Positions 1 to 64,000 of a stretch of 64,000 nt of DNA are shown here, piece after piece. This DNA comes from Pseudoduganella dura (GTDB lineage Bacteria; Pseudomonadota; Gammaproteobacteria; Burkholderiales; Burkholderiaceae_D). The DNA lies in NCBI RefSeq assembly GCF_009727155.1, contig NZ_WNWM01000002.1:558001-622000 (forward strand), in the 5' to 3' direction. Each line of letters begins with the position of its first letter. The stretch's first letter is position 1. Under the pieces are notes generated by a model. It saw only the letters and a list, made by a program, of their open reading frames with translations, was not told where the DNA came from and did no database searches. Made by a program: the position numbers and the translations under genes.

Positions 1-451
1 CGCGGCCGAACAGGTAGCGTGCGGCCGGAAAGGTAGGCACCCAGACGCCGTCGACCAGGCGCGTGTTCCAGCCGACGTGGTCATAATGCAGATGGGTGCA
101 CATGACGGCATCGATGCTTTCAGGGGGATAACCGGCGGCGGCGAGATCGTCCAGGAATGCGTTCTGCATATGGTTGAAGATTTCAAAGAAACGCACGCGG
201 TCGTTGCCAATGCAGGTGTCGACCATGATGCGGCGCGTGGGTGTTTCCACCACGAAGCACTGCCAGGCAATCATCATCTGCCCCAAGGGTGACATGAACC
301 CCGGGTGCAACCATTCGCGATGCGGTGCGATCAGGTCGCCCTCCTCGCCTGGATACATCAGGCTCTGTGGCGAGACGATGGACGGAGTCTCGACGATGCG
401 CGTTATCTTCACGTCGCCGACCTGCCAGGACTTGATATCTTCAATGGCCAT
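1..451 (-). CDS. MBL-fold metallo-hydrolase (3' end outside window)
   Basis: Reading the minus strand from an ATG at 451 gives MAIEDIKSWQVGDVKITR and then an open frame to the window edge, about 150 residues. The zinc-binding motif HLHYDH, preceded by the AVMCT strand, is typical of the metallo-beta-lactamase superfamily, in the lactonase/hydrolase group. The C-terminal half with the remaining metal ligands is not in the window, so the substrate cannot be inferred. The gene starts 12 bases after the stop of the SnoaL-like gene and is probably cotranscribed with it. Given its neighbours it may hydrolyse a lactone or thioester in a catabolic route; that is inference. Confidence 0.8.
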   Translation of the reverse strand, partial: MAIEDIKSWQVGDVKITRIVETPSIVSPQSLMYPGEEGDLIAPHREWLHPGFMSPLGQMMIAWQCFVVETPTRRIMVDTCIGNDRVRFFEIFNHMQNAFLDDLAAAGYPPESIDAVMCTHLHYDHVGWNTRLVDGVWVPTFPAARYLFGR

Positions 452-463
452 GGCGAATTTCCA

Positions 464-901
464 TCAGACTGTCAGGCTGAGGGAGCCGAGGCGCTTCTGG
501 AAGCGCCAGCCGGCCTCGGTCAGGACGAAGGTATCGTCGTACTGTCCCAGGTGAACCCCAGGCTCGGCCTTGACTGGACGGGGACTCTCCGTATCCGTGC
601 TCGAGACAAACAAAAGGTAGGTCCTGCCACGCGCCTCGGTCGGCGATACCAGATCGATGACTGTGTTGGTCATGATGTGGCGGGACAGGCGCGGCGGGCG
701 GTCGCGAAACATCACCATGATGTTGTCGTTGCCGATGATCGGATTGTCCGGATCGAACGGACGCGCGAAGGCCGCGTCCTGCGTGAACAGTGCGGCGATC
801 CCTTCATGGTCGCGCTCGTCGTTCAGCATCGCGAACTGGCGCACCAGCCGCTCGCATGCCCATTCCGCCGCCATGCGCTCGCTGCTGTTCATTTCTGCCA
901 T
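464..901 (-). CDS. SnoaL-like / NTF2-fold family protein
   Basis: A 145-residue protein starting MAEMNSSERMAAEWACERL. An N-terminal helical segment, the repeated aromatic/aspartate pattern (LNDERDHEGIAALF, FARPFDPDNP) and the late HIMTNTVIDLVSP strand fit the SnoaL-like branch of the NTF2 fold. Members act as small isomerases or cyclases, or as accessory subunits of ring-hydroxylating enzymes. Length matches the family. It is the first gene of a minus-strand pair with the MBL-fold gene and is divergent from the FAD oxidoreductase across a 268-base gap containing a clear dyad. The specific reaction is unknown. Confidence 0.75.
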   Translation of the reverse strand: MAEMNSSERMAAEWACERLVRQFAMLNDERDHEGIAALFTQDAAFARPFDPDNPIIGNDNIMVMFRDRPPRLSRHIMTNTVIDLVSPTEARGRTYLLFVSSTDTESPRPVKAEPGVHLGQYDDTFVLTEAGWRFQKRLGSLSLTV

Positions 902-974
902 TTTCTGTCTCCTGTGGTGTCAAGTGTGTGCTGCGGAGACCAGATTAGTCAGACAAGTATTCGTTGAGACCTGC

Positions 975-1025
975 CGAAAGATAGGAAACGGATCGCCCGT
1001 GCTAACGCTATCTTTCGATAGGTGC
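975..1025. promoter_or_regulatory. Inverted repeat in divergent promoter region
   Basis: CGAAAGATAG at 975-984 is the exact reverse complement of CTATCTTTCG at 1008-1017, a perfect 10-base dyad with 23 bases between the arms. The right arm continues into a second small dyad, CTATC-TTTC-GATAG at 1008-1021. The whole sits between the divergent SnoaL-like gene and the FAD oxidoreductase gene. The spacing of more than 20 bases argues against a terminator and for a dimeric regulator site; a LysR-type protein is encoded nearby at 6726-7646. TCTTTCGATAGGTGC (1011-1025) recurs at 7853-7867. Binding is inferred only. Confidence 0.5.
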
Positions 1026-1169
1026 CCGCGGCCCGGGCGGCTAAGTACCATCAAGTTTCGAAACAGGTGCCCGGCAATGGCCGGCACAGGTCTGGCGGCA
1101 AGCGCCAAACAGTTTTCCCCGGCCGCCGGCACTTGTACCGGAGCCTCAATCAAACAAGCGAGACACAAC

Positions 1170-2750
1170 ATGACGACAAAATTCGATATCGTCGCAATCG
1201 GTTCAGGCCATAACGGGCTGGTGGCGGCGGCCTACCTGGCGGCGGCAGGAAAGAAAGTACTGATCCTGGAACGCAATGAGTGGCTGGGCGGCGGCGTGGT
1301 GACGCGCGAGTTGACAGCGCCCGGTTTCAAGCACGACCAGCACAGCGTGGGCCACATCTTCATCCAGGCCAACCCTCTCATCAAGAACGATGAACTCAAG
1401 CTGCTGTCGAAGTACGGCCTCCGGTACGAGTATCCCGAAATTCCGCTGATGTCCGTGTTCGAGGACGGCAGCACGCTGGCGCTGTACCGCGACCGGCAGA
1501 AGAACTACCAGGAGATTTCCAAGTTCTCGAAAAAGGATGCGGACGCTTACCTGCGCTTCTCCGAGATCGCGGAACGCTACCTGCCGATGCTGATCAGCAC
1601 GCTGTACTCGGCGCCTGCGCCGGTGGGCGCAAGCTATGCAATGATGGACCAGAGCCGTGAGGGTCGCGACATGTTCGCGACCATGATGCGCAGCGGCTGG
1701 GACATCATCACGGAATGGTTCGAGCACGAAAAGGTGCGCCTGCACTTCGCCCGCATGTTGGGCGAGAACCTGCACAGCCCGGAGGAACAGGGCTCGGGTA
1801 TCGGGCTGTTCATGTTCCTGTCGTTCCTGGAAAAGTACGGCATGGGTGTTCCGGTAGGTGGCAGCGGTGCACTGACAGCAGCGCTGGTACGCTGCATCGA
1901 GGACCACGGTGGTACGGTCCTGGCCGGCACCGACGTGCGCCGCGTCGTCGTCAAGAGCGGGCGCGCCAGCGCAGTGGAGACCACGGACGGCCGCACTTTC
2001 GAGGCGACTGACGGCGTGATCGGAGCGATCCACCCGCACCTGCTGTCGCGCTATATCGAGGGCATCGATCCGGTGGTCACCAAGGCGGCGGAGAAAACCA
2101 AGACGTCTTACTGTGCCTGTTTCACCATCCATTGCTCGCTCAACGAAAAGCTGCTCTTCCGCGCGGGCGACCAGGTCGAGAAGGCGGCGTTCGTCGAGCT
2201 GTTGCGGGTGGATACCACGCGGTTCCGTCGTTCCTTCGATGAGGTACGCTACGGCCTGGTGCCGAAGGATCCCCTGATCGGCCTGATCTCCGCGACAAAT
2301 CACGACCCATCGCGCGCACCTGCCGGCAAGTCCATCGTACACGCCTGGGACTACGTTCCATATCAGATCGAGGGAAAGACGCCGCAGTACTGGGACGAGT
2401 ACAAGGAAGCGTACGCCGAGAGCCTGATCGGCGAGATGGGCCAGTACATCACCAACCTGAACGCGAGAAATATCATCGGCATGCATACCGACAGTCCTCT
2501 GGACATGGAGCGGACATCGGCCAGCTTCCAGCGGGGCGACCTGCACGGCATCGCAGGCTACCTGTACCAGTTCGGCGCGCACCGCCCGACGCCCGAACTC
2601 GGACGCAACACGGTGCCAGGCGTGGACCGGTTCTACCTGGTGGGCCCGTTCCAGCACCCGGGCGGCGGCGTGTTCGGCGCGGGCCGGGCGACGGCGATGC
2701 GCATGTTCGATGACCTGAAGATGAACTTTGAAAAGGTGATACGCGCATGA
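1170..2750 (+). CDS. FAD-dependent oxidoreductase, CrtO/phytoene-desaturase-like
   Basis: A 526-residue protein from the ATG at 1170; the longer upstream reading lacks family similarity. The N terminus KFDIVAIGSGHNGLVAAAYL carries the GxGxxG dinucleotide fold, followed by the VLILERNEWLGGG segment that binds FAD. The C-terminal signature FYLVGPFQHPGGGVFGAGRA matches the phytoene dehydrogenase/beta-carotene ketolase CrtO superfamily. The gene is not linked to the carotenoid cluster at 41.6 kb and lies among ring-modifying catabolic genes, so it more likely oxidises a non-carotenoid substrate. Its stop overlaps the start of the next small gene by four bases (ATGA), indicating translational coupling. 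The substrate is unknown. Confidence 0.8.
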   Translation: MTTKFDIVAIGSGHNGLVAAAYLAAAGKKVLILERNEWLGGGVVTRELTAPGFKHDQHSVGHIFIQANPLIKNDELKLLSKYGLRYEYPEIPLMSVFEDGSTLALYRDRQKNYQEISKFSKKDADAYLRFSEIAERYLPMLISTLYSAPAPVGASYAMMDQSREGRDMFATMMRSGWDIITEWFEHEKVRLHFARMLGENLHSPEEQGSGIGLFMFLSFLEKYGMGVPVGGSGALTAALVRCIEDHGGTVLAGTDVRRVVVKSGRASAVETTDGRTFEATDGVIGAIHPHLLSRYIEGIDPVVTKAAEKTKTSYCACFTIHCSLNEKLLFRAGDQVEKAAFVELLRVDTTRFRRSFDEVRYGLVPKDPLIGLISATNHDPSRAPAGKSIVHAWDYVPYQIEGKTPQYWDEYKEAYAESLIGEMGQYITNLNARNIIGMHTDSPLDMERTSASFQRGDLHGIAGYLYQFGAHRPTPELGRNTVPGVDRFYLVGPFQHPGGGVFGAGRATAMRMFDDLKMNFEKVIRA

Positions 2751-2962
2751 GCACGGGAATGAAACTCTACTCCCCCGATAGCAGCGAACTGATGCAGATC
2801 TGCACGCTGGAACGGGATGGCGACCAACTGGTCATCAAGGGCACAGCATTCGGTGCCATGCCCATCACCGCGCAGCTGCGTGCGGCCGAGGCACGCGCCG
2901 GATTGCGGCTGCTGGACTGGCGTACTGCCCTTTTCCTGTTGACACTGATCTTCCGCCGCTGA
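2747..2962 (+). CDS. 71-residue protein coupled to the FAD oxidoreductase
   Basis: MSTGMKLYSPDSSELMQI begins inside the oxidoreductase stop (ATGA overlap). The protein has a beta-rich N-terminal half (ICTLERDGDQLVIKG), a central TAQLRAAEARAGLRLL helix and a hydrophobic tail TALFLLTLIFRR that could be a membrane anchor or an interaction helix. No known enzyme motif is visible. A rho-independent terminator follows directly, so it ends this transcript. I do not recognise a named family. The coupling suggests a small partner or membrane tether of the FAD enzyme, which is inference. Confidence 0.7.
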   Translation: MSTGMKLYSPDSSELMQICTLERDGDQLVIKGTAFGAMPITAQLRAAEARAGLRLLDWRTALFLLTLIFRR

Positions 2963-2971
2963 CGGCACCGC

Positions 2972-2996
2972 GGGCTGCGATCGCAGCCCTTTTTCT
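2972..2996 (+). terminator. Rho-independent terminator
   Basis: GGGCTGCGA and TCGCAGCCC form a perfect 9-base-pair stem at 2972-2989, followed by TTTTTCTT. It lies between the 71-residue gene and the next SnoaL-like gene and should end the FAD oxidoreductase transcript. Confidence 0.85.
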
Positions 2997-3010
2997 TATC
3001 CGGAGACATC

Positions 3011-3388
3011 ATGAACGACAATAATGAAGCGTTGGCGAAAGCCTTTCTGCGCCAGATCGAGCAAAACAACCTGGAAGGAGCCTTGGCGCTTGCAAGCGAT
3101 GACTTGAGCTATTGGTTACCAGGCCCGGGGGCCATGAGCAAGGACCAATTCAAGGCGTTTATCGCGCCGATCAATGAAATGGTACGCAGCATACGTTTCA
3201 ATATTACTGGCGCCACCGTGCAGGGGGAGCGCGTTGCATTGGAAGCGGAGAGCGAAGCGGATCTGACCAACGGGCGTACTTACCGCAACCGCTACCACTT
3301 TCTCTTTGTTTGCAGGGACGGTCGCATCAATGCAGTGCGCGAATATGCCGATTCCGCGCCGGCAGTTGCCGCGTTCTTCGCCGCCTGA
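3011..3388 (+). CDS. SnoaL-like / ketosteroid-isomerase-related protein
   Basis: A 125-residue protein starting MNDNNEALAKAFLRQIEQNN, preceded by GGAGA seven bases upstream of the ATG. The pattern LALASDDLSYWLPGPGAMSK, the later ATVQGERVALEAESEAD strands and the final FLFVCRDGRINAVREYADSA strand are typical of NTF2-fold SnoaL/ketosteroid isomerase proteins (RxxEYxD). It is the second member of this fold in the locus and lies just upstream of the formaldehyde dehydrogenase gene. It probably isomerises or dehydrates a pathway intermediate; the substrate cannot be read from the sequence. Confidence 0.75.
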   Translation: MNDNNEALAKAFLRQIEQNNLEGALALASDDLSYWLPGPGAMSKDQFKAFIAPINEMVRSIRFNITGATVQGERVALEAESEADLTNGRTYRNRYHFLFVCRDGRINAVREYADSAPAVAAFFAA

Positions 3389-3466
3389 CCATGCACGCAC
3401 CTTGGCCCAGCGTTGCCAGCCATGGTCGGCAAGTGCCGGGCAAGCAGACTGTTGAAAGATGAAGAC

Positions 3467-4573
3467 ATGAAAACAAAAGCAGCAATCGCCTTGCGCGCTG
3501 GTGCCCCGCTTGCAATCGCGACCGTCGATTTGGACGGTCCGAAGGCGGGCGAAGTGCTGGTCGAAATCAAGGCCACGGGCATCTGCCACACCGACTATTA
3601 CACTCTCTCCGGGGCGGACCCGGAAGGTATCTTCCCTGCCATCCTCGGCCACGAAGGTGCCGGCGTTGTTGTTGACGTGGGTCCTGGCGTTACGACCCTG
3701 CGCAAGGACGACCACGTGATCCCGCTCTATACGCCGGAATGCCGGCAGTGCAAATTCTGCCTGTCGCAAAAGACCAACCTGTGCCAGGCCATCCGTTCCA
3801 CGCAAGGCCGTGGCCTCATGCCGGACAGCACCACCCGCTTCTCGCTGGACGGCGAGCCCATCTATCATTACATGGGCACCTCGACCTTCTCGAACTACAT
3901 CGTTGTGCCGGAGATAGCACTCGCAAAGGTCCGTTCCGATGCGCCGTTCGACAAGATCTGCTACATCGGCTGCGGCGTGACGACAGGCGTCGGTGCCGTC
4001 ATCTTCACGGCCAAGGTGCAGGCAGGTGCCAACGTCGTCGTGTTTGGCCTAGGCGGCATCGGCCTGAATGTGATGCAGGCCGCGAAGATGGTCGGGGCGG
4101 ACAAGATCATCGGCGTCGACATCAACCCGGCCCGGGAAGATATGGCTCGCAAGTTCGGCATGACCCACTTCGTCAACCCGAAGAAAGTCGACAATGTCGT
4201 CGACGCCATCGTGCAGTTGACCGATGGTGGCGCTGACTACAGCTTTGAATGCATCGGCAACGTGCAGACCATGCGCCAGGCGCTGGAGTGCTGCCACAAG
4301 GGTTGGGGCCAGTCGATTGTCATCGGCGTGGCCGAAGCCGGCAAGGAAATCGCCACCCGGCCGTTCCAGCTGGTGACGGGCCGCGTGTGGAAGGGCTCAG
4401 CCTTCGGCGGCGCGCGCGGCCGGACAGACGTTCCGAAGATCGTCGATTGGTACATGGAAAACAAGATCAATATCGACGACCTTATTACGCACCACCTGCC
4501 CCTGGAACGCATCAATGAAGGATTCGACCTGATGAAGTCGGGCGAGTCGATCCGCTCTGTCGTGCTCTTCTGA
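3467..4573 (+). CDS. frmA: S-(hydroxymethyl)glutathione dehydrogenase / class III alcohol dehydrogenase
   Basis: A 368-residue protein from the ATG at 3467, the usual class III length. Conserved segments include KATGICHTDYYTLSG (catalytic zinc Cys), GHEGAGVV, the four-cysteine structural zinc loop ECRQCKFCLSQKTNLC, the Rossmann motif VFGLGGIGLNV and ECIGNVQTMRQALECC near the C terminus. The family oxidises S-hydroxymethylglutathione, formed from formaldehyde and glutathione, with NAD+. A VanA-like Rieske oxygenase lies next to it; O-demethylation by that family releases formaldehyde, giving a plausible reason for the pairing. An imperfect hairpin (GGCGGCA/TGCCGCC, 4588-4608) follows the gene but has no T tract. 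Confidence 0.9.
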   Translation: MKTKAAIALRAGAPLAIATVDLDGPKAGEVLVEIKATGICHTDYYTLSGADPEGIFPAILGHEGAGVVVDVGPGVTTLRKDDHVIPLYTPECRQCKFCLSQKTNLCQAIRSTQGRGLMPDSTTRFSLDGEPIYHYMGTSTFSNYIVVPEIALAKVRSDAPFDKICYIGCGVTTGVGAVIFTAKVQAGANVVVFGLGGIGLNVMQAAKMVGADKIIGVDINPAREDMARKFGMTHFVNPKKVDNVVDAIVQLTDGGADYSFECIGNVQTMRQALECCHKGWGQSIVIGVAEAGKEIATRPFQLVTGRVWKGSAFGGARGRTDVPKIVDWYMENKINIDDLITHHLPLERINEGFDLMKSGESIRSVVLF

Positions 4574-4801
4574 ACCTTCCCGGCCCAGGCGGCACCACGC
4601 ATGCCGCCCTGTGACCGTTTCGCGCTACGCCACCTGCCCCGTCCTTGGCAAGTTGTGGTTGAGAGCGCAACCCCGACAGTACCACTATTATTCGGCTACG
4701 CTGCGCGGTCAGCGTAGACAGCGAAAGGGCATCGGTTCGTGTATCGGGAGCACCTCATTTTTCCGCATGCTCCCCCTGTCGGGGGAACACGCGAACTCCC
4801 A

Positions 4802-5839
4802 CTATTTGCTTGCTGCGACGCCTTCAGCGGCGGCCATCCGGTCCAATATGCGCCGCATATGGATGCGTGCCCGATCCGATACGATGTCCACCAGCGATGC
4901 CTCGCCAAGCTCGTCGAGCCGAAGCTGTTGCTCCTCGACGAACACCTTGTCCTCATTGAAGGCTGCTCCGATCGCCTCGAACAGCTGGTCAGTGGCGGCG
5001 GGGTCATCCTGCCGGTAGCCATTAGCCGTCGACCAGAAATAATGGCACGAGTTTTGGGTTTCCGGCGTCAGGCCGTGGAACAGCCGGAGGGAGAAGCCAG
5101 GCTGATTGCGGTTCTGTTCGGCGCCATTGCCGGTGTCAATGGCCCCGCTCCACTGAATGATGTTGCCGGGTGCAAGAAATTCGAATTCTTGCCACCGATC
5201 CACGTTGCCCTTGAATTTTACGGCGGCGGCGTAAGTTGGGGGCGGTACCGAGTTGCGCATCCATCGGATGAACTTCAACCCGGTGTCGGTAGGCGTCGTT
5301 TCCATCAGCGCTTCCACATGGACCTTCGGATGACCGCCGATCGTGCTTGCGTGCACATAGCCGACGTGGGTCAGGTCCATCAGGTTGTCGATCAGCAGTC
5401 GATAGTCCGCCTTGCAATGGTACAGACCGTGTTTGTGCGGCCACTGGGCATAGTCGTTGTGGTACGGGTAATCGATGATGGTGGTGGTGTCAGCCAACGC
5501 GGGATCGCCCAGCCAGATCCAGAGGAATTCGTCCTTCTCATGGAGCGGGAAGCTGCGTACGGCGGCACGTTGTGGAATCCGCTCCTGTCCCGGTACCTTC
5601 ACGCATTTGCCGCTGCAGTCGAATTCCAGGCCGTGATAGCCGCAGCGAATACCTGCATCCACCACGGTTCCCAGCGACAAGGGAGCCCCACGGTGACAAC
5701 AGCGGTCAAGGAGCGCGGCAGCCGTTCCGTCTTTGGTACGAAACAGGACGACAGGCTCGTCGCAGATGCGCCGCGCCAGAGGAACATCCGTTACTTCATG
5801 TGCCCATGCCGCGATATACCATGCATTCAAAATGAACAT
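4802..5839 (-). CDS. Rieske non-heme iron oxygenase, vanillate O-demethylase (VanA)-like
   Basis: A 345-residue protein, typical of VanA-type oxygenase subunits. The Rieske [2Fe-2S] ligands are visible as CCHRGAPLS and CGYHGLEF around residues 47-70. The mononuclear iron site is seen as NLMDLTHVGYVH (D-x2-H-x4-H). MFILNAWYIAAWAHEV is the characteristic N terminus. The substrate would be a methoxylated or other ring compound; members also demethylate or hydroxylate non-vanillate substrates. No reductase (VanB) is encoded nearby, so electrons must come from elsewhere. It lies 9 bases downstream of the enol-lactonase-like gene in one operon. Confidence 0.85.
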   Translation of the reverse strand: MFILNAWYIAAWAHEVTDVPLARRICDEPVVLFRTKDGTAAALLDRCCHRGAPLSLGTVVDAGIRCGYHGLEFDCSGKCVKVPGQERIPQRAAVRSFPLHEKDEFLWIWLGDPALADTTTIIDYPYHNDYAQWPHKHGLYHCKADYRLLIDNLMDLTHVGYVHASTIGGHPKVHVEALMETTPTDTGLKFIRWMRNSVPPPTYAAAVKFKGNVDRWQEFEFLAPGNIIQWSGAIDTGNGAEQNRNQPGFSLRLFHGLTPETQNSCHYFWSTANGYRQDDPAATDQLFEAIGAAFNEDKVFVEEQQLRLDELGEASLVDIVSDRARIHMRRILDRMAAAEGVAASK

Positions 5840-5848
5840 GTTGCCTCC

Positions 5849-6631
5849 CTAAATCGACGCGAGAAATGCGTTGATGCTCCGGGCCAGCAACTGCGGCTGC
5901 TCGACGTGCGACAGGTGTCCGCCAGGTAGTTCCACGTAGCGCGATCCGTCAATGGCGGCGGCGATTGCCTTGCCTTCCGCTGGCGGCGTCGCGACATCAG
6001 CGGTGCTTGAGACAACCAGCGTCGGGCACTTGACTGCGCCAAGAACGCCACGCAAATCGACGTCACGCAATGCCGCGCTCGCCCCCAGGAAGCCCGCCTT
6101 GGGCGAAGCAAGCGCCATGTCCACCAGGTGGGCTGCACCTTCCGGATTCGTGGCGACATAGTCGGCGGACAGCCAACGTTCCAGAACTGCCCCGCGCACC
6201 GTGGCCATGCCTTTTTCGCGCGTTGCCGCGATGCGTGCATTCCACGGCTCCGGCGGTCCAAGATAAGCTGCCGTGTTGCACAGTGTCAGGCTCCTTACGC
6301 GCTGCGGTGCCGATACGGCTAGCTGGACGGCGACCATCGCGCCCAGCGAAACACCGCAAACGTGCGACGAAACGATACCCTGGCTGTCGAGGAGCGCTGC
6401 AAGGTCAAGAGCGAGCTGCTCAACGGTGTAATCCTGCTCCGGCACACTGCTTTGACCCTGCCCGCGCAGGTCAAAGCGCAAGACACGATACTGGCGGCCC
6501 AGATCGGCGACCAGGGTGTTCCATACCGAGAGCTCGGTTCCGATCGAGTTCACCAATACAAGCGGGGGTGCCTGATCCGCACCATCGACACGATAGTGGA
6601 TGCTGACGTTTTCGTTATCAAAATAGGGCAC
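5849..6631 (-). CDS. Alpha/beta hydrolase, 3-oxoadipate enol-lactonase-like
   Basis: A 260-residue protein with a GTG start at 6631, chosen because AAAGGAG lies five bases upstream. It has the nucleophile elbow CGVSLGAM (G-x-S-x-G), an acidic residue in VVSSTADVATPP and the catalytic histidine in GGHLSHVEQP. PLVLVNSIGTELSVWN and VLRFDLRGQGQS are characteristic of PcaD-type hydrolases. The family opens enol-lactones of the beta-ketoadipate pathway, but no other pca genes are present, so it may act on a related lactone or ester. It is the first gene of the operon with the Rieske oxygenase and is divergent from a LysR gene 94 bases away. Confidence 0.8.
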   Translation of the reverse strand: MPYFDNENVSIHYRVDGADQAPPLVLVNSIGTELSVWNTLVADLGRQYRVLRFDLRGQGQSSVPEQDYTVEQLALDLAALLDSQGIVSSHVCGVSLGAMVAVQLAVSAPQRVRSLTLCNTAAYLGPPEPWNARIAATREKGMATVRGAVLERWLSADYVATNPEGAAHLVDMALASPKAGFLGASAALRDVDLRGVLGAVKCPTLVVSSTADVATPPAEGKAIAAAIDGSRYVELPGGHLSHVEQPQLLARSINAFLASI

Positions 6632-6725
6632 TGCGACTCCTTTAGGTTCAGCGTTTGTATGGAGTCATGATCAAATCAGGCCCACTATCTGTCAATTCGA
6701 TGGAGAAATAGTCATAATCCGTAGC

Positions 6726-7646
6726 ATGGATAACGAAAAGCTGGATTTGAATTTGCTTCGGGTTTTTGATGCGCTGATGCAAACGAAGCACGTCACGCAA
6801 GCAGGTGAAATTGTTGGCTTGAGCCAGCCTGCAGTGAGCTTTGCACTCAACAAGTTGCGAAAGCTGACTGGCGACGCGCTGTTTGTCCGGACACCGAAGG
6901 GCATGGAGCCCACGCCGCGTGCCACACGCATGGCTCCACCGGTGCGGCAAATACTCGAGATGGTCGTGCGCGACGTCTTCAATGCAGATCAATTCACTCC
7001 GGCCACCAGCACACACCGATTCACGTTGAGCATGACTGATATTGGCGAGCTGGTGTTTTTGCCAGCGATGTTGAAGCGCCTCAAGCGGGAAGCTCCCAGT
7101 GTTGCACTCGAGGCGGTATCGATGTCACCGGCGCGACTCGGAGAAGCGATGACAATGGGGTCGGTAGATTTGGCGCTCGGCTATTACCCTGACATCACGC
7201 GGGCGGATTTCTATCAGCAGCACCTGTTCACGCATTCCTTTGCCGCGCTCGTCCGTACGGACCATCCGCGTATTGGCGCGCAGATGACAATGGACCAGTT
7301 TTTGGCCGAGACGCACATCGTCGTGCGCGCTGCAGGACGAAGTCAGGAGCTGTTCGAGCGCCACCTGGAACAGGCGCATATTCAACGTAAAGTCGGCCTT
7401 ATCCTGCCACACTTCCTGAGCATCCAGCATGTGTTGCCGGATACGGACATGGTCGCCACCGTTCCATATTCCTGCGCCAAAGTTTTCTCCCGAGCCCGTA
7501 CTGTGCGCATGGTCGGGTTACCAATGCAGACGCCGAGTTTTGACGTGAAGCAGTACTGGCATTCGCGTCAACATAGCGACCCCGCCAATCAGTGGCTGCG
7601 TCAGCTTGTCCATGAGATCTTTTCCAACGGGATCGAATCGATTTGA
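6726..7646 (+). CDS. LysR-family transcriptional regulator
   Basis: A 306-residue protein with the N-terminal winged helix (LDLNLLRVFDALMQTKHVTQ, then VGLSQPAVSFALNKLR), followed by a substrate-binding domain starting near residue 95 (THRFTLSMTDIGEL). NodD/PcaQ-like regulators share the LNLLRVFDALM start. It is divergent from the enol-lactonase/Rieske operon, the classic layout for a LysR activator of that operon. The 94-base spacer is AT-richer than the genes and probably holds both promoters and the binding site. The inducer is likely a pathway intermediate, but this is not shown by the sequence. Confidence 0.85.
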   Translation: MDNEKLDLNLLRVFDALMQTKHVTQAGEIVGLSQPAVSFALNKLRKLTGDALFVRTPKGMEPTPRATRMAPPVRQILEMVVRDVFNADQFTPATSTHRFTLSMTDIGELVFLPAMLKRLKREAPSVALEAVSMSPARLGEAMTMGSVDLALGYYPDITRADFYQQHLFTHSFAALVRTDHPRIGAQMTMDQFLAETHIVVRAAGRSQELFERHLEQAHIQRKVGLILPHFLSIQHVLPDTDMVATVPYSCAKVFSRARTVRMVGLPMQTPSFDVKQYWHSRQHSDPANQWLRQLVHEIFSNGIESI

Positions 7647-8052
7647 GTTTTCCAGCGTCGGTGGAAAGGCACGAGCTGCAGAGGTGTCCGTCTGCCCACC
7701 GTCACAGGAGCATTAACGCCTTTGGATGCTCGTTCATGAAGCGGTATTTTACGCCCCGAGGATAGTACGGAGCGTGCAGCAGACCTCAAATGCACACGGC
7801 GGCCACGACATCGATGACCCCTCAAAATTAATTTTCTGCAACAAAATTCCTGTCTTTCGATAGGTGCGCCACATATAAGCATCGGCACAAACTGTGGACT
7901 TACACCAGATCCAGGGGGTAAACAGGCGCAACGCATCTAGCACATGCCTTCTACCTCCTGAGGCTCGGTCTGCACAACGCTCTGGTTTGGGCATCCCAAA
8001 GTGACTGAGCCGAGCGCTGACCAGTGGTACAAACCAAAATGAGAGATTTCAA
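7647..8052 (+). promoter_or_regulatory. 406-base gene-free region with shared promoter motif
   Basis: No convincing coding frame was found here. The region contains TCTTTCGATAGGTGC at 7853-7867, identical over 15 bases to 1011-1025 in the divergent promoter upstream of the FAD oxidoreductase. It lies about 185 bases before the SDR start. An AT-rich stretch (7829-7850) just upstream of the motif could hold promoter elements. This suggests common control of the two transcription units. Confidence 0.45.
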
Positions 8053-8940
8053 ATGAAAGATTTGAATGGCAAAGTCGCCTTCGTCACTGGGGGCGCCAGC
8101 GGAATCGGCCTGGGATTGGTCCGGGCCTTCTTAAACCAGGGAATGAATGTAGTAGTTGCCGATATCCGTGACGATCACCTGGAGGAGGCGACCCAACTGC
8201 TGTACGAACATGGCAGTCATTGCCACTTTATGCGCCTGGACGTGGCCGACCGCACTGCTATGGCAGCCGCTGCGGACGAAGCCGAACGGGTTTTCGGCAA
8301 GGTGCACATACTCTGCAATAATGCAGGCGTTGGTAGTCACCTACCAATGGATATCGCTACTTACGCCGACTGGGATTGGACACTCGGTGTCAATCTCGGC
8401 GGCGTGATTAACGGGATCGTCAGCTTCCTGCCGCGCCTCCTGCGGCATGGCGAGGGCGGCCATATTGTCAATACCTCGTCCATGGCGGGGTTGACACCAC
8501 TACCGTCGTGGGGCGGCATCTACAGCACATCGAAATTCGCTGTGCGCGGTCTCTCCGATTCGCTGCGCCTGACCTTGGGACCACGCGGCATCGGCGTAAC
8601 CACGCTCTGCCCTGGTCTTACGCGCAGCAATATTCGCGAATCGGAGAAGGTGCGCCCCCCGGCATTGGCTTCAAATACGGCAGACGGTGCGCCGGAAGGG
8701 TCGTTCGCACACACTGGGATGGATCCGCAGGAACTTGGCGAGGCAGTAGTACGTGCGATCAAGCGCAACGATGGCTATGTGCTCGCCCATGGTGAAAACC
8801 GTGCTAGCGTGCAGGCGGAGTTCGATGAAGTGATGTCATATTTTTCAATGGAACCGGTAACCGATCCTGATCGGCTGAACGCGATGAGCGGTTATGAACA
8901 GATGATCAACGAAGCGAAAAGCATGCAAGTGCGAGCGTAA
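8053..8940 (+). CDS. Short-chain dehydrogenase/reductase (SDR)
   Basis: A 295-residue classical SDR. Cofactor motif TGGASGIG near residue 12, NNAG near residue 90 (ILCNNAGVGSHLP), the catalytic serine in NTSSMAGLTPLPSWG and Y-x3-K as YSTSKFAVRG. The D-at-strand-2 pattern VVVADIRD suggests NAD+ preference. The C-terminal extension of about 45 residues (from DELMSY-like EVMSYFSMEP onward) is longer than the minimal SDR. It stands alone downstream of the LysR gene, separated by a 406-base leader carrying the shared motif, and likely oxidises an alcohol or diol intermediate of the same catabolic route. Confidence 0.85.
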   Translation: MKDLNGKVAFVTGGASGIGLGLVRAFLNQGMNVVVADIRDDHLEEATQLLYEHGSHCHFMRLDVADRTAMAAAADEAERVFGKVHILCNNAGVGSHLPMDIATYADWDWTLGVNLGGVINGIVSFLPRLLRHGEGGHIVNTSSMAGLTPLPSWGGIYSTSKFAVRGLSDSLRLTLGPRGIGVTTLCPGLTRSNIRESEKVRPPALASNTADGAPEGSFAHTGMDPQELGEAVVRAIKRNDGYVLAHGENRASVQAEFDEVMSYFSMEPVTDPDRLNAMSGYEQMINEAKSMQVRA

Positions 8941-9148
8941 CCTAGAAAGCGTTCTTGGAATGACAAGGCAGGCGACCAAGCGCGTCGACTTAAAAACGGA
9001 TTGGAAATCCAATTGGCCGGCCTGGCCTTCCCTGATCTGACGGACACTTATTCTTCTCGCACGCGGCGGATATCGGATACTGCAAACCGCATCCGTGCAA
9101 TCCGCTTTGCTTGAAACCCATGTTCAGATGGCAATCTTGCTAGATCTG

Positions 9149-9352
9149 TTAACGCGCCGCCATCTGCGCCTTGACCCATGCCTCAATCTCGCAGCGGATC
9201 CACCCCCACCCACGTGCCGACAGCTTGACCTGCTTCGGAAACTCCCTTTTCCGGATCGCTTTGTAAATCGCAGCCCGCGACTTGCCAAAAACCGCTGTAA
9301 GCTCAGGCAGTCGCATGATGCTCGGTTCATTAACCGGCAATTGATCGTACAT
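9149..9352 (-). CDS. alpA: AlpA-family excisionase/regulator, copy 1
   Basis: A 67-residue MerR-like winged helix protein: PSIMRLPELTAVFGKSRAAI, then YKAIRKREFPKQVKLS and the closing EIEAWVKAQMAAR. This is the AlpA family, small DNA-binding proteins that regulate integrases of P4-like prophages and genomic islands. A second copy about 80 percent identical in protein lies in the same orientation at 16241-16444. A broken tyrosine integrase lies just beyond (9527-9897). Together these mark the left edge of a decayed mobile island. Confidence 0.85.
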   Translation of the reverse strand: MYDQLPVNEPSIMRLPELTAVFGKSRAAIYKAIRKREFPKQVKLSARGWGWIRCEIEAWVKAQMAAR

Positions 9353-9526
9353 CTCGATTCGATACAGGTACCTGTGGGATCAGATTACGCGTTCCCTGCC
9401 CCGCACAATGATCTGCGAAAATAAAAGCATCAAGCGGCCTAGTCATATGAACAGGTCGGTACAGCCATACAGACCATGCGGAGTTGTGGAGCGTCAAGCT
9501 GCATCAAGCAGGCCGGGAATTTACCA

Positions 9527-9897
9527 TCCTGACCGCGTCGAGAACCGGCATGGTCCGACTGGCGATCTGGAAAGAGTTGACATGAAAAAGGAAGGTGGAC
9601 TATCCCCGGATTCCGCATGAAGGCCGAAGTAGGAGCATCGGATTACATTACCGGCTCGTGCGATGGAAATTCTTTACGAGCGCGCAAGACTTCAAAAGAA
9701 CGCACGGCCAACCGATGTGGTGTTCCCTACCCCTTCCGCAAAAGCGCACAGCGACATGGTGTCCACCATGCAGCTTCGGCGACTAGGCATGGAGTTGACG
9801 ATGCATGGCCTTCGCTCTATATTTCGCGACTGGGCGCTCGAGCAGATCCGTTTTCCGGCAGAAGTATGCGAGGCAGCATTGGCACACTCTTTTTGTG
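9527..9897 (+). pseudogene. Tyrosine integrase remnant (C-terminal catalytic half)
   Basis: Three integrase blocks appear in two reading frames. LTASRTGMVRLAIWKEL is at 9529-9579, followed by a stop. After a frame change, EHRITLPARAMEILYERARL starts at 9633, followed by TDVVFPTPSAK and the catalytic block MHGLRSIFRDWALEQIRFP, ending at ALAHSF around 9895. The family consensus here is HGFRSTFRDWA-x-ALAH, so the active-site H-x2-R is kept, but the N-terminal domains and the terminal tyrosine segment are missing. It is a P4-type genomic-island integrase relic and cannot be functional. Confidence 0.8.
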
Positions 9898-10071
9898 AAG
9901 GGTACCATCTTGCTGGCGAATGCATCGCCATCACCGTCGCCTCTCTTTCAGGCGGCTGCATCGATTGTGCGAGGCAGCCTCGATCGCTGTCAGACCTACG
10001 GTGTGAAGAGGAAGAGCGACATCCTGATGTCGACGATACGGATCGCGAAGTGCAATCCGGCGGTAAGCGTT

Positions 10072-10290
10072 TTACCTCTGATAGATGCCGCTGGACCGCT
10101 TTGGCGCCAGCGGCGCTAATGTCATCGGGAGCAACCTTGGTTGTTCGAACATCCTGGCACGCAACTGGCGCCGCGAGCAGAACACAATATTGGCAGGCAA
10201 ATCATGCGACAGGGCCAGTTGCGCCACCGATACCTCGGCTCGCAAGGTTGCGTCGCCAGCTCCCGATTGAACTCGAGCGGATACTTCGTG
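10072..10290 (-). pseudogene. IS66-family orf1 (TnpA) remnant
   Basis: On the minus strand, KYPLEFNRELATQPCEP runs from about 10286 and, after a frameshift near 10235, continues as EVSVAQLALSHDLPANIVF and RRQLRARMFEQPRLLP. This matches IS66 Orf1 proteins, which read roughly YPLEFKRQLV-x-EPGASVAQLAL-x-HGLNAN-x-WRRQLR. The frameshift and short length make it non-functional. The rest of 9898-10465 shows no recognisable gene. Confidence 0.65.
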
Positions 10291-10465
10291 CTGCACCAGC
10301 GTCCACTATGTTCAATTCCACTCGCATCAAAATTTGCAAATGAATTTATGGGAGCGGGCACGGACGTCGCGTCGATCCTAAGCCATTGCCTCCACCCTCA
10401 TCAGAAAGAGCGCGTTTTCGTTGATGCTCTGGTCTCGACTGAACAGTGTCGTGTCAGCGACCGGG

Positions 10466-12130
10466 TTATTTCGTGCCGGCGTGATTGAACAGATCCGGAA
10501 AGGCGTAGCCCTTCCCCGCTGGAGCCGTAACATTCCACTCAGGTGGAAATTGGGCTGGCTGCGTGCCGTTCGTGTTTCGCAGCACGAAGCCGCGATTGAA
10601 CCGTTCTGTGAAAGGTAGCGCGTGGCTGCCGTCCCGCGCGGCAAGCTGAGTGAACAGCCGGTGCCGAAGGTCCACGCGAACCGTCTCTAGTGCCGGTTCG
10701 TTGATCAAATTGTTCATCTCGCGCGGATCCTTTGCAAGATCGTACAGTTCCTCCGTGTCGTACACACCAAAGTACTGGATGTATTTCATATTGTTGCGGA
10801 CGATGGCAAACGAAGCGGGCGTCATAGGGTATTCCCAGTCCCAATAGTATTCGTACACAAAGTCCTGCTGCGGCCACTCACTCCATTTCTTCTTACCTTC
10901 GAGGAGCGGCAGCACGCTATTGCCCTCGAACTGCGGTGGCGCCTCCACGCCGGCCAGCGCAAGGAATGTCGGAGCCAGATCGAGGTTACGAACACGCGCC
11001 TCGCTCCGCACGCCAGCCGGAATGCGACCGGGAGCGTAGGCGATCATTGGCACGCGTACCGATTCCTCGTAGGCATTGCGCTTGTCAACCAAGCCATGCG
11101 CACCCCACATTGATCCATTGTCACTAAAGAAGACAACAACGGTATCCTTTTCTAGGCCAGACCGTTTCAGGTAATCGAGTAATCGGCCTACGCTGTCATC
11201 GACGGAGCTGAGCACTTCGTCGCACTCGCGGCGCTCCTTCTGCAACGACTCGATTCCATTCAAGTACCGGATGTCGATGCCGTGCCAGGTGTTTCGCTGA
11301 TTCTTCACCCACACCGGTTTGCCGCGATAGTTTTCTGGCGTGTCAGCGAAATTATCTGGCACCTGGTAGGTGGCGCCCTGATACTGACCAGCGTACTTCG
11401 GTGCTGGAATACACGGGCTGTGCACCGCTTTCTGCGAGAAGTACAGGAAGAATGGTTTTTTCGGATCGCGCCCATGCTCGAGCCAATCGACCGCGTAGTC
11501 AGTCAGCTCATCGGTGATGTAGGCCTTGCGGTCTACCCGCTTGCCATCGACGTTGAGGGTTTGCTGCACCCCTTTCTGGAAATCGCCCTGTGGCAGGTAC
11601 GTGCCTTGGCCAATAAAGCTCACCCACCTGTCGAACCCGGGCCGGGGCGCATCGTTTTCGCCGCCCATATGCCATTTGCCGACCAGCGCGGTTTGGTAGC
11701 CAGCCTTTTGCAGATAGCTAGGGAAATACGTCAGCCCAGCTTCGCTGGAATTGGTATTGTCCACAATCTTGTGGTTGCGAGTAGTCATGCCGGTAAGGAT
11801 CGTGGCGCGGCTCGGGCTGCACAGCGACGTCGTTACGGCCGCGCGCGGCAGGTAAGTACCTCCCTTGACCAGCCGATCAATATTCGGAGTGCGCAGCAGT
11901 CGGTTGTCTACGCCAAACGAATCGATCGGCAGATCGTCCAGCAGGATGAAAATCATGTTCGGCTTAGCCGCTGCTGGTGCCGCGTGGGCTGGAGCGCCCG
12001 GCAGCAGTGCCGTTGCGAGGCTGACTCCCGCAGCCACCAGGCGCGCTAGTAATGGCCTGAGTCGGCTCCTGAATCGCCGATGTCCAACGACCGGTGTCGC
12101 GACCCTGTCGCGCTGCAAGAGGTGTTTCAT
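10466..12130 (-). CDS. Secreted type I sulfatase (arylsulfatase family)
   Basis: A 554-residue protein. A long positively charged N terminus and hydrophobic stretch end at PGAPAHAAPA, a likely Sec signal peptide of about 50 residues. The metal-binding block NMIFILLDDLPIDSFG is followed by the sulfatase signature LCSPSRATILTG, where the cysteine of C-x-P-S-R becomes formylglycine. KWHMGG and FFSDNGSMWGAHG supply further active-site residues. It lies 56 bases downstream of the formylglycine-generating enzyme gene, and a TonB receptor is divergent from that, suggesting uptake and desulfation of a sulfated compound. The substrate (glycan, steroid or aryl sulfate) is not evident. Confidence 0.9.
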   Translation of the reverse strand: MKHLLQRDRVATPVVGHRRFRSRLRPLLARLVAAGVSLATALLPGAPAHAAPAAAKPNMIFILLDDLPIDSFGVDNRLLRTPNIDRLVKGGTYLPRAAVTTSLCSPSRATILTGMTTRNHKIVDNTNSSEAGLTYFPSYLQKAGYQTALVGKWHMGGENDAPRPGFDRWVSFIGQGTYLPQGDFQKGVQQTLNVDGKRVDRKAYITDELTDYAVDWLEHGRDPKKPFFLYFSQKAVHSPCIPAPKYAGQYQGATYQVPDNFADTPENYRGKPVWVKNQRNTWHGIDIRYLNGIESLQKERRECDEVLSSVDDSVGRLLDYLKRSGLEKDTVVVFFSDNGSMWGAHGLVDKRNAYEESVRVPMIAYAPGRIPAGVRSEARVRNLDLAPTFLALAGVEAPPQFEGNSVLPLLEGKKKWSEWPQQDFVYEYYWDWEYPMTPASFAIVRNNMKYIQYFGVYDTEELYDLAKDPREMNNLINEPALETVRVDLRHRLFTQLAARDGSHALPFTERFNRGFVLRNTNGTQPAQFPPEWNVTAPAGKGYAFPDLFNHAGTK

Positions 12131-12186
12131 GTAAGCTCCGTTTTCGTGTCAAAGTTAAAATCGGTCCCGCACGGCGCGGTCGCGGT

Positions 12187-13167
12187 TCAGTCGCGTTTGA
12201 TGCAGCGGAAGCCAATGTGCGAGGTTGTACTGTCGATTGCTTGGGGAAAGCGGGCCGCCGGGCGGTAGCGTTGGCAGTAATCGGGGGAACACAGATGGGA
12301 GCCGCCTTTTAGCACGCGCCGTCCGAGCCGGGCCGATGCGTCATTTGGGTCGGCACTTTCGTGCTGGGCGCCACCGCGTGGATTGCGTGGCGTGCAGCCG
12401 CAGCGCGATACCTTCGTTGCAAGACGGGCACCGGGAACATACCAGTCGTCAGTCCATTCCCAGACATTGCCGATCATGTCATGCAGACCGTAGCCATTCG
12501 CTGGAAAGGCACTGACTGGCGAAGTCCTCAACCAGCCGTCATCCAAGGTGTTTTCCCAAGGGAAGCGGCCCTGCCAGTAATTCGCCAGCAGGCGCCCGCC
12601 CGGAGCGAGTTCGTCGCCCCATGCGTAATCCTTGCCATCGAGGCCGCCGCGCCCTGCCCGCTCCCATTCCGCCTCTGTCGGCAACGTCTTGCCGGCCCAG
12701 TTTGCGTAGGCACATGCATCGGCATGAGCGACGTGCACCACGGGGTGGTCGTCCAGCCCATTGAGGCTGGAGCCGGGACCATATGGATGGCGCCAGTCGG
12801 CACCTATGCACCACGTCCACCAGCGGCCGGGGTCGTCCAGCGACACCTGGCCAGGCGGGGGCACGAATAACAGCGAGCCTGGCTGCAACAGTTCGATATC
12901 GACGCCTGGGTAATCCTGCGGGTCTGGCGCCGTTTCCGCAAAAGTGCGATAGCCAGTAGCAGCCACAAAACGGGCGAACTCTGCATTTGTTACGGGAACA
13001 ACATCGATCCAGAAGCCATCAACGGCAACTTGGCGTGGAGGTGCTTCCTCCGGGTAGAACCGCGCTGAACCCATCTGAAACGTGCCGCCAGGAATCCAGA
13101 CCATGCCCTGTCGATGGGCGGGCGCTACGGTATTCGTCACGGATGAGAGCAAAGATGTCGTTGACAT
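12187..13167 (-). CDS. Formylglycine-generating enzyme (sulfatase maturation)
   Basis: A 326-residue FGE-sulfatase-domain protein starting near residue 20 with HRQGMVWIPGGTFQMGS. LPTEAEWERAGRGG, IGNVWEWTDDWY and GGSHLCSPDYCQRYRPAARF are core FGE motifs. The last keeps the paired catalytic copper-binding cysteines (C-x4-C) that many non-catalytic relatives lack, so activity is expected. It oxidises the sulfatase cysteine to formylglycine. No signal peptide is seen, in line with maturation before export. It is first in the operon with the sulfatase, whose C-x-P-S-R site is its obvious client. Confidence 0.9.
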   Translation of the reverse strand: MSTTSLLSSVTNTVAPAHRQGMVWIPGGTFQMGSARFYPEEAPPRQVAVDGFWIDVVPVTNAEFARFVAATGYRTFAETAPDPQDYPGVDIELLQPGSLLFVPPPGQVSLDDPGRWWTWCIGADWRHPYGPGSSLNGLDDHPVVHVAHADACAYANWAGKTLPTEAEWERAGRGGLDGKDYAWGDELAPGGRLLANYWQGRFPWENTLDDGWLRTSPVSAFPANGYGLHDMIGNVWEWTDDWYVPGARLATKVSRCGCTPRNPRGGAQHESADPNDASARLGRRVLKGGSHLCSPDYCQRYRPAARFPQAIDSTTSHIGFRCIKRD

Positions 13168-13460
13168 GGGGCAATCCCTACATTAATAGCGGCGAATCTT
13201 AAAAGGACCTTGCCTGGTTGGCCCAAGACTTTTTAGCGATATCGATATAAAAAAATAAATTCTATGTTTATGCATAATTTGTAGATAAACCTTTATTCCT
13301 TTTGGTCATAAAGATGATCAGTTTAATTCTTTGACTTGTAATCTTGCCTGGCCGAGACTCCGCCGCAGTTGCCCTCCGGCTCGACAGTCTGATGGCGACA
13401 CGAGTCTATCCATACAAATGATCCGCGCCTCAAGCACGGACTGAATACATCGGGACAGTT
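13168..13460. promoter_or_regulatory. AT-rich divergent promoter region, sulfatase operon / TonB receptor
   Basis: This 293-base spacer is far more AT-rich than its flanks, with long A/T runs between 13232 and 13330 and a TTATGCATAA palindrome near 13269. It separates the divergent FGE-sulfatase operon and TonB receptor gene and should carry both promoters. No regulator is encoded next to it. Confidence 0.5.
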
Positions 13461-15770
13461 ATGAAAAAGCAGAACAGGAATGAGCAGTGGATTAAAGCAG
13501 GCCTGGCGGCCAGCTTGCTGGCAGGCGCGGCCCATGGACCGGCTGCAGCAGCGGAAGACCAGGCGGCGGAGAGCACGGTGGGCGCCAGTGCGGCAGTGGC
13601 AACTGCGCCGGATTTTGCCGCCGAGCGCCTGCCGGCTGATGGCAGTGTGCCCAGCGTGACTGTGACAGCTACGCGCAGGAGTGCCTCCCTGCAATCCGTG
13701 CCCCTTGCTGTATCGGTGGTAAGCGGGGAGCAGCTCGAACTCGCCAACCGCACCAGCATCGATACAGTGGTGCAAGAGATTCCGAGCGCGACCTTCCGTC
13801 AGCAAGGTGGCAACAAGGATTCGACGATTTTTGTCCGTGGTATCGGCACCATCTCCACGTCGCCTGGCGTTGAGCCAACAGTATCGACGGTGGTGGACGG
13901 CGTCGTCTACGCGCGCCCTGGCCAAGCCACGATCGATCTGCTCGACGTGGACCGCATTGAAGTGCTGCGCGGGCCGCAGGGCACGCTGTTTGGCAAGAAC
14001 GCCTCTTCCGGGGTGCTCAATATCGTCAGCCTCGCACCCGGCGAAGCGCTGACCGGCTATGTCGACGGCGCGGCCTACACCGGCAACGAACGGCGGGTGC
14101 GCGCGGGTGTCAGCGGTTCCCTGCAGCCCGACGTGCTGCGCGCGTCGATCAATGCGGCCTATGCGAAGTACGATGGCAATGTCACCAACGTGCATGCCGG
14201 CGGCGGCAAGGTGAACGGCTATGAACGGCGCGGCGTGCGCGGCCGGCTCGACATCACGCCAAATGCCGATACCGACATCACGCTGATCGCCGACTACCTG
14301 AAGGCGGAAAGTTCGCCGACCGCCACGCCCTACAAGCAGACCAGCGCGGTGTACGCGCAGGCGATCCTGCCGGTCGTCGCCGGCACGGAGAACCGCCAGG
14401 TCAACTACGACATCGAGAATGCGATCGACGACACCAACAAGGGTGTCTCGGCCCAGGTCAACTGGCGCCGCAACGGCTACACGCTGACATCGATCACGGC
14501 GTGGCGCGGCTGGGACAACACGCAGCACACCACCAGTTCGGCCATCGGCAACAGCACCGAAGCGGTGCGCGTGACGGCGGCCTACCCAGCCACGGGCGAC
14601 ATCGGCACCCTGGAATTCACGCAGGCCTCGCAGGAACTGCGCATCGCCTCGCCCGGCATTGGCCTGTCCGCCCTTGGCACGGTCGACTACGTGGCCGGCC
14701 TGTACTACCTGCACGGCAAGGACCGCGAAACCTACCAGCGCGTCGTGACCACCACGGCGCGCAACAGCGGTCGCGCCGACTACGGCGTGGAGAGCGACAG
14801 CTACTCGGCGTTCGGCGAGGCCACGATCCGCATCGACCCGGCCTGGCGCATCATTGCCGGCGCCCGCTGGACGCGCGACGAGCTGTCGTACGATCACGCC
14901 CGGACGTCGACCCAGCCGTTCACCTTCACCGGCGTGCAGCCGGGCACGCAGAGCAGCGGCAGCACGGCGAATTCCGCATGGTCCGGCCGGCTGGGGATCC
15001 AGCACGACCTGTCCGCGACGGCAACCACCTATGCCACCTGGTCGCGCGGCTACAAGGGGCCAGCGTACAACGTGTTCTTCAACATGCTGCCGCGCGACAC
15101 GCTGGCGCTGGCGCCGGAAACGTCGAACTCCGTCGAACTGGGCTTCAAGGCCACCGCTTTCGCACGGCGCCTGACCTTCAATGCGGCGCTGTTCCGCACG
15201 GAGTACGCCAACTACCAGGCGAACTTCTACGATACCGCAGCCGGAGCGGTTGTCACGCGCCTGATCAATGCCGGCGACGTGTCGACCCGCGGCCTGGAGC
15301 TCGACGTGACGGCGCGGCCCACGCGGGAGCTGACCCTGTCCGGCGCGCTTGCCTGGACGGATGCGCAGATCGACCAGTTCAGATGCCCGGCGGCGGCGGC
15401 CGGTTCGTGCAACCTGAATGGCGCCACGCTGCCGTTTGCGCCGCGCTTCAAGAGCTTCGTGCGCGCCGCCTATGCGCTGCCGCTCGAATCCGGCCACACA
15501 CTGAACTTCAGCGCGGACTACACCTACCAGACGCGCACCCAGTTCGACCTGCTGCAGTCGCCGGACGCGATCCAGCCGGGCTACGGCATCGTCAATGGCG
15601 CTGTCGAGCTGGCGCAGCCGGGGCAGGGCTGGCGCATTGCGCTGATTGGCAAGAACCTGGCGAACAAGTCGTATGCGTCCAACCTGGCCGCGTCGACGGG
15701 CTACGTGACGCGTGCCGTGCCGCGTGACACCAGCCGCTACTTCGGCATCACGGCGCGCAAGGAGTTCTAA
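13461..15770 (+). CDS. TonB-dependent outer-membrane receptor
   Basis: A 769-residue protein with a Sec signal peptide (KAGLAASLLAGAAHGPAAAA). The plug domain starts near residue 55 with VTVTATRRSASLQSVPLAVS, has IFVRGIGTISTSPGVEPTVS and RIEVLRGPQGTLFGKNA, and the barrel ends with the expected aromatic terminus TARKEF. The plug style (LQSVPLAVSVVSGEQL) is the iron-complex/oligosaccharide-type TBDR common in Sphingomonadales and Xanthomonadales. Divergent placement from the sulfatase operon suggests it imports the sulfated substrate. A rho-independent terminator follows. The ligand cannot be inferred from sequence. Confidence 0.9.
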   Translation: MKKQNRNEQWIKAGLAASLLAGAAHGPAAAAEDQAAESTVGASAAVATAPDFAAERLPADGSVPSVTVTATRRSASLQSVPLAVSVVSGEQLELANRTSIDTVVQEIPSATFRQQGGNKDSTIFVRGIGTISTSPGVEPTVSTVVDGVVYARPGQATIDLLDVDRIEVLRGPQGTLFGKNASSGVLNIVSLAPGEALTGYVDGAAYTGNERRVRAGVSGSLQPDVLRASINAAYAKYDGNVTNVHAGGGKVNGYERRGVRGRLDITPNADTDITLIADYLKAESSPTATPYKQTSAVYAQAILPVVAGTENRQVNYDIENAIDDTNKGVSAQVNWRRNGYTLTSITAWRGWDNTQHTTSSAIGNSTEAVRVTAAYPATGDIGTLEFTQASQELRIASPGIGLSALGTVDYVAGLYYLHGKDRETYQRVVTTTARNSGRADYGVESDSYSAFGEATIRIDPAWRIIAGARWTRDELSYDHARTSTQPFTFTGVQPGTQSSGSTANSAWSGRLGIQHDLSATATTYATWSRGYKGPAYNVFFNMLPRDTLALAPETSNSVELGFKATAFARRLTFNAALFRTEYANYQANFYDTAAGAVVTRLINAGDVSTRGLELDVTARPTRELTLSGALAWTDAQIDQFRCPAAAAGSCNLNGATLPFAPRFKSFVRAAYALPLESGHTLNFSADYTYQTRTQFDLLQSPDAIQPGYGIVNGAVELAQPGQGWRIALIGKNLANKSYASNLAASTGYVTRAVPRDTSRYFGITARKEF

Positions 15771-15821
15771 CAGCACTACCGACTCCCTACCACGTCAGCA
15801 GCTTCCAAGCGGCACCGACAT

Positions 15822-15848
15822 ACGGCGCAGCCTTTCGGCGCCGTTTTC
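15822..15848 (+). terminator. Rho-independent terminator after TonB receptor
   Basis: ACGGCGC (15822-15828) pairs with GCGCCGT (15838-15844) around a short loop and runs into TTTTC, 52 bases after the TonB receptor stop. Confidence 0.65.
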
Positions 15849-16240
15849 ACTTAGACCGCATACGATGGTTGACGAAATCTCGCTACGCCTATGGCAATTG
15901 AGCTGCTAACGCGAGCCATATGGTGGTCAAACTTGGGTCTGATTGCCGTACTTTCCCCGTACTCGCGGAAGGAGAACTACACAGAGAGTGTCTGGAAGTC
16001 GCTCCACGTGAAATCGCCTTCTGATGAATGCGGGATCTCACCTGAGGCCGGACCGAACGGCTCGGTTTAACGATCACCGGCAACTTGAACCACTCGGCGA
16101 TATGCCGCCGGTAGAGGCTGAGGCAAACTATTAACGGGCACTGAGCGGTCAAGCCGTTCGAGCCTGGCTCAAACTAACCGGCCTCCACGAAAGCCAGGAC
16201 TGTTCATCCTTTGCATCATTGTGGGATCCTCGGTACTCCC
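15849..16240. other. Gene-free stretch, no recognisable content
   Basis: No coding frame with family similarity was found on either strand. An 87-codon minus-strand frame (15889-16152) has no recognisable motif and atypical composition. The segment near 16163-16190 resembles insertion-sequence end DNA from memory only, so it may be IS debris. It lies just before the second alpA copy. Confidence 0.3.
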
Positions 16241-16444
16241 TTACCGGGCAGCCATTCTCGCCTTCACCCATGCCTCAATCTCACAACGCACCCACCCCGA
16301 CGCCCGTGCCGACAACTTGATCTGCTTCGGAAACTCCCCTATCCGGATCGCTTTGTAAATCGCAGCCCGCGACTTGCCACAAACCGCTGTAACCTCAGGC
16401 AGTCGCATGATGCTCAGTTCGCTAATCGGTGTTTGATCGTACAT
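16241..16444 (-). CDS. alpA: AlpA-family excisionase/regulator, copy 2
   Basis: From the ATG at 16444 the 67-residue product reads MYDQTPISELSIMRLPEVTA, then CGKSRAAIYKAIRIGEFPKQ and a closing EIEAWVKARMAAR. It differs from copy 1 (9149-9352) at scattered positions, and the DNA shows long identical runs such as GGATCGCTTTGTAAATCGCA. The longer 112-residue reading upstream is not similar to the family. Both copies point the same way about 7.1 kb apart and bracket the sulfatase/TonB cargo, consistent with either tandem island insertions or a duplication. Confidence 0.8.
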   Translation of the reverse strand: MYDQTPISELSIMRLPEVTAVCGKSRAAIYKAIRIGEFPKQIKLSARASGWVRCEIEAWVKARMAAR

Positions 16445-16981
16445 CTCGACCTCCATGCAAGTAGTGGGTAAGGCCGCCCTAGCGGCAAATAATGGGCAAG
16501 CAGGACGGCGCTGCCATCCCAAGAGTGGCGCAGGCAGCGAATAAATTTCGCTGCCTGCCCGTCCAACACTACCGGTCATCGGTTGTCAATCAAGTGCTTC
16601 ACGCGGCCTCGACTTCGCCGCCTGCGTCATCCGCCTTATGCACCGACAATGCGGCATTGAGCGTCAACGTCGTGCCGTCCGCGAGTCGCCATACGCCGGG
16701 AACTTCGGAATCGGCGTCCCAGAGAGCAGTCAACGTGCAGCTGTAGGGTCGTTCGGCGCCCTGGCGAACTTCAACGGCGTGCTGCAGGCTGATGCGTATG
16801 CAGGCTTCAATGCCGTCTATGACACGGGCCGCGTCATCGAAGCAGCTTGCTGGGCAGTGGCAAGCCAGCAGGAATCTACTCATGAATGCTTTTCATAGGG
16901 TTCAGCAAACAGATGTCTTCATGGCGGGCAGGTATCGCTTTACAGTCCTTGCATGAGGAACAACTTAAAGGTGATATTGCG
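16445..16981. other. Gap between alpA copy 2 and molybdenum hydroxylase, IS debris
   Basis: The only recognisable content is an IS66 transposase fragment (16752-16856). A 94-codon minus-strand frame (16599-16883) overlaps it antisense. Its last 49 residues (from YSCTLTALWDADSE) look protein-like but match no family I know, so it is not called as a gene. Confidence 0.35.
16752..16856 (+). pseudogene. IS66-family transposase (TnpC) fragment
   Basis: The frame reads FGALANFNGVLQADAYAGFN, then AVYDTGRVIEAACWA. This is the central IS66 TnpC motif (usually F-x-G-x-LQADAYAGYNALY, then E-x-ACWAHARRKF). The match stops abruptly after ACWA, and no flanking transposase sequence remains. With the orf1 remnant at 10072-10290 it shows past IS66 activity on both sides of the sulfatase region. 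Confidence 0.7.
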
Positions 16982-19186
16982 ATGAAATTTGAAACACCGG
17001 CGGGTCGAAACCCGATTGATGAGCTTAATGTTGTTGGCAAACCCGTTGACCGCGTCGAGGGCCCGCTTAAGGTTACTGGCAATGCGACGTTCGCCTACGA
17101 GCAGCATGCTGTCGCACCAAGCGCCGCATATGGCTACGTTGTCGGAGCAGGAATCGCAAAAGGCCGTATTGCATCGATCGACGTGACCCGAGCGCGCGCC
17201 GCGTCAGGGGTGCTGGCTGTCGTCACGGCCAGCAATTCCGGCAAGCTCGACAAAGGCGCTTTCTACGCTGCACGTGCGTTGGCCGGACCGGATATCGACC
17301 ACTATCATCAGGCAGTAGCGCTTGTCGTTGCCGAGACCTTCGAGCAGGCACGCGCCGCCGCCAACATGGTCGACATACGCTACCAGCGCTCCACAGGCGC
17401 ATTCGATCTGGAAGCAGCACGCCGAAGGGCCCGGGCGCCGAAGCAGGGCCCCTACTCGCCGCCGCCGGAGACCTCACGTGGCCAGTTCGCCGAAGCATAT
17501 GCCGCTGCACCGGTACAACTTGACGCGACCTTTTCGACGCCCGATCAGGCACACGCGATGATGGAACCGCATGCCACGATTGCTGCGTGGGAAGGCGAAA
17601 AGCTGACGTTGTGGACTTCCATTCAACAGATCAACTGGGGCGTTCGCGACATTGCGAAAACGCTCGATATCCCAAAGGAGAATGTGCGCATCGTGTCGCC
17701 TTATATCGGTGGCGGTTTTGGCGGCAAAGGCACGATCCTGTCTGACGCCGTGCTGGCGTCTCTGGGCGCGCGTCATGCTCGACGTCCAGTCAAGGTCACG
17801 CTGCAGCGGGCACTCATGTTCAACAATGCGACCCATCGCCCGGCGACCATCCAGCGGGTTCGGATCGGCGCGTCGCGGGACGGTAAGATCATCGCCATCG
17901 GACATGAAAGCTGGTCCGGAAACATCGAGGGAGGGCGTCCGGAAGCGGCGACGGCGCCAACTCGCGTTCTGTACGCCGGGCCGCATCGGATGACACGTCT
18001 GCGCTTGGCACACCTCGATCTCCCGGAAGGCAGTGCCATGCGTGCCCCGGGCGAAGCGCCAGGCATGATGGCCCTCGAAATCGCCATGGACGAGATGGCC
18101 GAAAAGCTTGGACTCGATCCTGTCGCATTCCGCATCGCCAACGATACCCAGGTTGACCCCGAAGACCCTGGCCGTCCGTTCTCCCTGCGCCAGTTCGTCG
18201 AGTGCATGCGCTTGGGCGCAGAGCGCTTTGACTGGAAAAAGCGTCCCGCCAGCCCGGCCAGCCGGCGCGAAGGGCGCTGGTTGGTCGGGATGGGCGTGGC
18301 AGCCGCGATCCGCGGCGCCCCGGTGACCAAGTCGGCTGCGAGGGTACGGCTTGATCGTCATGGTATGGTGACTGTGGAAACCGACATGACCGATATCGGT
18401 ACCGGTAGCTACACTATCATTGCGCAGACTGCAGCGGAGATGATGGGCGTGGAGCTTGACTCGGTAACCGTTCGTCTCGGCGACTCGCAGTTTCCCGAGT
18501 CAGCCGGTTCGGGGGGCCAGTGGGGAGCAGCATCGGCGACGGCTGGAGTTTACGCTGCCTGCGTCAAGCTGCGTGAGACTGTAGCGAGCAAGCTCGGCCT
18601 GGATCCGGCCGGTGCGCAATTCGTCGCTGGCCAAGTGCGTCAAGGCGGACGCAGCATTCCGCTCGCGCAAGCGGCGCGCGATGCCGAGCTGGTGGAAGAA
18701 GACACCATGGAATACGGCGAACTCGCCAAACGCTATGCGCAGCAGACCTTTGGCGCCCACTTCGTCGAAGTGGCAGTCGATGCCGTGACGGGCGAAATCC
18801 GCCTGCGTCGCATGCTCGCAGTCTGCGCGGCAGGCCGTATCCTGAATCCGAAAACGGCGCGCAGTCAGGTCATCGGCGGGATGACGATGGGTGCCGGCGC
18901 GGCATTGATGGAAGCGCTCGTCGTCGACAAGCGACACGGTTTTTTTGTGAACCACGATCTGGCAGGATATGAGGTTCCCGTCCACGCCGACATGCCGCAT
19001 CTGGACGCGGTGTTCCTCGACGAGGCCGATCCAACGATCGCACCCTTGAAAGCAAAGGGCGTCGGCGAGCTGGGCATCAGCGGCGTCGCAGCGGCGATCG
19101 CCAATGCGATCTACAACGCGACCGGGGTGCGTGTGCGGGATTATCCGATCACGCTCGATAAGCTGATCGATCGGCTGCCCGCTTGA
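16982..19186 (+). CDS. Orphan molybdenum hydroxylase large subunit (PaoC/xanthine dehydrogenase family)
   Basis: A 734-residue protein from the ATG at 16982, preceded by AAAGGTGAT. N-terminal GKPVDRVEGPLKVTGNATFA starts the a/b hammerhead domain. [17 protein letters not shown], the QTAAEMMG segment and KGVGELGISGVAAAIANAI (with the catalytic glutamate of GVGE) belong to the molybdopterin-binding domain. It is clearly paralogous to the PaoC at 23080-25281 along its whole length, sharing for example AAYGYVVGA and [18 protein letters not shown]. No FAD or [2Fe-2S] subunit lies next to it, so it must borrow those of the pao operon or be unpaired. A hairpin follows the stop. Confidence 0.85.
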   Translation: MKFETPAGRNPIDELNVVGKPVDRVEGPLKVTGNATFAYEQHAVAPSAAYGYVVGAGIAKGRIASIDVTRARAASGVLAVVTASNSGKLDKGAFYAARALAGPDIDHYHQAVALVVAETFEQARAAANMVDIRYQRSTGAFDLEAARRRARAPKQGPYSPPPETSRGQFAEAYAAAPVQLDATFSTPDQAHAMMEPHATIAAWEGEKLTLWTSIQQINWGVRDIAKTLDIPKENVRIVSPYIGGGFGGKGTILSDAVLASLGARHARRPVKVTLQRALMFNNATHRPATIQRVRIGASRDGKIIAIGHESWSGNIEGGRPEAATAPTRVLYAGPHRMTRLRLAHLDLPEGSAMRAPGEAPGMMALEIAMDEMAEKLGLDPVAFRIANDTQVDPEDPGRPFSLRQFVECMRLGAERFDWKKRPASPASRREGRWLVGMGVAAAIRGAPVTKSAARVRLDRHGMVTVETDMTDIGTGSYTIIAQTAAEMMGVELDSVTVRLGDSQFPESAGSGGQWGAASATAGVYAACVKLRETVASKLGLDPAGAQFVAGQVRQGGRSIPLAQAARDAELVEEDTMEYGELAKRYAQQTFGAHFVEVAVDAVTGEIRLRRMLAVCAAGRILNPKTARSQVIGGMTMGAGAALMEALVVDKRHGFFVNHDLAGYEVPVHADMPHLDAVFLDEADPTIAPLKAKGVGELGISGVAAAIANAIYNATGVRVRDYPITLDKLIDRLPA

Positions 19187-19190
19187 TCCA

Positions 19191-19222
19191 ACACCCCGGC
19201 ACTTGTTTTGGCGCCGGGGTGT
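19191..19222 (+). terminator. Hairpin after orphan molybdenum hydroxylase gene
   Basis: ACACCCCGGC (19191-19200) pairs with GCCGGGGTGT (19213-19222), a perfect 10-base-pair stem with a 12-base loop. It is not followed by a T tract on the plus strand, so termination may be weak or factor-dependent. Confidence 0.5.
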
Positions 19223-19293
19223 CGGGATAGTTGCGTCAGCGCCCAGATAGCGCCGGTTACCTTGATGGTGGCAACGCCAACACTGCAGGCTGT

Positions 19294-19935
19294 TCAGCGA
19301 TATGCCTGCGGCTTATCGCCGTCGGTGCCCGATTGGCTGATACCCAGATTTTCGTTGACGTAAAGAGCCGGGTTGTTCGCGACCTCTGCAACAAACTCGG
19401 CAATACTCGCGCGTGACGTTTCCGTTCCTTTGTACATCTCGCCCTTTGTCGTCAGCACAAATTCGGCAACTGGCGTGTCAGTCAGCCACACCGGACGCAA
19501 AACCGTATAGTCGAGCGACGATTGTTCGAGTGCTTCGGCCACTGCCAGATTCACAGGACGGGTGTACCCAACCATGGCTCGATCCCATTGGTTGAAAGGT
19601 TCCGGGAGTTCGTCGTAAATGCCGCCTGCACTGATAGCGATGATGCGCCGAACGCCGCACTCTTTCATGGCGGCGATGACAGCATGCGTTTTTTCATCGA
19701 GATCCATGCCACCAGCAGCGCTGAAGACAATGTCCTGGCCGCGGACCGCGGCGCGCAGATCGTCTGGATTGTTGATATCGCCTTCACACACATCGGCTCG
19801 ACCGCTGCCCAGGTTCCCGATTCGACCTTTATGGCGCAGAAAGAGCGTCAGCTTCACGTCTTCCTGTTGTAGCAAACGTTGGATGACAACCCTTGCAGTA
19901 GCGCCATTAGCGCCGAGGATCAGAATTTTTTTCAT
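19294..19935 (-). CDS. NAD(P)H-binding protein, NmrA/atypical SDR family
   Basis: A 213-residue single Rossmann-domain protein. MKKILILGANGATARVVIQR carries the G-x2-G-x2-A/G cofactor loop of atypical SDRs. DIVFSAAGGMDL, RRIIAISAGGIYDEL and DYTVLRPVWLTDTP match the NmrA-like/NAD(P)H-binding group, which has no classical YxxxK pair. Such proteins act as quinone or aldehyde reductases or redox sensors. It is convergent with the orphan molybdenum hydroxylase and downstream of an SDR on the same strand, 127 bases apart, possibly cotranscribed. The substrate is unknown. Confidence 0.8.
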   Translation of the reverse strand: MKKILILGANGATARVVIQRLLQQEDVKLTLFLRHKGRIGNLGSGRADVCEGDINNPDDLRAAVRGQDIVFSAAGGMDLDEKTHAVIAAMKECGVRRIIAISAGGIYDELPEPFNQWDRAMVGYTRPVNLAVAEALEQSSLDYTVLRPVWLTDTPVAEFVLTTKGEMYKGTETSRASIAEFVAEVANNPALYVNENLGISQSGTDGDKPQAYR

Positions 19936-20062
19936 TTGAGTGATGGGCCGTAACGAGATTTACAGCCTGAGTGAGTTCCTAAGTAAGTTCGTTGTATTGA
20001 ACAAGAAAACCGTTCCTGGCCGGCACTCGCCTGGAACGGCTGGGAGCATTATCGGCTTTGTA

Positions 20063-20824
20063 TCACGCGGTCTGCCCACCATCGACGACAAATGCTCCAC
20101 CGACGGCAAAGGCAGCGCCTTCCGAGCACAGCCAGATCACGGTTGACGCAATCTCCTCGGGTTTCCCCATTCGGCCCACTGGCTCCTGAGCAATAACAGC
20201 CTCGCGTCCTTCGGGCGTGCCGCCAGAGAAGCGATCCATCATTGGCGTTTCGATGATCCCTGGACAAACTGCATTGATGCGAATCTTGGCGCTTGCATAG
20301 TCCAGTGCCGCGGTTTTGGTCAATCCGATGACGCCGTGCTTGGAAGCTGCATAGCCGCCGGATGCAGGAAATCCTTTCACGCCAGCCCCCGACGACGTAT
20401 TCACGATCGCGCCGCCGCCCTGCTTGAGGATATGCGGGATCTGATATTTCATACACAGGAACACCCCGCGCAGATTCACTGCAATCTGCTGGTCCCAGAC
20501 ATCGACAGGGAGATCCGCAAGCGGAATGTTGGGTTGCTCGATGCCGGCATTGTTGAATGCAAAATCGAGGCCACCGAAGGCGTCGATTGTCTTTTCTATC
20601 GCGGCTATCACGTCCGCCTCTTGTGAAACATCGCATACCGCGGCCTGTGCCCGTCCCCCTTCGGCCTCAATTAATCGTACGGTTTCCTGAATCGTGCTTG
20701 CCGTATGGCCGGTTGCCATGACATTCGCACCTTCGCGGGCAAAGGCCAATGCCGTTGCGCGGCCAATACCGCTACCAGCGCCGGTGACGAAAGCGGTTTT
20801 TCCATCAAATTGTTTCGTAGTCAT
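20063..20824 (-). CDS. Short-chain dehydrogenase/reductase (glucose-1-dehydrogenase-like)
   Basis: A 253-residue classical SDR: TGAGSGIG (cofactor loop), NNAG in FAFNNAGIEQPN, catalytic serine in NTSSGAGVKG, YAASKHGVIGLTK (Y-x3-K) and the C-terminal GGAFVVDGG closure. Basic or threonine residues after strand 2 (MATGHTAST) suggest NADP use. Such cyclopentanol- or glucose-dehydrogenase-like SDRs are often misnamed, so the substrate is left open. The upstream region contains CGATAGGAA at 20852-20860, reminiscent of the motif at the left-hand catabolic promoters. Confidence 0.85.
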   Translation of the reverse strand: MTTKQFDGKTAFVTGAGSGIGRATALAFAREGANVMATGHTASTIQETVRLIEAEGGRAQAAVCDVSQEADVIAAIEKTIDAFGGLDFAFNNAGIEQPNIPLADLPVDVWDQQIAVNLRGVFLCMKYQIPHILKQGGGAIVNTSSGAGVKGFPASGGYAASKHGVIGLTKTAALDYASAKIRINAVCPGIIETPMMDRFSGGTPEGREAVIAQEPVGRMGKPEEIASTVIWLCSEGAAFAVGGAFVVDGGQTA

Positions 20825-20960
20825 TAGTTACTCCATATTAGTGATTGATATCGATAGGAAGTTCTTTCGCTATGCTGTCCATGCATCGCACTATCGTTGA
20901 AATCTAGGCCAATTGCGGCACCTGACAGTGCCATGCGCCAGGAGTTGTCAGCTCTCCTGG

Positions 20961-22058
20961 CTATTTCAGGCCTCTCCACCAAAACGTGAAATTCTGGAGC
21001 GGATCGGCTAGAAACACCGGCTCACCTATTCGCGGCGTGAGCAGGCGGTAACGTTTCCCCTCGCTGGCTGCGACAGCGCGCTCGAAAGGCTCGTCCCAGG
21101 AGTGGCGTGCCAGTGTGAAGCGCCCTGCGTGGCCGCTCAGCAGCGTCCGTGCATTCAGTATTTCGGCAGCGCGGGAAGCTTCTTCCGGATTCATGTGGAT
21201 ATCAGCCCAGCGCACGTTGTACTGACCAGCATCGAGCGCGACGAAATCGAAGCTGTCGAAGCGTTTGCTGATGTTGGCGAAATGCGGCCCAAACCCCGTA
21301 TCGCCGCTGAAATACAATTTGCGTTGTGGCGTCTGCAGTGCGTAACTGGCCCACAGACTTTGGTTGCGTTTCATGAAGCGGCCAGAGTAGTGCTGCGCCG
21401 GCAGCACGTGCACCTGCAAGTCGGGCGCAAGCTCCACCGAGTTGTGCCAGTTCGTTTCCCGAATCTTTTCATCAGGGTAGCCCCAAAGTGACAGGTGGGC
21501 CCCGTTGCCCAAGCCCGCAATCACCATCCGCGTCTTCGGTTCGAGGTTCTTCATGGTCCGGTAGTCGAGGTGATCGTAGTGGTCATGTGTGATCAGGACA
21601 GCGTCGATTTCCGGCAGGTCCTCGATGGTATAGGGAGTGGTGCCGTCGAAGGCCCGCACCATGCCGGGAATCGGTGCAGCGTAATTGCTGAAGACAGGAT
21701 CAATCAGGATTCGCTTGCCCCCGATCTGGACGAAATACGAGGAATGCCCGAGCCACACAACGATGTCCTGCTCAAGCGGCAGGCCGGTGAGGCTGGTCTT
21801 CACGGATGGCAGGGTGACGGATGGCGCCGGATTGTCACGCGGCTCGAAGCGCCCGCGGATTACCGCAGCGATGAAGCCGAAGCCGCTCGGCCTTGGTGGC
21901 GAGGCCACTTCGTTGCGGAACTCGCCGTCGCGGTATTGCGGCGAAGCCTGCAAGGTCGCGGCATCGCGCAAGCGCCCTGTCGTGGGATAGATATATGCGC
22001 AGGCGCTCACGCCGGCGACGCACAGCAAAGCCAGGCTGAACTTCAAGAATCGTTTCAC
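20961..22058 (-). CDS. MBL-fold lipoprotein, NAPE-PLD/UlaG-like hydrolase
   Basis: A 365-residue protein with a GTG start at 22058, preceded by GGAGA. The N terminus MKRFLKFSLALLCVAGVSAC ends in a lipobox (GVSAC), so it is a membrane-anchored lipoprotein. Metal ligands are visible as THDHYDHLDYRT, YFSGDTGFGPHF and LSGHAGRF. WLGHSSYFVQIGGKRILIDP is the typical start of the N-acyl-phosphatidylethanolamine phospholipase D-like/UlaG group. It probably acts at the outer face of a membrane on a lipid or phosphoester. It is transcribed in the same direction as the pao operon, 39 bases after the paoD-like gene. Confidence 0.85.
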   Translation of the reverse strand: MKRFLKFSLALLCVAGVSACAYIYPTTGRLRDAATLQASPQYRDGEFRNEVASPPRPSGFGFIAAVIRGRFEPRDNPAPSVTLPSVKTSLTGLPLEQDIVVWLGHSSYFVQIGGKRILIDPVFSNYAAPIPGMVRAFDGTTPYTIEDLPEIDAVLITHDHYDHLDYRTMKNLEPKTRMVIAGLGNGAHLSLWGYPDEKIRETNWHNSVELAPDLQVHVLPAQHYSGRFMKRNQSLWASYALQTPQRKLYFSGDTGFGPHFANISKRFDSFDFVALDAGQYNVRWADIHMNPEEASRAAEILNARTLLSGHAGRFTLARHSWDEPFERAVAASEGKRYRLLTPRIGEPVFLADPLQNFTFWWRGLK

Positions 22059-22097
22059 TTCGTCTCCAAAAATAGTCGACTGGCAGTCTGTCGGCGA

Positions 22098-23063
22098 TCA
22101 GCGCGATTTTGCATTCTTGCGAACACCATTCTTAATGGCCGTTATCTCTGCGACGATCGCCACTGCAATCTCGGGCGGTGTGTGGCTGCCGATCGGTAGT
22201 CCGACCGGGCCATGCAGGCGGTTAACCTGGTTCGCGCTAAGGTCGAAATGCATCGCCAGCCGTTCCTTGCGCCGCTCGCTGTTGACGCGCGATCCCAGCG
22301 CACCGACGTAGAACGCCGACGACTTCAAAGCCTCCAGCAATGCTAGGTCGTCCAGCTTGGGATCATGCGTGGTGGTGACAACGGCAGTATGCGGGTCCAG
22401 CCCGAGCTCGATGGCGACATCGTCGGGCATTCCTGCCAGGAGCGGGACGCCCGGAACGCACCATTCTGAAGAATATTCCGTACGCGGATCGCACACGAAT
22501 ACCGCGTAGCCAAGGGCTTGCGCCATGGGCGCCAGGTAGGCCGCGATCTGGCCCGCACCGATGATGAGCAGGCGCCAGCGCGGCCCGTGGATGGTCTCCA
22601 GGTGCGTGCCGTCGAAAGACAGGACGTCCGTGCATGCGGCGTCGTCCAAGCCCACGTCCGGCTCACCCACGATGACCGTGCGCCGCACCAGGCGGCCTTG
22701 TGCGATTGTGTCCTTCAGCATCGCCAAGCCAGCGTGACCGGGGTTTGGCTCGACCATAAGCTCCATGGTCCCTCCACAGGGAAGGCCATAGCGCCTTGCT
22801 TCATCCTGGGTCACGCCATAGGTCAGCAGGAATGGCAGGCTCGAACGCCACTCGTCGCTGCGAACCTTGGCAATCAGGTCGTCTTCGATGCATCCGCCGG
22901 AGACCGAACCGATCACCAGGCCATCTTCGCGCAGGGCCATCCACGACCCGGGCGGGCGCGGCGCCGAGCCCCAGGTGCGTACGACTGTAATCAGTGCAAA
23001 CCGGTACCCCTCGCTGGCCCAGCGCCCTACACCATCCAGCACTTGCCGGTCCATATCGAACAT
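22098..23063 (-). CDS. paoD: XdhC/PaoD family molybdenum cofactor insertion protein
   Basis: A 321-residue protein; the ATG at 23063 is chosen because it starts MFDMDRQVLDGVGRWASEGY, the family N terminus, and lies 16 bases after the paoC stop. WGSAPRPPGSWMALREDGL and VSGGCIEDDL belong to the XdhC/CoxI domain; LLIIGAGQIAAYLAPMAQAL is the Rossmann-type second domain with conserved GAGQ. PaoD-like proteins bind and sulfurate the molybdopterin cytosine dinucleotide cofactor and insert it into PaoC. The gene order and strand match E. coli paoABCD. Confidence 0.9.
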   Translation of the reverse strand: MFDMDRQVLDGVGRWASEGYRFALITVVRTWGSAPRPPGSWMALREDGLVIGSVSGGCIEDDLIAKVRSDEWRSSLPFLLTYGVTQDEARRYGLPCGGTMELMVEPNPGHAGLAMLKDTIAQGRLVRRTVIVGEPDVGLDDAACTDVLSFDGTHLETIHGPRWRLLIIGAGQIAAYLAPMAQALGYAVFVCDPRTEYSSEWCVPGVPLLAGMPDDVAIELGLDPHTAVVTTTHDPKLDDLALLEALKSSAFYVGALGSRVNSERRKERLAMHFDLSANQVNRLHGPVGLPIGSHTPPEIAVAIVAEITAIKNGVRKNAKSR

Positions 23064-23079
23064 GGTGATCCTTTGACGC

Positions 23080-25281
23080 TCAAAAGGATGCCGGCATCTT
23101 GGGCAGGAGTTTGTCGAGCGTGACGGGATAATCGCGGATGCGCACGCCGGTGGCGTTGTAGATCGCATTGGCCACCGCAGCGCCGACGCCGCATAATCCC
23201 AGCTCGCCCACGCCCTTGGCCTTCATCGGCGAGGACATCGCGTCGACCTCGTCGAGAAAAATGACCTCCTGGTGCGGGATGTCGGCATGCACCGGCACTT
23301 CGTAGCCGGCCAGATCATGGTTGACGAAGTAGCCGATACGCTTGTCGACAACGAGGTGTTCCATCGTCGCGCCGCCCACGCCCATGGTCATCGCGCCGAT
23401 CAGTTGGCTGCGCGCCGATTTGGGGTTCAGGATACGGCCGGCCGCGCACACCGCGAGCATGCGGCGTATGCGGATTTCAGCGGTGGTGATGTCAACGCCC
23501 ACTTCGACGAAATGCGCACCGAATGTCGATTGTTGGAACTGCTTTTCCAGGTCGCCGTATTCCATCTTGTCTTCGGCCGTGACTTCGCCCTGGGCGGCAA
23601 TCTCGTGCAGCATGACGGAGCGCCCGCCGGCTGCGACGGCGCCGTTGGCAAACTGCGCGCTCGCCGCATCGAGTCCTGCCTTTTGCGCGATCTGCTCGCG
23701 CAGCTTGACGCAGGCGGCATACACGCCCGCGGTCGCGCTGTTGGCGCCGAATTGGCCGCCCGATCCGGCCGAGACCGGAAAATTCGAGTCGCCAAGACGA
23801 ACGGCGATCCGATCGATTGGTAGCCCAAGCATCTCGGCAGCGGTCTGGGCAATGATTGTATAGCTGCCCGTGCCGATATCGGTCATGTCAGTTTCGACAG
23901 TCACCTTGCCGTCACGTTCGAGCCGTACCCGCGCCGCCGAAGCGATATTCATGTTGTTGCGGAAGGCTGCCGCCATGCCCATGCCAACCAGCCAGCGGCC
24001 ATCCCTCACCTTGGCCGGCATGGGGTTGCGGTTTTTCCATGCGAAGCGGTCGGCGCCAGTACGCAGGCACTGCACGAAGCGGCGTTGCGAGAACTTGCGG
24101 CCGGCTTGCTGCGGATCGACGGTCGTGTCGTTGATGATGCGGAAGGTTACCGGATCCATCTTCAGCTTCTCCGCCATCTCGTCCATCGCCACTTCCAGTG
24201 CCATCAAGCCTGGCGCCTCGCCCGGTGCGCGCATCGCATTGCCTTCCGGGAGGTCGAGCGTGGCCAGGCGCATGCGTGTCAGGCGGTTGGCTCCCGCATA
24301 CAGCAGGCGCGTCTGGTTCACGGCGGTCTCCGGCCCGCCGCCGGGCAGGTCTCCGGACCAGCTTTCGTGCGCGATGGCAGTGATGCGGCCTTCGCGCGTG
24401 GCGCCGATGCGCAGGCGCTGGATAGTGGCAGGACGATGTGTCGTGTTATTCATGATCAACGAGCGCTGCAACGCGACTTTCACCGGGCGGCCTGCTGCGC
24501 GGGCGCCCAAGGCAGCCAGCACGGCTTCGGCGCGCAGGAATAGCTTGCCGCCGAATCCGCCACCAATGTAGGGCGATACCATCCGCACGTTCCGTGCGGG
24601 GATGCCCAGGGTTTTGGCGAGATCCTGCCTGCCCCAGTCGATCATCTGGTTCGACGTGTACAGCGTGAGTTGTTCGCCCTCCCAGACGGCGACGGAGGTA
24701 TACGGCTCCATCATCGCGTGGCTCTGGTCCGGCGTCGTGTAAGTGGCGTCCAGTTTCACCGGCGCATTGGCAAAGCCGCGCTCGAAGTTGCCTGTCTTGC
24801 TGTCCGCATTGTCCTGTCCCGCCGGTTCGACGGCAGCCGCTTTCGCCTGGCCGAGGTCATATGCGCCTCGTTGCTTCGCGTAGGATGGCTTGACCAGGGA
24901 GGCGGCGGCCCGCGCCTGCTCGAAGGACTCTGCAACGACAATGGCAACCGCCTGGTGATAGTGCTGGACCTCCGGTCCCGCCAGCAGGTGGGCGGTATTG
25001 AACTTGCCTTTGCCAAGCTTGCCGGCATTTTCATGGGTGATAATGGCGAGCACCCCAGGCGCTTTGCGGGCGGCGCTGGTATCAATCGAGGTGATACGGC
25101 CTTTCGCGATCGCCGCACCAACGACGTAGCCGTACGCCGCGTTCGGTGCTTCCTGGTGGTGCTCGTGGGCATAGCGTGCACCGCCTGTCGTTTTCAGCGG
25201 GCCGTCGATCCGGTCGAGCGGTTGGCCAATCACCTTCATCTGGTCGATAGGATTAGTGCCGGCGGGTGTGATGAATTTCAT
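23080..25281 (-). CDS. paoC: Periplasmic aldehyde oxidoreductase molybdenum subunit PaoC
   Basis: A 733-residue molybdopterin-binding subunit. [20 protein letters not shown] begins the hammerhead domain. [28 protein letters not shown] and [19 protein letters not shown] form the cofactor site, with the glutamate in GVGE expected to be the base. The family oxidises aromatic and other aldehydes to acids in the periplasm. Its start overlaps the paoB stop by four bases. It has a close paralog at 16982-19186. No signal peptide is present, in line with co-export on the Tat signal of PaoA. Confidence 0.9.
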
Positions 25282-26237
25282 GCTTGGCCTTTTCTGGCTT
25301 GTGCCAGCAGGGAATCAATCGTGCGCTGAACGAGCACGACCTTGAATGCGTTCTCTTCCGTCGTGCGGGCACCGGCCAGCAGCAGGGCCGAGAACGCCTT
25401 TCCGCCTTGTGGCAGCACCTGTTCCGCTCCCGGCACGCGCCACGGGCGATGCGCAACCCCACCCACCGCGACGCGTCCGGTGCCGTCGGGCTGGATCACC
25501 GCCGCCACCGAGACCAGGGCAAATGCGTAGGAAGCGCGGTCACGGACCTTCTGATAGAAGTGCTGGCCGCCCAGCGGGCGCGGCAGCGTCACGGCAGTGA
25601 TCAGTTCGCCCTGCCGCAGTGCGGTCTCGATGTGCGGGGTGTTGCCCGGCAGTCTGTAGAAGTCTGCGATCGGGATCGTGCGCCTGACGCCATCTGCAGC
25701 GACCGCCTCCACGCCCGCGTCGAGCAACTGCATGGCGACGGCCATGTCGCTCGGGTGGGTTGCAATGCAGGCAGTGCTCTGTCCAACGATTGCATGGCCA
25801 CGCGTATAGCCGCCGATCGCCGAGCATCCGCTGCCAGGCAGGCGCTTGTTGCATGGCTGGTTGGTGTCGTAGAAGTACGGGCAGCGGGTTCGCTGCAGCA
25901 GGTTCCCCGCCGTGGTCGCCTTGTTGCGCAACTGGGCGGAGGCGCCTGCCAGCAGGGCACGCGACAGCACGCCATAATCGCGGCGCACGCGCATGGCGGC
26001 GGCAAGATCGGTGTTGCGCACTAGCGCGCCGATGCGCAGGCCGCCATCGCCGGTGGGTTCGATCTTGTCCAGACCCAGCCCGTTGACGTCGATCAAGTGC
26101 GTTGGTGTCTCGATCTCGAGCTTCATCAGGTCCAGCAGGTTGGTCCCGCCGGCAATGAAACGGCTGCCCGGCCGACGCAGCGCCGCCGCTGCAGCTTCGG
26201 CGGGCGAGTGTGCGCGTTCATAGGTAAACGCCCTCAT
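25278..26237 (-). CDS. paoB: Periplasmic aldehyde oxidoreductase FAD subunit PaoB
   Basis: A 319-residue FAD-binding subunit. [13 protein letters not shown] is the FAD pyrophosphate loop. [17 protein letters not shown] followed by [11 protein letters not shown] supplies the conserved cysteines that bind the extra [4Fe-4S] cluster characteristic of PaoB and absent from xanthine dehydrogenase FAD subunits. The C-terminal CO dehydrogenase flavoprotein domain ends near [15 protein letters not shown]. It transfers electrons between the PaoA iron-sulfur centres and FAD. Four-base overlaps with paoA and paoC indicate tight translational coupling. Confidence 0.92.
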
Positions 26238-26890
26238 GCCCGGCCTCCGGCGACTTCGTTGATCGCATCCACGATATTGGAGTACGCCCCGCAGCGACAG
26301 ATGTTGCCGCTCATGCGCTCGCGCAGCTCGTCGAGCGACAGCATAGGTTGCGCGGTGAGGTCGCCGCTGACGTGACTTGGAATGCCTTGCTTGACCTCAT
26401 CGAGGGCGGCGACAGCTGAGCAGATCTGGCCTGGCGTGCAATAACCGCACTGATAGCCATCGTGTTTGATGAACGCGGCCTGCATCGGATGCAGTTTCCC
26501 CGGCTGCCCAAGACCTTCAATCGTGGTCACCTGCGCGCCCTCGTGCATGATTGCCAGACTCAGACAGGAGTTGATTCGGCGACCGTCGACGATGACAGTA
26601 CAAGCGCCGCATTGTCCCTGGTCACACCCCTTCTTGGTGCCGTTCAAATGCATGTGCTCGCGCAGGAGGTCGAGCAGGGTGGTGCGGGTATCGACATCCT
26701 TCTCGAAACGGCTGCCGTTGACCGTGAGTGAAACTTTGCCGGTCACAGGGTTGAGCGTGGTTTGCGCCGTGCTGGTGCTGTTTGATGGACTCTGGGCTGC
26801 CGCAATCGGCACAGCGGCCGCGCTGGCGGACAGCGCGCCGGCGATTAGTACATTGCGCCGTGTCTGATCGATATCGCTGGTATCTTGCAT
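26234..26890 (-). CDS. paoA: Periplasmic aldehyde oxidoreductase [2Fe-2S] subunit PaoA
   Basis: A 218-residue protein starting [20 protein letters not shown] at 26890; AAGGA lies a few bases upstream, and the longer reading adds no family sequence. [20 protein letters not shown] is a Tat-type signal. The plant-ferredoxin cluster is [11 protein letters not shown] with a later LSLA segment, and the second [2Fe-2S] domain has QCGYCTPGQ and GNICRCGAY. It carries electrons from PaoC to FAD and takes the folded complex across the inner membrane. It is first in the pao operon. The divergent region upstream holds two GATAG elements. Confidence 0.92.
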
Positions 26891-27186
26891 GGAATCCTTC
26901 CGGTGGCTCGTGTTATTGCATGGGAAAGAGCGCTGGCAACCTGACCCAAACGCTCGAATATCGTAGTGATGGTATGCCAAGACTTATGCACGATTGATAC
27001 CGCTGATAGATATGACCTTATGAAAAGGATTCATCAATCGATAGATCCTCGCAGCCATGCGGCAGAGAATAACCCCGAACATTAATTAACTGAGCTCATA
27101 AAGCCAAGTAAATAAGTCTGCACTTCTTTCATATATTCTCCCTTACCATCCTCGATGGAAATATCCAATTTCATTGAAGGAATTTC
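26891..27186. promoter_or_regulatory. Divergent promoter region, pao operon / MFS gene
   Basis: This 296-base spacer between paoA and the MFS transporter gene is AT-rich after 26980. It contains CTGATAGATATG near 27003 and AATCGATAGATCC at 27036-27048, both with the GATAG core seen at 1016-1021 and 7859-7863. AAGGAA precedes the MFS start at 27187. No dyad as clear as that at 975-1017 was seen. Confidence 0.4.
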
Positions 27187-28422
27187 ATGAACGCAAAATT
27201 TGAGGCGCACGTGCCGCCGCAACATCTGGACGCTGGCAATCCGGGGTCTTCCGGTATCGCAGGCAACAGCCGCGCCTCCTGGGGCGGCGTTTTTGCTTTA
27301 TCGCTCTCTGCGTTCGTGCTTGTCGCTTCCGAATTCATGCCGGTCAGCCTGCTGACCCAGGTCGCGACAGACCTGAGCGTGACTGAAGGCCAGGCCGGAC
27401 AGTCGATTGCCGTATCGGGGGTGTTCGCCCTGATGACGAGCCTGTTGATTTCGTCAGTGGCAAGGAGCCTTGACCGCAAGAAGTTGCTGTTGGGTTTGAC
27501 ACTACTGATGGTCATTGCCGGGACCATTGCAGCGTTCGCCCCAAGCTATACGGTATTCATGATTGGCCGTGCGTTCCTCGGTATTGCCATCGGCGGCTTC
27601 TGGTCGATGTCTGCCGCAGTCGCGATACGTCTTGTGTCAATTGACCAAGTGCCGAAAGCACTCGCTGTTGTCAACGGCGGCAATGCCCTTGCCACCGTGG
27701 TGGCAGCGCCGCTGGGCAGTTTTTTGGGCGCCATCGTTGGATGGCGCGGGGCATTCTTCTCCCTGATTCCGATTGCGATCATCGCCCTGGCCTGGAAGCT
27801 GATCAGTCTTCCAGCGATGCCTGCTGTGCCGGGTCGTCAACCAAACAGTCTCTTCAGTTTATTGAAGCGCAAACCGGTCGTGCTCGGCCTGGCGGCAGTG
27901 AGTGTGCTCTTCATGGGGCAATTCACCCTGTTTACTTATCTGCGCCCATTCCTTGAAGGTGTAACGCGCACGAGCGCGACGATGACGTCGGCGATGCTTC
28001 TCATCATCGGTATCGCTGGTTTCGTCGGAACGATCCTGATCGGCCGTGTATTGAAGGGCTACTTGTACCGGACCGTGGTCGTGATCCCGTTGACGATGGC
28101 AGCGATCGCACTTGCGCTGATCGCGTTCGGCGACTCCGTCGTGACGACTGGGGTGTTGCTCGGCCTATGGGGCCTGCTCGCGACCTCGGCGCCTGTCGGC
28201 TGGTGGACCTGGCTCGCTCGTACGCTGCCTGACGATGCCGAAGCAGGCGGCGGCTTGATGGTTGCTGTCGTGCAGCTCGCAATCGGCACCGGGGCCGCTG
28301 CCGGCGGCATCCTGTTCGATTGGTATGGTTATCGGGCGACATTCGGGGCGAGCGCATCCATCCTAGTGGTCGCGGCGGTTCTCGCTGTGTTGGCGGCACG
28401 GTCTGCCGACCGTTCTGCTTAG
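27187..28422 (+). CDS. MFS transporter, DHA1/NepI-like drug or nucleoside efflux
   Basis: A 411-residue protein with about 12 hydrophobic segments. The N-terminal EFMPVSLLTQVATDLSVTEG is the signature of the AraJ/NepI/YdhP branch of DHA1 exporters. The loop SVARSLDRKKLLLGL corresponds to the MFS A motif, and FMIGRAFLGIAIGGFWSM to the later helix 4-5 consensus. It lacks a long C-terminal tail. It precedes a cupin and a CMD-domain gene; the 136-base gap to the cupin gene leaves cotranscription open. Efflux of the compound handled by those proteins is plausible but unproven. Confidence 0.85.
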   Translation: MNAKFEAHVPPQHLDAGNPGSSGIAGNSRASWGGVFALSLSAFVLVASEFMPVSLLTQVATDLSVTEGQAGQSIAVSGVFALMTSLLISSVARSLDRKKLLLGLTLLMVIAGTIAAFAPSYTVFMIGRAFLGIAIGGFWSMSAAVAIRLVSIDQVPKALAVVNGGNALATVVAAPLGSFLGAIVGWRGAFFSLIPIAIIALAWKLISLPAMPAVPGRQPNSLFSLLKRKPVVLGLAAVSVLFMGQFTLFTYLRPFLEGVTRTSATMTSAMLLIIGIAGFVGTILIGRVLKGYLYRTVVVIPLTMAAIALALIAFGDSVVTTGVLLGLWGLLATSAPVGWWTWLARTLPDDAEAGGGLMVAVVQLAIGTGAAAGGILFDWYGYRATFGASASILVVAAVLAVLAARSADRSA

Positions 28423-28558
28423 GTATGTCGCACCAAGACGCCGAGATTCCGATCTGGATCAGCACTAGTCAATTTCTACGGAGCGAGTCCTTGGCGTCGT
28501 CAAGCATGGGGCGACGTTCCCCTTCTTTGCCACTTTCAATCACCACATCGGAGCAGAT

Positions 28559-29080
28559 ATGAAAACAACTGTCATGACAGCGTCACTCCTGCTGCTGAGC
28601 GCATCAGCATTTGCCCAAAGCACGGGTCCCACCGTTGCGCCGGGCAAGACGACAACAGCGAGTACCGGCGCAGCCGCGCAGGAAATGGTCATCGCACGAG
28701 CAGGAAGCCAGGCATCGTCCAAAGGGCCTGCACAGTATTTCACGGGGAGCGTCCGGGTCGATCCGCTGTTTGGTGCGAGGGCGCCATCGACGGCGGCCGG
28801 GGTGGCCGTTACGTTCGAACCGGGCGCGCGTTCGGCATGGCATACCCATCCCGCAGGCCAGGTGCTGATCGTCAGCGCAGGTGCTGGACGTGTACAGCAA
28901 TGGGGCGGCGCCGTGCAAGAGATTCGCCCTGGCGATGTCATCTGGACACCGCCGGGCGTCAAGCATTGGCACGGTGCGGCGGCAACCACTGGAATGACCC
29001 ACATCGCCATTCAGGAATCGCTTGGCGGCAAAAATGTCGAATGGATGGAAAAGGTCAGCGATGAACAATATCAACAATAA
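28559..29080 (+). CDS. Secreted cupin-domain protein
   Basis: A 173-residue protein with a signal peptide ([14 protein letters not shown]). The cupin core includes the metal-binding pattern [20 protein letters not shown] and, about 40 residues later, [17 protein letters not shown], giving the histidines and a glutamine/glutamate position of the germin fold. Exported single-domain cupins of this kind often pair with carboxymuconolactone decarboxylase-like proteins. Its 3' end overlaps the start of the CMD gene by 20 bases in another frame. Function is unknown beyond likely metal-dependent binding or catalysis. Confidence 0.8.
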
Positions 29081-29894
29081 ACGGACAGCATCCCGGATGA
29101 TGCGTGTCACCACAGCCCTGCTGTGTTGTGTACCGGGACTTGGACAGGCCGATCAGGCTGCCGCGCATGTGAAAACCCTGCCTGGCGGAACGGCGCCATC
29201 GGGAATGGGAGCAGCCGTACCGGCGCTCGAACATTACACGCACGATCTGCTGTTGGGCGATGTCTGGAAGCGCCCCGGCCTATCGCCGCGCGACCGCAGT
29301 ATCGTCACCCTTACGGTGCTGATCGCACGCGGCCAGTCGACCGAGCTGCCCTTCTATCTGCGCCGGGCGCTTGACAGTGGTGTGAAACCAGGCGAAGTTT
29401 CGGAAATTATCACGCACCTCGCGTTTTATGCAGGCTGGGCCAACGCGACCACAGCGACGCACGCCGCCGGGACAGTGTTTGCCGAGCGCGGCATCGGCGC
29501 CGACCAGCTGCCTGCCGCGAAGGTCCGCCATCTTCCACTCGACAAGCCGTCTGAGGAACAGCGCGCAGCGATGGTCGAGGAGAACTTCGGCAAGGTTGCG
29601 CCGGGTGTCGTCAAGTACACCACGGATGCGCTGTTTCGCGACTTGTGGCTGCGACCCGGCCTCGCACCGCGCGACCGCAGCATGGTGACCGTCAGCGCAC
29701 TGGTGGCAGGCGGTCAGTCGGCCCAGATCAACTTTCATCTCAATCGTGCGATGGACAGCGGATTGACCGAAAAAGAGGCGGGAGAGATTCTGACCCAGCT
29801 GGCGTTCTACGCAGGCTGGCCAAATGTGTTTTCCGCCATGGCGGTGTTCAAGGAAGTATTTGCACAGCGACCGCCTGCGGTCTCTGCCCGATAG
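29061..29894 (+). CDS. Tandem carboxymuconolactone-decarboxylase (CMD) domain protein
   Basis: A 277-residue protein; the ATG at 29061 lies inside the cupin gene. A hydrophobic N terminus ([18 protein letters not shown]) suggests export. Two CMD domains follow: [20 protein letters not shown] with [12 protein letters not shown], and [20 protein letters not shown] with [12 protein letters not shown]. The repeats are alike, so the protein mimics a CMD dimer. Neither half shows the C-x2-C pair of AhpD-type proteins, so it is more likely a lyase-like or structural CMD. The overlap with the cupin gene implies coupled translation. Confidence 0.8.
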
Positions 29895-29902
29895 GCTGTG
29901 GC

Positions 29903-30889
29903 TCAGCGCCTGACGTCCTCGAACTGGTGTTCTGTTCGTGGAAGGTCAGGCTGCCGCCGCGCGCGCGAAGGCAAGCGCTTGTCGGAGATACGGTCACCCC
30001 CCGCATGCCTGATGGTGTCGATGATGAGGCCAAGCGCACGTGAAGAGTGCCTTCGGCTTGGATAATACGCGTGCAGGCCGGGAAACGTGGGACACCAATC
30101 CTGCATGACCGAAACAAGCCGGCCATCGGCCAGATAGGGTGCCGCCAGGTCTTCCGTAAGAAAAGCCAGGCCGCAGCCGCTGACGGCAGCATTTGCCATG
30201 TGGTAGCCGTTGGTAAAAACGGCCTGCCCATGCACTCTGAGATCGATAGGTTTGCCGTCTTTTTCCAGCTCCCAGGCATATATTCCGCCACTACTGGCAA
30301 GGCGCAAGGTAATGCAATTGTGTCTAAGGAGATCCTGAGCTGTCGCTGGCTTTGTATGCCATTCAAAGTAGCCCGGCGAACCGACGATGACCGTTTGGAC
30401 GTCCGGTGTCAGCCTCACTGCGATCATGTCCTTTTCAACCTGGTCGCCATAGCGCACACCGATGTCGAAGCGGTCTGCCGCAATATCGAGCATCCGGTAA
30501 TCCGCATTGAATTCAACGTGCAGATCGGGATACTTCGGCAAAATTGGCGCCAAGCGTGGCCATAGGACCGTGTCGATCACGCTGTCGATCGCCGTGATTC
30601 TGATGTTTCCCGCAGGGGTTTCACTCAAGTCGCTGATTGCGGCGAGTTCAGCCTCGATCTCCTCCAGGCGGGGTGCGACGTTCTGCAGCAGTCGCTCTCC
30701 AGCTTCGGTGGGGGAGACGCTGCGGGTGGTTCGGGTAAGCAAACGCACGCCCAGTCGCGCCTCAAGAGAACGAACTATGTGGCTGAGTGCAGACTGCGTC
30801 AAGCCGAGTTTCGCAGCCGCTCGTGTAAAGCTGCGTTCGCGTGCAACTGCGATGAAAACGACGATATCGTTAATATTTTCACGAGCCAC
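29903..30889 (-). CDS. LysR-family transcriptional regulator
   Basis: A 328-residue protein. A GTG at 30889 is chosen because AAGGA lies eight bases upstream and the product then starts VARENINDIVVFIAVARERS, the usual start of this subgroup; the longer reading adds 32 unrelated residues. The helix-turn-helix reads AAKLGLTQSALSHIVRSLEA, followed by the standard LLTRTTRSVSPTEAGERLL linker and an effector domain. It is convergent with the cupin/CMD pair, nine bases apart. Close relatives typically control nearby SDR, cupin or CMD genes, so regulation of this neighbourhood is likely but inferred. Confidence 0.85.
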   Translation of the reverse strand: MARENINDIVVFIAVARERSFTRAAAKLGLTQSALSHIVRSLEARLGVRLLTRTTRSVSPTEAGERLLQNVAPRLEEIEAELAAISDLSETPAGNIRITAIDSVIDTVLWPRLAPILPKYPDLHVEFNADYRMLDIAADRFDIGVRYGDQVEKDMIAVRLTPDVQTVIVGSPGYFEWHTKPATAQDLLRHNCITLRLASSGGIYAWELEKDGKPIDLRVHGQAVFTNGYHMANAAVSGCGLAFLTEDLAAPYLADGRLVSVMQDWCPTFPGLHAYYPSRRHSSRALGLIIDTIRHAGGDRISDKRLPSRARRQPDLPRTEHQFEDVRR

Positions 30890-31087
30890 TAGGGTGATCC
30901 TTGGATGGACATTTTTTCGGACGCAGGTGATGTTGTGATTGCAAGATTGACGCAGCATATCAGGTACTTGTGCGAGTACAGGCAATACAACGGTGAGATA
31001 ACTCTACAATTACCTTGCTGCGGTCATGAAGTATGCTAGATCGGGCATGGGAAAGGCGCCAAGATGCGTAACGTCCAAGGACACTGA

Positions 31088-31666
31088 GAGCCTGTCAGAT
31101 TTTCTGTGTGAAACGGGGTCATGAAATAATGCCGAAAGAACTATTCCATGACCGAAGTGATGACCACCAAGAAGCCGAAGAAACAGAAAGCAGCATATCC
31201 ATTCCCCGTCGAGTTGATCGACCAGTTGCTTGCTCAAGTTGAGAACAAGGACGCTGCAGTCAACGCCGAGGCGGCCGAAGCTGCGCTGGACGCGTTCGCG
31301 GCCGGTCCATGGGGCATCAAATTCCCCACTGTGGCAGCTATGTGGCGACGCCAGTGGCAGCAGGTGATCCCGTTCTTCGCATACCCGCCAGAGGTGCGCA
31401 AAATCCATCTACACCACAAATGCCATTGAGAGCCTGCATATGCGCCTTCGGAAGATCGTCAAGAACCGCGGTCATTTTCCGAGCGACGACGCCGCGACCA
31501 AACTGCTATTCCTGGCCTTGCGAAATATTGAGAAAGACTGGAAGATGGCGCCGCGTACCTGGAAGCTCGCTGCCAATCAGTTCGCCATCATGTTCGGCGA
31601 GCGATTCACCAACGCGATTACCTAACTACGAAATCTGGCCCTGCACACATAATTTCTGACAGGTCC
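31088..31666 (+). mobile_element. Internally deleted IS256-family element
   Basis: Terminal inverted repeats are visible: GAGCCTGTCAGATTTTCTGTG at the left (31088) and, read on the minus strand from 31666, GGACCTGTCAGAAATTATGTG, matching at about 18 of 23 positions. Inside, an N-terminal transposase piece (YPFPVELIDQLLAQVENKDA, from 31196) is fused in frame to the C-terminal region (AMWRRQWQQVIPFFAYPPEV, near 31345). A frameshift follows near 31410, after which MRLRKIVKNRGHFPSDDAAT resumes to NQFAIMFGERF, ending at 31624. A full IS256 element is about 1.3 kb, so more than half, including the catalytic DDE core, is lost. No target-site duplication was identified. Confidence 0.85.
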
Positions 31667-31834
31667 AACCAGAACGGCCCCCGCGACTCGATCGCAGGTC
31701 GGTTGGAGTGTCGACATCAACAAAATCCGACAAAAAAGTTGCCGGGTGACTTTTTCAACACAATAGGCCAGAAGCAGACCTCCGCTGACGAATGCCCCAA
31801 TCACAGCACGACCACAACGAAAGCACAATAGACA

Positions 31835-32236
31835 ATGAGCTTGTCATTTCACATTGACTTCAACGGCGAGTGCGAAGAGGCATTTAGCTTCTATGCAGCG
31901 TGCCTCGGGGGGAGGATTGGTACGATGCTCAAGATCGCAGACTCACCGATCCCGGCATCGACGACTCGTCCGGGACGCCACATCGTTCATGCGAATATCT
32001 GTATCGATGGGGTTGAGCTGGCCGGTGCCGATGTTGAAGCACACAACTACAGAAGGCCGACGGGCTTCTATGTGTTGCTCGGTGTCGATTCGGAAGAAAA
32101 GGTCGATTCTTATTTCAGTGCGCTACAGACCAATGGGCAGGTAATCCTGGCGCCGCAGCAGACTTTCTGGTCTTCCCGCTATGCCATTGTGATCGACAGG
32201 TTTGGCGTACCTTGGAAGATCAATCGCGGAACGTGA
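31835..32236 (+). CDS. VOC-family (PhnB/glyoxalase-like) protein
   Basis: A 133-residue protein. SLSFHIDFNGECEEAFSFYA is the PhnB-type start (F-x-G-x-CEEA-x-x-FY), followed by ANICIDGVELAGADV and the closing YAIVIDRFGVPWKIN of the vicinal-oxygen-chelate fold. PhnB-like members are often annotated as 3-demethylubiquinone methyltransferase-like, without demonstrated activity. It stands alone downstream of the IS256 remnant. Its substrate and role are unknown. Confidence 0.8.
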   Translation: MSLSFHIDFNGECEEAFSFYAACLGGRIGTMLKIADSPIPASTTRPGRHIVHANICIDGVELAGADVEAHNYRRPTGFYVLLGVDSEEKVDSYFSALQTNGQVILAPQQTFWSSRYAIVIDRFGVPWKINRGT

Positions 32237-32436
32237 CAAGGTCCGCTTTGGGGGCCAAACCGGCCACTGGCGAAAGGCAGCGATCAGCCCGCCAATCGAC
32301 GCCAGGCGATCCGGCGCTTCGCAAACGTCATATTCGCTTCATCCTGCTCGACCATCATCTGCCGGCCCCCGAAGGCACACTGCGCACGTGCCCTGGATCT
32401 GGAAAGTCCAGGTGCCAGGGCGCGCCCTCGATCGGG

Positions 32437-33639
32437 TCAGGCGGCGGGAGACAATGCCGCCAGTGGTTCCGGCTCCGGTACCGGGCTGGAGTGCGCGGCG
32501 ATCCAGTCGCTCAATTCACGCCCGAAGACGCGCAGGCGCGCTGTCTCGACCTGGCGGCGTTTGTATGCATCGTGACTGGACGGCCCGGTCATGCTGCGCT
32601 GGTGGCTTTCCTTGTCCATCAACTGCAGTTCATAGTCGAAGAAAAAGCCAACGTCATAATCCTGGCCCGCCGTTTCAGGATAGCCCTGCTCGGCCTGCAG
32701 ATGGATCATCTTGCGCACCGTGACCTGGATGCTGCTGAAATCGGCCCCGCTGTGGGGATTGTCGGCGCGCGTCTGGCGCCTGGCGACGGCCAGGAGCTCC
32801 GCGTCCATCTTTTGTAGCAGCTCGGTCGGATACTCGTGGCTGCGTTCCAGCATGCAGCGGTATTTCACGAAGATTTCCTTGGCCGCTTCCAGATCGAGCA
32901 AGGTATTGCGGGTGCGATTGGGCTCGATATTGGTGATGGACAGGATGTGCGCGCGCTGCAGGGTTTCCAGCGCCAGCAGGCATTCGAAGCGGGTGCCGAA
33001 GACGAGGCGCACGCCCAGGTGGTCGTAGATATCCTGCGCCAGATAAGCCGCCTTTTGCAGCAGCTTGAGCAGGATGCTGTTGCGCCCCTTGTTGCGCTTG
33101 CGTTCGAGATGGTGCAGGGGCAGGCACAGCTCGCCGTTGGACAGGAAAAAATGGCCCTCGTCGTCTTCGTGGATGACTTCGTCAAGCGTGGCAAACACCT
33201 GATCGCGGATCGTATTGAAGTGGCGCAGCTCCAGGTTGTTGTCGATGTAGAAAATCGCATGCATCACCTTGAGGATGGCGCAAGACCACATGCGCCGCTC
33301 GCATTGTTGCTGCGCCTGGTGGGACGCGTGGACGAGCAGCTGGACCGGATCGCCGGGCTCCAGCACGTCGCGCGGAATGAGCTTTTCCTGGCCCGGCTGC
33401 AGGAACGTGCCGATGATGAAATCGACGGCCTCGCGGTGGCCGTTCCGGATGATTTCGCGGGCGGCCGGCTGGTCCAGGTCGTAGCCGTATTCGCGCACGA
33501 ATTCGCGCGCATCGTGCAGGTTGCGCAGGGCAAGCGCGCCGAGGTCGATCGCCGAGCGTCCGCTGGTCATGGCCCCGAGGTAGCCCCAATTTAACGAGAA
33601 TTTGCGCTTGGTCTCGAGCGTGGGCCGAAATTCGCTCAT
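32437..33639 (-). CDS. Conserved protein of unknown function (TIGR04552-like)
   Basis: A 400-residue protein; the ATG at 33639 (MSEFRPTLETKRKFSLNWGY) is chosen with AAGG upstream. It is rich in charged helices and ends in a proline/alanine tail. From memory it resembles the poorly characterised TIGR04552 group. The segment GADFSSIQVTVRKMIHL is reminiscent of the Y-x-SIH strand of RelA/SpoT synthetases, but no synthetase active site could be confirmed. Conserved blocks include DDEGHFFLSNGELCLPLHHL and FGTRFECLLALETLQRAHIL. It is divergent from the arsenic operon, separated by 353 bases. No function is assigned. Confidence 0.7.
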   Translation of the reverse strand: MSEFRPTLETKRKFSLNWGYLGAMTSGRSAIDLGALALRNLHDAREFVREYGYDLDQPAAREIIRNGHREAVDFIIGTFLQPGQEKLIPRDVLEPGDPVQLLVHASHQAQQQCERRMWSCAILKVMHAIFYIDNNLELRHFNTIRDQVFATLDEVIHEDDEGHFFLSNGELCLPLHHLERKRNKGRNSILLKLLQKAAYLAQDIYDHLGVRLVFGTRFECLLALETLQRAHILSITNIEPNRTRNTLLDLEAAKEIFVKYRCMLERSHEYPTELLQKMDAELLAVARRQTRADNPHSGADFSSIQVTVRKMIHLQAEQGYPETAGQDYDVGFFFDYELQLMDKESHQRSMTGPSSHDAYKRRQVETARLRVFGRELSDWIAAHSSPVPEPEPLAALSPAA

Positions 33640-33938
33640 GTCTGTTGCCTTGATTTGCTTTGCTCGGACCAGTATCCAATTGTTCGGTGTTGAGGTCAAT
33701 TAATATTCGATGCATACAGGCATCAATTCTCCTTCAGGCCACAGGCTTTCGGGCGGCGTGGCCAGGATTGCATGGGCAGTGGGACCCAGCAACCGCCTTG
33801 GTCATGGACATCACGGCAAGCTTACTCAATGTCCGTTGTGTGTGGCACCTGCCGGTCGCGATAGTCCGTTAGTTTTTACCGTGGCAACATGTTATCGACC
33901 GGCACGCTATCAACAACACCGCAATAGTGCGATAAACG

Positions 33939-33978
33939 TTGAAATATCGTACCGATTGCCGTACCATATTTCCATAAT
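33939..33978 (+). promoter_or_regulatory. arsRBCH promoter with ArsR-type operator dyad
   Basis: GAAATATCGTAC (33941-33952) and GTACCATATTTC (33961-33972) form an inverted repeat with one mismatch in 12 and an 8-base centre. A TTGAAA (33939-33944) and TACCAT (33962-33967) pair spaced by 17 bases gives a plausible sigma-70 promoter, overlapped by the dyad. It lies 20 bases before arsR, the usual position for autorepression. The remaining part of 33640-33992 shows no gene. Confidence 0.7.
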
Positions 33979-33992
33979 TTTCGAATCATCGA

Positions 33993-34331
33993 ATGGACAG
34001 CACCATGCAAACGAAAGAAGTTTTGGCGGCGCTGGCGGCGCTGGCCCAGGAAAGCCGCCTGGCGGTGTTCCGGCTGCTGGTGCAGGCCGGCCCGGAGGGC
34101 ATGGCGGCCAGCAGGATCGCCGCCACGCTCGATATCGCACCCTCGTCGCTGTCGTTTCACCTGAAGGAGCTCACGCACGCGGGCTTGCTGGCGTCCCGGC
34201 AGGACGGCCGCTTCGTGATCTACTCGGCGGACATCGGGGCAATGAACGGCCTCATCGGTTTCCTCACCGAGAACTGCTGCGGCGGCGTGCCATGCGGCGC
34301 GGGCAAGCCAGCCGGGGCGAACGCGTGCTGA
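33993..34331 (+). CDS. arsR: ArsR-family arsenite-responsive repressor
   Basis: A 112-residue winged-helix repressor (an ATG at 34005 is an alternative start). [20 protein letters not shown] and the recognition region [20 protein letters not shown] are typical. The helix-3 cysteines of the E. coli type (C-V-C) are absent. Instead the C terminus has [11 protein letters not shown], with cysteines near residues 95, 96 and 101, like the C-terminal As(III) site described for Acidithiobacillus ferrooxidans ArsR. It is the first gene of arsRBCH and overlaps arsB by seven bases. Confidence 0.92.
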
Positions 34332-35605
34332 CCGCCTTCCTGATCTTCGCCGCTACCCTCGTCCTCGTCATCTGGCAGCCACGCGGGCTGGGCATCGGCT
34401 GGAGCGCCGCGGCCGGCGCCCTCGTCGCGCTGCTGGCCGGCGTCATCGACGTCGGCGACATCCCCGTCGTGTGGCACATCGTCTGGAATGCGACGGGTGC
34501 GTTTGTCGCCGTGATCGTCATCAGCCTGTTGCTGGACAAGGCCGGCTTCTTCGAATGGGCGGCGCTGCACGTGGCGCGCTGGGGCAAGGGCAACGGCAGG
34601 CGCCTGTTCGCGATGCTGGTGCTGCTTGGCGCAGCCGTCGCGGCGGTGTTCGCCAACGACGGCGCGGCCCTGATCCTGACCCCGATCGTGATCGCCATGC
34701 TGCGCGCGCTGCGCTTCGACGCCCGCTCCACGCTGGCGTTCGTGATGGCCGCCGGCTTCATCGCCGATACGGCCAGCCTGCCGCTGGTGGTGTCGAACCT
34801 GGTCAACATCGTCTCGGCCGATTATTTCGATATCGGCTTCGCCCGCTACGCGGCCGTGATGGTACCGGTCAACTTCGTCTCTGTCGCGGCCACGCTGTGC
34901 GGTCTGCTGCTGTTCTTCCGCAAGGACATCCCTGCCGACTACGACCTGGCGCAACTCAAGCGCCCTCAAGAAGCCATTCACGACCGCGCCACGTTCGTCA
35001 CCGGCTGGTGGGTGCTCGGCTTGCTGCTGATCGGCTTTTTCTGGCTCGAATCACTGGGCGTGCCGATCAGCGCGGTCGCGGCGGTCGGCGCCGCGTTGCT
35101 GCTGATCGTGGCGGCGCGTGGTCACAAGATCCCGACCCGCGAAGTGCTGCGCGGCGCGCCGTGGCAAGTGGTCGTTTTCTCGCTTGGCATGTACCTCGTC
35201 GTGTACGGGCTGCGCAATGCCGGGCTGACCGATTACCTGACCACCCTGCTGAACCGCTGCGCCGAACATGGCGTCTGGGGCGCCGCGCTCGGCACCGGCT
35301 TCATCACGGCGATCCTGTCGTCCATCATGAACAACATGCCCACCGTTCTGATCGGCGCGCTGTCGATCGATGCCACGACCACCCAGGGCGTGGTGCGCGA
35401 GGCGATGGTGTATGCCAACGTGATCGGCAGCGACCTGGGCCCGAAGATCACGCCGATCGGCAGCCTGGCCACGCTGCTGTGGCTGCACGTTCTGGACAGC
35501 AAAGGCATCCACATTTCGTGGGGCTACTACTTCCGCACCGGCATCGTGCTCACGCTGCCGGTGCTGTTCGTTACCCTGGCCGCGCTGGCCATCCGCTTAG
35601 CTTAG
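34325..35605 (+). CDS. arsB: Arsenite efflux permease
   Basis: A 426-residue integral membrane protein with about 12 hydrophobic segments. The GTG at 34325 overlaps the arsR stop and gives the family start [20 protein letters not shown]; an ATG at 34292 is an alternative. [20 protein letters not shown] and [15 protein letters not shown] are conserved ArsB loops, and [17 protein letters not shown] is near the C terminus. It extrudes As(III) and Sb(III), driven by proton motive force. No arsA is present, so it works as a stand-alone pump. Confidence 0.93.
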
Positions 35606-35613
35606 GAGACATC

Positions 35614-36042
35614 ATGAGCGTCACCATCTACCACAACCCCGCCTGCGGCACGTCCCGCAACACGCTGGCCCTGATCCGCAATGCCGGCATCGAGCCGGTC
35701 GTCATCGAATACCTGCGGGACCCGCCGGAACGCGCGACACTGGCCGAACTGATCGCAAAGGCGGGGCTGACCGTCCGGGAGGCGATCCGCCAGAAAGATA
35801 CGCCCTACCTGGAACTGGGCCTGGACGATCCTGGCGTGACGGACGGCCAGCTGCTCGAGGCGATGCTGGCCCACCCGATCCTGATCAACCGTCCGTTCGT
35901 CGCGGCGCCCGAAGGCGTGCGGCTGTGCCGCCCGTCCGAACTGGTGCTCGACATCCTGCCGGCGCCGCAACGCGGCGCGTTCACGAAGGAAGACGGCGAA
36001 CAGGTCATCGACGAACAGGGACGGCGCATCGACCATGGATAA
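35614..36042 (+). CDS. arsC: Arsenate reductase, glutaredoxin-coupled
   Basis: A 142-residue protein starting [20 protein letters not shown], with the catalytic cysteine in ACGTSRN as in plasmid R773-type ArsC. The arginines that bind arsenate are visible in [20 protein letters not shown] and LCRPSE. It reduces arsenate to arsenite with glutathione and glutaredoxin for export by ArsB. An AGGAGAC ribosome-binding site precedes the start. It follows arsB by eight bases and overlaps arsH by eight bases. Confidence 0.93.
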
Positions 36043-36751
36043 GATCGCGAACCTGCCCAACCTGCGCGCCGCCCAGCTCGACATGCCGGCCATGCACAAG
36101 CTCGAACCGGCGGGCGGCATGGACCACCCGCCCCGCTTCCTGCTGCTGTACGGGTCGCTGCGCGAGCGCTCGTTCAGCCGCCTGTTGATCGAAGAAGCGG
36201 CGCGCATCCTCGAACATTTCGGCGGCGAGGTGAAAATCTTCGATCCGACCGAACTGCCGATGGCCGGCAGCGTGCCGGAAGACCATCCGAAAGTGGTGGA
36301 ACTGCGCGAGCTGTGCCTGTGGTCCGAGGGACACGTGTGGTGCAGCCCGGAGCGGCACGGCGCCGTCACGGCCGTGATGAAAAACCAGATCGACTGGATC
36401 CCGCTGGAACAGGGCGCGCTGCGCCCGAGCCAGGGCCGCACGCTGGCGGTGATGCAGGTGTGCGGCGGCTCGCAGTCGTTCAACGTCGTCAACACGCTGC
36501 GCCTGCTGGGCCGCTGGATGCGCATGTTCACGATACCGAACCAGTCGTCGGTGCCGATGGCCTACAAGGAGTTCGACGACGACGGCCGCATGCGGCCGTC
36601 GGCCTACTACGACCGCGTGGTGGATGTGATGGAGGAGCTGTTCAAGATCACGCTGCTGATGCGGGGCCGTACCGGGTACCTGACGGACCGGTACAGCGAA
36701 CGCAGCGAACGGGCGATGAAGGCGATCGACCGGCAGATCGAAAAAATCTGA
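36035..36751 (+). CDS. arsH: Organoarsenical oxidase / NADPH-FMN oxidoreductase
   Basis: A 238-residue flavodoxin-like protein. [17 protein letters not shown] is the FMN-phosphate loop, and [20 protein letters not shown] and [16 protein letters not shown] are diagnostic ArsH segments. The family oxidises trivalent methylated arsenicals to less toxic pentavalent forms and reduces quinones with NADPH. It closes the arsRBCH operon. It is convergent with corA, with only three bases between the stops, and no terminator hairpin was found there. Confidence 0.93.
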
Positions 36752-36754
36752 TCC

Positions 36755-37723
36755 TTACAACCACCCGGCCTTCTTGAAGCGCCAGTACAGGTAGCCGCTG
36801 ACGCAGCCCATCGTCAGCAGCGCGAACGGATAGCCGTACTTCCATTTCAGCTCGGGCATGAACTCGAAATTCATGCCCCACACGCCGGCGAACGCGGTGA
36901 ACGCGGCGAAGATCGCGGCATAGGACGCCAGCTTCTTGCTGATGTCGTTTTCCTCGATCGCCACCATCGACAGCGTGACCTGGATCGCGGTGTTGATCGT
37001 GTCGCGCACGGCATCGAGCCGGCCGGCGATGCGGGACAGGTGATCGTGCACGTCGCGGAAGTAATCCTGGGTTTCGACCACCACGCCGGGCACCCGGCCG
37101 CCATACAGCCGCCCCATCGCATCAAGCAGCGGAATTACCGCGTGGCGCAGCACCAGCGCCTTGCGCTTCAGCGCGTACAGCCGCTCGATGTTGGCGCGCT
37201 GCTCGTCCTTCTGGCTGAAGATCTGGTCCTCGATCGATTCGAGGTCGGATTCGAGCATGTCGACGATCGGGAAATAGCGGTCGACCACGGCATCGACCAG
37301 CGCATACAGCACGAAGCCCGCGCCCTTGCCCAGCTGGTGCGGCTCGCGCTCGGCGCGGGCCCGCACGCCCAGGAAATCCTGGCTCGAATCGCGCCGCACC
37401 GACAGCACGTAGTTCGGCCCCGCGAACACGGCCAGCTGGCCGACGCTCAGTTCGTCGCCGTCGATTTCGACGATGTGGACGACGACGAAGATGCTCTCGC
37501 CGTATTCCTCCATCTTGGGCCGCTGGTGGCCGCGCGCGGCATCCTCGATGGCCAGTTCGTGCAGGCTGAATTCGTCCTGCATGACGGCGATTTCGTCCAC
37601 GTCCGGATCGCGCAGCGCGACCCACACGAAGGCATCGGGTTGTATCAGGTATTCGCTGATGTCCACGACCGGGACATCGGTGAGTTTCTTGCCTTCCTGG
37701 TAGGCGACACAGTTGATCAGCAT
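36755..37723 (-). CDS. corA: CorA-family magnesium/cobalt transporter
   Basis: A 322-residue protein with a large soluble N-terminal domain and two C-terminal membrane helices. The pore signature GMNFEFMPELKWKYGYP (GMN) follows AIFAAFTAFAGVW. Long helices around KALVLRHAVIPLLDAM form the cytoplasmic funnel. It imports Mg2+, possibly Co2+ or Ni2+. It has no partner gene. It faces arsH tail to tail. Its start at 37723 lies in front of an 86-base gap to the mntP stop on the same strand. Confidence 0.92.
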   Translation of the reverse strand: MLINCVAYQEGKKLTDVPVVDISEYLIQPDAFVWVALRDPDVDEIAVMQDEFSLHELAIEDAARGHQRPKMEEYGESIFVVVHIVEIDGDELSVGQLAVFAGPNYVLSVRRDSSQDFLGVRARAEREPHQLGKGAGFVLYALVDAVVDRYFPIVDMLESDLESIEDQIFSQKDEQRANIERLYALKRKALVLRHAVIPLLDAMGRLYGGRVPGVVVETQDYFRDVHDHLSRIAGRLDAVRDTINTAIQVTLSMVAIEENDISKKLASYAAIFAAFTAFAGVWGMNFEFMPELKWKYGYPFALLTMGCVSGYLYWRFKKAGWL

Positions 37724-37809
37724 GAATGAAATTGCGGTGAGAATGGTGAATCGATGCGGGAGCTTACATTACAGCCTGCAGTACCGGGCAAAAACCCCGC
37801 GCACCGGCG

Positions 37810-38382
37810 CTAGCCGACGGTATGCCCGTACAGGATCGTTGCGCCGATGGCGATGAGCACGAACCCGCCAACGAGTTCGGCGCGGCGCCCCACCACCGCG
37901 CCCACCGCCCGCCCCAGCATGATGCCGAGGGTGACCATGACGAAGGTGCAGGTGCCGATCGCCGCCGCGGTCAGCCAGATATTGGCGTCCATGAAAGCCA
38001 GGCCCACGCCGACGATCATCGCATCGATGCTGGTGGCGAAGCCGGTCACCACCAGCAGCCAGAACGAGCCGTTGTCGGGCCGGCCGCCGTCGTTATCATC
38101 GTCGTCGGTGGCGCCGAGGCTGGCCACGATCATCCGCACGCCGAGGCCCCCCAGCAGCAAGAAGGCGATCCAGTGATCCCACGCCTCGACATACGGCGCC
38201 GCCACCTGGCCCAGCGCCCAGCCGGCGATCGGCGTCAGGCCTTCCACGACGCCGAAGATCAGGCCGATGCGCAGCGCCGCGCGCAGGCTGGGTTTTTGCA
38301 GGGCGGCGCCCTTGCCGATGGCGACGGCGAATGCGTCGGTGGCCATGGCGAGCGACAGGGCGGCGGTTGCGGCGAAATTCAT
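37810..38382 (-). CDS. mntP: Manganese efflux pump MntP
   Basis: A 190-residue protein; the ATG at 38382 (MNFAATAALSLAMATDAFAV) is the family start. Six hydrophobic segments and two aspartate motifs, ATDAFAVAIGKG and TSIDAMIVGVGLAF, arranged as an inverted repeat, are the hallmark of MntP (DUF204). It exports Mn2+ from the cytoplasm. The region upstream holds a yybP-ykoY-type manganese riboswitch with a probable promoter, so expression should rise with manganese. Confidence 0.93.
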   Translation of the reverse strand: MNFAATAALSLAMATDAFAVAIGKGAALQKPSLRAALRIGLIFGVVEGLTPIAGWALGQVAAPYVEAWDHWIAFLLLGGLGVRMIVASLGATDDDDNDGGRPDNGSFWLLVVTGFATSIDAMIVGVGLAFMDANIWLTAAAIGTCTFVMVTLGIMLGRAVGAVVGRRAELVGGFVLIAIGATILYGHTVG

Positions 38383-38404
38383 GCGTTGCTTTCCGGTCGG
38401 GCAT

Positions 38405-38550
38405 GCGAACGACATACCGCGCGGCCCGACTGAGCACGCGATACGCCATTGGTCTTGCCAACCGGGCTGGCTGTCCGCACCACGGCCAGGGGCCGGGCAT
38501 GTTGACGCGGACGCTCTCGGGAAAACGAGAGCAGGCTACTCCCCAAAGTG
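38405..38550 (-). ncRNA. yybP-ykoY-type manganese riboswitch upstream of mntP
   Basis: On the minus strand the leader reads CTTTGGGGAGTAGCCTGCTC (from 38550), containing the diagnostic GGGGAGTAGCC loop at 38534-38544. A short hairpin (CTCTCG/CGAGAG) and then GTCAACATGCCCGGCCCC at about 38506-38489 follow, the second conserved strand of the motif. A TACAAT box at 38558-38563 sits just upstream as a likely -10. The three elements occur in the same order as in known mntP/alx leaders, which sense Mn2+. The 3' boundary and expression platform (to about 38405) are estimated. Confidence 0.85.
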
Positions 38551-38573
38551 CCTGCGCATTGTAACCGTATCGC

Positions 38574-38600
38574 CGGGCATGCGCGAGATGCGCATGCCCG
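38574..38600. repeat. 11-base perfect hairpin between GH43 gene and mntP leader
   Basis: CGGGCATGCGC (38574-38584) and GCGCATGCCCG (38590-38600) form a perfect stem with a GAGAT loop, directly after the GH43 stop and before the mntP promoter. It lacks a T tract. It may end the GH43 transcript or be a small dispersed palindrome; a related GCATGCCC palindrome lies at 53302-53325. Confidence 0.55.
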
Positions 38601-38602
38601 CC

Positions 38603-39652
38603 TCAGCGCGCGGCCGGCCGGTCCGCGACCGGCTCGCCGAAGTCCGGCGTGCCGTCCGCCTTCCAGCCGATGGCCTGGGCCCGCGTGTGCCGGTTCGGGT
38701 CCTGCAGCGAGTCGCCGGGCACCTGCTCGACATCGCGGGCGTGGTACACCAGGATATCGGTCCTGCCGTCCGGCGAGGTCGTGAACGAATTGTGCCCGGG
38801 TCCGAACTGGCCGGTGCGCCGGCTGCTCGCGAACACGGGTTCCGGCGACTTGGTCCACGAGCGGGCATCGAGCAGGTTCGCATCCGCGCGCGCCGTCAGC
38901 ATGCCCAGCGCGTAGCTGGCATCGGTGGCGCTGGCCGAATAGGTCATGAACACGCGGCCATTCTTCACCAGCACGGCGGGCGCCTCGTTGACATCGAACT
39001 TCACCTTCTCCCACGGGTACTGCGGCTGCGTGAGCAGGGTCGCCGGTCCGGCGATCGACAGCGGGGTATCCATCTTCGCGATGTACACGGCGGTCAGGTG
39101 CTTGTCGGCCGTGGGCGGGCGCTGTGTCCACAGCAGGTAGCGCTGGCCGTCCAGCGCGAACGTGGTGGCGTCGAGCGAGAACGATTCCCAGCCGGTCCTG
39201 AGCTGGCCGCGCTCGATCCACTGCCCTTCCAGCGGGTTGGCGGCGGCGTTTTCCAGCACATACAGGCGGATATCCAGCGGCGCGTCGGCGCGGCCCGCCG
39301 TGAAGTACAGGTACCACCTGCCGTCGATATGGTGCAGCTCCGGCGCCCAGATGTGGAAGCTCATCGGCCCGGCGGCGTGCTTGCGCCAGACGACCCTGCT
39401 TTCGCCCTTGCCGATGCCGTCCAGGCTGCGCGCCCGGCGCAGTTCGATGCGGTCGTATTCGGGCACGGTCGCCGTGAAGTAGTAATAGCCGTCCGCGTGC
39501 AGGCTCGCGTGCGGGTCGGCGCGCTGCCGCACCAGCGGATTGTCGAACCCGGCCTGGGCGAACGCGGCGCAGGAACACAGGAGAGCGGCGGCCAGCGCGG
39601 TGCTGGACAGCAGCGTGCACCGCTTGACGGGTAATTTTACGGGCAGATTCAT
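38603..39652 (-). CDS. Secreted glycoside hydrolase family 43 protein
   Basis: A 349-residue protein from the ATG at 39652, which gives a clear signal peptide (LSSTALAAALLCSCAAFAQA). The five-blade propeller motifs include NPLVRQRADPHASLHADGYY (catalytic Asp), FHIWAPELHHIDGRWYLYFT (pKa-modulating Asp region) and FDVNEAPAVLVKNGRVFMTY (acid Glu). GH43 enzymes act on arabinan, xylan or their side chains. It stands alone on the minus strand, divergent from a chemoreceptor gene across 236 bases. Exact specificity is not evident. Confidence 0.85.
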   Translation of the reverse strand: MNLPVKLPVKRCTLLSSTALAAALLCSCAAFAQAGFDNPLVRQRADPHASLHADGYYYFTATVPEYDRIELRRARSLDGIGKGESRVVWRKHAAGPMSFHIWAPELHHIDGRWYLYFTAGRADAPLDIRLYVLENAAANPLEGQWIERGQLRTGWESFSLDATTFALDGQRYLLWTQRPPTADKHLTAVYIAKMDTPLSIAGPATLLTQPQYPWEKVKFDVNEAPAVLVKNGRVFMTYSASATDASYALGMLTARADANLLDARSWTKSPEPVFASSRRTGQFGPGHNSFTTSPDGRTDILVYHARDVEQVPGDSLQDPNRHTRAQAIGWKADGTPDFGEPVADRPAAR

Positions 39653-39888
39653 GGATGGGAGCGGTGGCAAGTTGGTTCGCCGCGAGTGTGCCATTGCCTT
39701 GGCCTGCCCCGCAATCACACTTCGGCGTGCTGCGATGCCGGAAGCGGTATCGCAATGAAACCACCGGCGATCGTGAACATTCTGTCGAGGCGAGAACGCA
39801 ACACCCGTTCGGCCAAAAGCATCGCTTCTCCCATGAATGACGGTAGACTTGGAGATATTTCCACAAGGCATTACCGCCCATCACCGTC

Positions 39889-41472
39889 ATGATCATCCGC
39901 ACCTCCATCGGCACCCGCCTGACCCTGGCCTTCGGCATCGTCATGCTGATCCTGGCGGGCATCACGCTGCTCAGCATTTCCCGTCAATCCTCGCTCCACG
40001 ACGATACCGAACTGGTCGTCCGGGACCGCTATGCCAAGGTGGTGCTGGGCACGCGCGCGCTGGACGGCATCCAGGAGGCGGCCAGCACGATGCGCAGCCT
40101 GCTGATCGCGGCGGACCCGGCGCAGCTGCAGGCCGAGCGCGCCCGCCTGAAGGAACGGGATGCGGACGTGACGGCCACGCTGCGCGAATTCGAGGCGCGC
40201 ATCACCACGGACAAGGGCCGCGCCGGCATGAAGGCGGTGATGGCGGCCAAGGAAAAATACGAGGCCGACCAGGCGCGGTTCCTGGCGCTGCTCGATGCCG
40301 GCAACAAGCCGGAAGCCACGGCGCTGCTGCTGGGCGCCCTCGCCGGCAGCCACTCGGGCTACATGGAACTGGTCCACAACATGAACCGCCTGGGCGGCGA
40401 GCTGATGGAAAAAAGCGCCGTGCAGGCCGAGCAGACGTATGCCAGCGGCCGCCGGCTGACCCTGCTGCTGGCTGGCGCCGGCATTGTCCTGGCGGCGGCG
40501 ATGGCACACTGGCTCCGGCGCAGCATCACCGTGCCGTTGCGCCATGCGGTCGAAATTGCCAACACGATCGCGGCGGGCGACCTGTCGGGCCGCATCGTGG
40601 CCGGCGGGAACGATGAAACGGGCCAGCTGCTGCGCGCGCTGGCCACGATGAACGACAACCTCGGCGGCATCGTGCGCGAGGTGCGTGCCAGCGCCGAGTC
40701 GATTTCCGGCTCGGCCGGCGAGATCGCCGGCAGCTCGCTGGACCTGTCCGGCCGCACCGAGGAACAGGCCAGCTCGCTGGAGGAAACGGCATCGTCGATG
40801 GAAGAGCTGACCAGCACCGTGCGCCAGAGCGCGGACAACGCCCAGCAGGCGAGCAGCATCGCCCGCACCGCGGCCACCGTGGCCGCGCAGGGCGGCGCCG
40901 AAGTGGCGCAGGTGGTGCAGCGGATGGCGGACATCACCGAATCGTCGCGCCGCATTGGCGATATCACGGGCGTGATCGACGGCATCGCCTTCCAGACCAA
41001 CATCCTGGCGCTGAACGCCGCCGTGGAGGCGGCGCGGGCGGGCGAACAGGGCCGCGGCTTCGCCGTGGTGGCGAGCGAAGTGCGCCAGCTGGCGCAGCGT
41101 TCGGCCGCCGCCGCGCGGGAAATCAAGGGGCTGATCGAAGAGTCCGCCGAGAAGGTCGCCGCCGGCAACAAGTATGCGGGCCAGGCCGGCCGCACGATGG
41201 ATGCTGTGCTGGCCGAGATCGAACGGGTGTCCACGTTGATGACCGAGATCGGCAACACCAGCCGCGAGCAGAGCGAAGGCATCGACCAGGTCAACCAGGC
41301 CGTGATCGCGATGGACCAGGTGACGCAGCAGAACGCCACGCTGGTCGAGCAGGCCTCGCGCAGCGCCGAAGCGCTGCAGGGCCGGACGCAGGAATTGCTG
41401 GCGACAGTAGACCGGTTCTCGCTGGGCAACGGCACCCCGGCAACACGCCTGCCAGCTCGCTTGACGGCATAG
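39889..41472 (+). CDS. Methyl-accepting chemotaxis protein
   Basis: A 527-residue chemoreceptor. An N-terminal membrane helix ([20 protein letters not shown]) is followed by a roughly 150-residue helical periplasmic domain, a second helix ([20 protein letters not shown]), a HAMP domain and the signalling hairpin with [20 protein letters not shown]. The periplasmic region looks like a four-helix bundle, so the ligand is probably small. No CheR-tethering pentapeptide is present at the C terminus. It is a single gene, with no che genes nearby. Confidence 0.9.
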
Positions 41473-41648
41473 TCCCGGAATCGACCCGCAAATTCACGCT
41501 TTGACCAGGAGTTGACCCGCCATGCAGCATTGAATTCACAATTTCTTCTTCCGCACTGTTGAAGCCCAGACAAGTTTTCAGGTACTTTTAGGTATCATGG
41601 CCTGACCTTATCAGTTTTCAGCATGCCGACTCGGCGGAAGGATTGCGC

Positions 41649-42605
41649 ATGGTACAAACCCGGCAGTTCAATGGCTTCCACGAGAAGCAAGCGGACACGA
41701 TCGCCCTGCGGCAGGCGGTGGACAGCCGCATCGCGCAGCTGCTCGGCGACAGCGTGGACCCGCTGGCCGCGGCGATGCGCGCCGGCGCGCTCGGCAGCGG
41801 CAAGCGCATGCGCCCGCTGCTGGTGATGCTGGTCGCCCGCGACCTCGGCGTGACATCGCCCGACGTGCTCGACGTGGCCTGCGCGGTCGAACTGGTGCAT
41901 GCCTCGTCGCTGATCCTGGACGACATGCCGTGCATGGACAATGCGCGGCTGCGGCGCGGCAAGCCCGCCGTGCACGTGCAGTTCGGCGAGGATGTCGCCA
42001 TCCTGGCGTCGATCGCGCTGCTCAGCCGCGCCTTCTGCGTCGTCTCGTCCGCCCAGCACCTGGCACCGGCCACGCGTTCGCGCCTGGTCTGTACCCTGAG
42101 CGAAACCATCGGCGCGCAGGGGCTGGCGCGCGGCCAGTTCCAGGACCTGCGCGGCAACGGCCAGCGCTCGGCCGACGAAATCACCACCACCAATGAACTG
42201 AAGACCGGCGTGCTGCTCGGCGTCGCCGTGGAAATGGCGGCCGTGCTGGCACAGGCAAGCGACGCGGTGACGCAATCGCTGCGCGCCTTCGCGATGGCCG
42301 CAGGCCACGCGTTCCAGATCCGCGACGATTTCGCCGACGGCGGCGACAGCGCCATCACCGGCAAGGACACCGGCAAGGATATCGGCAAGGCAACGCTGGT
42401 CAACACGCTCGGCCCGGCCGAGGCGCGCCGCCGCATGGGCGCCTACGTGCAGCAGGCGGAACGCCACCTGGGCGATGCGCTGGGCCCCGGCGGGCATACG
42501 CATGCCTACATGGCGCAGCTGCTGGCGCAGGCATCCCCGGCCCCGCAGATCGTGCCCGCCATCGCGCCGCGCCCGGCCGCGCAGCTCGGCGCGCAGTTCG
42601 TCTAG
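41649..42605 (+). CDS. crtE: Geranylgeranyl diphosphate synthase
   Basis: A 318-residue polyprenyl synthetase from the ATG at 41649 (a TTG at 41643 is less likely). First aspartate motif: LILDDMPCMDNARLRRGKPA (DDxxxxD); second: IRDDFADGGDSAITGKD (DDxxD). KRMRPLLVML and the ARGQFQDL segment are also conserved. It condenses IPP with allylic diphosphates to GGPP, the carotenoid precursor. It is the first gene of crtEXYIB. TTGAAG (41559) and TACTTT (41583) about 18 bases apart may form its promoter. No idi gene is present in the cluster. Confidence 0.92.
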   Translation: MVQTRQFNGFHEKQADTIALRQAVDSRIAQLLGDSVDPLAAAMRAGALGSGKRMRPLLVMLVARDLGVTSPDVLDVACAVELVHASSLILDDMPCMDNARLRRGKPAVHVQFGEDVAILASIALLSRAFCVVSSAQHLAPATRSRLVCTLSETIGAQGLARGQFQDLRGNGQRSADEITTTNELKTGVLLGVAVEMAAVLAQASDAVTQSLRAFAMAAGHAFQIRDDFADGGDSAITGKDTGKDIGKATLVNTLGPAEARRRMGAYVQQAERHLGDALGPGGHTHAYMAQLLAQASPAPQIVPAIAPRPAAQLGAQFV

Positions 42606-42625
42606 CGCTGGCGGGGGCGCATCGC

Positions 42626-43918
42626 ATGGCACATTTCGGCGTGGTGGCGCCCGCGTTTCCCAGCCATTTCAGCGCGCTGGGCGCGCTCGCCGCGGCGCTG
42701 GCCGAACGTGGCCACCGCGTCACGTTCCTGCACCGCCCGGATGCGCGCGCCTTTGTAACGGATGAACGGATCGGCTTCCATGCCGTCGGCGCGGCCAGCC
42801 ATCCGGCCGGCTCGCTCGCGCAATCGTTGCGGCGCGCCGCCAACCCCGGCGGCCCGCTGGGACTGCGCCGCGTGATCCTCGACATGGCCCAGGCCACCGA
42901 CATGCTGTGCCGCGAACTGCCCGCCGCCCTCGACGCGCTGCGCATCGACGCGCTGCTCGGCGACCAGATGGAAGCGGCCGCCGGCCTGGTGGCCGAAGGG
43001 ATGGGCATGCCGTTCGTCTCGGTGGCCTGCGCGCTGCCCGTCAACCGCGAAGCCGGCCTGCCGCTGCCGGTCATGCCGTTCGCGTGGGGCGACGACGAAC
43101 GTTCGCTGCGCATGGCCGAAGGCAGTACCCTGGTCTACGACTGGCTGATGGCGCCGCACCGCCGTGTCATCGAGGAGCGCGCCCGCGCGTTCGGCATCCC
43201 CGCGCGCGGCATGCTGCACGAGTGCCTGTCGCCGCTGGCGCAGGTCAGCCAGACGGTGGCCGCGTTCGATTTTCCGCGCCGCGCGCTGCCGGCGCATTTC
43301 CATCATGTGGGGCCGCTGCGGAGCGCGGCACCCCATGGCGCCCGCCGTGCGCCGATGCCTCGTATCGCGCCCGGCCGCCCGTTCGTGTTCGCCTCGCTGG
43401 GCACGCTGCAGGGCCAGCGGTTCGGCCTGTTCCGGCGCATCGCCCGGGCGTGCCGCATGCTCGACGCGCAACTGCTCGTGGCGCATTGCGGCGGCCTCAC
43501 GGCGAGCCAGGCGGGCGCGCTCGAAAAGGACGGCGCCACGTGGGTATGCGATTTCGCGGACCAGGGGGCGGCGCTGGCCCGCGCCGACGCGGTGGTATCG
43601 CACGCCGGCCTGAACACGGTGATGGACGCGATCGCCGCCCGCACGCCGATTCTCGCGCTGCCGATCGCCTTCGACCAGCCCGGCGCGGCCGCGCGCATCT
43701 GCCATGCCGGCATCGGGCTGCGCGCCTCCGCCCGTTTCGCCGGGCCGCGCGGGCTGGCCGCGCAGCTGGAGCGGCTGTTGACGGAACCTGCGTTCGCGGC
43801 GCGGCTCGACACGCTGGCCGGCGCGGTGGCCGGCGCCGGCGGGACCGAACGGGCCGCCGACATCGTCGAACAGGCGCTGCGCCTGCGCGCGGATCTGCCG
43901 GCCGGCGCGACGGCATGA
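42626..43918 (+). CDS. crtX: Zeaxanthin glucosyltransferase
   Basis: A 430-residue GT1-fold glycosyltransferase. N-terminal AHFGVVAPAFPSHFSALGAL binds the acceptor; the C-terminal nucleotide-sugar region reads VSHAGLNTVMDAIAARTPIL and ALPIAFDQPG, equivalent to the UDP-sugar signature. The order crtE-crtX-crtY matches Pantoea-type clusters, in which CrtX glucosylates zeaxanthin to the mono- and diglucoside using UDP-glucose. The gene starts 20 bases after crtE. Products would therefore be polar, membrane-associated zeaxanthin glucosides. Confidence 0.9.
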   Translation: MAHFGVVAPAFPSHFSALGALAAALAERGHRVTFLHRPDARAFVTDERIGFHAVGAASHPAGSLAQSLRRAANPGGPLGLRRVILDMAQATDMLCRELPAALDALRIDALLGDQMEAAAGLVAEGMGMPFVSVACALPVNREAGLPLPVMPFAWGDDERSLRMAEGSTLVYDWLMAPHRRVIEERARAFGIPARGMLHECLSPLAQVSQTVAAFDFPRRALPAHFHHVGPLRSAAPHGARRAPMPRIAPGRPFVFASLGTLQGQRFGLFRRIARACRMLDAQLLVAHCGGLTASQAGALEKDGATWVCDFADQGAALARADAVVSHAGLNTVMDAIAARTPILALPIAFDQPGAAARICHAGIGLRASARFAGPRGLAAQLERLLTEPAFAARLDTLAGAVAGAGGTERAADIVEQALRLRADLPAGATA

Positions 43919-43931
43919 GGGACATGTCGGC

Positions 43932-45107
43932 ATGACCACGGCGCCGTATGATGTGATCCTGGCCGGCGGCGGCCTGGCCAACGGCCTGGTCGCCTGGCGC
44001 CTGCTCGCGCTGCGTCCGGACCTGCGCATCCTGCTGCTGGAACGGGACGGGCGCATCGGCGGCAACCACACCTGGTCGTTCCACGACAGCGACCTCGATG
44101 CGGCGCAGCGCGCGTGGATCGCCCCGCTCGTGTCGCACAGCTGGCCCCGCTATGACGTCGCGTTTCCCGGCTTTTCGCGCACGCTGGAAGGCGGCTACGC
44201 CAGCGTGGCGTCGGACCGGTTTGCCGACGTGATCGAGCGCGACCTCGGCCCCGCCCTGCAAGTGAATGCGCGCATCGAGGCCATGACGCCGACCTCGGTG
44301 CGGCTGGCCGGCGGTTCGACGCTGCACGCCGGCGCCGTAATCGACGGCACCGGCCCGGCCGCCAGCGCCGAACTCGCGCTGGGCTACCAGACCTTCCTCG
44401 GACGGGAAGTCAGGCTGGCGGCGCCGCATGGCCTGGCGGCCCCCGTCATCATGGATGCCCGCGTGGCGCAGCAAGGCGGCTACCGCTTCGTGTACCTGCT
44501 GCCGTTCGGCCCCGACCGCGTGCTGATCGAGGACACGCACTATGTCGACGGCCCCGGCTGGGACCCGGACCGGCTGCGCGACAACATCGCCGACTACGCC
44601 CGCTCGCGCGGCTGGCGGATCGCCGAAGTGCTGCGCGAGGAACACGGCTCGCTGCCGATCGTGCTGGCCGGCGACTTCGACCGGTTCTGGGACGAACTCG
44701 GCGCGCAGCCCTGCGCCGGCCTGCGCGCCGGCCTGTTCCATCCGACCACCGGCTACTCGCTGCCGCACGCCGTGCGCCTGGCCGACCGCATCGCCGCCCT
44801 GCCCGACCTGCGCGCACCGGCGCTGCGGGCCGCCATCCGCGCCGAAGCGGGCGAGGCGTGGCGCGGCCAGCGCTTCTTCCGGCTGCTCAACCGCATGCTG
44901 TTCCTGGCCGGTCGGCCGGACGACCGCTGGCGCGTGATGCAGCGTTTCTACCGGCTGCCGGCGCCGCTGATCGCGCGCTTCTATGCCGGCCGCCTCGGGC
45001 TGGCCGACAAGGCCCGCCTGGTGGCCGGCAAGCCCCCCGTACCCGTGCGCGCGGCGCTTGCCGCCGCCTGCCAGACTCACCCCCGTCAAATCAGGAAATG
45101 CGAATGA
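43932..45107 (+). CDS. crtY: Lycopene beta-cyclase
   Basis: A 391-residue flavin-dependent cyclase. YDVILAGGGLANGLVAWRLL is the dinucleotide fold with the family-specific GGGLANGL, and GRIGGNHTWSFHDSDL is the next CrtY-specific block. YRFVYLLPFGPDRVLIEDTH and PTTGYSLPHAVRLAD follow in the second half. It forms the two beta-ionone rings of beta-carotene from lycopene. It begins 13 bases after crtX, and its stop overlaps the crtI start (ATGA). Confidence 0.92.
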   Translation: MTTAPYDVILAGGGLANGLVAWRLLALRPDLRILLLERDGRIGGNHTWSFHDSDLDAAQRAWIAPLVSHSWPRYDVAFPGFSRTLEGGYASVASDRFADVIERDLGPALQVNARIEAMTPTSVRLAGGSTLHAGAVIDGTGPAASAELALGYQTFLGREVRLAAPHGLAAPVIMDARVAQQGGYRFVYLLPFGPDRVLIEDTHYVDGPGWDPDRLRDNIADYARSRGWRIAEVLREEHGSLPIVLAGDFDRFWDELGAQPCAGLRAGLFHPTTGYSLPHAVRLADRIAALPDLRAPALRAAIRAEAGEAWRGQRFFRLLNRMLFLAGRPDDRWRVMQRFYRLPAPLIARFYAGRLGLADKARLVAGKPPVPVRAALAAACQTHPRQIRKCE

Positions 45108-46594
45108 ACGAAGCAAAAACCGCCGTGGTCATCGGTGCCGGATTCGGCGGCCTGGCGCTGGCGATCCGCCTGCAGGCCAGCGGCGTGCAGACCACGCTGC
45201 TGGAAAAACGCGACAAGCCGGGCGGCCGCGCCTATGTCTACGAAGACCAGGGCTTCGTGTTCGATGCCGGCCCCACCGTGATCACCGACCCTTCCGCGCT
45301 GGAAGAACTGTTCGCCGTGGCCGGCAAGCGCATGGCCGACTATGTGGACATGCTGCCGGTGGCGCCGTTCTACCGGCTGTGCTGGGAAGACGGCAGCCAG
45401 TTCGACTACGTCAACGACCAGGAAGCGCTCGACCGCCAGATCCACGCGCGCAACCCGGCCGACGTGCAGGGCTACCGGAAATTCCTGGCGTATTCGAAGG
45501 CGGTGTTCGAGGAAGGCTACGTGAAGCTGGGCGCCGTGCCGTTCCTGTCGTTCCGCGACATGATCCAGGCCGGCCCGGCACTGGCCAAGCTGCAGGCCTG
45601 GCGCAGCGTCTACAGCCTGGTCTCGCGCTTCATCCAGGACGAGCACCTGCGCCAGGCGTTCTCGTTCCATTCGCTGCTGGTGGGCGGCAACCCGTTCGCC
45701 ACGTCGTCGATCTACACGCTGATCCACGCGCTGGAACGGCGCTGGGGCGTGTGGTTCCCGCGCGGCGGCACGGGCGCGCTGGTGAAGGCTCTCGTGCGAT
45801 TGTTCGAGGATATCGGCGGCCGGATCGAGCTGAATGCACCGGTGGCGCGCATCGAAACACAGGGCGCCCGCGCCAGCGGCGTGCTGCTGGAAGACGGGCG
45901 CCGCTTCGCGGCGGACGCGGTGGCATCCAACGCCGACGTGATGCATACCTACGCCGCGCTGCTCGGCCAGCATCCGCGCGGCGTGGCGCAGGCCAAATCG
46001 CTGGGCAAGAAGCGCTTCAGCAACTCGCTGTTCGTGCTGTACTTCGGGCTGGACCACCACCACGAGCAGCTGCAGCACCACACCGTCTGCTTCGGCCCGC
46101 GCTACCAGGGCCTGATCGACGAGATCTTCACCGGCGACAAGCTGGCCGACGATTTCTCGCTGTACCTGCATGCGCCGTGCGTCACCGATCCGTCGCTGGC
46201 GCCGCCGGGCTGCGGCAGCCACTACGTGCTGGCGCCGGTGCCGCACCTGGGCAACGCGCCGATCGACTGGGACGTGGAAGGCCCGCGCTACCGCGACCGC
46301 ATCTTCGACTACCTGGAACGGCGCTACATGCCGGGCCTGCGCAGCCAGCTCGTGACGAGCCGCATCTTCACGCCGTTCGATTTCCGCGACGAACTCAATG
46401 CCCACGTGGGCTCGGCGTTTTCGCTGGAACCGATCCTCACGCAGAGCGCCTGGTTCCGGCCGCACAACCGCGACGGCGAACTGGCCAACCTGTACCTGGT
46501 GGGCGCGGGCACCCACCCGGGCGCCGGCGTGCCGGGCGTGATCGGTTCGGCCAAGGCCACGGCCGGCGTGATGCTCGAAGGAGGCCTGGCATGA
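45104..46594 (+). CDS. crtI: Phytoene desaturase (lycopene-forming)
   Basis: A 496-residue protein. The ATG at 45104 is preferred because AGGA lies at the right spacing; the ATG at 45098 is too close. Motifs are VVIGAGFGGLALAIRLQASG, EKRDKPGGRAYVYEDQGFVF and the C-terminal LYLVGAGTHPGAGVPGVIGS. CrtI carries out the four desaturations from phytoene to lycopene with FAD. Four-base ATGA overlaps link it to crtY and crtB. It is related to, but far diverged from, the FAD oxidoreductase at 1170-2750. Confidence 0.95.
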   Translation: MNEAKTAVVIGAGFGGLALAIRLQASGVQTTLLEKRDKPGGRAYVYEDQGFVFDAGPTVITDPSALEELFAVAGKRMADYVDMLPVAPFYRLCWEDGSQFDYVNDQEALDRQIHARNPADVQGYRKFLAYSKAVFEEGYVKLGAVPFLSFRDMIQAGPALAKLQAWRSVYSLVSRFIQDEHLRQAFSFHSLLVGGNPFATSSIYTLIHALERRWGVWFPRGGTGALVKALVRLFEDIGGRIELNAPVARIETQGARASGVLLEDGRRFAADAVASNADVMHTYAALLGQHPRGVAQAKSLGKKRFSNSLFVLYFGLDHHHEQLQHHTVCFGPRYQGLIDEIFTGDKLADDFSLYLHAPCVTDPSLAPPGCGSHYVLAPVPHLGNAPIDWDVEGPRYRDRIFDYLERRYMPGLRSQLVTSRIFTPFDFRDELNAHVGSAFSLEPILTQSAWFRPHNRDGELANLYLVGAGTHPGAGVPGVIGSAKATAGVMLEGGLA

Positions 46595-47562
46595 CCGAAG
46601 CGCTGATGGAGCACGCCACCCGCACCATCGAGGTGGGCTCGAAGAGTTTCGCGGCGGCCGCGCGGCTGTTCCCGCCCGACATCCGGCGCAGCGTGCTGAT
46701 GCTGTACGCCTGGTGCCGGCACTGCGACGACGTGATCGACGGCCAGGAGCTGGGCTTCAACGTCTCCATGCCCGAGGGAACGAACGCCGCGCTTGCCATG
46801 GCCGGCCTGGAAGAACAGACGCGCCGCGCCTATGCCGGCGACCGGATGGCCGACCCGGCCTTCGCCGCGTTCCAGGAAGTGGCGCTGCGCCATGCCATTC
46901 CGCAGCGCTTCGCGTTCGACCACCTGGCGGGCTTCGCGATGGACGTGGCGCCGACCCGCTACGAAACCATCGACGACACGCTGCGCTACTGCTACCACGT
47001 GGCCGGCGTGGTCGGCCTGATGATGGCGTCGATCATGGGCGTGAACCGCGCGGAAGTACTGGACCGCGCATGCGACCTGGGGCTGGCGTTCCAGCTCACC
47101 AATATCGCCCGCGACATCGTCGAGGATGCGCGCATGGGGCGCTGCTACCTGCCGGCCCAGTGGCTGCGCGAGGCGGGCATCGCCCCGGACGAGGTGGCGC
47201 ACCCGCGGCACCGCGTCGCGCTGGCCAGGGTGGCGGCACGGCTGATCGACCATGCGGAACCTTACTACGACTCGGCCGCCGCCGGCATTGCCGACCTGCC
47301 GCCGCGCTCGGCCTGGGCGATCGCCACGGCCCGCAATGTGTACCGGCAGATCGGCATCGAAGTGCTGCGGCGCGGCCCCCGCGCGTGGGACGAGCGCGTG
47401 GGCACATCGAAGGCGGCCAAGCTGTGGCTGCTGGCGAAAGGCGGCGGGACGGTGTTCAGCGCGCGTCTGCGGACGATGCCGGCGCGTCCGGCCGGCCTGT
47501 GGCAGCGTCCCGGCCGGGACGCCGCGGCGCCCCCTGGTGCAGCACGTGCAGCCGGCGCTTGA
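46591..47562 (+). CDS. crtB: Phytoene synthase
   Basis: A 323-residue squalene/phytoene synthase. SKSFAAAARLFPPDIRRSVL and AWCRHCDDVIDG contain the first aspartate-rich motif, and LTNIARDIVEDARMGRCYLP the second. It condenses two GGPP into phytoene. The start overlaps the crtI stop by four bases. The last 35 residues are a low-complexity Ala/Pro/Arg tail, and this end overlaps the convergent crtZ by 107 bases (47456-47562). Confidence 0.95.
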   Translation: MTEALMEHATRTIEVGSKSFAAAARLFPPDIRRSVLMLYAWCRHCDDVIDGQELGFNVSMPEGTNAALAMAGLEEQTRRAYAGDRMADPAFAAFQEVALRHAIPQRFAFDHLAGFAMDVAPTRYETIDDTLRYCYHVAGVVGLMMASIMGVNRAEVLDRACDLGLAFQLTNIARDIVEDARMGRCYLPAQWLREAGIAPDEVAHPRHRVALARVAARLIDHAEPYYDSAAAGIADLPPRSAWAIATARNVYRQIGIEVLRRGPRAWDERVGTSKAAKLWLLAKGGGTVFSARLRTMPARPAGLWQRPGRDAAAPPGAARAAGA

Positions 47563-47992
47563 GTTCCGCCACCGGCGGCGCATACAGGAAGCCGAACGAC
47601 ACGGCGCCATCCTTGCCCTCGACCGCGTGGTGCATGCGGTGCGCCTGGTACAGCCGCTTCAGGTAGCCGCGGCGCGGCACCCAGGTGAACGGCCAGCGGC
47701 GATGCACCAGCCCGTCGTGCGCCACGAAATACAGGAAGCCGTAGGCCGTCATGCCGGCGCCGATCCACTCCAGCGGATGCGCGCCGCGCGTGCCGTAGAA
47801 GATCAGCGCGATGGCGATGCCGGCGAACACCAGCGCATACAGGTCGTTCTTTTCGAACCAGCCGGTGCGGGGTTCGTGGTGCGAACGGTGCCAGCCCCAC
47901 CCGAAGCCATGCATGACGTACTTGTGGGCGGCGATGGAGAACAGTTCCATCAGCACGACGGTGACAACGACGATGAGCGCATTGACTAGCAT
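47456..47992 (-). CDS. crtZ: Beta-carotene hydroxylase
   Basis: A 178-residue membrane di-iron hydroxylase starting MLVNALIVVVTVVLMELFSI at 47992; the longer upstream reading is not family sequence. Histidine motifs are AHKYVMHGFGWGWHRSHHEP, FVAHDGLVHRRWPF and YQAHRMHHAVEGKDGAVSFG. It hydroxylates both rings of beta-carotene to zeaxanthin. The C-terminal 30 residues are Pro/Arg/Ala-rich and antisense to the crtB end. Position and reversed orientation at the end of crtEXYIB match Pantoea clusters. Confidence 0.93.
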   Translation of the reverse strand: MLVNALIVVVTVVLMELFSIAAHKYVMHGFGWGWHRSHHEPRTGWFEKNDLYALVFAGIAIALIFYGTRGAHPLEWIGAGMTAYGFLYFVAHDGLVHRRWPFTWVPRRGYLKRLYQAHRMHHAVEGKDGAVSFGFLYAPPVAELKRRLHVLHQGAPRRPGRDAATGRPDAPASSADAR

Positions 47993-48116
47993 GAGGGCCG
48001 GGCGTGAACGAAGACCTGTATAGCCTACCACGCCCGCCGTGTGCGCACGGTTGGGCGGCGGTCCCGCTTCCCAGCAACGACATCTCCAGCAACGACATCC
48101 ATTGAAAGGAAGTGCC

Positions 48117-48536
48117 ATGTTTTCCCGATCCACTCCGGCAGCCTGCGCCATGCTTGCCATCCTGCTGTGCGGTACGGCGGCGGCGGCCTCCATCGAAGTA
48201 CGCGTCTCGCCCGTGGCGGACACCGGCGGCACGGTCAACGTGGCGGTCTGCGACAGGGAGCGCTTCCTGAAGCAATGCGCCTACAGCGCCGCCGTGCCGG
48301 CCCGGGCGGGCGAAATGAAGGTGACGATCGACGGCGTGCCGGCCGGTACCTGGGCCGTGCTGGCCTATCACGATGCCAACGCCAACAGCAAGCTCGATCG
48401 CAGCCCGATCGGCATGCCCACCGAGAAATACGGGTTCTCCCGCGACGCGCGCAACATGTTCGGACCGCCCGCGTTCGACAAAGCGGCGATCGAGGTGGGC
48501 GACGGCCCGGCCGTGGCACCGATCACGCTGCGCTGA
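48117..48536 (+). CDS. Secreted DUF2141-domain protein
   Basis: A 139-residue protein from the ATG at 48117 with AAAGGAAG upstream. The signal peptide is ACAMLAILLCGTAAAAS. The rest is a small beta-sandwich: VNVAVCDRERFLKQCAYSAA, then VPAGTWAVLAYHDANANSKL, and PIGMPTEKYGFSRDARNMFG, the diagnostic DUF2141 end. The DANANSKLD segment looks like a calcium-binding loop. It is divergent from crtZ across 124 bases. DUF2141 proteins have been noted near carotenoid genes in some bacteria, but no role is established. Confidence 0.8.
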   Translation: MFSRSTPAACAMLAILLCGTAAAASIEVRVSPVADTGGTVNVAVCDRERFLKQCAYSAAVPARAGEMKVTIDGVPAGTWAVLAYHDANANSKLDRSPIGMPTEKYGFSRDARNMFGPPAFDKAAIEVGDGPAVAPITLR

Positions 48537-48559
48537 CCCGCCGGCGCGCGGGGCCCCGG

Positions 48560-49888
48560 TCAGGTCGGCGCCAGCAGCTTGCCGTTTACGATCACGTTTT
48601 CCAGCCGCAGGTTCTTCGCCCCGGACACCTCGAGCGCGGGCTTTTCCAGCGTCACGTCGACATCCCTGATCAGGATGTCGGCGATCTCGGTCTGCCCGGG
48701 ATTCGGCGCGATCCTGCCGAACGTGCCGAAGCGCCCCTTGATGCCGACCAGGCTGATGTTGCGCACGATCGACTTCGGCGGCGGCGCGCCTTTCATGTCG
48801 AAATACTGCGTCCATGGCCGGACGGCGATGATCAGGCCCCGCTCCGAATCGAGCGTGAGGCCGCGGAAGTGGATGTCCTCGTAGTGCTGGGGCGTGTCGG
48901 CCCGCAGTTTCAATACGGCCACGTTGGCGACGCCGCCGCCCACCCTGCAGTTCTCGACGACGATATCGCGTACCAGCGTGGCTTCGCTGCCGAGGGTCAG
49001 CACGCCGTGGCCGCGCCGGAATTCACAGTTGCGCACGCGCACATGCTCGACCGGCGGACTGTCCTTGTCCTCCAGCGCACGCGGTCCTTTCGAACCCTTG
49101 GCGGCGATGCAGTCGTCCGTCACGGAAAAATAGCAGTCCTCGATCGTCACGTGCTGACAGCTGTCCAGGTCGATGCCGTCGGTGCTGGGCGCCTGCTTGT
49201 AGTCGTCCGGCACCTCGAAGCGGGCAGCTCGCACCGTGACGTCCCGGCAGCGGTACAGGTGCAGGTTCCAGAACTGCGAATCCTTGAACGTGACGCCTTC
49301 GACGGTCACGCCGCGCGACTGTTCGATCAGCGCCAGGCGGGCGCGCGGCACGCCGATGTTGGCGAAGTTGTGCGGATCGGGCGCGGCATTGCGCAGCTTC
49401 CAGAACAGGTCCCAGACCGGCCGCCCGGCACCGTCCAGGGTGCCCTCGCCGGAGATCTTCAGGCCGTCGCAACCGTTCGCATTGATCAGCGCCGGATTGA
49501 AGCTGGGCGCGAAGTGGCCTTCGATGCGCGTGCGTTGCGGGGGAAAATTGCTCAGGTCGGTGGAGCATTTCAGGACCGCTCCCCTGGCCAGGTGCAGGTT
49601 CACTTTCGGTTTCAGGAACAGCGCGCCGCTGACGAACACGCCGGGCGGCACCACCACCGTGCCGCCGCCCTGCCCGGCCACGTGGTCGATGGTTTTCTGG
49701 ATGGCCGCCGTGTTGACCGTCCTGTCGTCCGCGACGGCGCCGAATCGCGTGATCGGCGTTTCAAGGGATTTTACCGGGGCGGCACCCGCCCGCGCGGCGC
49801 AGAACGGCGCGGCAAGCAGGCAGGCGGTGAAGCCGCGGCGGGTGATGGGGCGGCGGGCAGTAAGGCTATCAGGCATTCCGGCGTCCAT
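48560..49888 (-). CDS. Secreted glycoside hydrolase family 28 (polygalacturonase-like)
   Basis: A 442-residue right-handed beta-helix protein; starts at 49888 or 49876 (MPDSLTARRPITRRGF) are both possible. TRRGFTACLLAAPFCAARAG resembles a Tat signal. Active-site segments are APSTDGIDLDSCQHVTIEDC, VTDDCIAAKGS and RRGHGVLTLGSE, equivalent to the NTDG, DD and GHG sites of GH28. LKLRADTPQHYED would contribute the R-x-K position. It degrades pectin or rhamnogalacturonan backbones. It is convergent with the DUF2141 gene and follows uppP on the minus strand by 92 bases. Confidence 0.85.
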   Translation of the reverse strand: MDAGMPDSLTARRPITRRGFTACLLAAPFCAARAGAAPVKSLETPITRFGAVADDRTVNTAAIQKTIDHVAGQGGGTVVVPPGVFVSGALFLKPKVNLHLARGAVLKCSTDLSNFPPQRTRIEGHFAPSFNPALINANGCDGLKISGEGTLDGAGRPVWDLFWKLRNAAPDPHNFANIGVPRARLALIEQSRGVTVEGVTFKDSQFWNLHLYRCRDVTVRAARFEVPDDYKQAPSTDGIDLDSCQHVTIEDCYFSVTDDCIAAKGSKGPRALEDKDSPPVEHVRVRNCEFRRGHGVLTLGSEATLVRDIVVENCRVGGGVANVAVLKLRADTPQHYEDIHFRGLTLDSERGLIIAVRPWTQYFDMKGAPPPKSIVRNISLVGIKGRFGTFGRIAPNPGQTEIADILIRDVDVTLEKPALEVSGAKNLRLENVIVNGKLLAPT

Positions 49889-49980
49889 GGGCGAATGGGT
49901 GACGGAACATCTTAGGGGACCACGCCGCGCGAGGCCAGTGCGCGGCGCCATTCAATCAGGAACTTGAGCCGTGCGCCCCG

Positions 49981-50823
49981 TTACCGCGCCGCGATATGGC
50001 CGGCCTGCAGCATCGCCAGCAGCGCGATGCCCAGCACGATCCGGTAGCCGACGAACGGCCAGAATCCCCGGCTGCCGACGATTTTCAGGAACGCAACGAT
50101 GACCCCGTAGCCCACCACGAACGCCACCGCGGTGGCCAGTGCCGTGGGGCCGGCGGCGACCGGGCCGGCGACGCCCCACGTCTTGTAGAGCTGGTAGCCG
50201 CCCGAGGCCATCACGGCGGGAATCGCCAGCAGGAACGAATAGCGCGCGGCCGCTTCGCGGGTGTAGCCCAGCAGCAGGCCGGCCGTGATCGTGCCGCCGG
50301 AGCGGGAAACGCCGGGGATGAGCGCCATCGCCTGCGCGAAGCCGAACAGGATGCCGTCGCGCCACGACATCTGGTCGAGCCGGCGTTCCTGCTTGCCGTA
50401 ATGCTCGGCGGCGCCCAGCAGCACGCCGAACACGATCAGCATCGTCGCCGTGAGATAGAGGTTGCGCAGATGCGTTTCGATGGCGTGCTGCAGCAGCAGG
50501 CCCAGCACGCCGATCGGCACCGAGCCGGCGATGATCAGCCAGCCCAGGCGCGAGTCCGGGTGTGCACGCGCCGCCGGGTCGGACAGGCCGCGCAGCCAGG
50601 CGCTGAAGATGCGTGCGATGTCGCGGCGGAAGAACAGCAGCACGGCCAGCTCGGTGCCGATCTGCGTGATGGCGGTGAACGCGGCGCCCGGGTCCAGGCC
50701 GGATGGCAGGAACGGGCCGATGATGCGCAAATGCGCGCTCGACGAGATCGGCAGGAACTCGGTCAATCCCTGGATGAATCCGAGGAATGCGGCTTCCAGC
50801 CAGCCGACGGTTGACACCATCAT
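49981..50823 (-). CDS. uppP: Undecaprenyl-diphosphatase
   Basis: A 280-residue polytopic membrane protein of the BacA family. [18 protein letters not shown] and [18 protein letters not shown] are the two conserved repeats, containing the catalytic Glu, Ser and Arg residues. It dephosphorylates undecaprenyl pyrophosphate for recycling in peptidoglycan synthesis and contributes to bacitracin resistance. It lies 85 bases after exoD on the same strand and before GH28. Confidence 0.93.
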
Positions 50824-50908
50824 GCGCAGGCCTCCACGGCACGGCGGCGCAGTACCGCATTCTCGGGAAACGCGCGCTCGAGGGCCGCGGCAGGGTCACA
50901 GGTAAGGA

Positions 50909-51526
50909 TCATGAAAAAAACTTTATGAAGAGGAACATCACCGCCTGCAGAGCAGCGAAAACAACCCCGGATACTACCACTGCCGAGGCCGCTGCTGTGA
51001 TCATTCCTGCAATAATCCAGTAGCCGTCCCGCTCCAGTACGCCAAGCGCGAGCATGCTGATCGCCAGCGCCGGCAGCATGTTCCCCAGCGGAATCGGCAA
51101 CAGCACCACGATCGCCAGCAGCAGGCAGATCAGCCCCACCACGTATTCCATCGGCGGCAGCGCGCAGATGCTGGCACGTGGCCGCAGCATGCGTTCGGCG
51201 CGGCGCAGCCATGGATTGATGCGCCCGATCAGCGCCTGGAAATCGGTGCGCGCCATCGAACGCCGGGCGATGAACCCGGGCAGCCACGGCTTGCGGGCGA
51301 ACGCCAGCTGGGCGGCCAGCAGCACCAGCGGCGCGCCCAGGATCACCGAGGTGCCCGGCAATGCAGGCAGCGCGTTGGGGCACGCGAACACGAACAGCAA
51401 GGCGCCGAGCGCCCGGTCGGCCAGCGCCGTCAGCAGGTCGCCGACGGAAATGCGTTCGCGCCCGCCGTCCTCGGCCAGGCCCTGCAGGATCTCCGACAGG
51501 GCCGGCCCGCCTGAAAGGTGCTTCAT
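50909..51526 (-). CDS. exoD: ExoD-family membrane protein
   Basis: A 205-residue protein from the ATG at 51526, with GGAGA upstream. An N-terminal amphipathic part (LSEILQGLAEDGGRERISVG) leads to hydrophobic segments such as LGALLFVFACPNALPALPGT, which contains the proline-rich loop of the ExoD family, and LICLLLAIVVLLPIPLGNML. Rhizobial ExoD affects exopolysaccharide production and alkaline tolerance; the mechanism is unknown. The start overlaps the stop of the WPDY small gene by four bases, so its translation is probably coupled to it. Confidence 0.88.
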   Translation of the reverse strand: MKHLSGGPALSEILQGLAEDGGRERISVGDLLTALADRALGALLFVFACPNALPALPGTSVILGAPLVLLAAQLAFARKPWLPGFIARRSMARTDFQALIGRINPWLRRAERMLRPRASICALPPMEYVVGLICLLLAIVVLLPIPLGNMLPALAISMLALGVLERDGYWIIAGMITAAASAVVVSGVVFAALQAVMFLFIKFFS

Positions 51527-51612
51527 CGCCCGTCTCCCATCGTCGTCGTCCGCCGGTAGTCGGGCCAATAGTCGGGCCAGTAGTCGGGCCAATACATGAT
51601 CGTCATGGTCAT
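51523..51612 (-). CDS. 29-residue WPDY-repeat small protein between terC and exoD
   Basis: This minus-strand frame starts with an ATG at 51612, immediately after the TGA of the TerC gene (51613-51615). GAAGGAGA inside the end of that gene is its ribosome-binding site. The product is MTMTIM followed by YWPDYWPDYWPDY and RRTTTMGDGR. The repeats are three 12-base units (variants of TAGTCGGGCCAA on the plus strand, 51556-51594). Its stop overlaps the exoD ATG (ATGA). Precise adjacency to both neighbours and a good ribosome-binding site support translation. I know no family with this repeat. Confidence 0.6.
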   Translation of the reverse strand: MTMTIMYWPDYWPDYWPDYRRTTTMGDGR

Positions 51613-53178
51613 TCAGTCTCCTTCCGCCAGCGCGGCTTCGATCCGGCGGATCGATACCTTGGCGATGCGCCGGTCCGCCACCGCGAGCACTTCGTAACGC
51701 AGGCCGTCGAGTTCGATGGCCTGGCCCACCTCGGGGAAGCTCTCGAAGCGCGCCAGCAGGAAGCCGGCCAGCGACGTGTACTCGGCATCCTCGCCCACCA
51801 GCCCATCGGTTTCCAGCGCTTGCTGCAGCAGGTGCAGGTCGGCCACACCGTCGACTTCCCACACGCCGGGCGCGCGGGACTGGATGGCCAGCTGCTCGTC
51901 CTCGTCGGGGAATTCGCCGGCGATCGCCTCCAGGATGTCGACCGGTGTCAGCAGGCCCTGGACCACGCCGTATTCGTCCGTCACCAGCACCAGCTGGCCG
52001 TGCGAGCGCTTCAGCGTGTCCATCGACTTGAGCACGCCGGCGGTATCGGGCATGACGATGGGCTTGCGCAGCCGTGCGCCCGCGCCGGCCTCGTCGATGC
52101 GCCGGCGCAGCAGCAGGTCGCTGATCAGGTCCTTGGTGCGCCCGATGCCGATCACATTGTCGAGCTCACCCCGGCACACCGGTAGCAGGCCGTGCGGCGT
52201 TTCCTGCAACTGGCGCAGGATGTCGTCCGCGGCGTCGTCGAGGTTGACCCACGAGATCTCCGACCGCGGCGTCATCACCGAACGGATCGACCGGTCGGCC
52301 AGCGCCAGCACGCCGCTGACCATGTTGCGTTCCTCGACGGCGAAGGCGTCCTGTTGCACCGGCGCCTCGTGCGGCACCTCGCCGGCCGCATCGGTACGCC
52401 TGCGGCCGCCCATCAGGCGCAGCACCGATTCGGCCGTGCGGTCGCGGAACGGCACGCGCGCCTCGTTCTTGATGAAATTACGGCGCGCGAACTGGTTCAG
52501 CGTTTCGATCACGATCGAGAAGCCGATGGCCGCGTACAGGTAACCCTTCGGGATATGGAAGCCCAGACCCTCGGCCACCAGCGACAGGCCGATCATCAGC
52601 AGGAACGAGAGGCACAGCACGACGACGGTCGGATGCGCGTTGACGAAGCGCGTGAGCGGCTTCGAGGCCAGGATCATCACGCCGATGGAGATCACCACCG
52701 CCGCCATCATCACGCCCAGTTCGTCGACCATGCCCACCGCGGTGATCACGGCATCGAGCGAGAACACCGCGTCGAGCACGACGATCTGCGCCACCACGGC
52801 GCCGAAGCCGGCATACACCTTCGATTCGGACAGGGCGTGCGTCACCCCTTCCAGGCGTTCGTGCAGTTCCATCGTGGCCTTGAACAGCAGGAACACGCCG
52901 CCGCCCAGCAGGATCAGGTCGCGGCCGGAAAAGTCCAGCGGCCCGACCGAGAACAGCGGCGCCGTGAGGGTGACCAGCCACGAGACGATGGTCAGCAGGC
53001 CGAGCCGCATCAGCATCGCCAGCGACAGGCCGATCAGCCGCGCCTTGTCGCGCTGGTGGGGCGGCAGCTTGTCGGCCAGGATGGCGATGAAGATCAGGTT
53101 ATCGATGCCCAGGACAATTTCCAGGACGATGAGCGTGAGCAATCCTGCCCATATTGCCGGGTCGAACAGCCATTCCAT
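51613..53178 (-). CDS. TerC-family membrane protein with CBS and CorC/HlyC domains
   Basis: A 521-residue protein from the ATG at 53178 ([20 protein letters not shown]). [20 protein letters not shown] and [20 protein letters not shown] are the TerC half-repeats with conserved aspartates. From about residue 300 two CBS domains ([40 protein letters not shown]) are followed by a CorC/HlyC transporter-associated domain. Such fusions are linked to metal (manganese or tellurite) efflux or membrane homeostasis. The next two genes downstream are coupled to it. No riboswitch was found upstream, unlike mntP. Confidence 0.88.
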
Positions 53179-53301
53179 TGAGGTTACCTTTACGTGTGAA
53201 CTGCATATTGCCGGCGGCGACATGCGCTGCCGAGGCGCGCAGCGGCGCGCCGAATCGGGATGGGAAGATGCCGCAACGGGTACCGCCGACCGCCGTGCAT
53301 A

Positions 53302-53325
53302 CATGCCCGGCGCATGCCGGGCATG
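53302..53325. repeat. 10-base perfect hairpin upstream of terC
   Basis: CATGCCCGGC (53302-53311) and GCCGGGCATG (53316-53325) with a GCAT loop form a perfect palindrome between the CzcI-like stop and the TerC start. It may act as a T-less terminator for the CzcI-like gene. Otherwise the 200-base spacer shows no gene. Confidence 0.5.
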
Positions 53326-53378
53326 GGTTCACGGCGACAGGCGCCCTGGCCGCGCCGGATGAACGGCGGGGCGGCGCG

Positions 53379-53822
53379 TCAGGCCCGTGGGGGCGGCTTG
53401 ATCGGCGGGAAGGGAGACAGCCCGCGCCGGGACGGCACGGGGGAAGACACCGCCACCTGGGGCGGCAAGACCAGCTGCGGCCGCGCTTCGCGGCTCACGC
53501 AGTCGTGGAAATCGGTTCCCGCGGGAGGCTCGTCGGGATCGATGTCGCACAGCGCCGGGCCGTGCAGCGAGGCGGCGGAGCCGGCTTCAGTAGCGATATC
53601 GGAACCGGCATGGGAATTGGAGCTGGAATCCGGATGCGAATTCGGGTGGAAATCCGCGTGGCGATGCGCTTCCGCGCTTGCATCGGGGTTTGCACCGGCG
53701 AGCGCCGAGGCGAAACCGGCAGGCATCGGGACGGCCGGCTGCATCGAGGAGATCGACATCGACAGCGCCAGCACGTTCAGGGGAAACAGGAAGATCAGGA
53801 AGATGACGAATACTCGTCTCAT
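53379..53822 (-). CDS. Secreted CzcI-like His-rich protein
   Basis: A 147-residue protein; starts at 53822 (MRRVFVIFLIFLFPLNVLAL) or 53831 are possible. The N-terminal signal peptide resembles that of CzcI cation-efflux accessory proteins. The middle is histidine- and aspartate-rich (ASAEAHRHADFHPNSHPDSS), and the end is proline-rich (LSPFPPIKPPPRA), like CzcI. Metal binding in the periplasm is plausible. No czcCBA genes are adjacent; the nearest metal-linked gene is the TerC protein downstream, and a chemoreceptor gene lies 49 bases upstream. Confidence 0.55.
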   Translation of the reverse strand: MRRVFVIFLIFLFPLNVLALSMSISSMQPAVPMPAGFASALAGANPDASAEAHRHADFHPNSHPDSSSNSHAGSDIATEAGSAASLHGPALCDIDPDEPPAGTDFHDCVSREARPQLVLPPQVAVSSPVPSRRGLSPFPPIKPPPRA

Positions 53823-53871
53823 ATACAACATGCGTGGTACGTAACGAGACGAGTATAGCACCGAATTTCGA

Positions 53872-55812
53872 TCACCCCGCCCTGTCGCCGATCCGGAACT
53901 CGCCCACCAGCGCCACCAGCGTGGCGGCCTGCTGCTGCAGGCTTTCCGCCGCCGCGGCGGCTTCCTCGACCAGCGCGGCGTTCTGCTGCGTGACGCCATC
54001 CATCTGGCCGACCGCCTGGGTGACCTGGCCGATGCCGCCGCTCTGCTCCACGCTGGCGGCCGCGATCTCGGCGATGATGCCGGCCACGCCGCGCACGCTG
54101 GCCACCACTTCCTCCATGGTGGCGCCCGCGCCCTGCACCAGTGTGCTGCCGCGTTCCACCTGGGCGACTGAATCGCCGATCAGGGCCTTGATCTCCTTCG
54201 CCGCGCTGGCGCTGCGCTGGGCCAGGTTGCGCACCTCGCTGGCCACCACGGCGAAACCGCGGCCCTGCTCGCCCGCGCGCGCCGCTTCCACGGCCGCGTT
54301 CAGCGCCAGGATATTGGTCTGGAACGCGATGCCGTCGATGACGGCGATGATGTCCACCACCTTGTTCGACGACGCGTTGATCGCGGCCATCGTATCGACC
54401 ACTTCGGCCATGGCCGCGCCGCCGCGCGTGGCCACGCCCGATGCGTTGTCGGCAAGCTGCCGCGCCTGCGCCGCATTGTCGGAATTCTGGCGCACGGTGC
54501 TTGTGAGTTCTTCCATCGACGCGGCGGTTTCTTCCAGCGCGCTGGCCTGCTGTTCGGTGCGGGCCGACAGGTCGGCGTTGCCGAGGCTGATCTCGGCGCT
54601 GGCCGTGGCCACGCTGGCGGAGCTGTCGCGCACGCGTGCCAGCACCCCTTCGATCTTCGAGACGAACACGTTGAAGCCGTTGCCGATGACCGCCAGCTCA
54701 TCGTTGCCGTCGACGGCGAGCCGCTTCGTCAGGTCGGCGTTGCCCCCGGCCAGCTGGGTCATCGTGCCGGCCAGCTCGCGCAGCGGGCGGGTCAGCCGGC
54801 GCAGCGTGAACAGCATCACGAACGCCGCGACGAGCGCACACACCGCCGAGGCGATCACCGTGTGCATCAGCAGCTTGCGGGCCGGCGCGGTGGCCACGCT
54901 TTTCGGGAACGACAGGCGTACGGCCCATGGGGCCACGCCGCCGTCCAGCCGCAGCGGCTGCACCAGGTTGACGATGCCGCCCGCTTCATACCCGAACGGC
55001 TGGCCCGCCCGCACTGCCGCCAGCGCCGCGGGCGGCATGTCGTCCGCCTTCTTGCCATTGCGGGCAGCATCCGGGTGGCTGGCGTACAGGCCTTCGTTCG
55101 ATACCAGCGAGAGCCTGCCTTCGTCGACCGTCTTCATGCCCGCCAGGATTTCGCCCAGTTTCGTCAGCAGCAGGTCGGCGCTGACGACGCCCTTGACTTC
55201 GCCGCCGACGACGACCGGCGCCATCAGCGACGCCATCAGCACTTCCTTGCCGTTGACCGGATACGCCACCGGTTCGGTCAACATGCGCTTGCCGGTTTTC
55301 CTGGGAACGTCATACCAGTCGTTCGCGCCGGGCGCATTGCTGAAGGTGATCGGTTCCACATGGATGCCGCCATCGGCCTGGCGCGTGTAATACGGCATGT
55401 AGCGGCCGGTCGCGTCGAAGCGGGGCTTCCGGCCGGCGAATTCGGCATCGCGGCCATCGAGCGCGTTCGCCTCCATCGTCACGGACGAGCCCATCACATC
55501 GCTCGAGCCGCGCAGCACGGCCTGCACCGCGGCGTCGACCTGCTCGCGCGAGAGGTGGTTTCCGGCGGCCAGCGTGGCGCCGACGGTGTTGGCCAGCGTG
55601 GAGGCTGCGGCGAAATTGGTTTCGATGCGGCCCGCCAGCGTGCCGGCCGCGGCGGCGGCGGAACTATGGGCAAGCCGCATCGCCGCTTCTTCCGCGCTGT
55701 CGCTGTTGCGCGTGCCGGTGACGGTCGCGACCAGCGCCAGGCTCAGGATCACCAGCCCTGTCGCGGCGATGCCGATACGGGCGTTCAGGGAGAGATTCTT
55801 CAGTGCTTTCAT
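53872..55812 (-). CDS. Methyl-accepting chemotaxis protein with Cache sensor
   Basis: A 646-residue chemoreceptor. After the first membrane helix ([20 protein letters not shown]), about 280 periplasmic residues include [40 protein letters not shown] and [17 protein letters not shown], the pattern of a dCache_1 domain that usually binds amino acids, organic acids or amines. A second helix, a HAMP domain and the signalling tip [20 protein letters not shown] follow. Its start is ten bases after the TorF-type porin stop, so the two form one transcript. The ligand is unknown. Confidence 0.9.
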
Positions 55813-55822
55813 GCTGCTTTCC

Positions 55823-56620
55823 TCAGAACGTACGGTTCACGCCGACGATGGCGGTGGCCCTGGCGACGTTGGCCGATCGCAGGTTGCCGGCGGCATCCGC
55901 GATGCCCGTCGTGTAGGCCTTGTAGGCATCGGTCCGGCCCCACGCGCGCGTGACGGCGAAGGAGGCGCTCCAGCCGCCGCCCAGATCCTTCGTCACGCCC
56001 GCTTTCGCATCGCGCCAGTTCCACATGTCGTTGCCGGCGCCGGCAACGCGGCCGTCGCCCGCGTGCAGGTTCAGCGTCCAGCCGTTGCCCAGGTCGGGAT
56101 TGGCGCCCACGTCCAGGTAGCCGGTGCCGCGGGCATTCGGGATGCCGAAGAACTTGCCGCTCACGGTGCGGTAATACTTCAAATAGGCGGCCCGGTACGT
56201 CAGGCCCGGCACCAGCTCGGCATAGTCGAAGCGGTCGCCGGTGGCGCTGATGCGGGCGCCCGGGTAGCGGTAAATGTAGGCCGTCATGCTGTAGCCGATG
56301 GCGCCGAGGCTGCCGCTGTAGCCGCCGTACAGGTCCCACTCGAAGCGGCCGTCTTCCATGAAGCGGTCGCTGACCGTCGAGACCCACGTACCGGCCGACC
56401 AGCCGTCCGGCCGCACGACATCGATGCCGGCCTGCACGGCGGGCTTGCCCCACGTCTGGCGGATGCCGCGCGAAACATATTGGGACACCACGCCGGCGTT
56501 GGCGGACCATTGCGCCACCTGCGACGCGGTGTCGGGTTCGGACGACTGCGCGGCGCCCGCGCACAGGGCGAGGCAAAGCGCGGGCAGGAGCGCGCCGCTC
56601 CGTGGGAAATTCTGGGTCAT
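55823..56620 (-). CDS. TorF-family putative outer-membrane porin
   Basis: A 265-residue protein from the ATG at 56620. A signal peptide ([20 protein letters not shown]) is followed by [20 protein letters not shown], the diagnostic start of the TorF/gcw_chp family. The rest alternates beta strands and ends in the aromatic VGVNRTF expected of a beta barrel. The family is thought to form outer-membrane channels; substrate data are scarce. It is first in a two-gene operon with the Cache-domain chemoreceptor, suggesting that the porin admits the compound that is sensed. Confidence 0.85.
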
Positions 56621-56854
56621 GGGAAGTTTGTGCAAGTGGCGGCAAACAGGCCGCGGTGGTTTGAAGAAATGTATCCGCGCGGCAATAATACCGGCGATTG
56701 GTACCGATCCTCGTGAAACGTGCGCTTTTGTCCACGCCTTTTGCGTGCATTGCGACATGAATGCAACAGAACCGCTCAGCGGATTGATCCGGTTCGGCCT
56801 GTGCGCGGCCTGCCCGCTCGGCTACACTCGGCCGTCGAATCAGATGGAGACCAC

Positions 56855-57949
56855 ATGCCCCGCCCCACCCTTGCGCCGGCAATGCTGCCCGCGATCCTGC
56901 TTGCCGCGCTGGCGGCCCCAGCCGGCGCCGCCCCGCCGCGGCAGCTGACCATGCCCGACATGCCGCTGCACGATCCCTTCGTGGTCGCGGACAAGGCCAG
57001 CGGCACGTACTACCTGTACACGTCGAACGTGCCGTCGATGAGCGGCGTATGCGATACCGGCATCATGGCCTACCAAAGCCGCGACCTCAGGACGTGGTCG
57101 GCGCCACAGGTGGTGTTCAGGGTACCGGCCGGCTCCTGGGCCAGCGGCGGCGCGTGGGCGCCGGAAGTGCATCCGTGGCGCGGCAAGTATTATCTGTTCA
57201 CCACGCTGCACAACGAGGCGGCCGCCATCGCCGCCCCTTCGGCTTCCGGCTGGCCGGCCTACCGGCGCGGCACCGTGATGGCGGTTGCCGACCGCCCGGA
57301 GGGGCCGTTCACCGTGACGAACGGCGGCGAACCCGTCGCCCCGGCGGAGCTGATGACGCTGGACGGCACGCTGTACGTGGACCGCGCCGGCAAGCCGTCC
57401 TATGTGTACGCGCACGAATGGATCCAGGCCGGCGACGGCACCATCGAGGCGCTGCCGCTGACGCAGGACCTGAAGCCGGCAGGACCGCCGAAGCTGCTGT
57501 TCAAGGCATCGAGCGCGCCATGGTCGAACGGGCAACGGCCGGTGGCGCCGGACGGCAGGCAGGCCAGGACGAATGTGTACGTCACCGACGGCCCGCAGCT
57601 GTATCCGTCGAAGGACGGCAGCCTGCTGATGCTGTGGTCGAGCTATGACAGCAACGGCTACGTGCAGTCGGTGGCGCGCTCGCCTTCCGGCGAACTGGCC
57701 GGGCCATGGGAGCAGCTCGAACCGATCGTGCGTCGCGATTCGGGGCACGGCATGCTGTTCGACACGTTCGACGGCAAGCGCATGCTGGTGGTGCACCGGC
57801 CGTTCAAGAATGCCCGCGGCAAGCTGTACGAGGTGCGCGACGCCGGCGGCAGGCTGGAAGTGCTGAACCAGCGCGTGGACCTCGACGGCGACCACCTGAT
57901 GGCGCCGTCGCCGCCGGAACGGGACCATTGCGCGGCTGGAGCGAAGTGA
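56855..57949 (+). CDS. Secreted glycoside hydrolase family 43 protein
   Basis: A 364-residue protein from the ATG at 56855, with GGAGA upstream and a signal peptide (MLPAILLAALAAPAGAA). Propeller motifs include MPLHDPFVVADKASGTYYLY (catalytic Asp), GGAWAPEVHPWRGKYYLFTT and PQLYPSKDGSLLMLWSSYDS. SGHGMLFDTFDGKRMLVVHR is a late GH43 segment with an active-site His. It is unlike the GH43 at 38603-39652 and is divergent from the porin-chemoreceptor operon. Arabinan or xylan side chains are likely targets. Confidence 0.85.
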   Translation: MPRPTLAPAMLPAILLAALAAPAGAAPPRQLTMPDMPLHDPFVVADKASGTYYLYTSNVPSMSGVCDTGIMAYQSRDLRTWSAPQVVFRVPAGSWASGGAWAPEVHPWRGKYYLFTTLHNEAAAIAAPSASGWPAYRRGTVMAVADRPEGPFTVTNGGEPVAPAELMTLDGTLYVDRAGKPSYVYAHEWIQAGDGTIEALPLTQDLKPAGPPKLLFKASSAPWSNGQRPVAPDGRQARTNVYVTDGPQLYPSKDGSLLMLWSSYDSNGYVQSVARSPSGELAGPWEQLEPIVRRDSGHGMLFDTFDGKRMLVVHRPFKNARGKLYEVRDAGGRLEVLNQRVDLDGDHLMAPSPPERDHCAAGAK

Positions 57950-57996
57950 CGGTAGGAGTATGGCGTGCGGACAAGTACGGACTTCGGCTCGGAAAA

Positions 57997-58047
57997 CCGG
58001 TGTCCGACCGTTGCGGCGGACCGACCGAAGAGCCGGTGTCCGACACC
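57997..58047. repeat. Pair of GGTGTCCGAC repeats, second palindromic
   Basis: CCGGTGTCCGAC occurs at 57997-58008 and again at 58033-58044. The second copy extends to the palindrome GGTGTCCGACACC (58035-58047). They sit in the gap between the convergent GH43 and LysR genes. From memory such GGTGTC-x-GACACC elements are frequent in Massilia and Duganella intergenic regions, so this is likely a REP-type repeat. Confidence 0.5.
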
Positions 58048-58140
58048 AGAATGTCGACGTTACGGGAAGCATCGATTGTCGCCAGCTGAACGGCACTGGA
58101 TAGCAGCGGTACGCACAGCTGATATGCCCTTCCGGTGCGT

Positions 58141-59085
58141 TCAGGTGGCGCGATCCTCCTTGCGCCGCCGTGGCCGCACCCTCGCGGCATCGTCCGCGGC
58201 GACGCGCGCGGCGTCGGCGACGGCCAGGAAATTGTCGACCTTGGCCGAGCGTTCGGCGTCGCGCGAGGCCAGTGCCAGGTTGGTGACGACCTGCGCATCG
58301 GCGATGTCGACATACACCACGCCTTCGGCGCGGATCTGGCTGACCGAGGCGGGCACGATCGAGACCCCGAACTCGGCGGACACGAGGTTGACGACGGAGG
58401 ACAGCTGCGGCGCCTGCTGGCCCGGCAAGGGTTCGAATCCGGCATGCCGGCACGCGTTCAGGATCTCGTCGTGCAGCATCGGGCTTTCTTCGCGGGGAAT
58501 CAGCACGAAGGATTCGCCGGCGAGCGCCGTGAGCGGGATGCGGCGGCTCTTCGCCAGCCGGTGGCCGGCCGGAAGCACCACCTTCATCGGCTCGCTGGCG
58601 ATCTGGTACAGCGCGATGCCGGCGAACGAGTGCGTGCCGGGGCGCAGCAGCGCCAGGTCGAGCCGGCCTTCTTCCAGCAAGGCGAGCAGCTGCGACGTGG
58701 TGCCCTCGGTCAGCGTCAGCGCCACGCCGGGATACGTGGCGCGAAATACCCGGATCAGCGAGCGCACGATCGGGTGGAACGCGGCGGAAGCGGTCAGCCC
58801 CAGGTGCAGGCGGCCGGTCTCGCCGCGCCCGGCGCGTTGCGCATTCAATACAGCCTGCTGCGCATCCCCGAGCAGCCGTTTCGCATCGACCAGCAGTGCC
58901 TTGCCGGCCTCGGTGAGCGCCACGCCATGGCCCGTGCGGTAAAAAACGTGCACGTCGAGCTCGCGCTCGAGCGTGAGGATCTGCTGGCTCAGCGGCGGCT
59001 GGCCAATGCCGAGTTTTTCGGCTGCCCGTGTGACATTGCCCTCTTCGGCCACCGCGACGAAATAGCGCAGGCGTCGTAAATCCAT
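58141..59085 (-). CDS. LysR-family transcriptional regulator
   Basis: A 314-residue regulator: MDLRRLRYFVAVAEEGNVTR and AEKLGIGQPPLSQQILTLER form the winged helix, of the CatR/BenM-like subgroup (LRYFVAVAE, QPPLSQQI). The effector domain begins near GRLHLGLTASAAFHPIV. The C terminus is a basic tail. It is divergent from sdhCDAB across a 172-base spacer, so it may regulate the operon or a distant target; CatR-like proteins usually sense aromatic-degradation metabolites, which would be unusual for sdh control. Confidence 0.88.
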   Translation of the reverse strand: MDLRRLRYFVAVAEEGNVTRAAEKLGIGQPPLSQQILTLERELDVHVFYRTGHGVALTEAGKALLVDAKRLLGDAQQAVLNAQRAGRGETGRLHLGLTASAAFHPIVRSLIRVFRATYPGVALTLTEGTTSQLLALLEEGRLDLALLRPGTHSFAGIALYQIASEPMKVVLPAGHRLAKSRRIPLTALAGESFVLIPREESPMLHDEILNACRHAGFEPLPGQQAPQLSSVVNLVSAEFGVSIVPASVSQIRAEGVVYVDIADAQVVTNLALASRDAERSAKVDNFLAVADAARVAADDAARVRPRRRKEDRAT

Positions 59086-59257
59086 CCTGTTTTCCTATGT
59101 TTAGCCATGCGCTAATTGCGAACCACTACGCGGTATTGCAAAAAGCTCTGGGATTCAACTGTTTCATATATTGGACAGTATAGCGCAACGTCGCGATAAT
59201 CCATGCCTTGCAACCTGGCGCACTCCGCCCGGGAAAAAACTCAGGAGAGAGGTCTCA

Positions 59258-59674
59258 ATGGCTGTCGAAGGCACCCAAACAAAAGCGCGACGGGAGTTCC
59301 GCAACATCCACGTCACGGAATTGATGAACTACCGCCAGCCGTTCTCGGCGATCGTGTCGATCATGCACCGCGTCAGCGGTTTCCTGATGTTCCTGCTGCT
59401 GCCGTTCATCCTGTACCTGCTGCAGGAAAGCATCCGCTCGGAAATCTCGTTTGCCCACTTCCAGGGCATCGCGTCGCACCCGCTGGCCAAGCTGGTGATC
59501 CTGGCGCTGGTGTGGGGCTACATGCACCACTTCTGCGCCGGCATCCGCCACCTGGTGATGGATACCCACGTGGGCCTGGACAAGGATTCGGCCCGCAAGA
59601 GCGCCGTGTCCGTGCTGGTGGTTACCTGGGCTGTCGTGATCGTGGTTGCCCTGAAACTGTTCGGAGTCTTCTAA
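59258..59674 (+). CDS. sdhC: Succinate dehydrogenase cytochrome b556 subunit
   Basis: A 138-residue protein from the ATG at 59258, with AGGAGAGAGG upstream. Three membrane helices follow YRQPFSAIVSIMHRVSGFLM, which holds the conserved S-x2-HR-x-SG motif. YMHHFCAGIRHLVMDTHVGL supplies a heme-ligand histidine. It anchors complex II and binds heme b and quinone with SdhD. First gene of sdhCDAB. Confidence 0.95.
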   Translation: MAVEGTQTKARREFRNIHVTELMNYRQPFSAIVSIMHRVSGFLMFLLLPFILYLLQESIRSEISFAHFQGIASHPLAKLVILALVWGYMHHFCAGIRHLVMDTHVGLDKDSARKSAVSVLVVTWAVVIVVALKLFGVF

Positions 59675-59677
59675 GCC

Positions 59678-60040
59678 ATGAAAAACAATATCGGACCGAA
59701 GCGCCTCGTCGTCGGCGCCCACTACGGCCTGGGCGAATACCTGGCCCAGCGCGCCACCGCGATCGTGATGGTGGTGTACACCGCCGTGCTGCTGATCGCC
59801 TTCCTGACCGGGAACAACTTCTCGTACGAAGGCTGGGCCGGCCTGTTCGCGCAGACCTGGTTCAAGCTGTTCACCTTGGCCACGCTGCTGGGGCTGTTCT
59901 ATCACGCCTGGGTCGGCGTGGTCAGCATCTATCAGGATTATGTGAAGAACGTGGCCGTTCGCTTCATCATCCAAACCGCTTCCGCCGTGTGGCTGGTGGC
60001 ATGCGCCGTGTGGTCGGTGCAGATTCTCTGGAGTGTGTAA
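59678..60040 (+). CDS. sdhD: Succinate dehydrogenase membrane anchor subunit
   Basis: A 120-residue protein with three membrane helices. AQRATAIVMVVYTAVLLIAF begins the first, and FYHAWVGVVSIYQDYVKNVA carries the histidine heme ligand and the D-Y pair at the quinone site. It starts three bases after the sdhC stop and ends three bases before sdhA. It completes the membrane anchor of complex II. Confidence 0.95.
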   Translation: MKNNIGPKRLVVGAHYGLGEYLAQRATAIVMVVYTAVLLIAFLTGNNFSYEGWAGLFAQTWFKLFTLATLLGLFYHAWVGVVSIYQDYVKNVAVRFIIQTASAVWLVACAVWSVQILWSV

Positions 60041-60043
60041 ATC

Positions 60044-61822
60044 GTGGCAGCAATCAAATCCGCAATCCCAGTCCGCCGCTTCGACGCGGTGATCGTCGGC
60101 GCCGGCGGCTCCGGCATGCGCGCTTCCCTGCAACTGGCCGAAGCGGGCCTGAACGTGGCCGTGTTGTCGAAAGTGTTCCCGACCCGCTCGCACACCGTGG
60201 CGGCGCAGGGCGGCATCGGCGCCTCGCTGGGCAACATGGCTGAAGACAGCTGGTTCTGGCACATGTTCGACACCGTCAAGGGTGGCGACTACCTGGGCGA
60301 CCAGGATGCGATCGAATTCATGTGCCGCGAAGCACCGAAGGTCGTGTACGAGCTGGAACACTTCGGCATGCCGTTCGACCGCAATCCCGACGGCACGATC
60401 TACCAGCGCCCGTTCGGCGGCCACACGGCCAACTTCGGCGAGAAGGCCGTGCAGCGCGCCTGCGCCGCGGCCGACCGCACCGGCCACGCGCTGCTCCATA
60501 CGCTGTACCAGCGTAACGTCCGTGCCCGCACCCACTTCTTCGTCGAATGGATGGCGCTGGACCTGATCCGCGATTCGGAAGGCGACGTGATCGGCGTGGT
60601 GGCGCTGGAAATGGAAACCGGCGAAGTGATGATCCTGCAGGCGAAGACGACGATCTTCGCCACCGGCGGCGCCGGGCGGATCTTCGCCGCGTCGACCAAC
60701 GCGTTCATCAACACCGGCGACGGCATGGGCATGGCCGCACGGGCCGGCCTGCCGCTGCAGGACATGGAATTCTGGCAGTTCCACCCGACCGGCGTGGCCG
60801 GCGCGGGCGTCTTGATCACCGAAGGCGTGCGCGGCGAAGGCGGCATCCTGATCAACTCGCAGGGCGAGCGCTTCATGGAGCGCTACGCGCCGACGCTGAA
60901 GGACCTGGCGCCGCGCGACTTCGTGTCGCGCTCGATGGACCAGGAAATCAAGGAAGGCCGCGGCGTGGGCCCGAACAAGGACCACGTGCTGCTCGACCTG
61001 CGCCACATCGGCAAGGAAACGATCGAGAAGCGCCTGCCGTCGATCCTGGAAATCGGTCACAAGTTCGCCAACGTGGACGCGACGAAGGAACCGATCCCGG
61101 TCGTGCCGACGATTCACTACCAGATGGGCGGTATTCCAACGAACATCCACGGCCAGGTCGTGGCACCGTCGGCCGACGGCTCGCAGAAGATCGTCAACGG
61201 CCTGTACGCGATCGGCGAATGCGCCTGCGTCTCCGTGCACGGTGCGAACCGCCTGGGCACGAACTCTCTGCTCGACCTGGTGGTGTTCGGCCGCGCGGCC
61301 GGCAACCACGTGGTGGCCTCGAACCTGAAGGCAAAAGAGCACAAGGACCTGCCGAAGGATGCGTCCGACTACGCCCTGAACCGCCTGAACAAGCTGGAAA
61401 CCTCGACCGGCAGCGAAAAGGTGCAGGGCGTGGCCAACGACATCCGCGCCACGATGCAGAAATACTGCGGCGTGTTCCGCACCGACGACCTGCTGAAAGC
61501 CGGCTTCGACGAGATCATGAAGCTCGACGAGCGGCGCAAGCACGTGTCGTTCAAGGACAAGTCGAAGGTGTTCAACACGGCCAGAGTCGAAGCGCTCGAA
61601 CTGGACAACCTGATCGAGACGGCCAAGGCCACGATCACGTCGGCCGTGGCGCGCAAGGAATCGCGCGGCGCCCACGCGCACAGCGATTTCCCGAACCGCG
61701 ACGACGAGAACTGGATGAAGCACACGCTGTGGTTCTCCGAAGGCAACCGCCTGGACTACAAGCCGGTCGTCACCAAACCGCTGACGGTGGAAACCTTCAA
61801 GCCAAAAGCACGCACTTTCTAA
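60044..61822 (+). CDS. sdhA: Succinate dehydrogenase flavoprotein subunit
   Basis: A 592-residue protein with a GTG start at 60044. [20 protein letters not shown] is the FAD fold; [20 protein letters not shown] holds the histidine that binds FAD covalently. [20 protein letters not shown] and [20 protein letters not shown] complete the active site. It oxidises succinate to fumarate in the TCA cycle. Its length is standard for alpha/betaproteobacterial SdhA. Confidence 0.97.
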
Positions 61823-61834
61823 GGTCTTACTGAC

Positions 61835-62545
61835 ATGGCACGCACTCTCAAATTCAAGATTTACCGCTACGATCCGGACAAGGATGCCAAGCCTTACATG
61901 CAGGACCTGACGGTCGAGCTGAAGGACACCGACAAGATGCTGCTCGACGCGCTGCAGCGCATCAAGTCGGACGTGGACGATTCGCTGGCGCTGCGCCGCT
62001 CGTGCCGCGAAGGCGTGTGCGGTTCGGATGCGATGAACGTCAACGGCAAGAACCGCCTGGCGTGCACGACGAACCTGAACGAACTGGTCGAACCGATCAT
62101 CCTGCGCCCGCTGCCGGGCCTGCCGGTGATCCGCGACCTGATCGTGGACATGACGCAGTTCTTCAAGCAGTACGAATCGATCAAGCCGTTCCTGATCAAC
62201 GAATCGATCCCGCCGGAGAAGGAACGCCTGCAGACGCCGGCCGAGCGCGAAGAGCTCGACGGCCTGTACGAGTGTATCCTGTGCGCGTGCTGCTCGACGT
62301 CGTGCCCGTCGTTCTGGTGGAACCCGGACAAGTTCGTGGGTCCGGCCGGCCTGCTGCAGGCCTACCGCTTCATCGCCGACTCGCGCGACGAAGCCACCGG
62401 CCAGCGCCTGGACGATCTGGAAGATCCGTACCGCCTGTTCCGCTGCCACTCGATCATGAACTGCGTGGACGTGTGCCCGAAGGGCCTGAACCCGAACCGC
62501 GCGATCGGCAAGATCAAGGAACTGATGGTTCGCCGCGCGATCTAG
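61835..62545 (+). CDS. sdhB: Succinate dehydrogenase iron-sulfur subunit
   Basis: A 236-residue protein. SCREGVCGSDAMNVNGKNRL gives the [2Fe-2S] ligands. YECILCACCSTSCPSFWWNP and CHSIMNCVDVCPKGLNP supply the [4Fe-4S] and [3Fe-4S] ligands. It passes electrons from SdhA to quinone. It is the last gene of sdhCDAB and is followed by a strong terminator. Confidence 0.97.
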   Translation: MARTLKFKIYRYDPDKDAKPYMQDLTVELKDTDKMLLDALQRIKSDVDDSLALRRSCREGVCGSDAMNVNGKNRLACTTNLNELVEPIILRPLPGLPVIRDLIVDMTQFFKQYESIKPFLINESIPPEKERLQTPAEREELDGLYECILCACCSTSCPSFWWNPDKFVGPAGLLQAYRFIADSRDEATGQRLDDLEDPYRLFRCHSIMNCVDVCPKGLNPNRAIGKIKELMVRRAI

Positions 62546-62572
62546 AAGCCGCGCACGCGGGATACCGCAATG

Positions 62573-62617
62573 AAAAAGCCGGGGTGAACGCGCAATGCGT
62601 TTGCCCCGGCTTTTTTT
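62573..62617 (+). terminator. Rho-independent terminator of sdhCDAB
   Basis: AAAAAGCCGGGG (62573-62584) pairs with CCCCGGCTTTTT (62604-62615), with extra pairing toward the loop, and runs into TTTTTTT. It lies 28 bases after the sdhB stop. Confidence 0.9.
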
Positions 62618-62798
62618 CGGCTGGTGCCGGCAATGGACGAGCTGGAACCATGACATTCTTCGGCACCTTGCCCCCTTCCCTGCAGACCCGGTGGGCGATA
62701 TACAGCCGGCCCTGTTGGGGCGTCTGCCTCCTGTATTTTCGGTTAGTTGCAAATTGACCGCTGCGCTTCGGCAGTGGCAGGCATGCGAGAATTTACCG

Positions 62799-64000
62799 AT
62801 GAAAAATCCCGCATCGGCCCTCTTTTCCGGCCATGGCGAAGTGCGTTCCCTGCTGCGCAAGCGGGACTGGAGCGGCTTTCCGTTCGGCCCGCCGGAACGA
62901 TGGCCGCCGATCGTGCGGCAGACCATCGACATGCTGCTCCATACCCCGGCGCCGATGAGTTTCCTGTGGGGCGACGACCTTCTGTATTTCTACAACGATG
63001 CCTACACGGCGATCCTGGCCGACAAGCATCCCGCGGCGCTGGCCGGGCCATTGTGGGAAAACTGGCACGAGCACCAGGACGAGTTTGCCCCCATCGTGCG
63101 CAAGGCGCAGGATGGCGAAGCCTGCATTCTCACCGACATGCCATTCCCGGTCGCCCGCGGCGGCACGCTGCAGCAGGGTTATTTCACCTATACCCTGCTG
63201 CCGGTGTTCGATGCGGCCGGCGGCGTGACCGGCATTCTCGCGATCACGATCGAAACCACCATGCGGGTATTGTCGAACCGCCGGCAGGAATTCCAGCTGG
63301 GCCTTGCCGACCTGGTGCGCCCGCTCACCGATCCCCACGAAGTGATCGCCAGGGCCAGCGAGCTTCTGGGCCGGTGCCTCGCGGCGGACCGCGTGGTCTA
63401 CGCCCTGGTGGACGACACGGGCGACACGGCGACCATCGAACGGGACTGGACCAGCGGCAGGCTGCCGACGATGGCGGGCAGCTTTTTCCACCTGGACGAA
63501 TTCGGCCCCGCGCTGGCCGACGCCGTGCGCGCCGGAACGTCGCTGGTGCTGGGCGACGTCAAGGCGGACGAGCGCTCCGCCGCTTTCGCGAAAGCGTACA
63601 CGGACCTCGGCCTGCAGGCCGTGCTGGTGATCCCGTTGATGAAACAGGGGCGCCTGCGCGCGCTGCTCAACGTGCATCACGTGGAACCCCATGCATGGAC
63701 CCGTGTCGACGTGGACATCGCGGAAGACATGGCGGACCGCACCTGGTCGGCCGTGGAAAGTGCGCGCTCGCAGGCCGAGCTGCGCGAGGCGGACCGGCGC
63801 AAGGACGAGTTCCTGGCCATGCTGGCCCATGAATTGCGCAATCCGCTGGCACCGATCGGCGCGGCCGCCGAGCTGCTGCAGCACGGCAAGCTCGACGAGG
63901 CCAGCGTGTTGCGCACCAGCCAGGTCATCGGCCGCCAGGTGCGGCACATGACCAGCCTGGTGGACGACCTGCTCGACGTGTCGCGCGTCACGCGCGGCCT
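62799..64000 (+). CDS. PAS/GAF sensor histidine kinase (3' end outside window)
   Basis: The frame from the ATG at 62799 stays open to the window end, 400 codons. [20 protein letters not shown] and [20 protein letters not shown] are the start of a PAS domain seen in this kinase class. A GAF domain follows from about residue 165 ([20 protein letters not shown]). [20 protein letters not shown] is the H-box with the phosphorylated histidine, and [18 protein letters not shown] the second dimerisation helix. The ATPase domain, and any receiver domain, lies beyond the window. No membrane helix is seen, so it should be cytosolic. The signal is unknown. Confidence 0.88.

What the first reader, a model, noticed from the sequence alone, without database searches (positions are those of the whole stretch)
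51523..51612. WPDY-repeat microprotein coupled between terC and exoD
The 29-codon frame begins directly after the TerC stop and has a good ribosome-binding site inside that gene. It carries three in-frame 12-base repeats encoding WPDY and ends in an ATGA overlap with exoD. Both boundaries being in register is unlikely by chance. Aromatic/acidic tandem repeats of this kind are not known to me in any small-protein family. It may be a coupling leader that controls exoD, or a membrane- or metal-associated microprotein acting with TerC and ExoD.
Basis: partly seen in the sequence, partly recalled or inferred. Interest (0 to 1): 0.7.

Follow-up and report, generated by a model that had tools for sequence, protein, structure and literature searches.

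The report
Repeat insertion between two bacterial genes
A short stretch with three copies of a 12-base repeat lies between two neighbouring genes in one bacterial lineage and happens to leave a small readable frame; it looks like a recent, mostly ordinary insertion rather than a conserved small protein.

Summary
On the minus strand, 51612-51523 encodes a 29-aa frame with three WPDY repeats, starting directly after the terC stop and sharing ATGA with exoD. The microprotein reading is not supported. In the 6 relatives found with terC directly upstream of exoD the frame is absent: the genes overlap or lie 2 nt apart. In all six the terC frame already meets the TGA inside exoD's ATGA, so the exoD-side register is ancestral. 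An open run of 29 codons is expected by chance about half the time. The extra 84 nt lie between two GGAGAC copies; without them terC would end ...AEGDGR*, overlapping exoD as in relatives. YWPDYWPDY-coding DNA occurs in 1 of 74 genus genomes and 1 of 392 sampled family genomes, both this one, and in 5 other genomes of a large collection, none with terC or exoD in the DNA held. Best reading: a lineage-specific repeat insertion made a proto-ORF on an inherited ribosome-binding site, probably translated at some level and at most coupling terC to exoD translation. Translation and sister-strain DNA could not be tested.

The parts
51616..53178 (-). terC: TerC membrane domain with CBS and CorC_HlyC domains, 521 aa from ATG 53178; stop codon at 51613-51615
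   Evidence: Pfam PF03741, PF00571, PF03471; closest relative P0001 521 aa, 98% identical over the searched C-terminal part
51523..51612 (-). 29-codon frame (proto-ORF) with three WPDY repeats
   Evidence: the ORF listing; absent from 6 of 6 directly adjacent terC-exoD junctions of relatives
51557..51594 (-). 12-base tandem array, 3.2 copies, unit TAYTGGCCCGAC on the minus strand
   Evidence: TRF score 69; three exact unit matches and no others with up to 1 mismatch in the window
51538..51621 (-). 84-nt stretch from the first GGAGAC (51616-51621) up to the second (51532-51537); candidate insert
   Evidence: spacing 84 nt; joining the flanks gives a terC end and ATGA overlap like those of relatives
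51616..51623 (-). Shine-Dalgarno-like AAGGAGAC at the end of terC, in front of the small frame
   Evidence: -8.8 kcal/mol duplex with anti-SD
51532..51538 (-). GGGAGAC, exoD's own Shine-Dalgarno-like site inside the small frame
   Evidence: -7.3 kcal/mol, weaker than the exoD sites of all six relatives, -9.3 to -16.8
50909..51526 (-). exoD: ExoD family protein, 205 aa
   Evidence: Pfam PF06055, E 1e-55

Best explanation
A recent lineage-specific insertion or local expansion of about 84 nt, including a 12-bp tandem repeat that probably grew by replication slippage, separated the normally overlapping terC and exoD genes. The insert left a small frame that starts on the ribosome-binding site at the end of terC and ends in the old exoD ATGA. 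Shown: the frame, the repeat, its absence in the relatives read, and the ancestral register. Inferred: slippage as the mechanism, and that ribosomes ending terC translate the small frame at some level and then reach exoD by termination-reinitiation, so it acts at most as a passive coupling link. I found no evidence that the peptide itself has a function.
For: Relatives L003-L006 (same genus, ExoD about 80-82% identical) and L028, L030 (another genus) have no gap: 4 of 6 share ATGA directly, 1 shares TGATG, 1 has a 2-nt gap, and in 6 of 6 the terC frame meets TGA at exoD's ATGA. Joining at GGAGAC gives ...[10 protein letters not shown] with ATGA. In the closest ExoD relative, P0121, 4 of 6 differences fall at residues 2-5 (2e-7 if spread uniformly, the stretch being chosen after seeing it), so the junction seems rewritten recently. 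The repeat pattern is in 1 of 74 genus genomes and 1 of 392 sampled family genomes, both this one. The 131-bp stretch has no other listed match in its own genome better than E 0.035 (11 of 67 first-look candidates were scored). P(open) is 0.53-0.64. Genomes of other families carry similar 12-mer arrays in varied frames.
Against: A shared 6-mer is found in 41% of comparable random stretches, so GGAGAC is weak evidence of the break points. The close relative P0001 has the same TerC end (...AEGD), so the terC stop may be older than the insert and the exact event is unresolved. Frame 0 has the highest third-position GC of the three frames (0.86; terC 0.90, exoD 0.83), which is coding-like, although its first-position GC (0.41) is not. 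No DNA of a sister strain could be read.
Confidence: 0.77

Rival explanations
1. Coupling leader (a stronger form of the best explanation, not exclusive of it): the small frame sits behind the strong ancestral-type Shine-Dalgarno site, exoD now has a weaker site of its own, and exoD is made mainly by reinitiation at ATGA after translation of the small frame.
For: smORF site -8.8 kcal/mol against -7.3 for exoD; the six relatives' exoD sites are -9.3 to -16.8; ATGA overlap. A functional intergenic ORF promoting translation of the next gene is known: mgtQ between mgtC and mgtB (PMC8092293, outline and abstract read).
Against: Found in one lineage only. exoD still has GGGAG 7 nt upstream of its start. 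No exceptional RNA structure: z -1.29, 20 of 200 shuffles fold as well. No experimental data.
Confidence: 0.3
2. Functional WPDY-repeat microprotein working with TerC or ExoD.
For: Intact frame, good ribosome-binding site, GC3 0.86.
Against: No orthologue in the 17 loci with a strong ExoD relative; no Pfam or NCBIfam match and best PDB match E 1.9; none of the 120 listed TerC and 120 listed ExoD relatives contains WPDY.
Confidence: 0.04
3. N-terminal extension of ExoD: the array is also open in the exoD frame (LARLLARLLARL...) with a possible TTG start.
For: The exoD frame is open far upstream and reads LARLLARLLARLPADDDDGRRAMKHL. Some relatives' database ExoD entries start about 10 residues earlier (215 aa, e.g. 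P0132).
Against: The eleven closest (P0121-P0131, 205-206 aa) begin at the matching M, and none of the 120 listed has LARL in its first 40 residues.
Confidence: 0.04

Closest known systems
Bacterial minisatellites / slippage-prone short tandem repeats (general knowledge, recalled)
   Same: Short unit (12 bp), few near-identical copies, found in one lineage; similar arrays occur in genomes of other families
   Different: Copy-number variation between strains could not be tested
Intergenic regulatory small ORFs such as mgtQ of Salmonella (PMC8092293, outline and abstract read)
   Same: Small ORF between two genes, before the downstream gene
   Different: mgtQ has 8 codons and releases a downstream ribosome site held in a stem-loop; no exceptional structure was found here, and there is no conservation or experiment
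Overlapping or abutting terC-exoD gene pair of related genomes (L003-L006, L028, L030)
   Same: Same genes, same ATGA register
   Different: They lack the insert and the small frame

Membership tests
Conserved small-protein family | Orthologous intact frame in related genomes | tested here: not met
   0 of 6 directly adjacent terC-exoD junctions; WPDYWPDY in no frame of the 17 loci with a strong ExoD relative
Conserved small-protein family | Match to a curated family or solved structure | tested here: not met
   0 Pfam at E <= 0.001, 0 NCBIfam at E <= 1; only PDB match E 1.9. PHROGs and PADLOC not searched
Conserved small-protein family | Relatives in the large protein database | not testable with these tools
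Intergenic coupling / regulatory ORF | Ribosome-binding site and stop-start overlap with the downstream gene | tested here: met
   -8.8 kcal/mol; ATGA overlap
Intergenic coupling / regulatory ORF | RNA structure that hides the downstream start | tested here: inconclusive
   z -1.29; 20 of 200 shuffles as stable
Intergenic coupling / regulatory ORF | Translation of the small frame changes downstream expression | not testable with these tools
   needs reporter or ribosome profiling
Tandem repeat (minisatellite) | Head-to-tail near-identical units | tested here: met
   3.2 copies, 92% matches
Tandem repeat (minisatellite) | Copy number varies between close strains | not tested
   no DNA of a close strain could be fetched

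The most novel reading that the evidence does not exclude
A newborn gene caught in the act: a slippage-made repeat split an overlapping gene pair, took over the downstream gene's ribosome-binding site, and now sets exoD output by translational coupling, with repeat copy number (each unit 12 nt, so always in frame) as a possible tuning knob.
Probability: 0.08. Interest if true: 0.5.

Novelty: new member of a known kind. Interest (0 to 1): 0.16.

Why it matters
It is a clean example of how an apparently well-registered small ORF can come from an inherited gene overlap plus an in-frame repeat insertion. That is a caution for small-protein annotation in GC-rich genomes, and possibly a small natural experiment in translational coupling.

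Tried and rejected
Rejected: a conserved microprotein (no orthologous frame); a mobile element or second genomic copy (best other listed match in the own genome E 0.035, with 11 of 67 first-look candidates scored); an RNA structural element (z -1.29); an ExoD N-terminal extension; a terC C-terminal tail cut off by a stop (of the 25 TerC tails printed, most end at about the same place, lengths 520-523; a few run longer, up to 540, none with WPD).

Led nowhere: viral contigs (10 stretches matched a pattern, none encodes a relative); plasmids (one Pseudomonas aeruginosa record, 28% of the query at 80.5%, a TerC family gene); paper searches for WPDY + repeat (5 listed, unrelated by title and abstract start), exoD + terC + operon (0), small ORF and coupling terms (10 listed, one opened) and small protein/repeat terms (6 listed, nothing relevant by title); promoter scan (0 found) and terminator scan (2 found against a mean of 1.0 in shuffles, neither in the small frame). 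In one search relative L003 was missed by the script and terC was given a start 3 nt too far upstream; both were redone. The family sample left out the closest relatives in the genus, so the whole genus was searched.

Full report
Observation. The minus strand at 51612-51523 holds a 29-codon frame, MTMTIMYWPDYWPDYWPDYRRTTTMGDGR, that begins in the base after the terC stop and ends in the TGA of exoD's ATGA. The 12-bp array (51557-51594, 3.2 copies, score 69) is the highest-scoring of 43 tandem-repeat rows in the window. Neighbours are a TerC-CBS-CorC_HlyC protein, an ExoD protein, and further on a BacA protein.

How surprising is the register? Random 87-nt stretches of the window are open in a given frame in 64% of 20,000 draws, and first-order Markov sequences in 53%. 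The array is open in all three forward frames, so an open WPDY frame is not special. The T/C alternation in the array is a Tyr synonym in this frame but also a Leu synonym in the exoD frame, so it does not tell them apart (read from the translations).

Relatives. ExoD was searched in all 74 genomes held of the genus (12 with a match at E <= 0.001, this genome included), in 392 genomes sampled from the family (13 at E <= 1e-40, this genome included; the first look's candidates were capped at 8 scored per genome) and in 62 genomes of a second genus (3 at E <= 1e-90). Seventeen loci outside this genome hold an ExoD relative at E < 1e-40 in my tblastn (L003-L010, L028-L036). Six have terC directly upstream (L003-L006, L028, L030). 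L029 and L032 have another gene in between; in L029 it is a Peptidase_M48 protein, in L032 a similar frame by eye. L010 and L033 have the order exoD-terC. The other seven show no terC orthologue beside exoD within the DNA held (L007 and L009 have only a 31% hit to the C-terminal part). WPDYWPDY is in no frame of any of the 17 loci. In the six direct junctions the genes share ATGA (L003, L005, L006, L030), share TGATG (L004) or lie 2 nt apart (L028), and in all six the terC frame meets the TGA inside exoD's ATGA. The window keeps exactly this register with extra DNA in between.

The extra DNA. Two copies of GGAGAC lie 84 nt apart. Joining the flanks at them gives a terC ending ...[13 protein letters not shown] that overlaps exoD by ATGA, the layout and nearly the length seen in relatives. 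The 6-mer match alone is weak evidence (41% of 2000 comparable random stretches share some 6-mer). The closest ExoD relative, P0121 (97%), differs at only 6 residues, 4 of them residues 2-5 (about 2e-7 if spread uniformly, with the stretch chosen after seeing it), so the start of exoD seems to have been rewritten after that split. P0121 begins MTK, like the MT of the small frame, so an alternative is that the small frame's start is the old exoD start; the TerC end of P0001, the same ...AEGD as the window's, is compatible with either. Without sister-strain DNA I cannot choose.

Distribution of the repeat. DNA for YWPDYWPDY is in 1 of 74 genomes of the genus and 1 of 392 sampled from the family, in both cases this one. 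A scan of the genome-contig collection gave 7 stretches from 5 genomes: Caballeronia (a Burkholderiales genus, taxonomy recalled), a Hyphomicrobiales MAG, two actinobacteria and one Phormidesmis MAG with three of the stretches; the window's own genome may be left out of that scan. None of the 7 loci holds an exoD or terC relative in the DNA held, and the WPDY frame there runs from about 20 to 175 codons between stops. A 131-bp query finds no second copy in its own genome better than E 0.035, with 11 of 67 first-look candidates scored. My reading is that such arrays arise repeatedly and are not a family.

Translation signals. The small frame's Shine-Dalgarno pairing is -8.8 kcal/mol (an in-frame ATG two codons on scores -9.1), exoD's own -7.3, and the exoD starts of the six relatives -9.3 to -16.8; random 20-mers reach -7.9 at 5%. 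So an ancestral-type strong site now sits in front of the small frame, and coupling to exoD by reinitiation is plausible but untested. The local RNA fold is not exceptional (z -1.29). Codon-position GC is 0.41/0.55/0.86 in the frame against 0.71/0.39/0.90 for terC and 0.69/0.47/0.83 for exoD: coding-like at the third position only.

Databases and papers. No Pfam or NCBIfam match and no meaningful PDB match. No listed TerC or ExoD relative (120 each) contains WPDY. Paper searches found nothing on a WPDY repeat or an exoD-terC operon. The nearest functional analogue met is mgtQ, an 8-residue intergenic ORF that promotes translation of the next gene (PMC8092293; outline and abstract read).

Conclusion. 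Real sequence, ordinary origin: a lineage-specific in-frame repeat insertion that left a proto-ORF on an inherited ribosome-binding site. It is possibly a passive coupling link and very unlikely a conserved microprotein.

Noticed in passing
L029:587-1462 and L032 (same position): In two relatives a separate gene lies between terC and exoD: a Peptidase_M48 protein in L029 and a similar frame by eye in L032, so this junction accepts inserted genes.
   Followed up: partly
L023, L025, L027: One Phormidesmis priestleyi MAG (ULC027bin1) has WPDY-coding 12-bp arrays on three contigs, two of them apparently at contig ends, suggesting a dispersed repeat that breaks assembly.
   Followed up: no
window 51613-53178: TerC here is fused to CBS and CorC_HlyC domains; its C-terminal part resembles PaeA/CorC models of NCBIfam, below their cut-offs.
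   Followed up: no
window 42356-42390: Another 12-bp array (CACCGGCAAGGA, 2.9 copies, 91% matches), so short period-12 arrays are not unique in the window.
   Followed up: no
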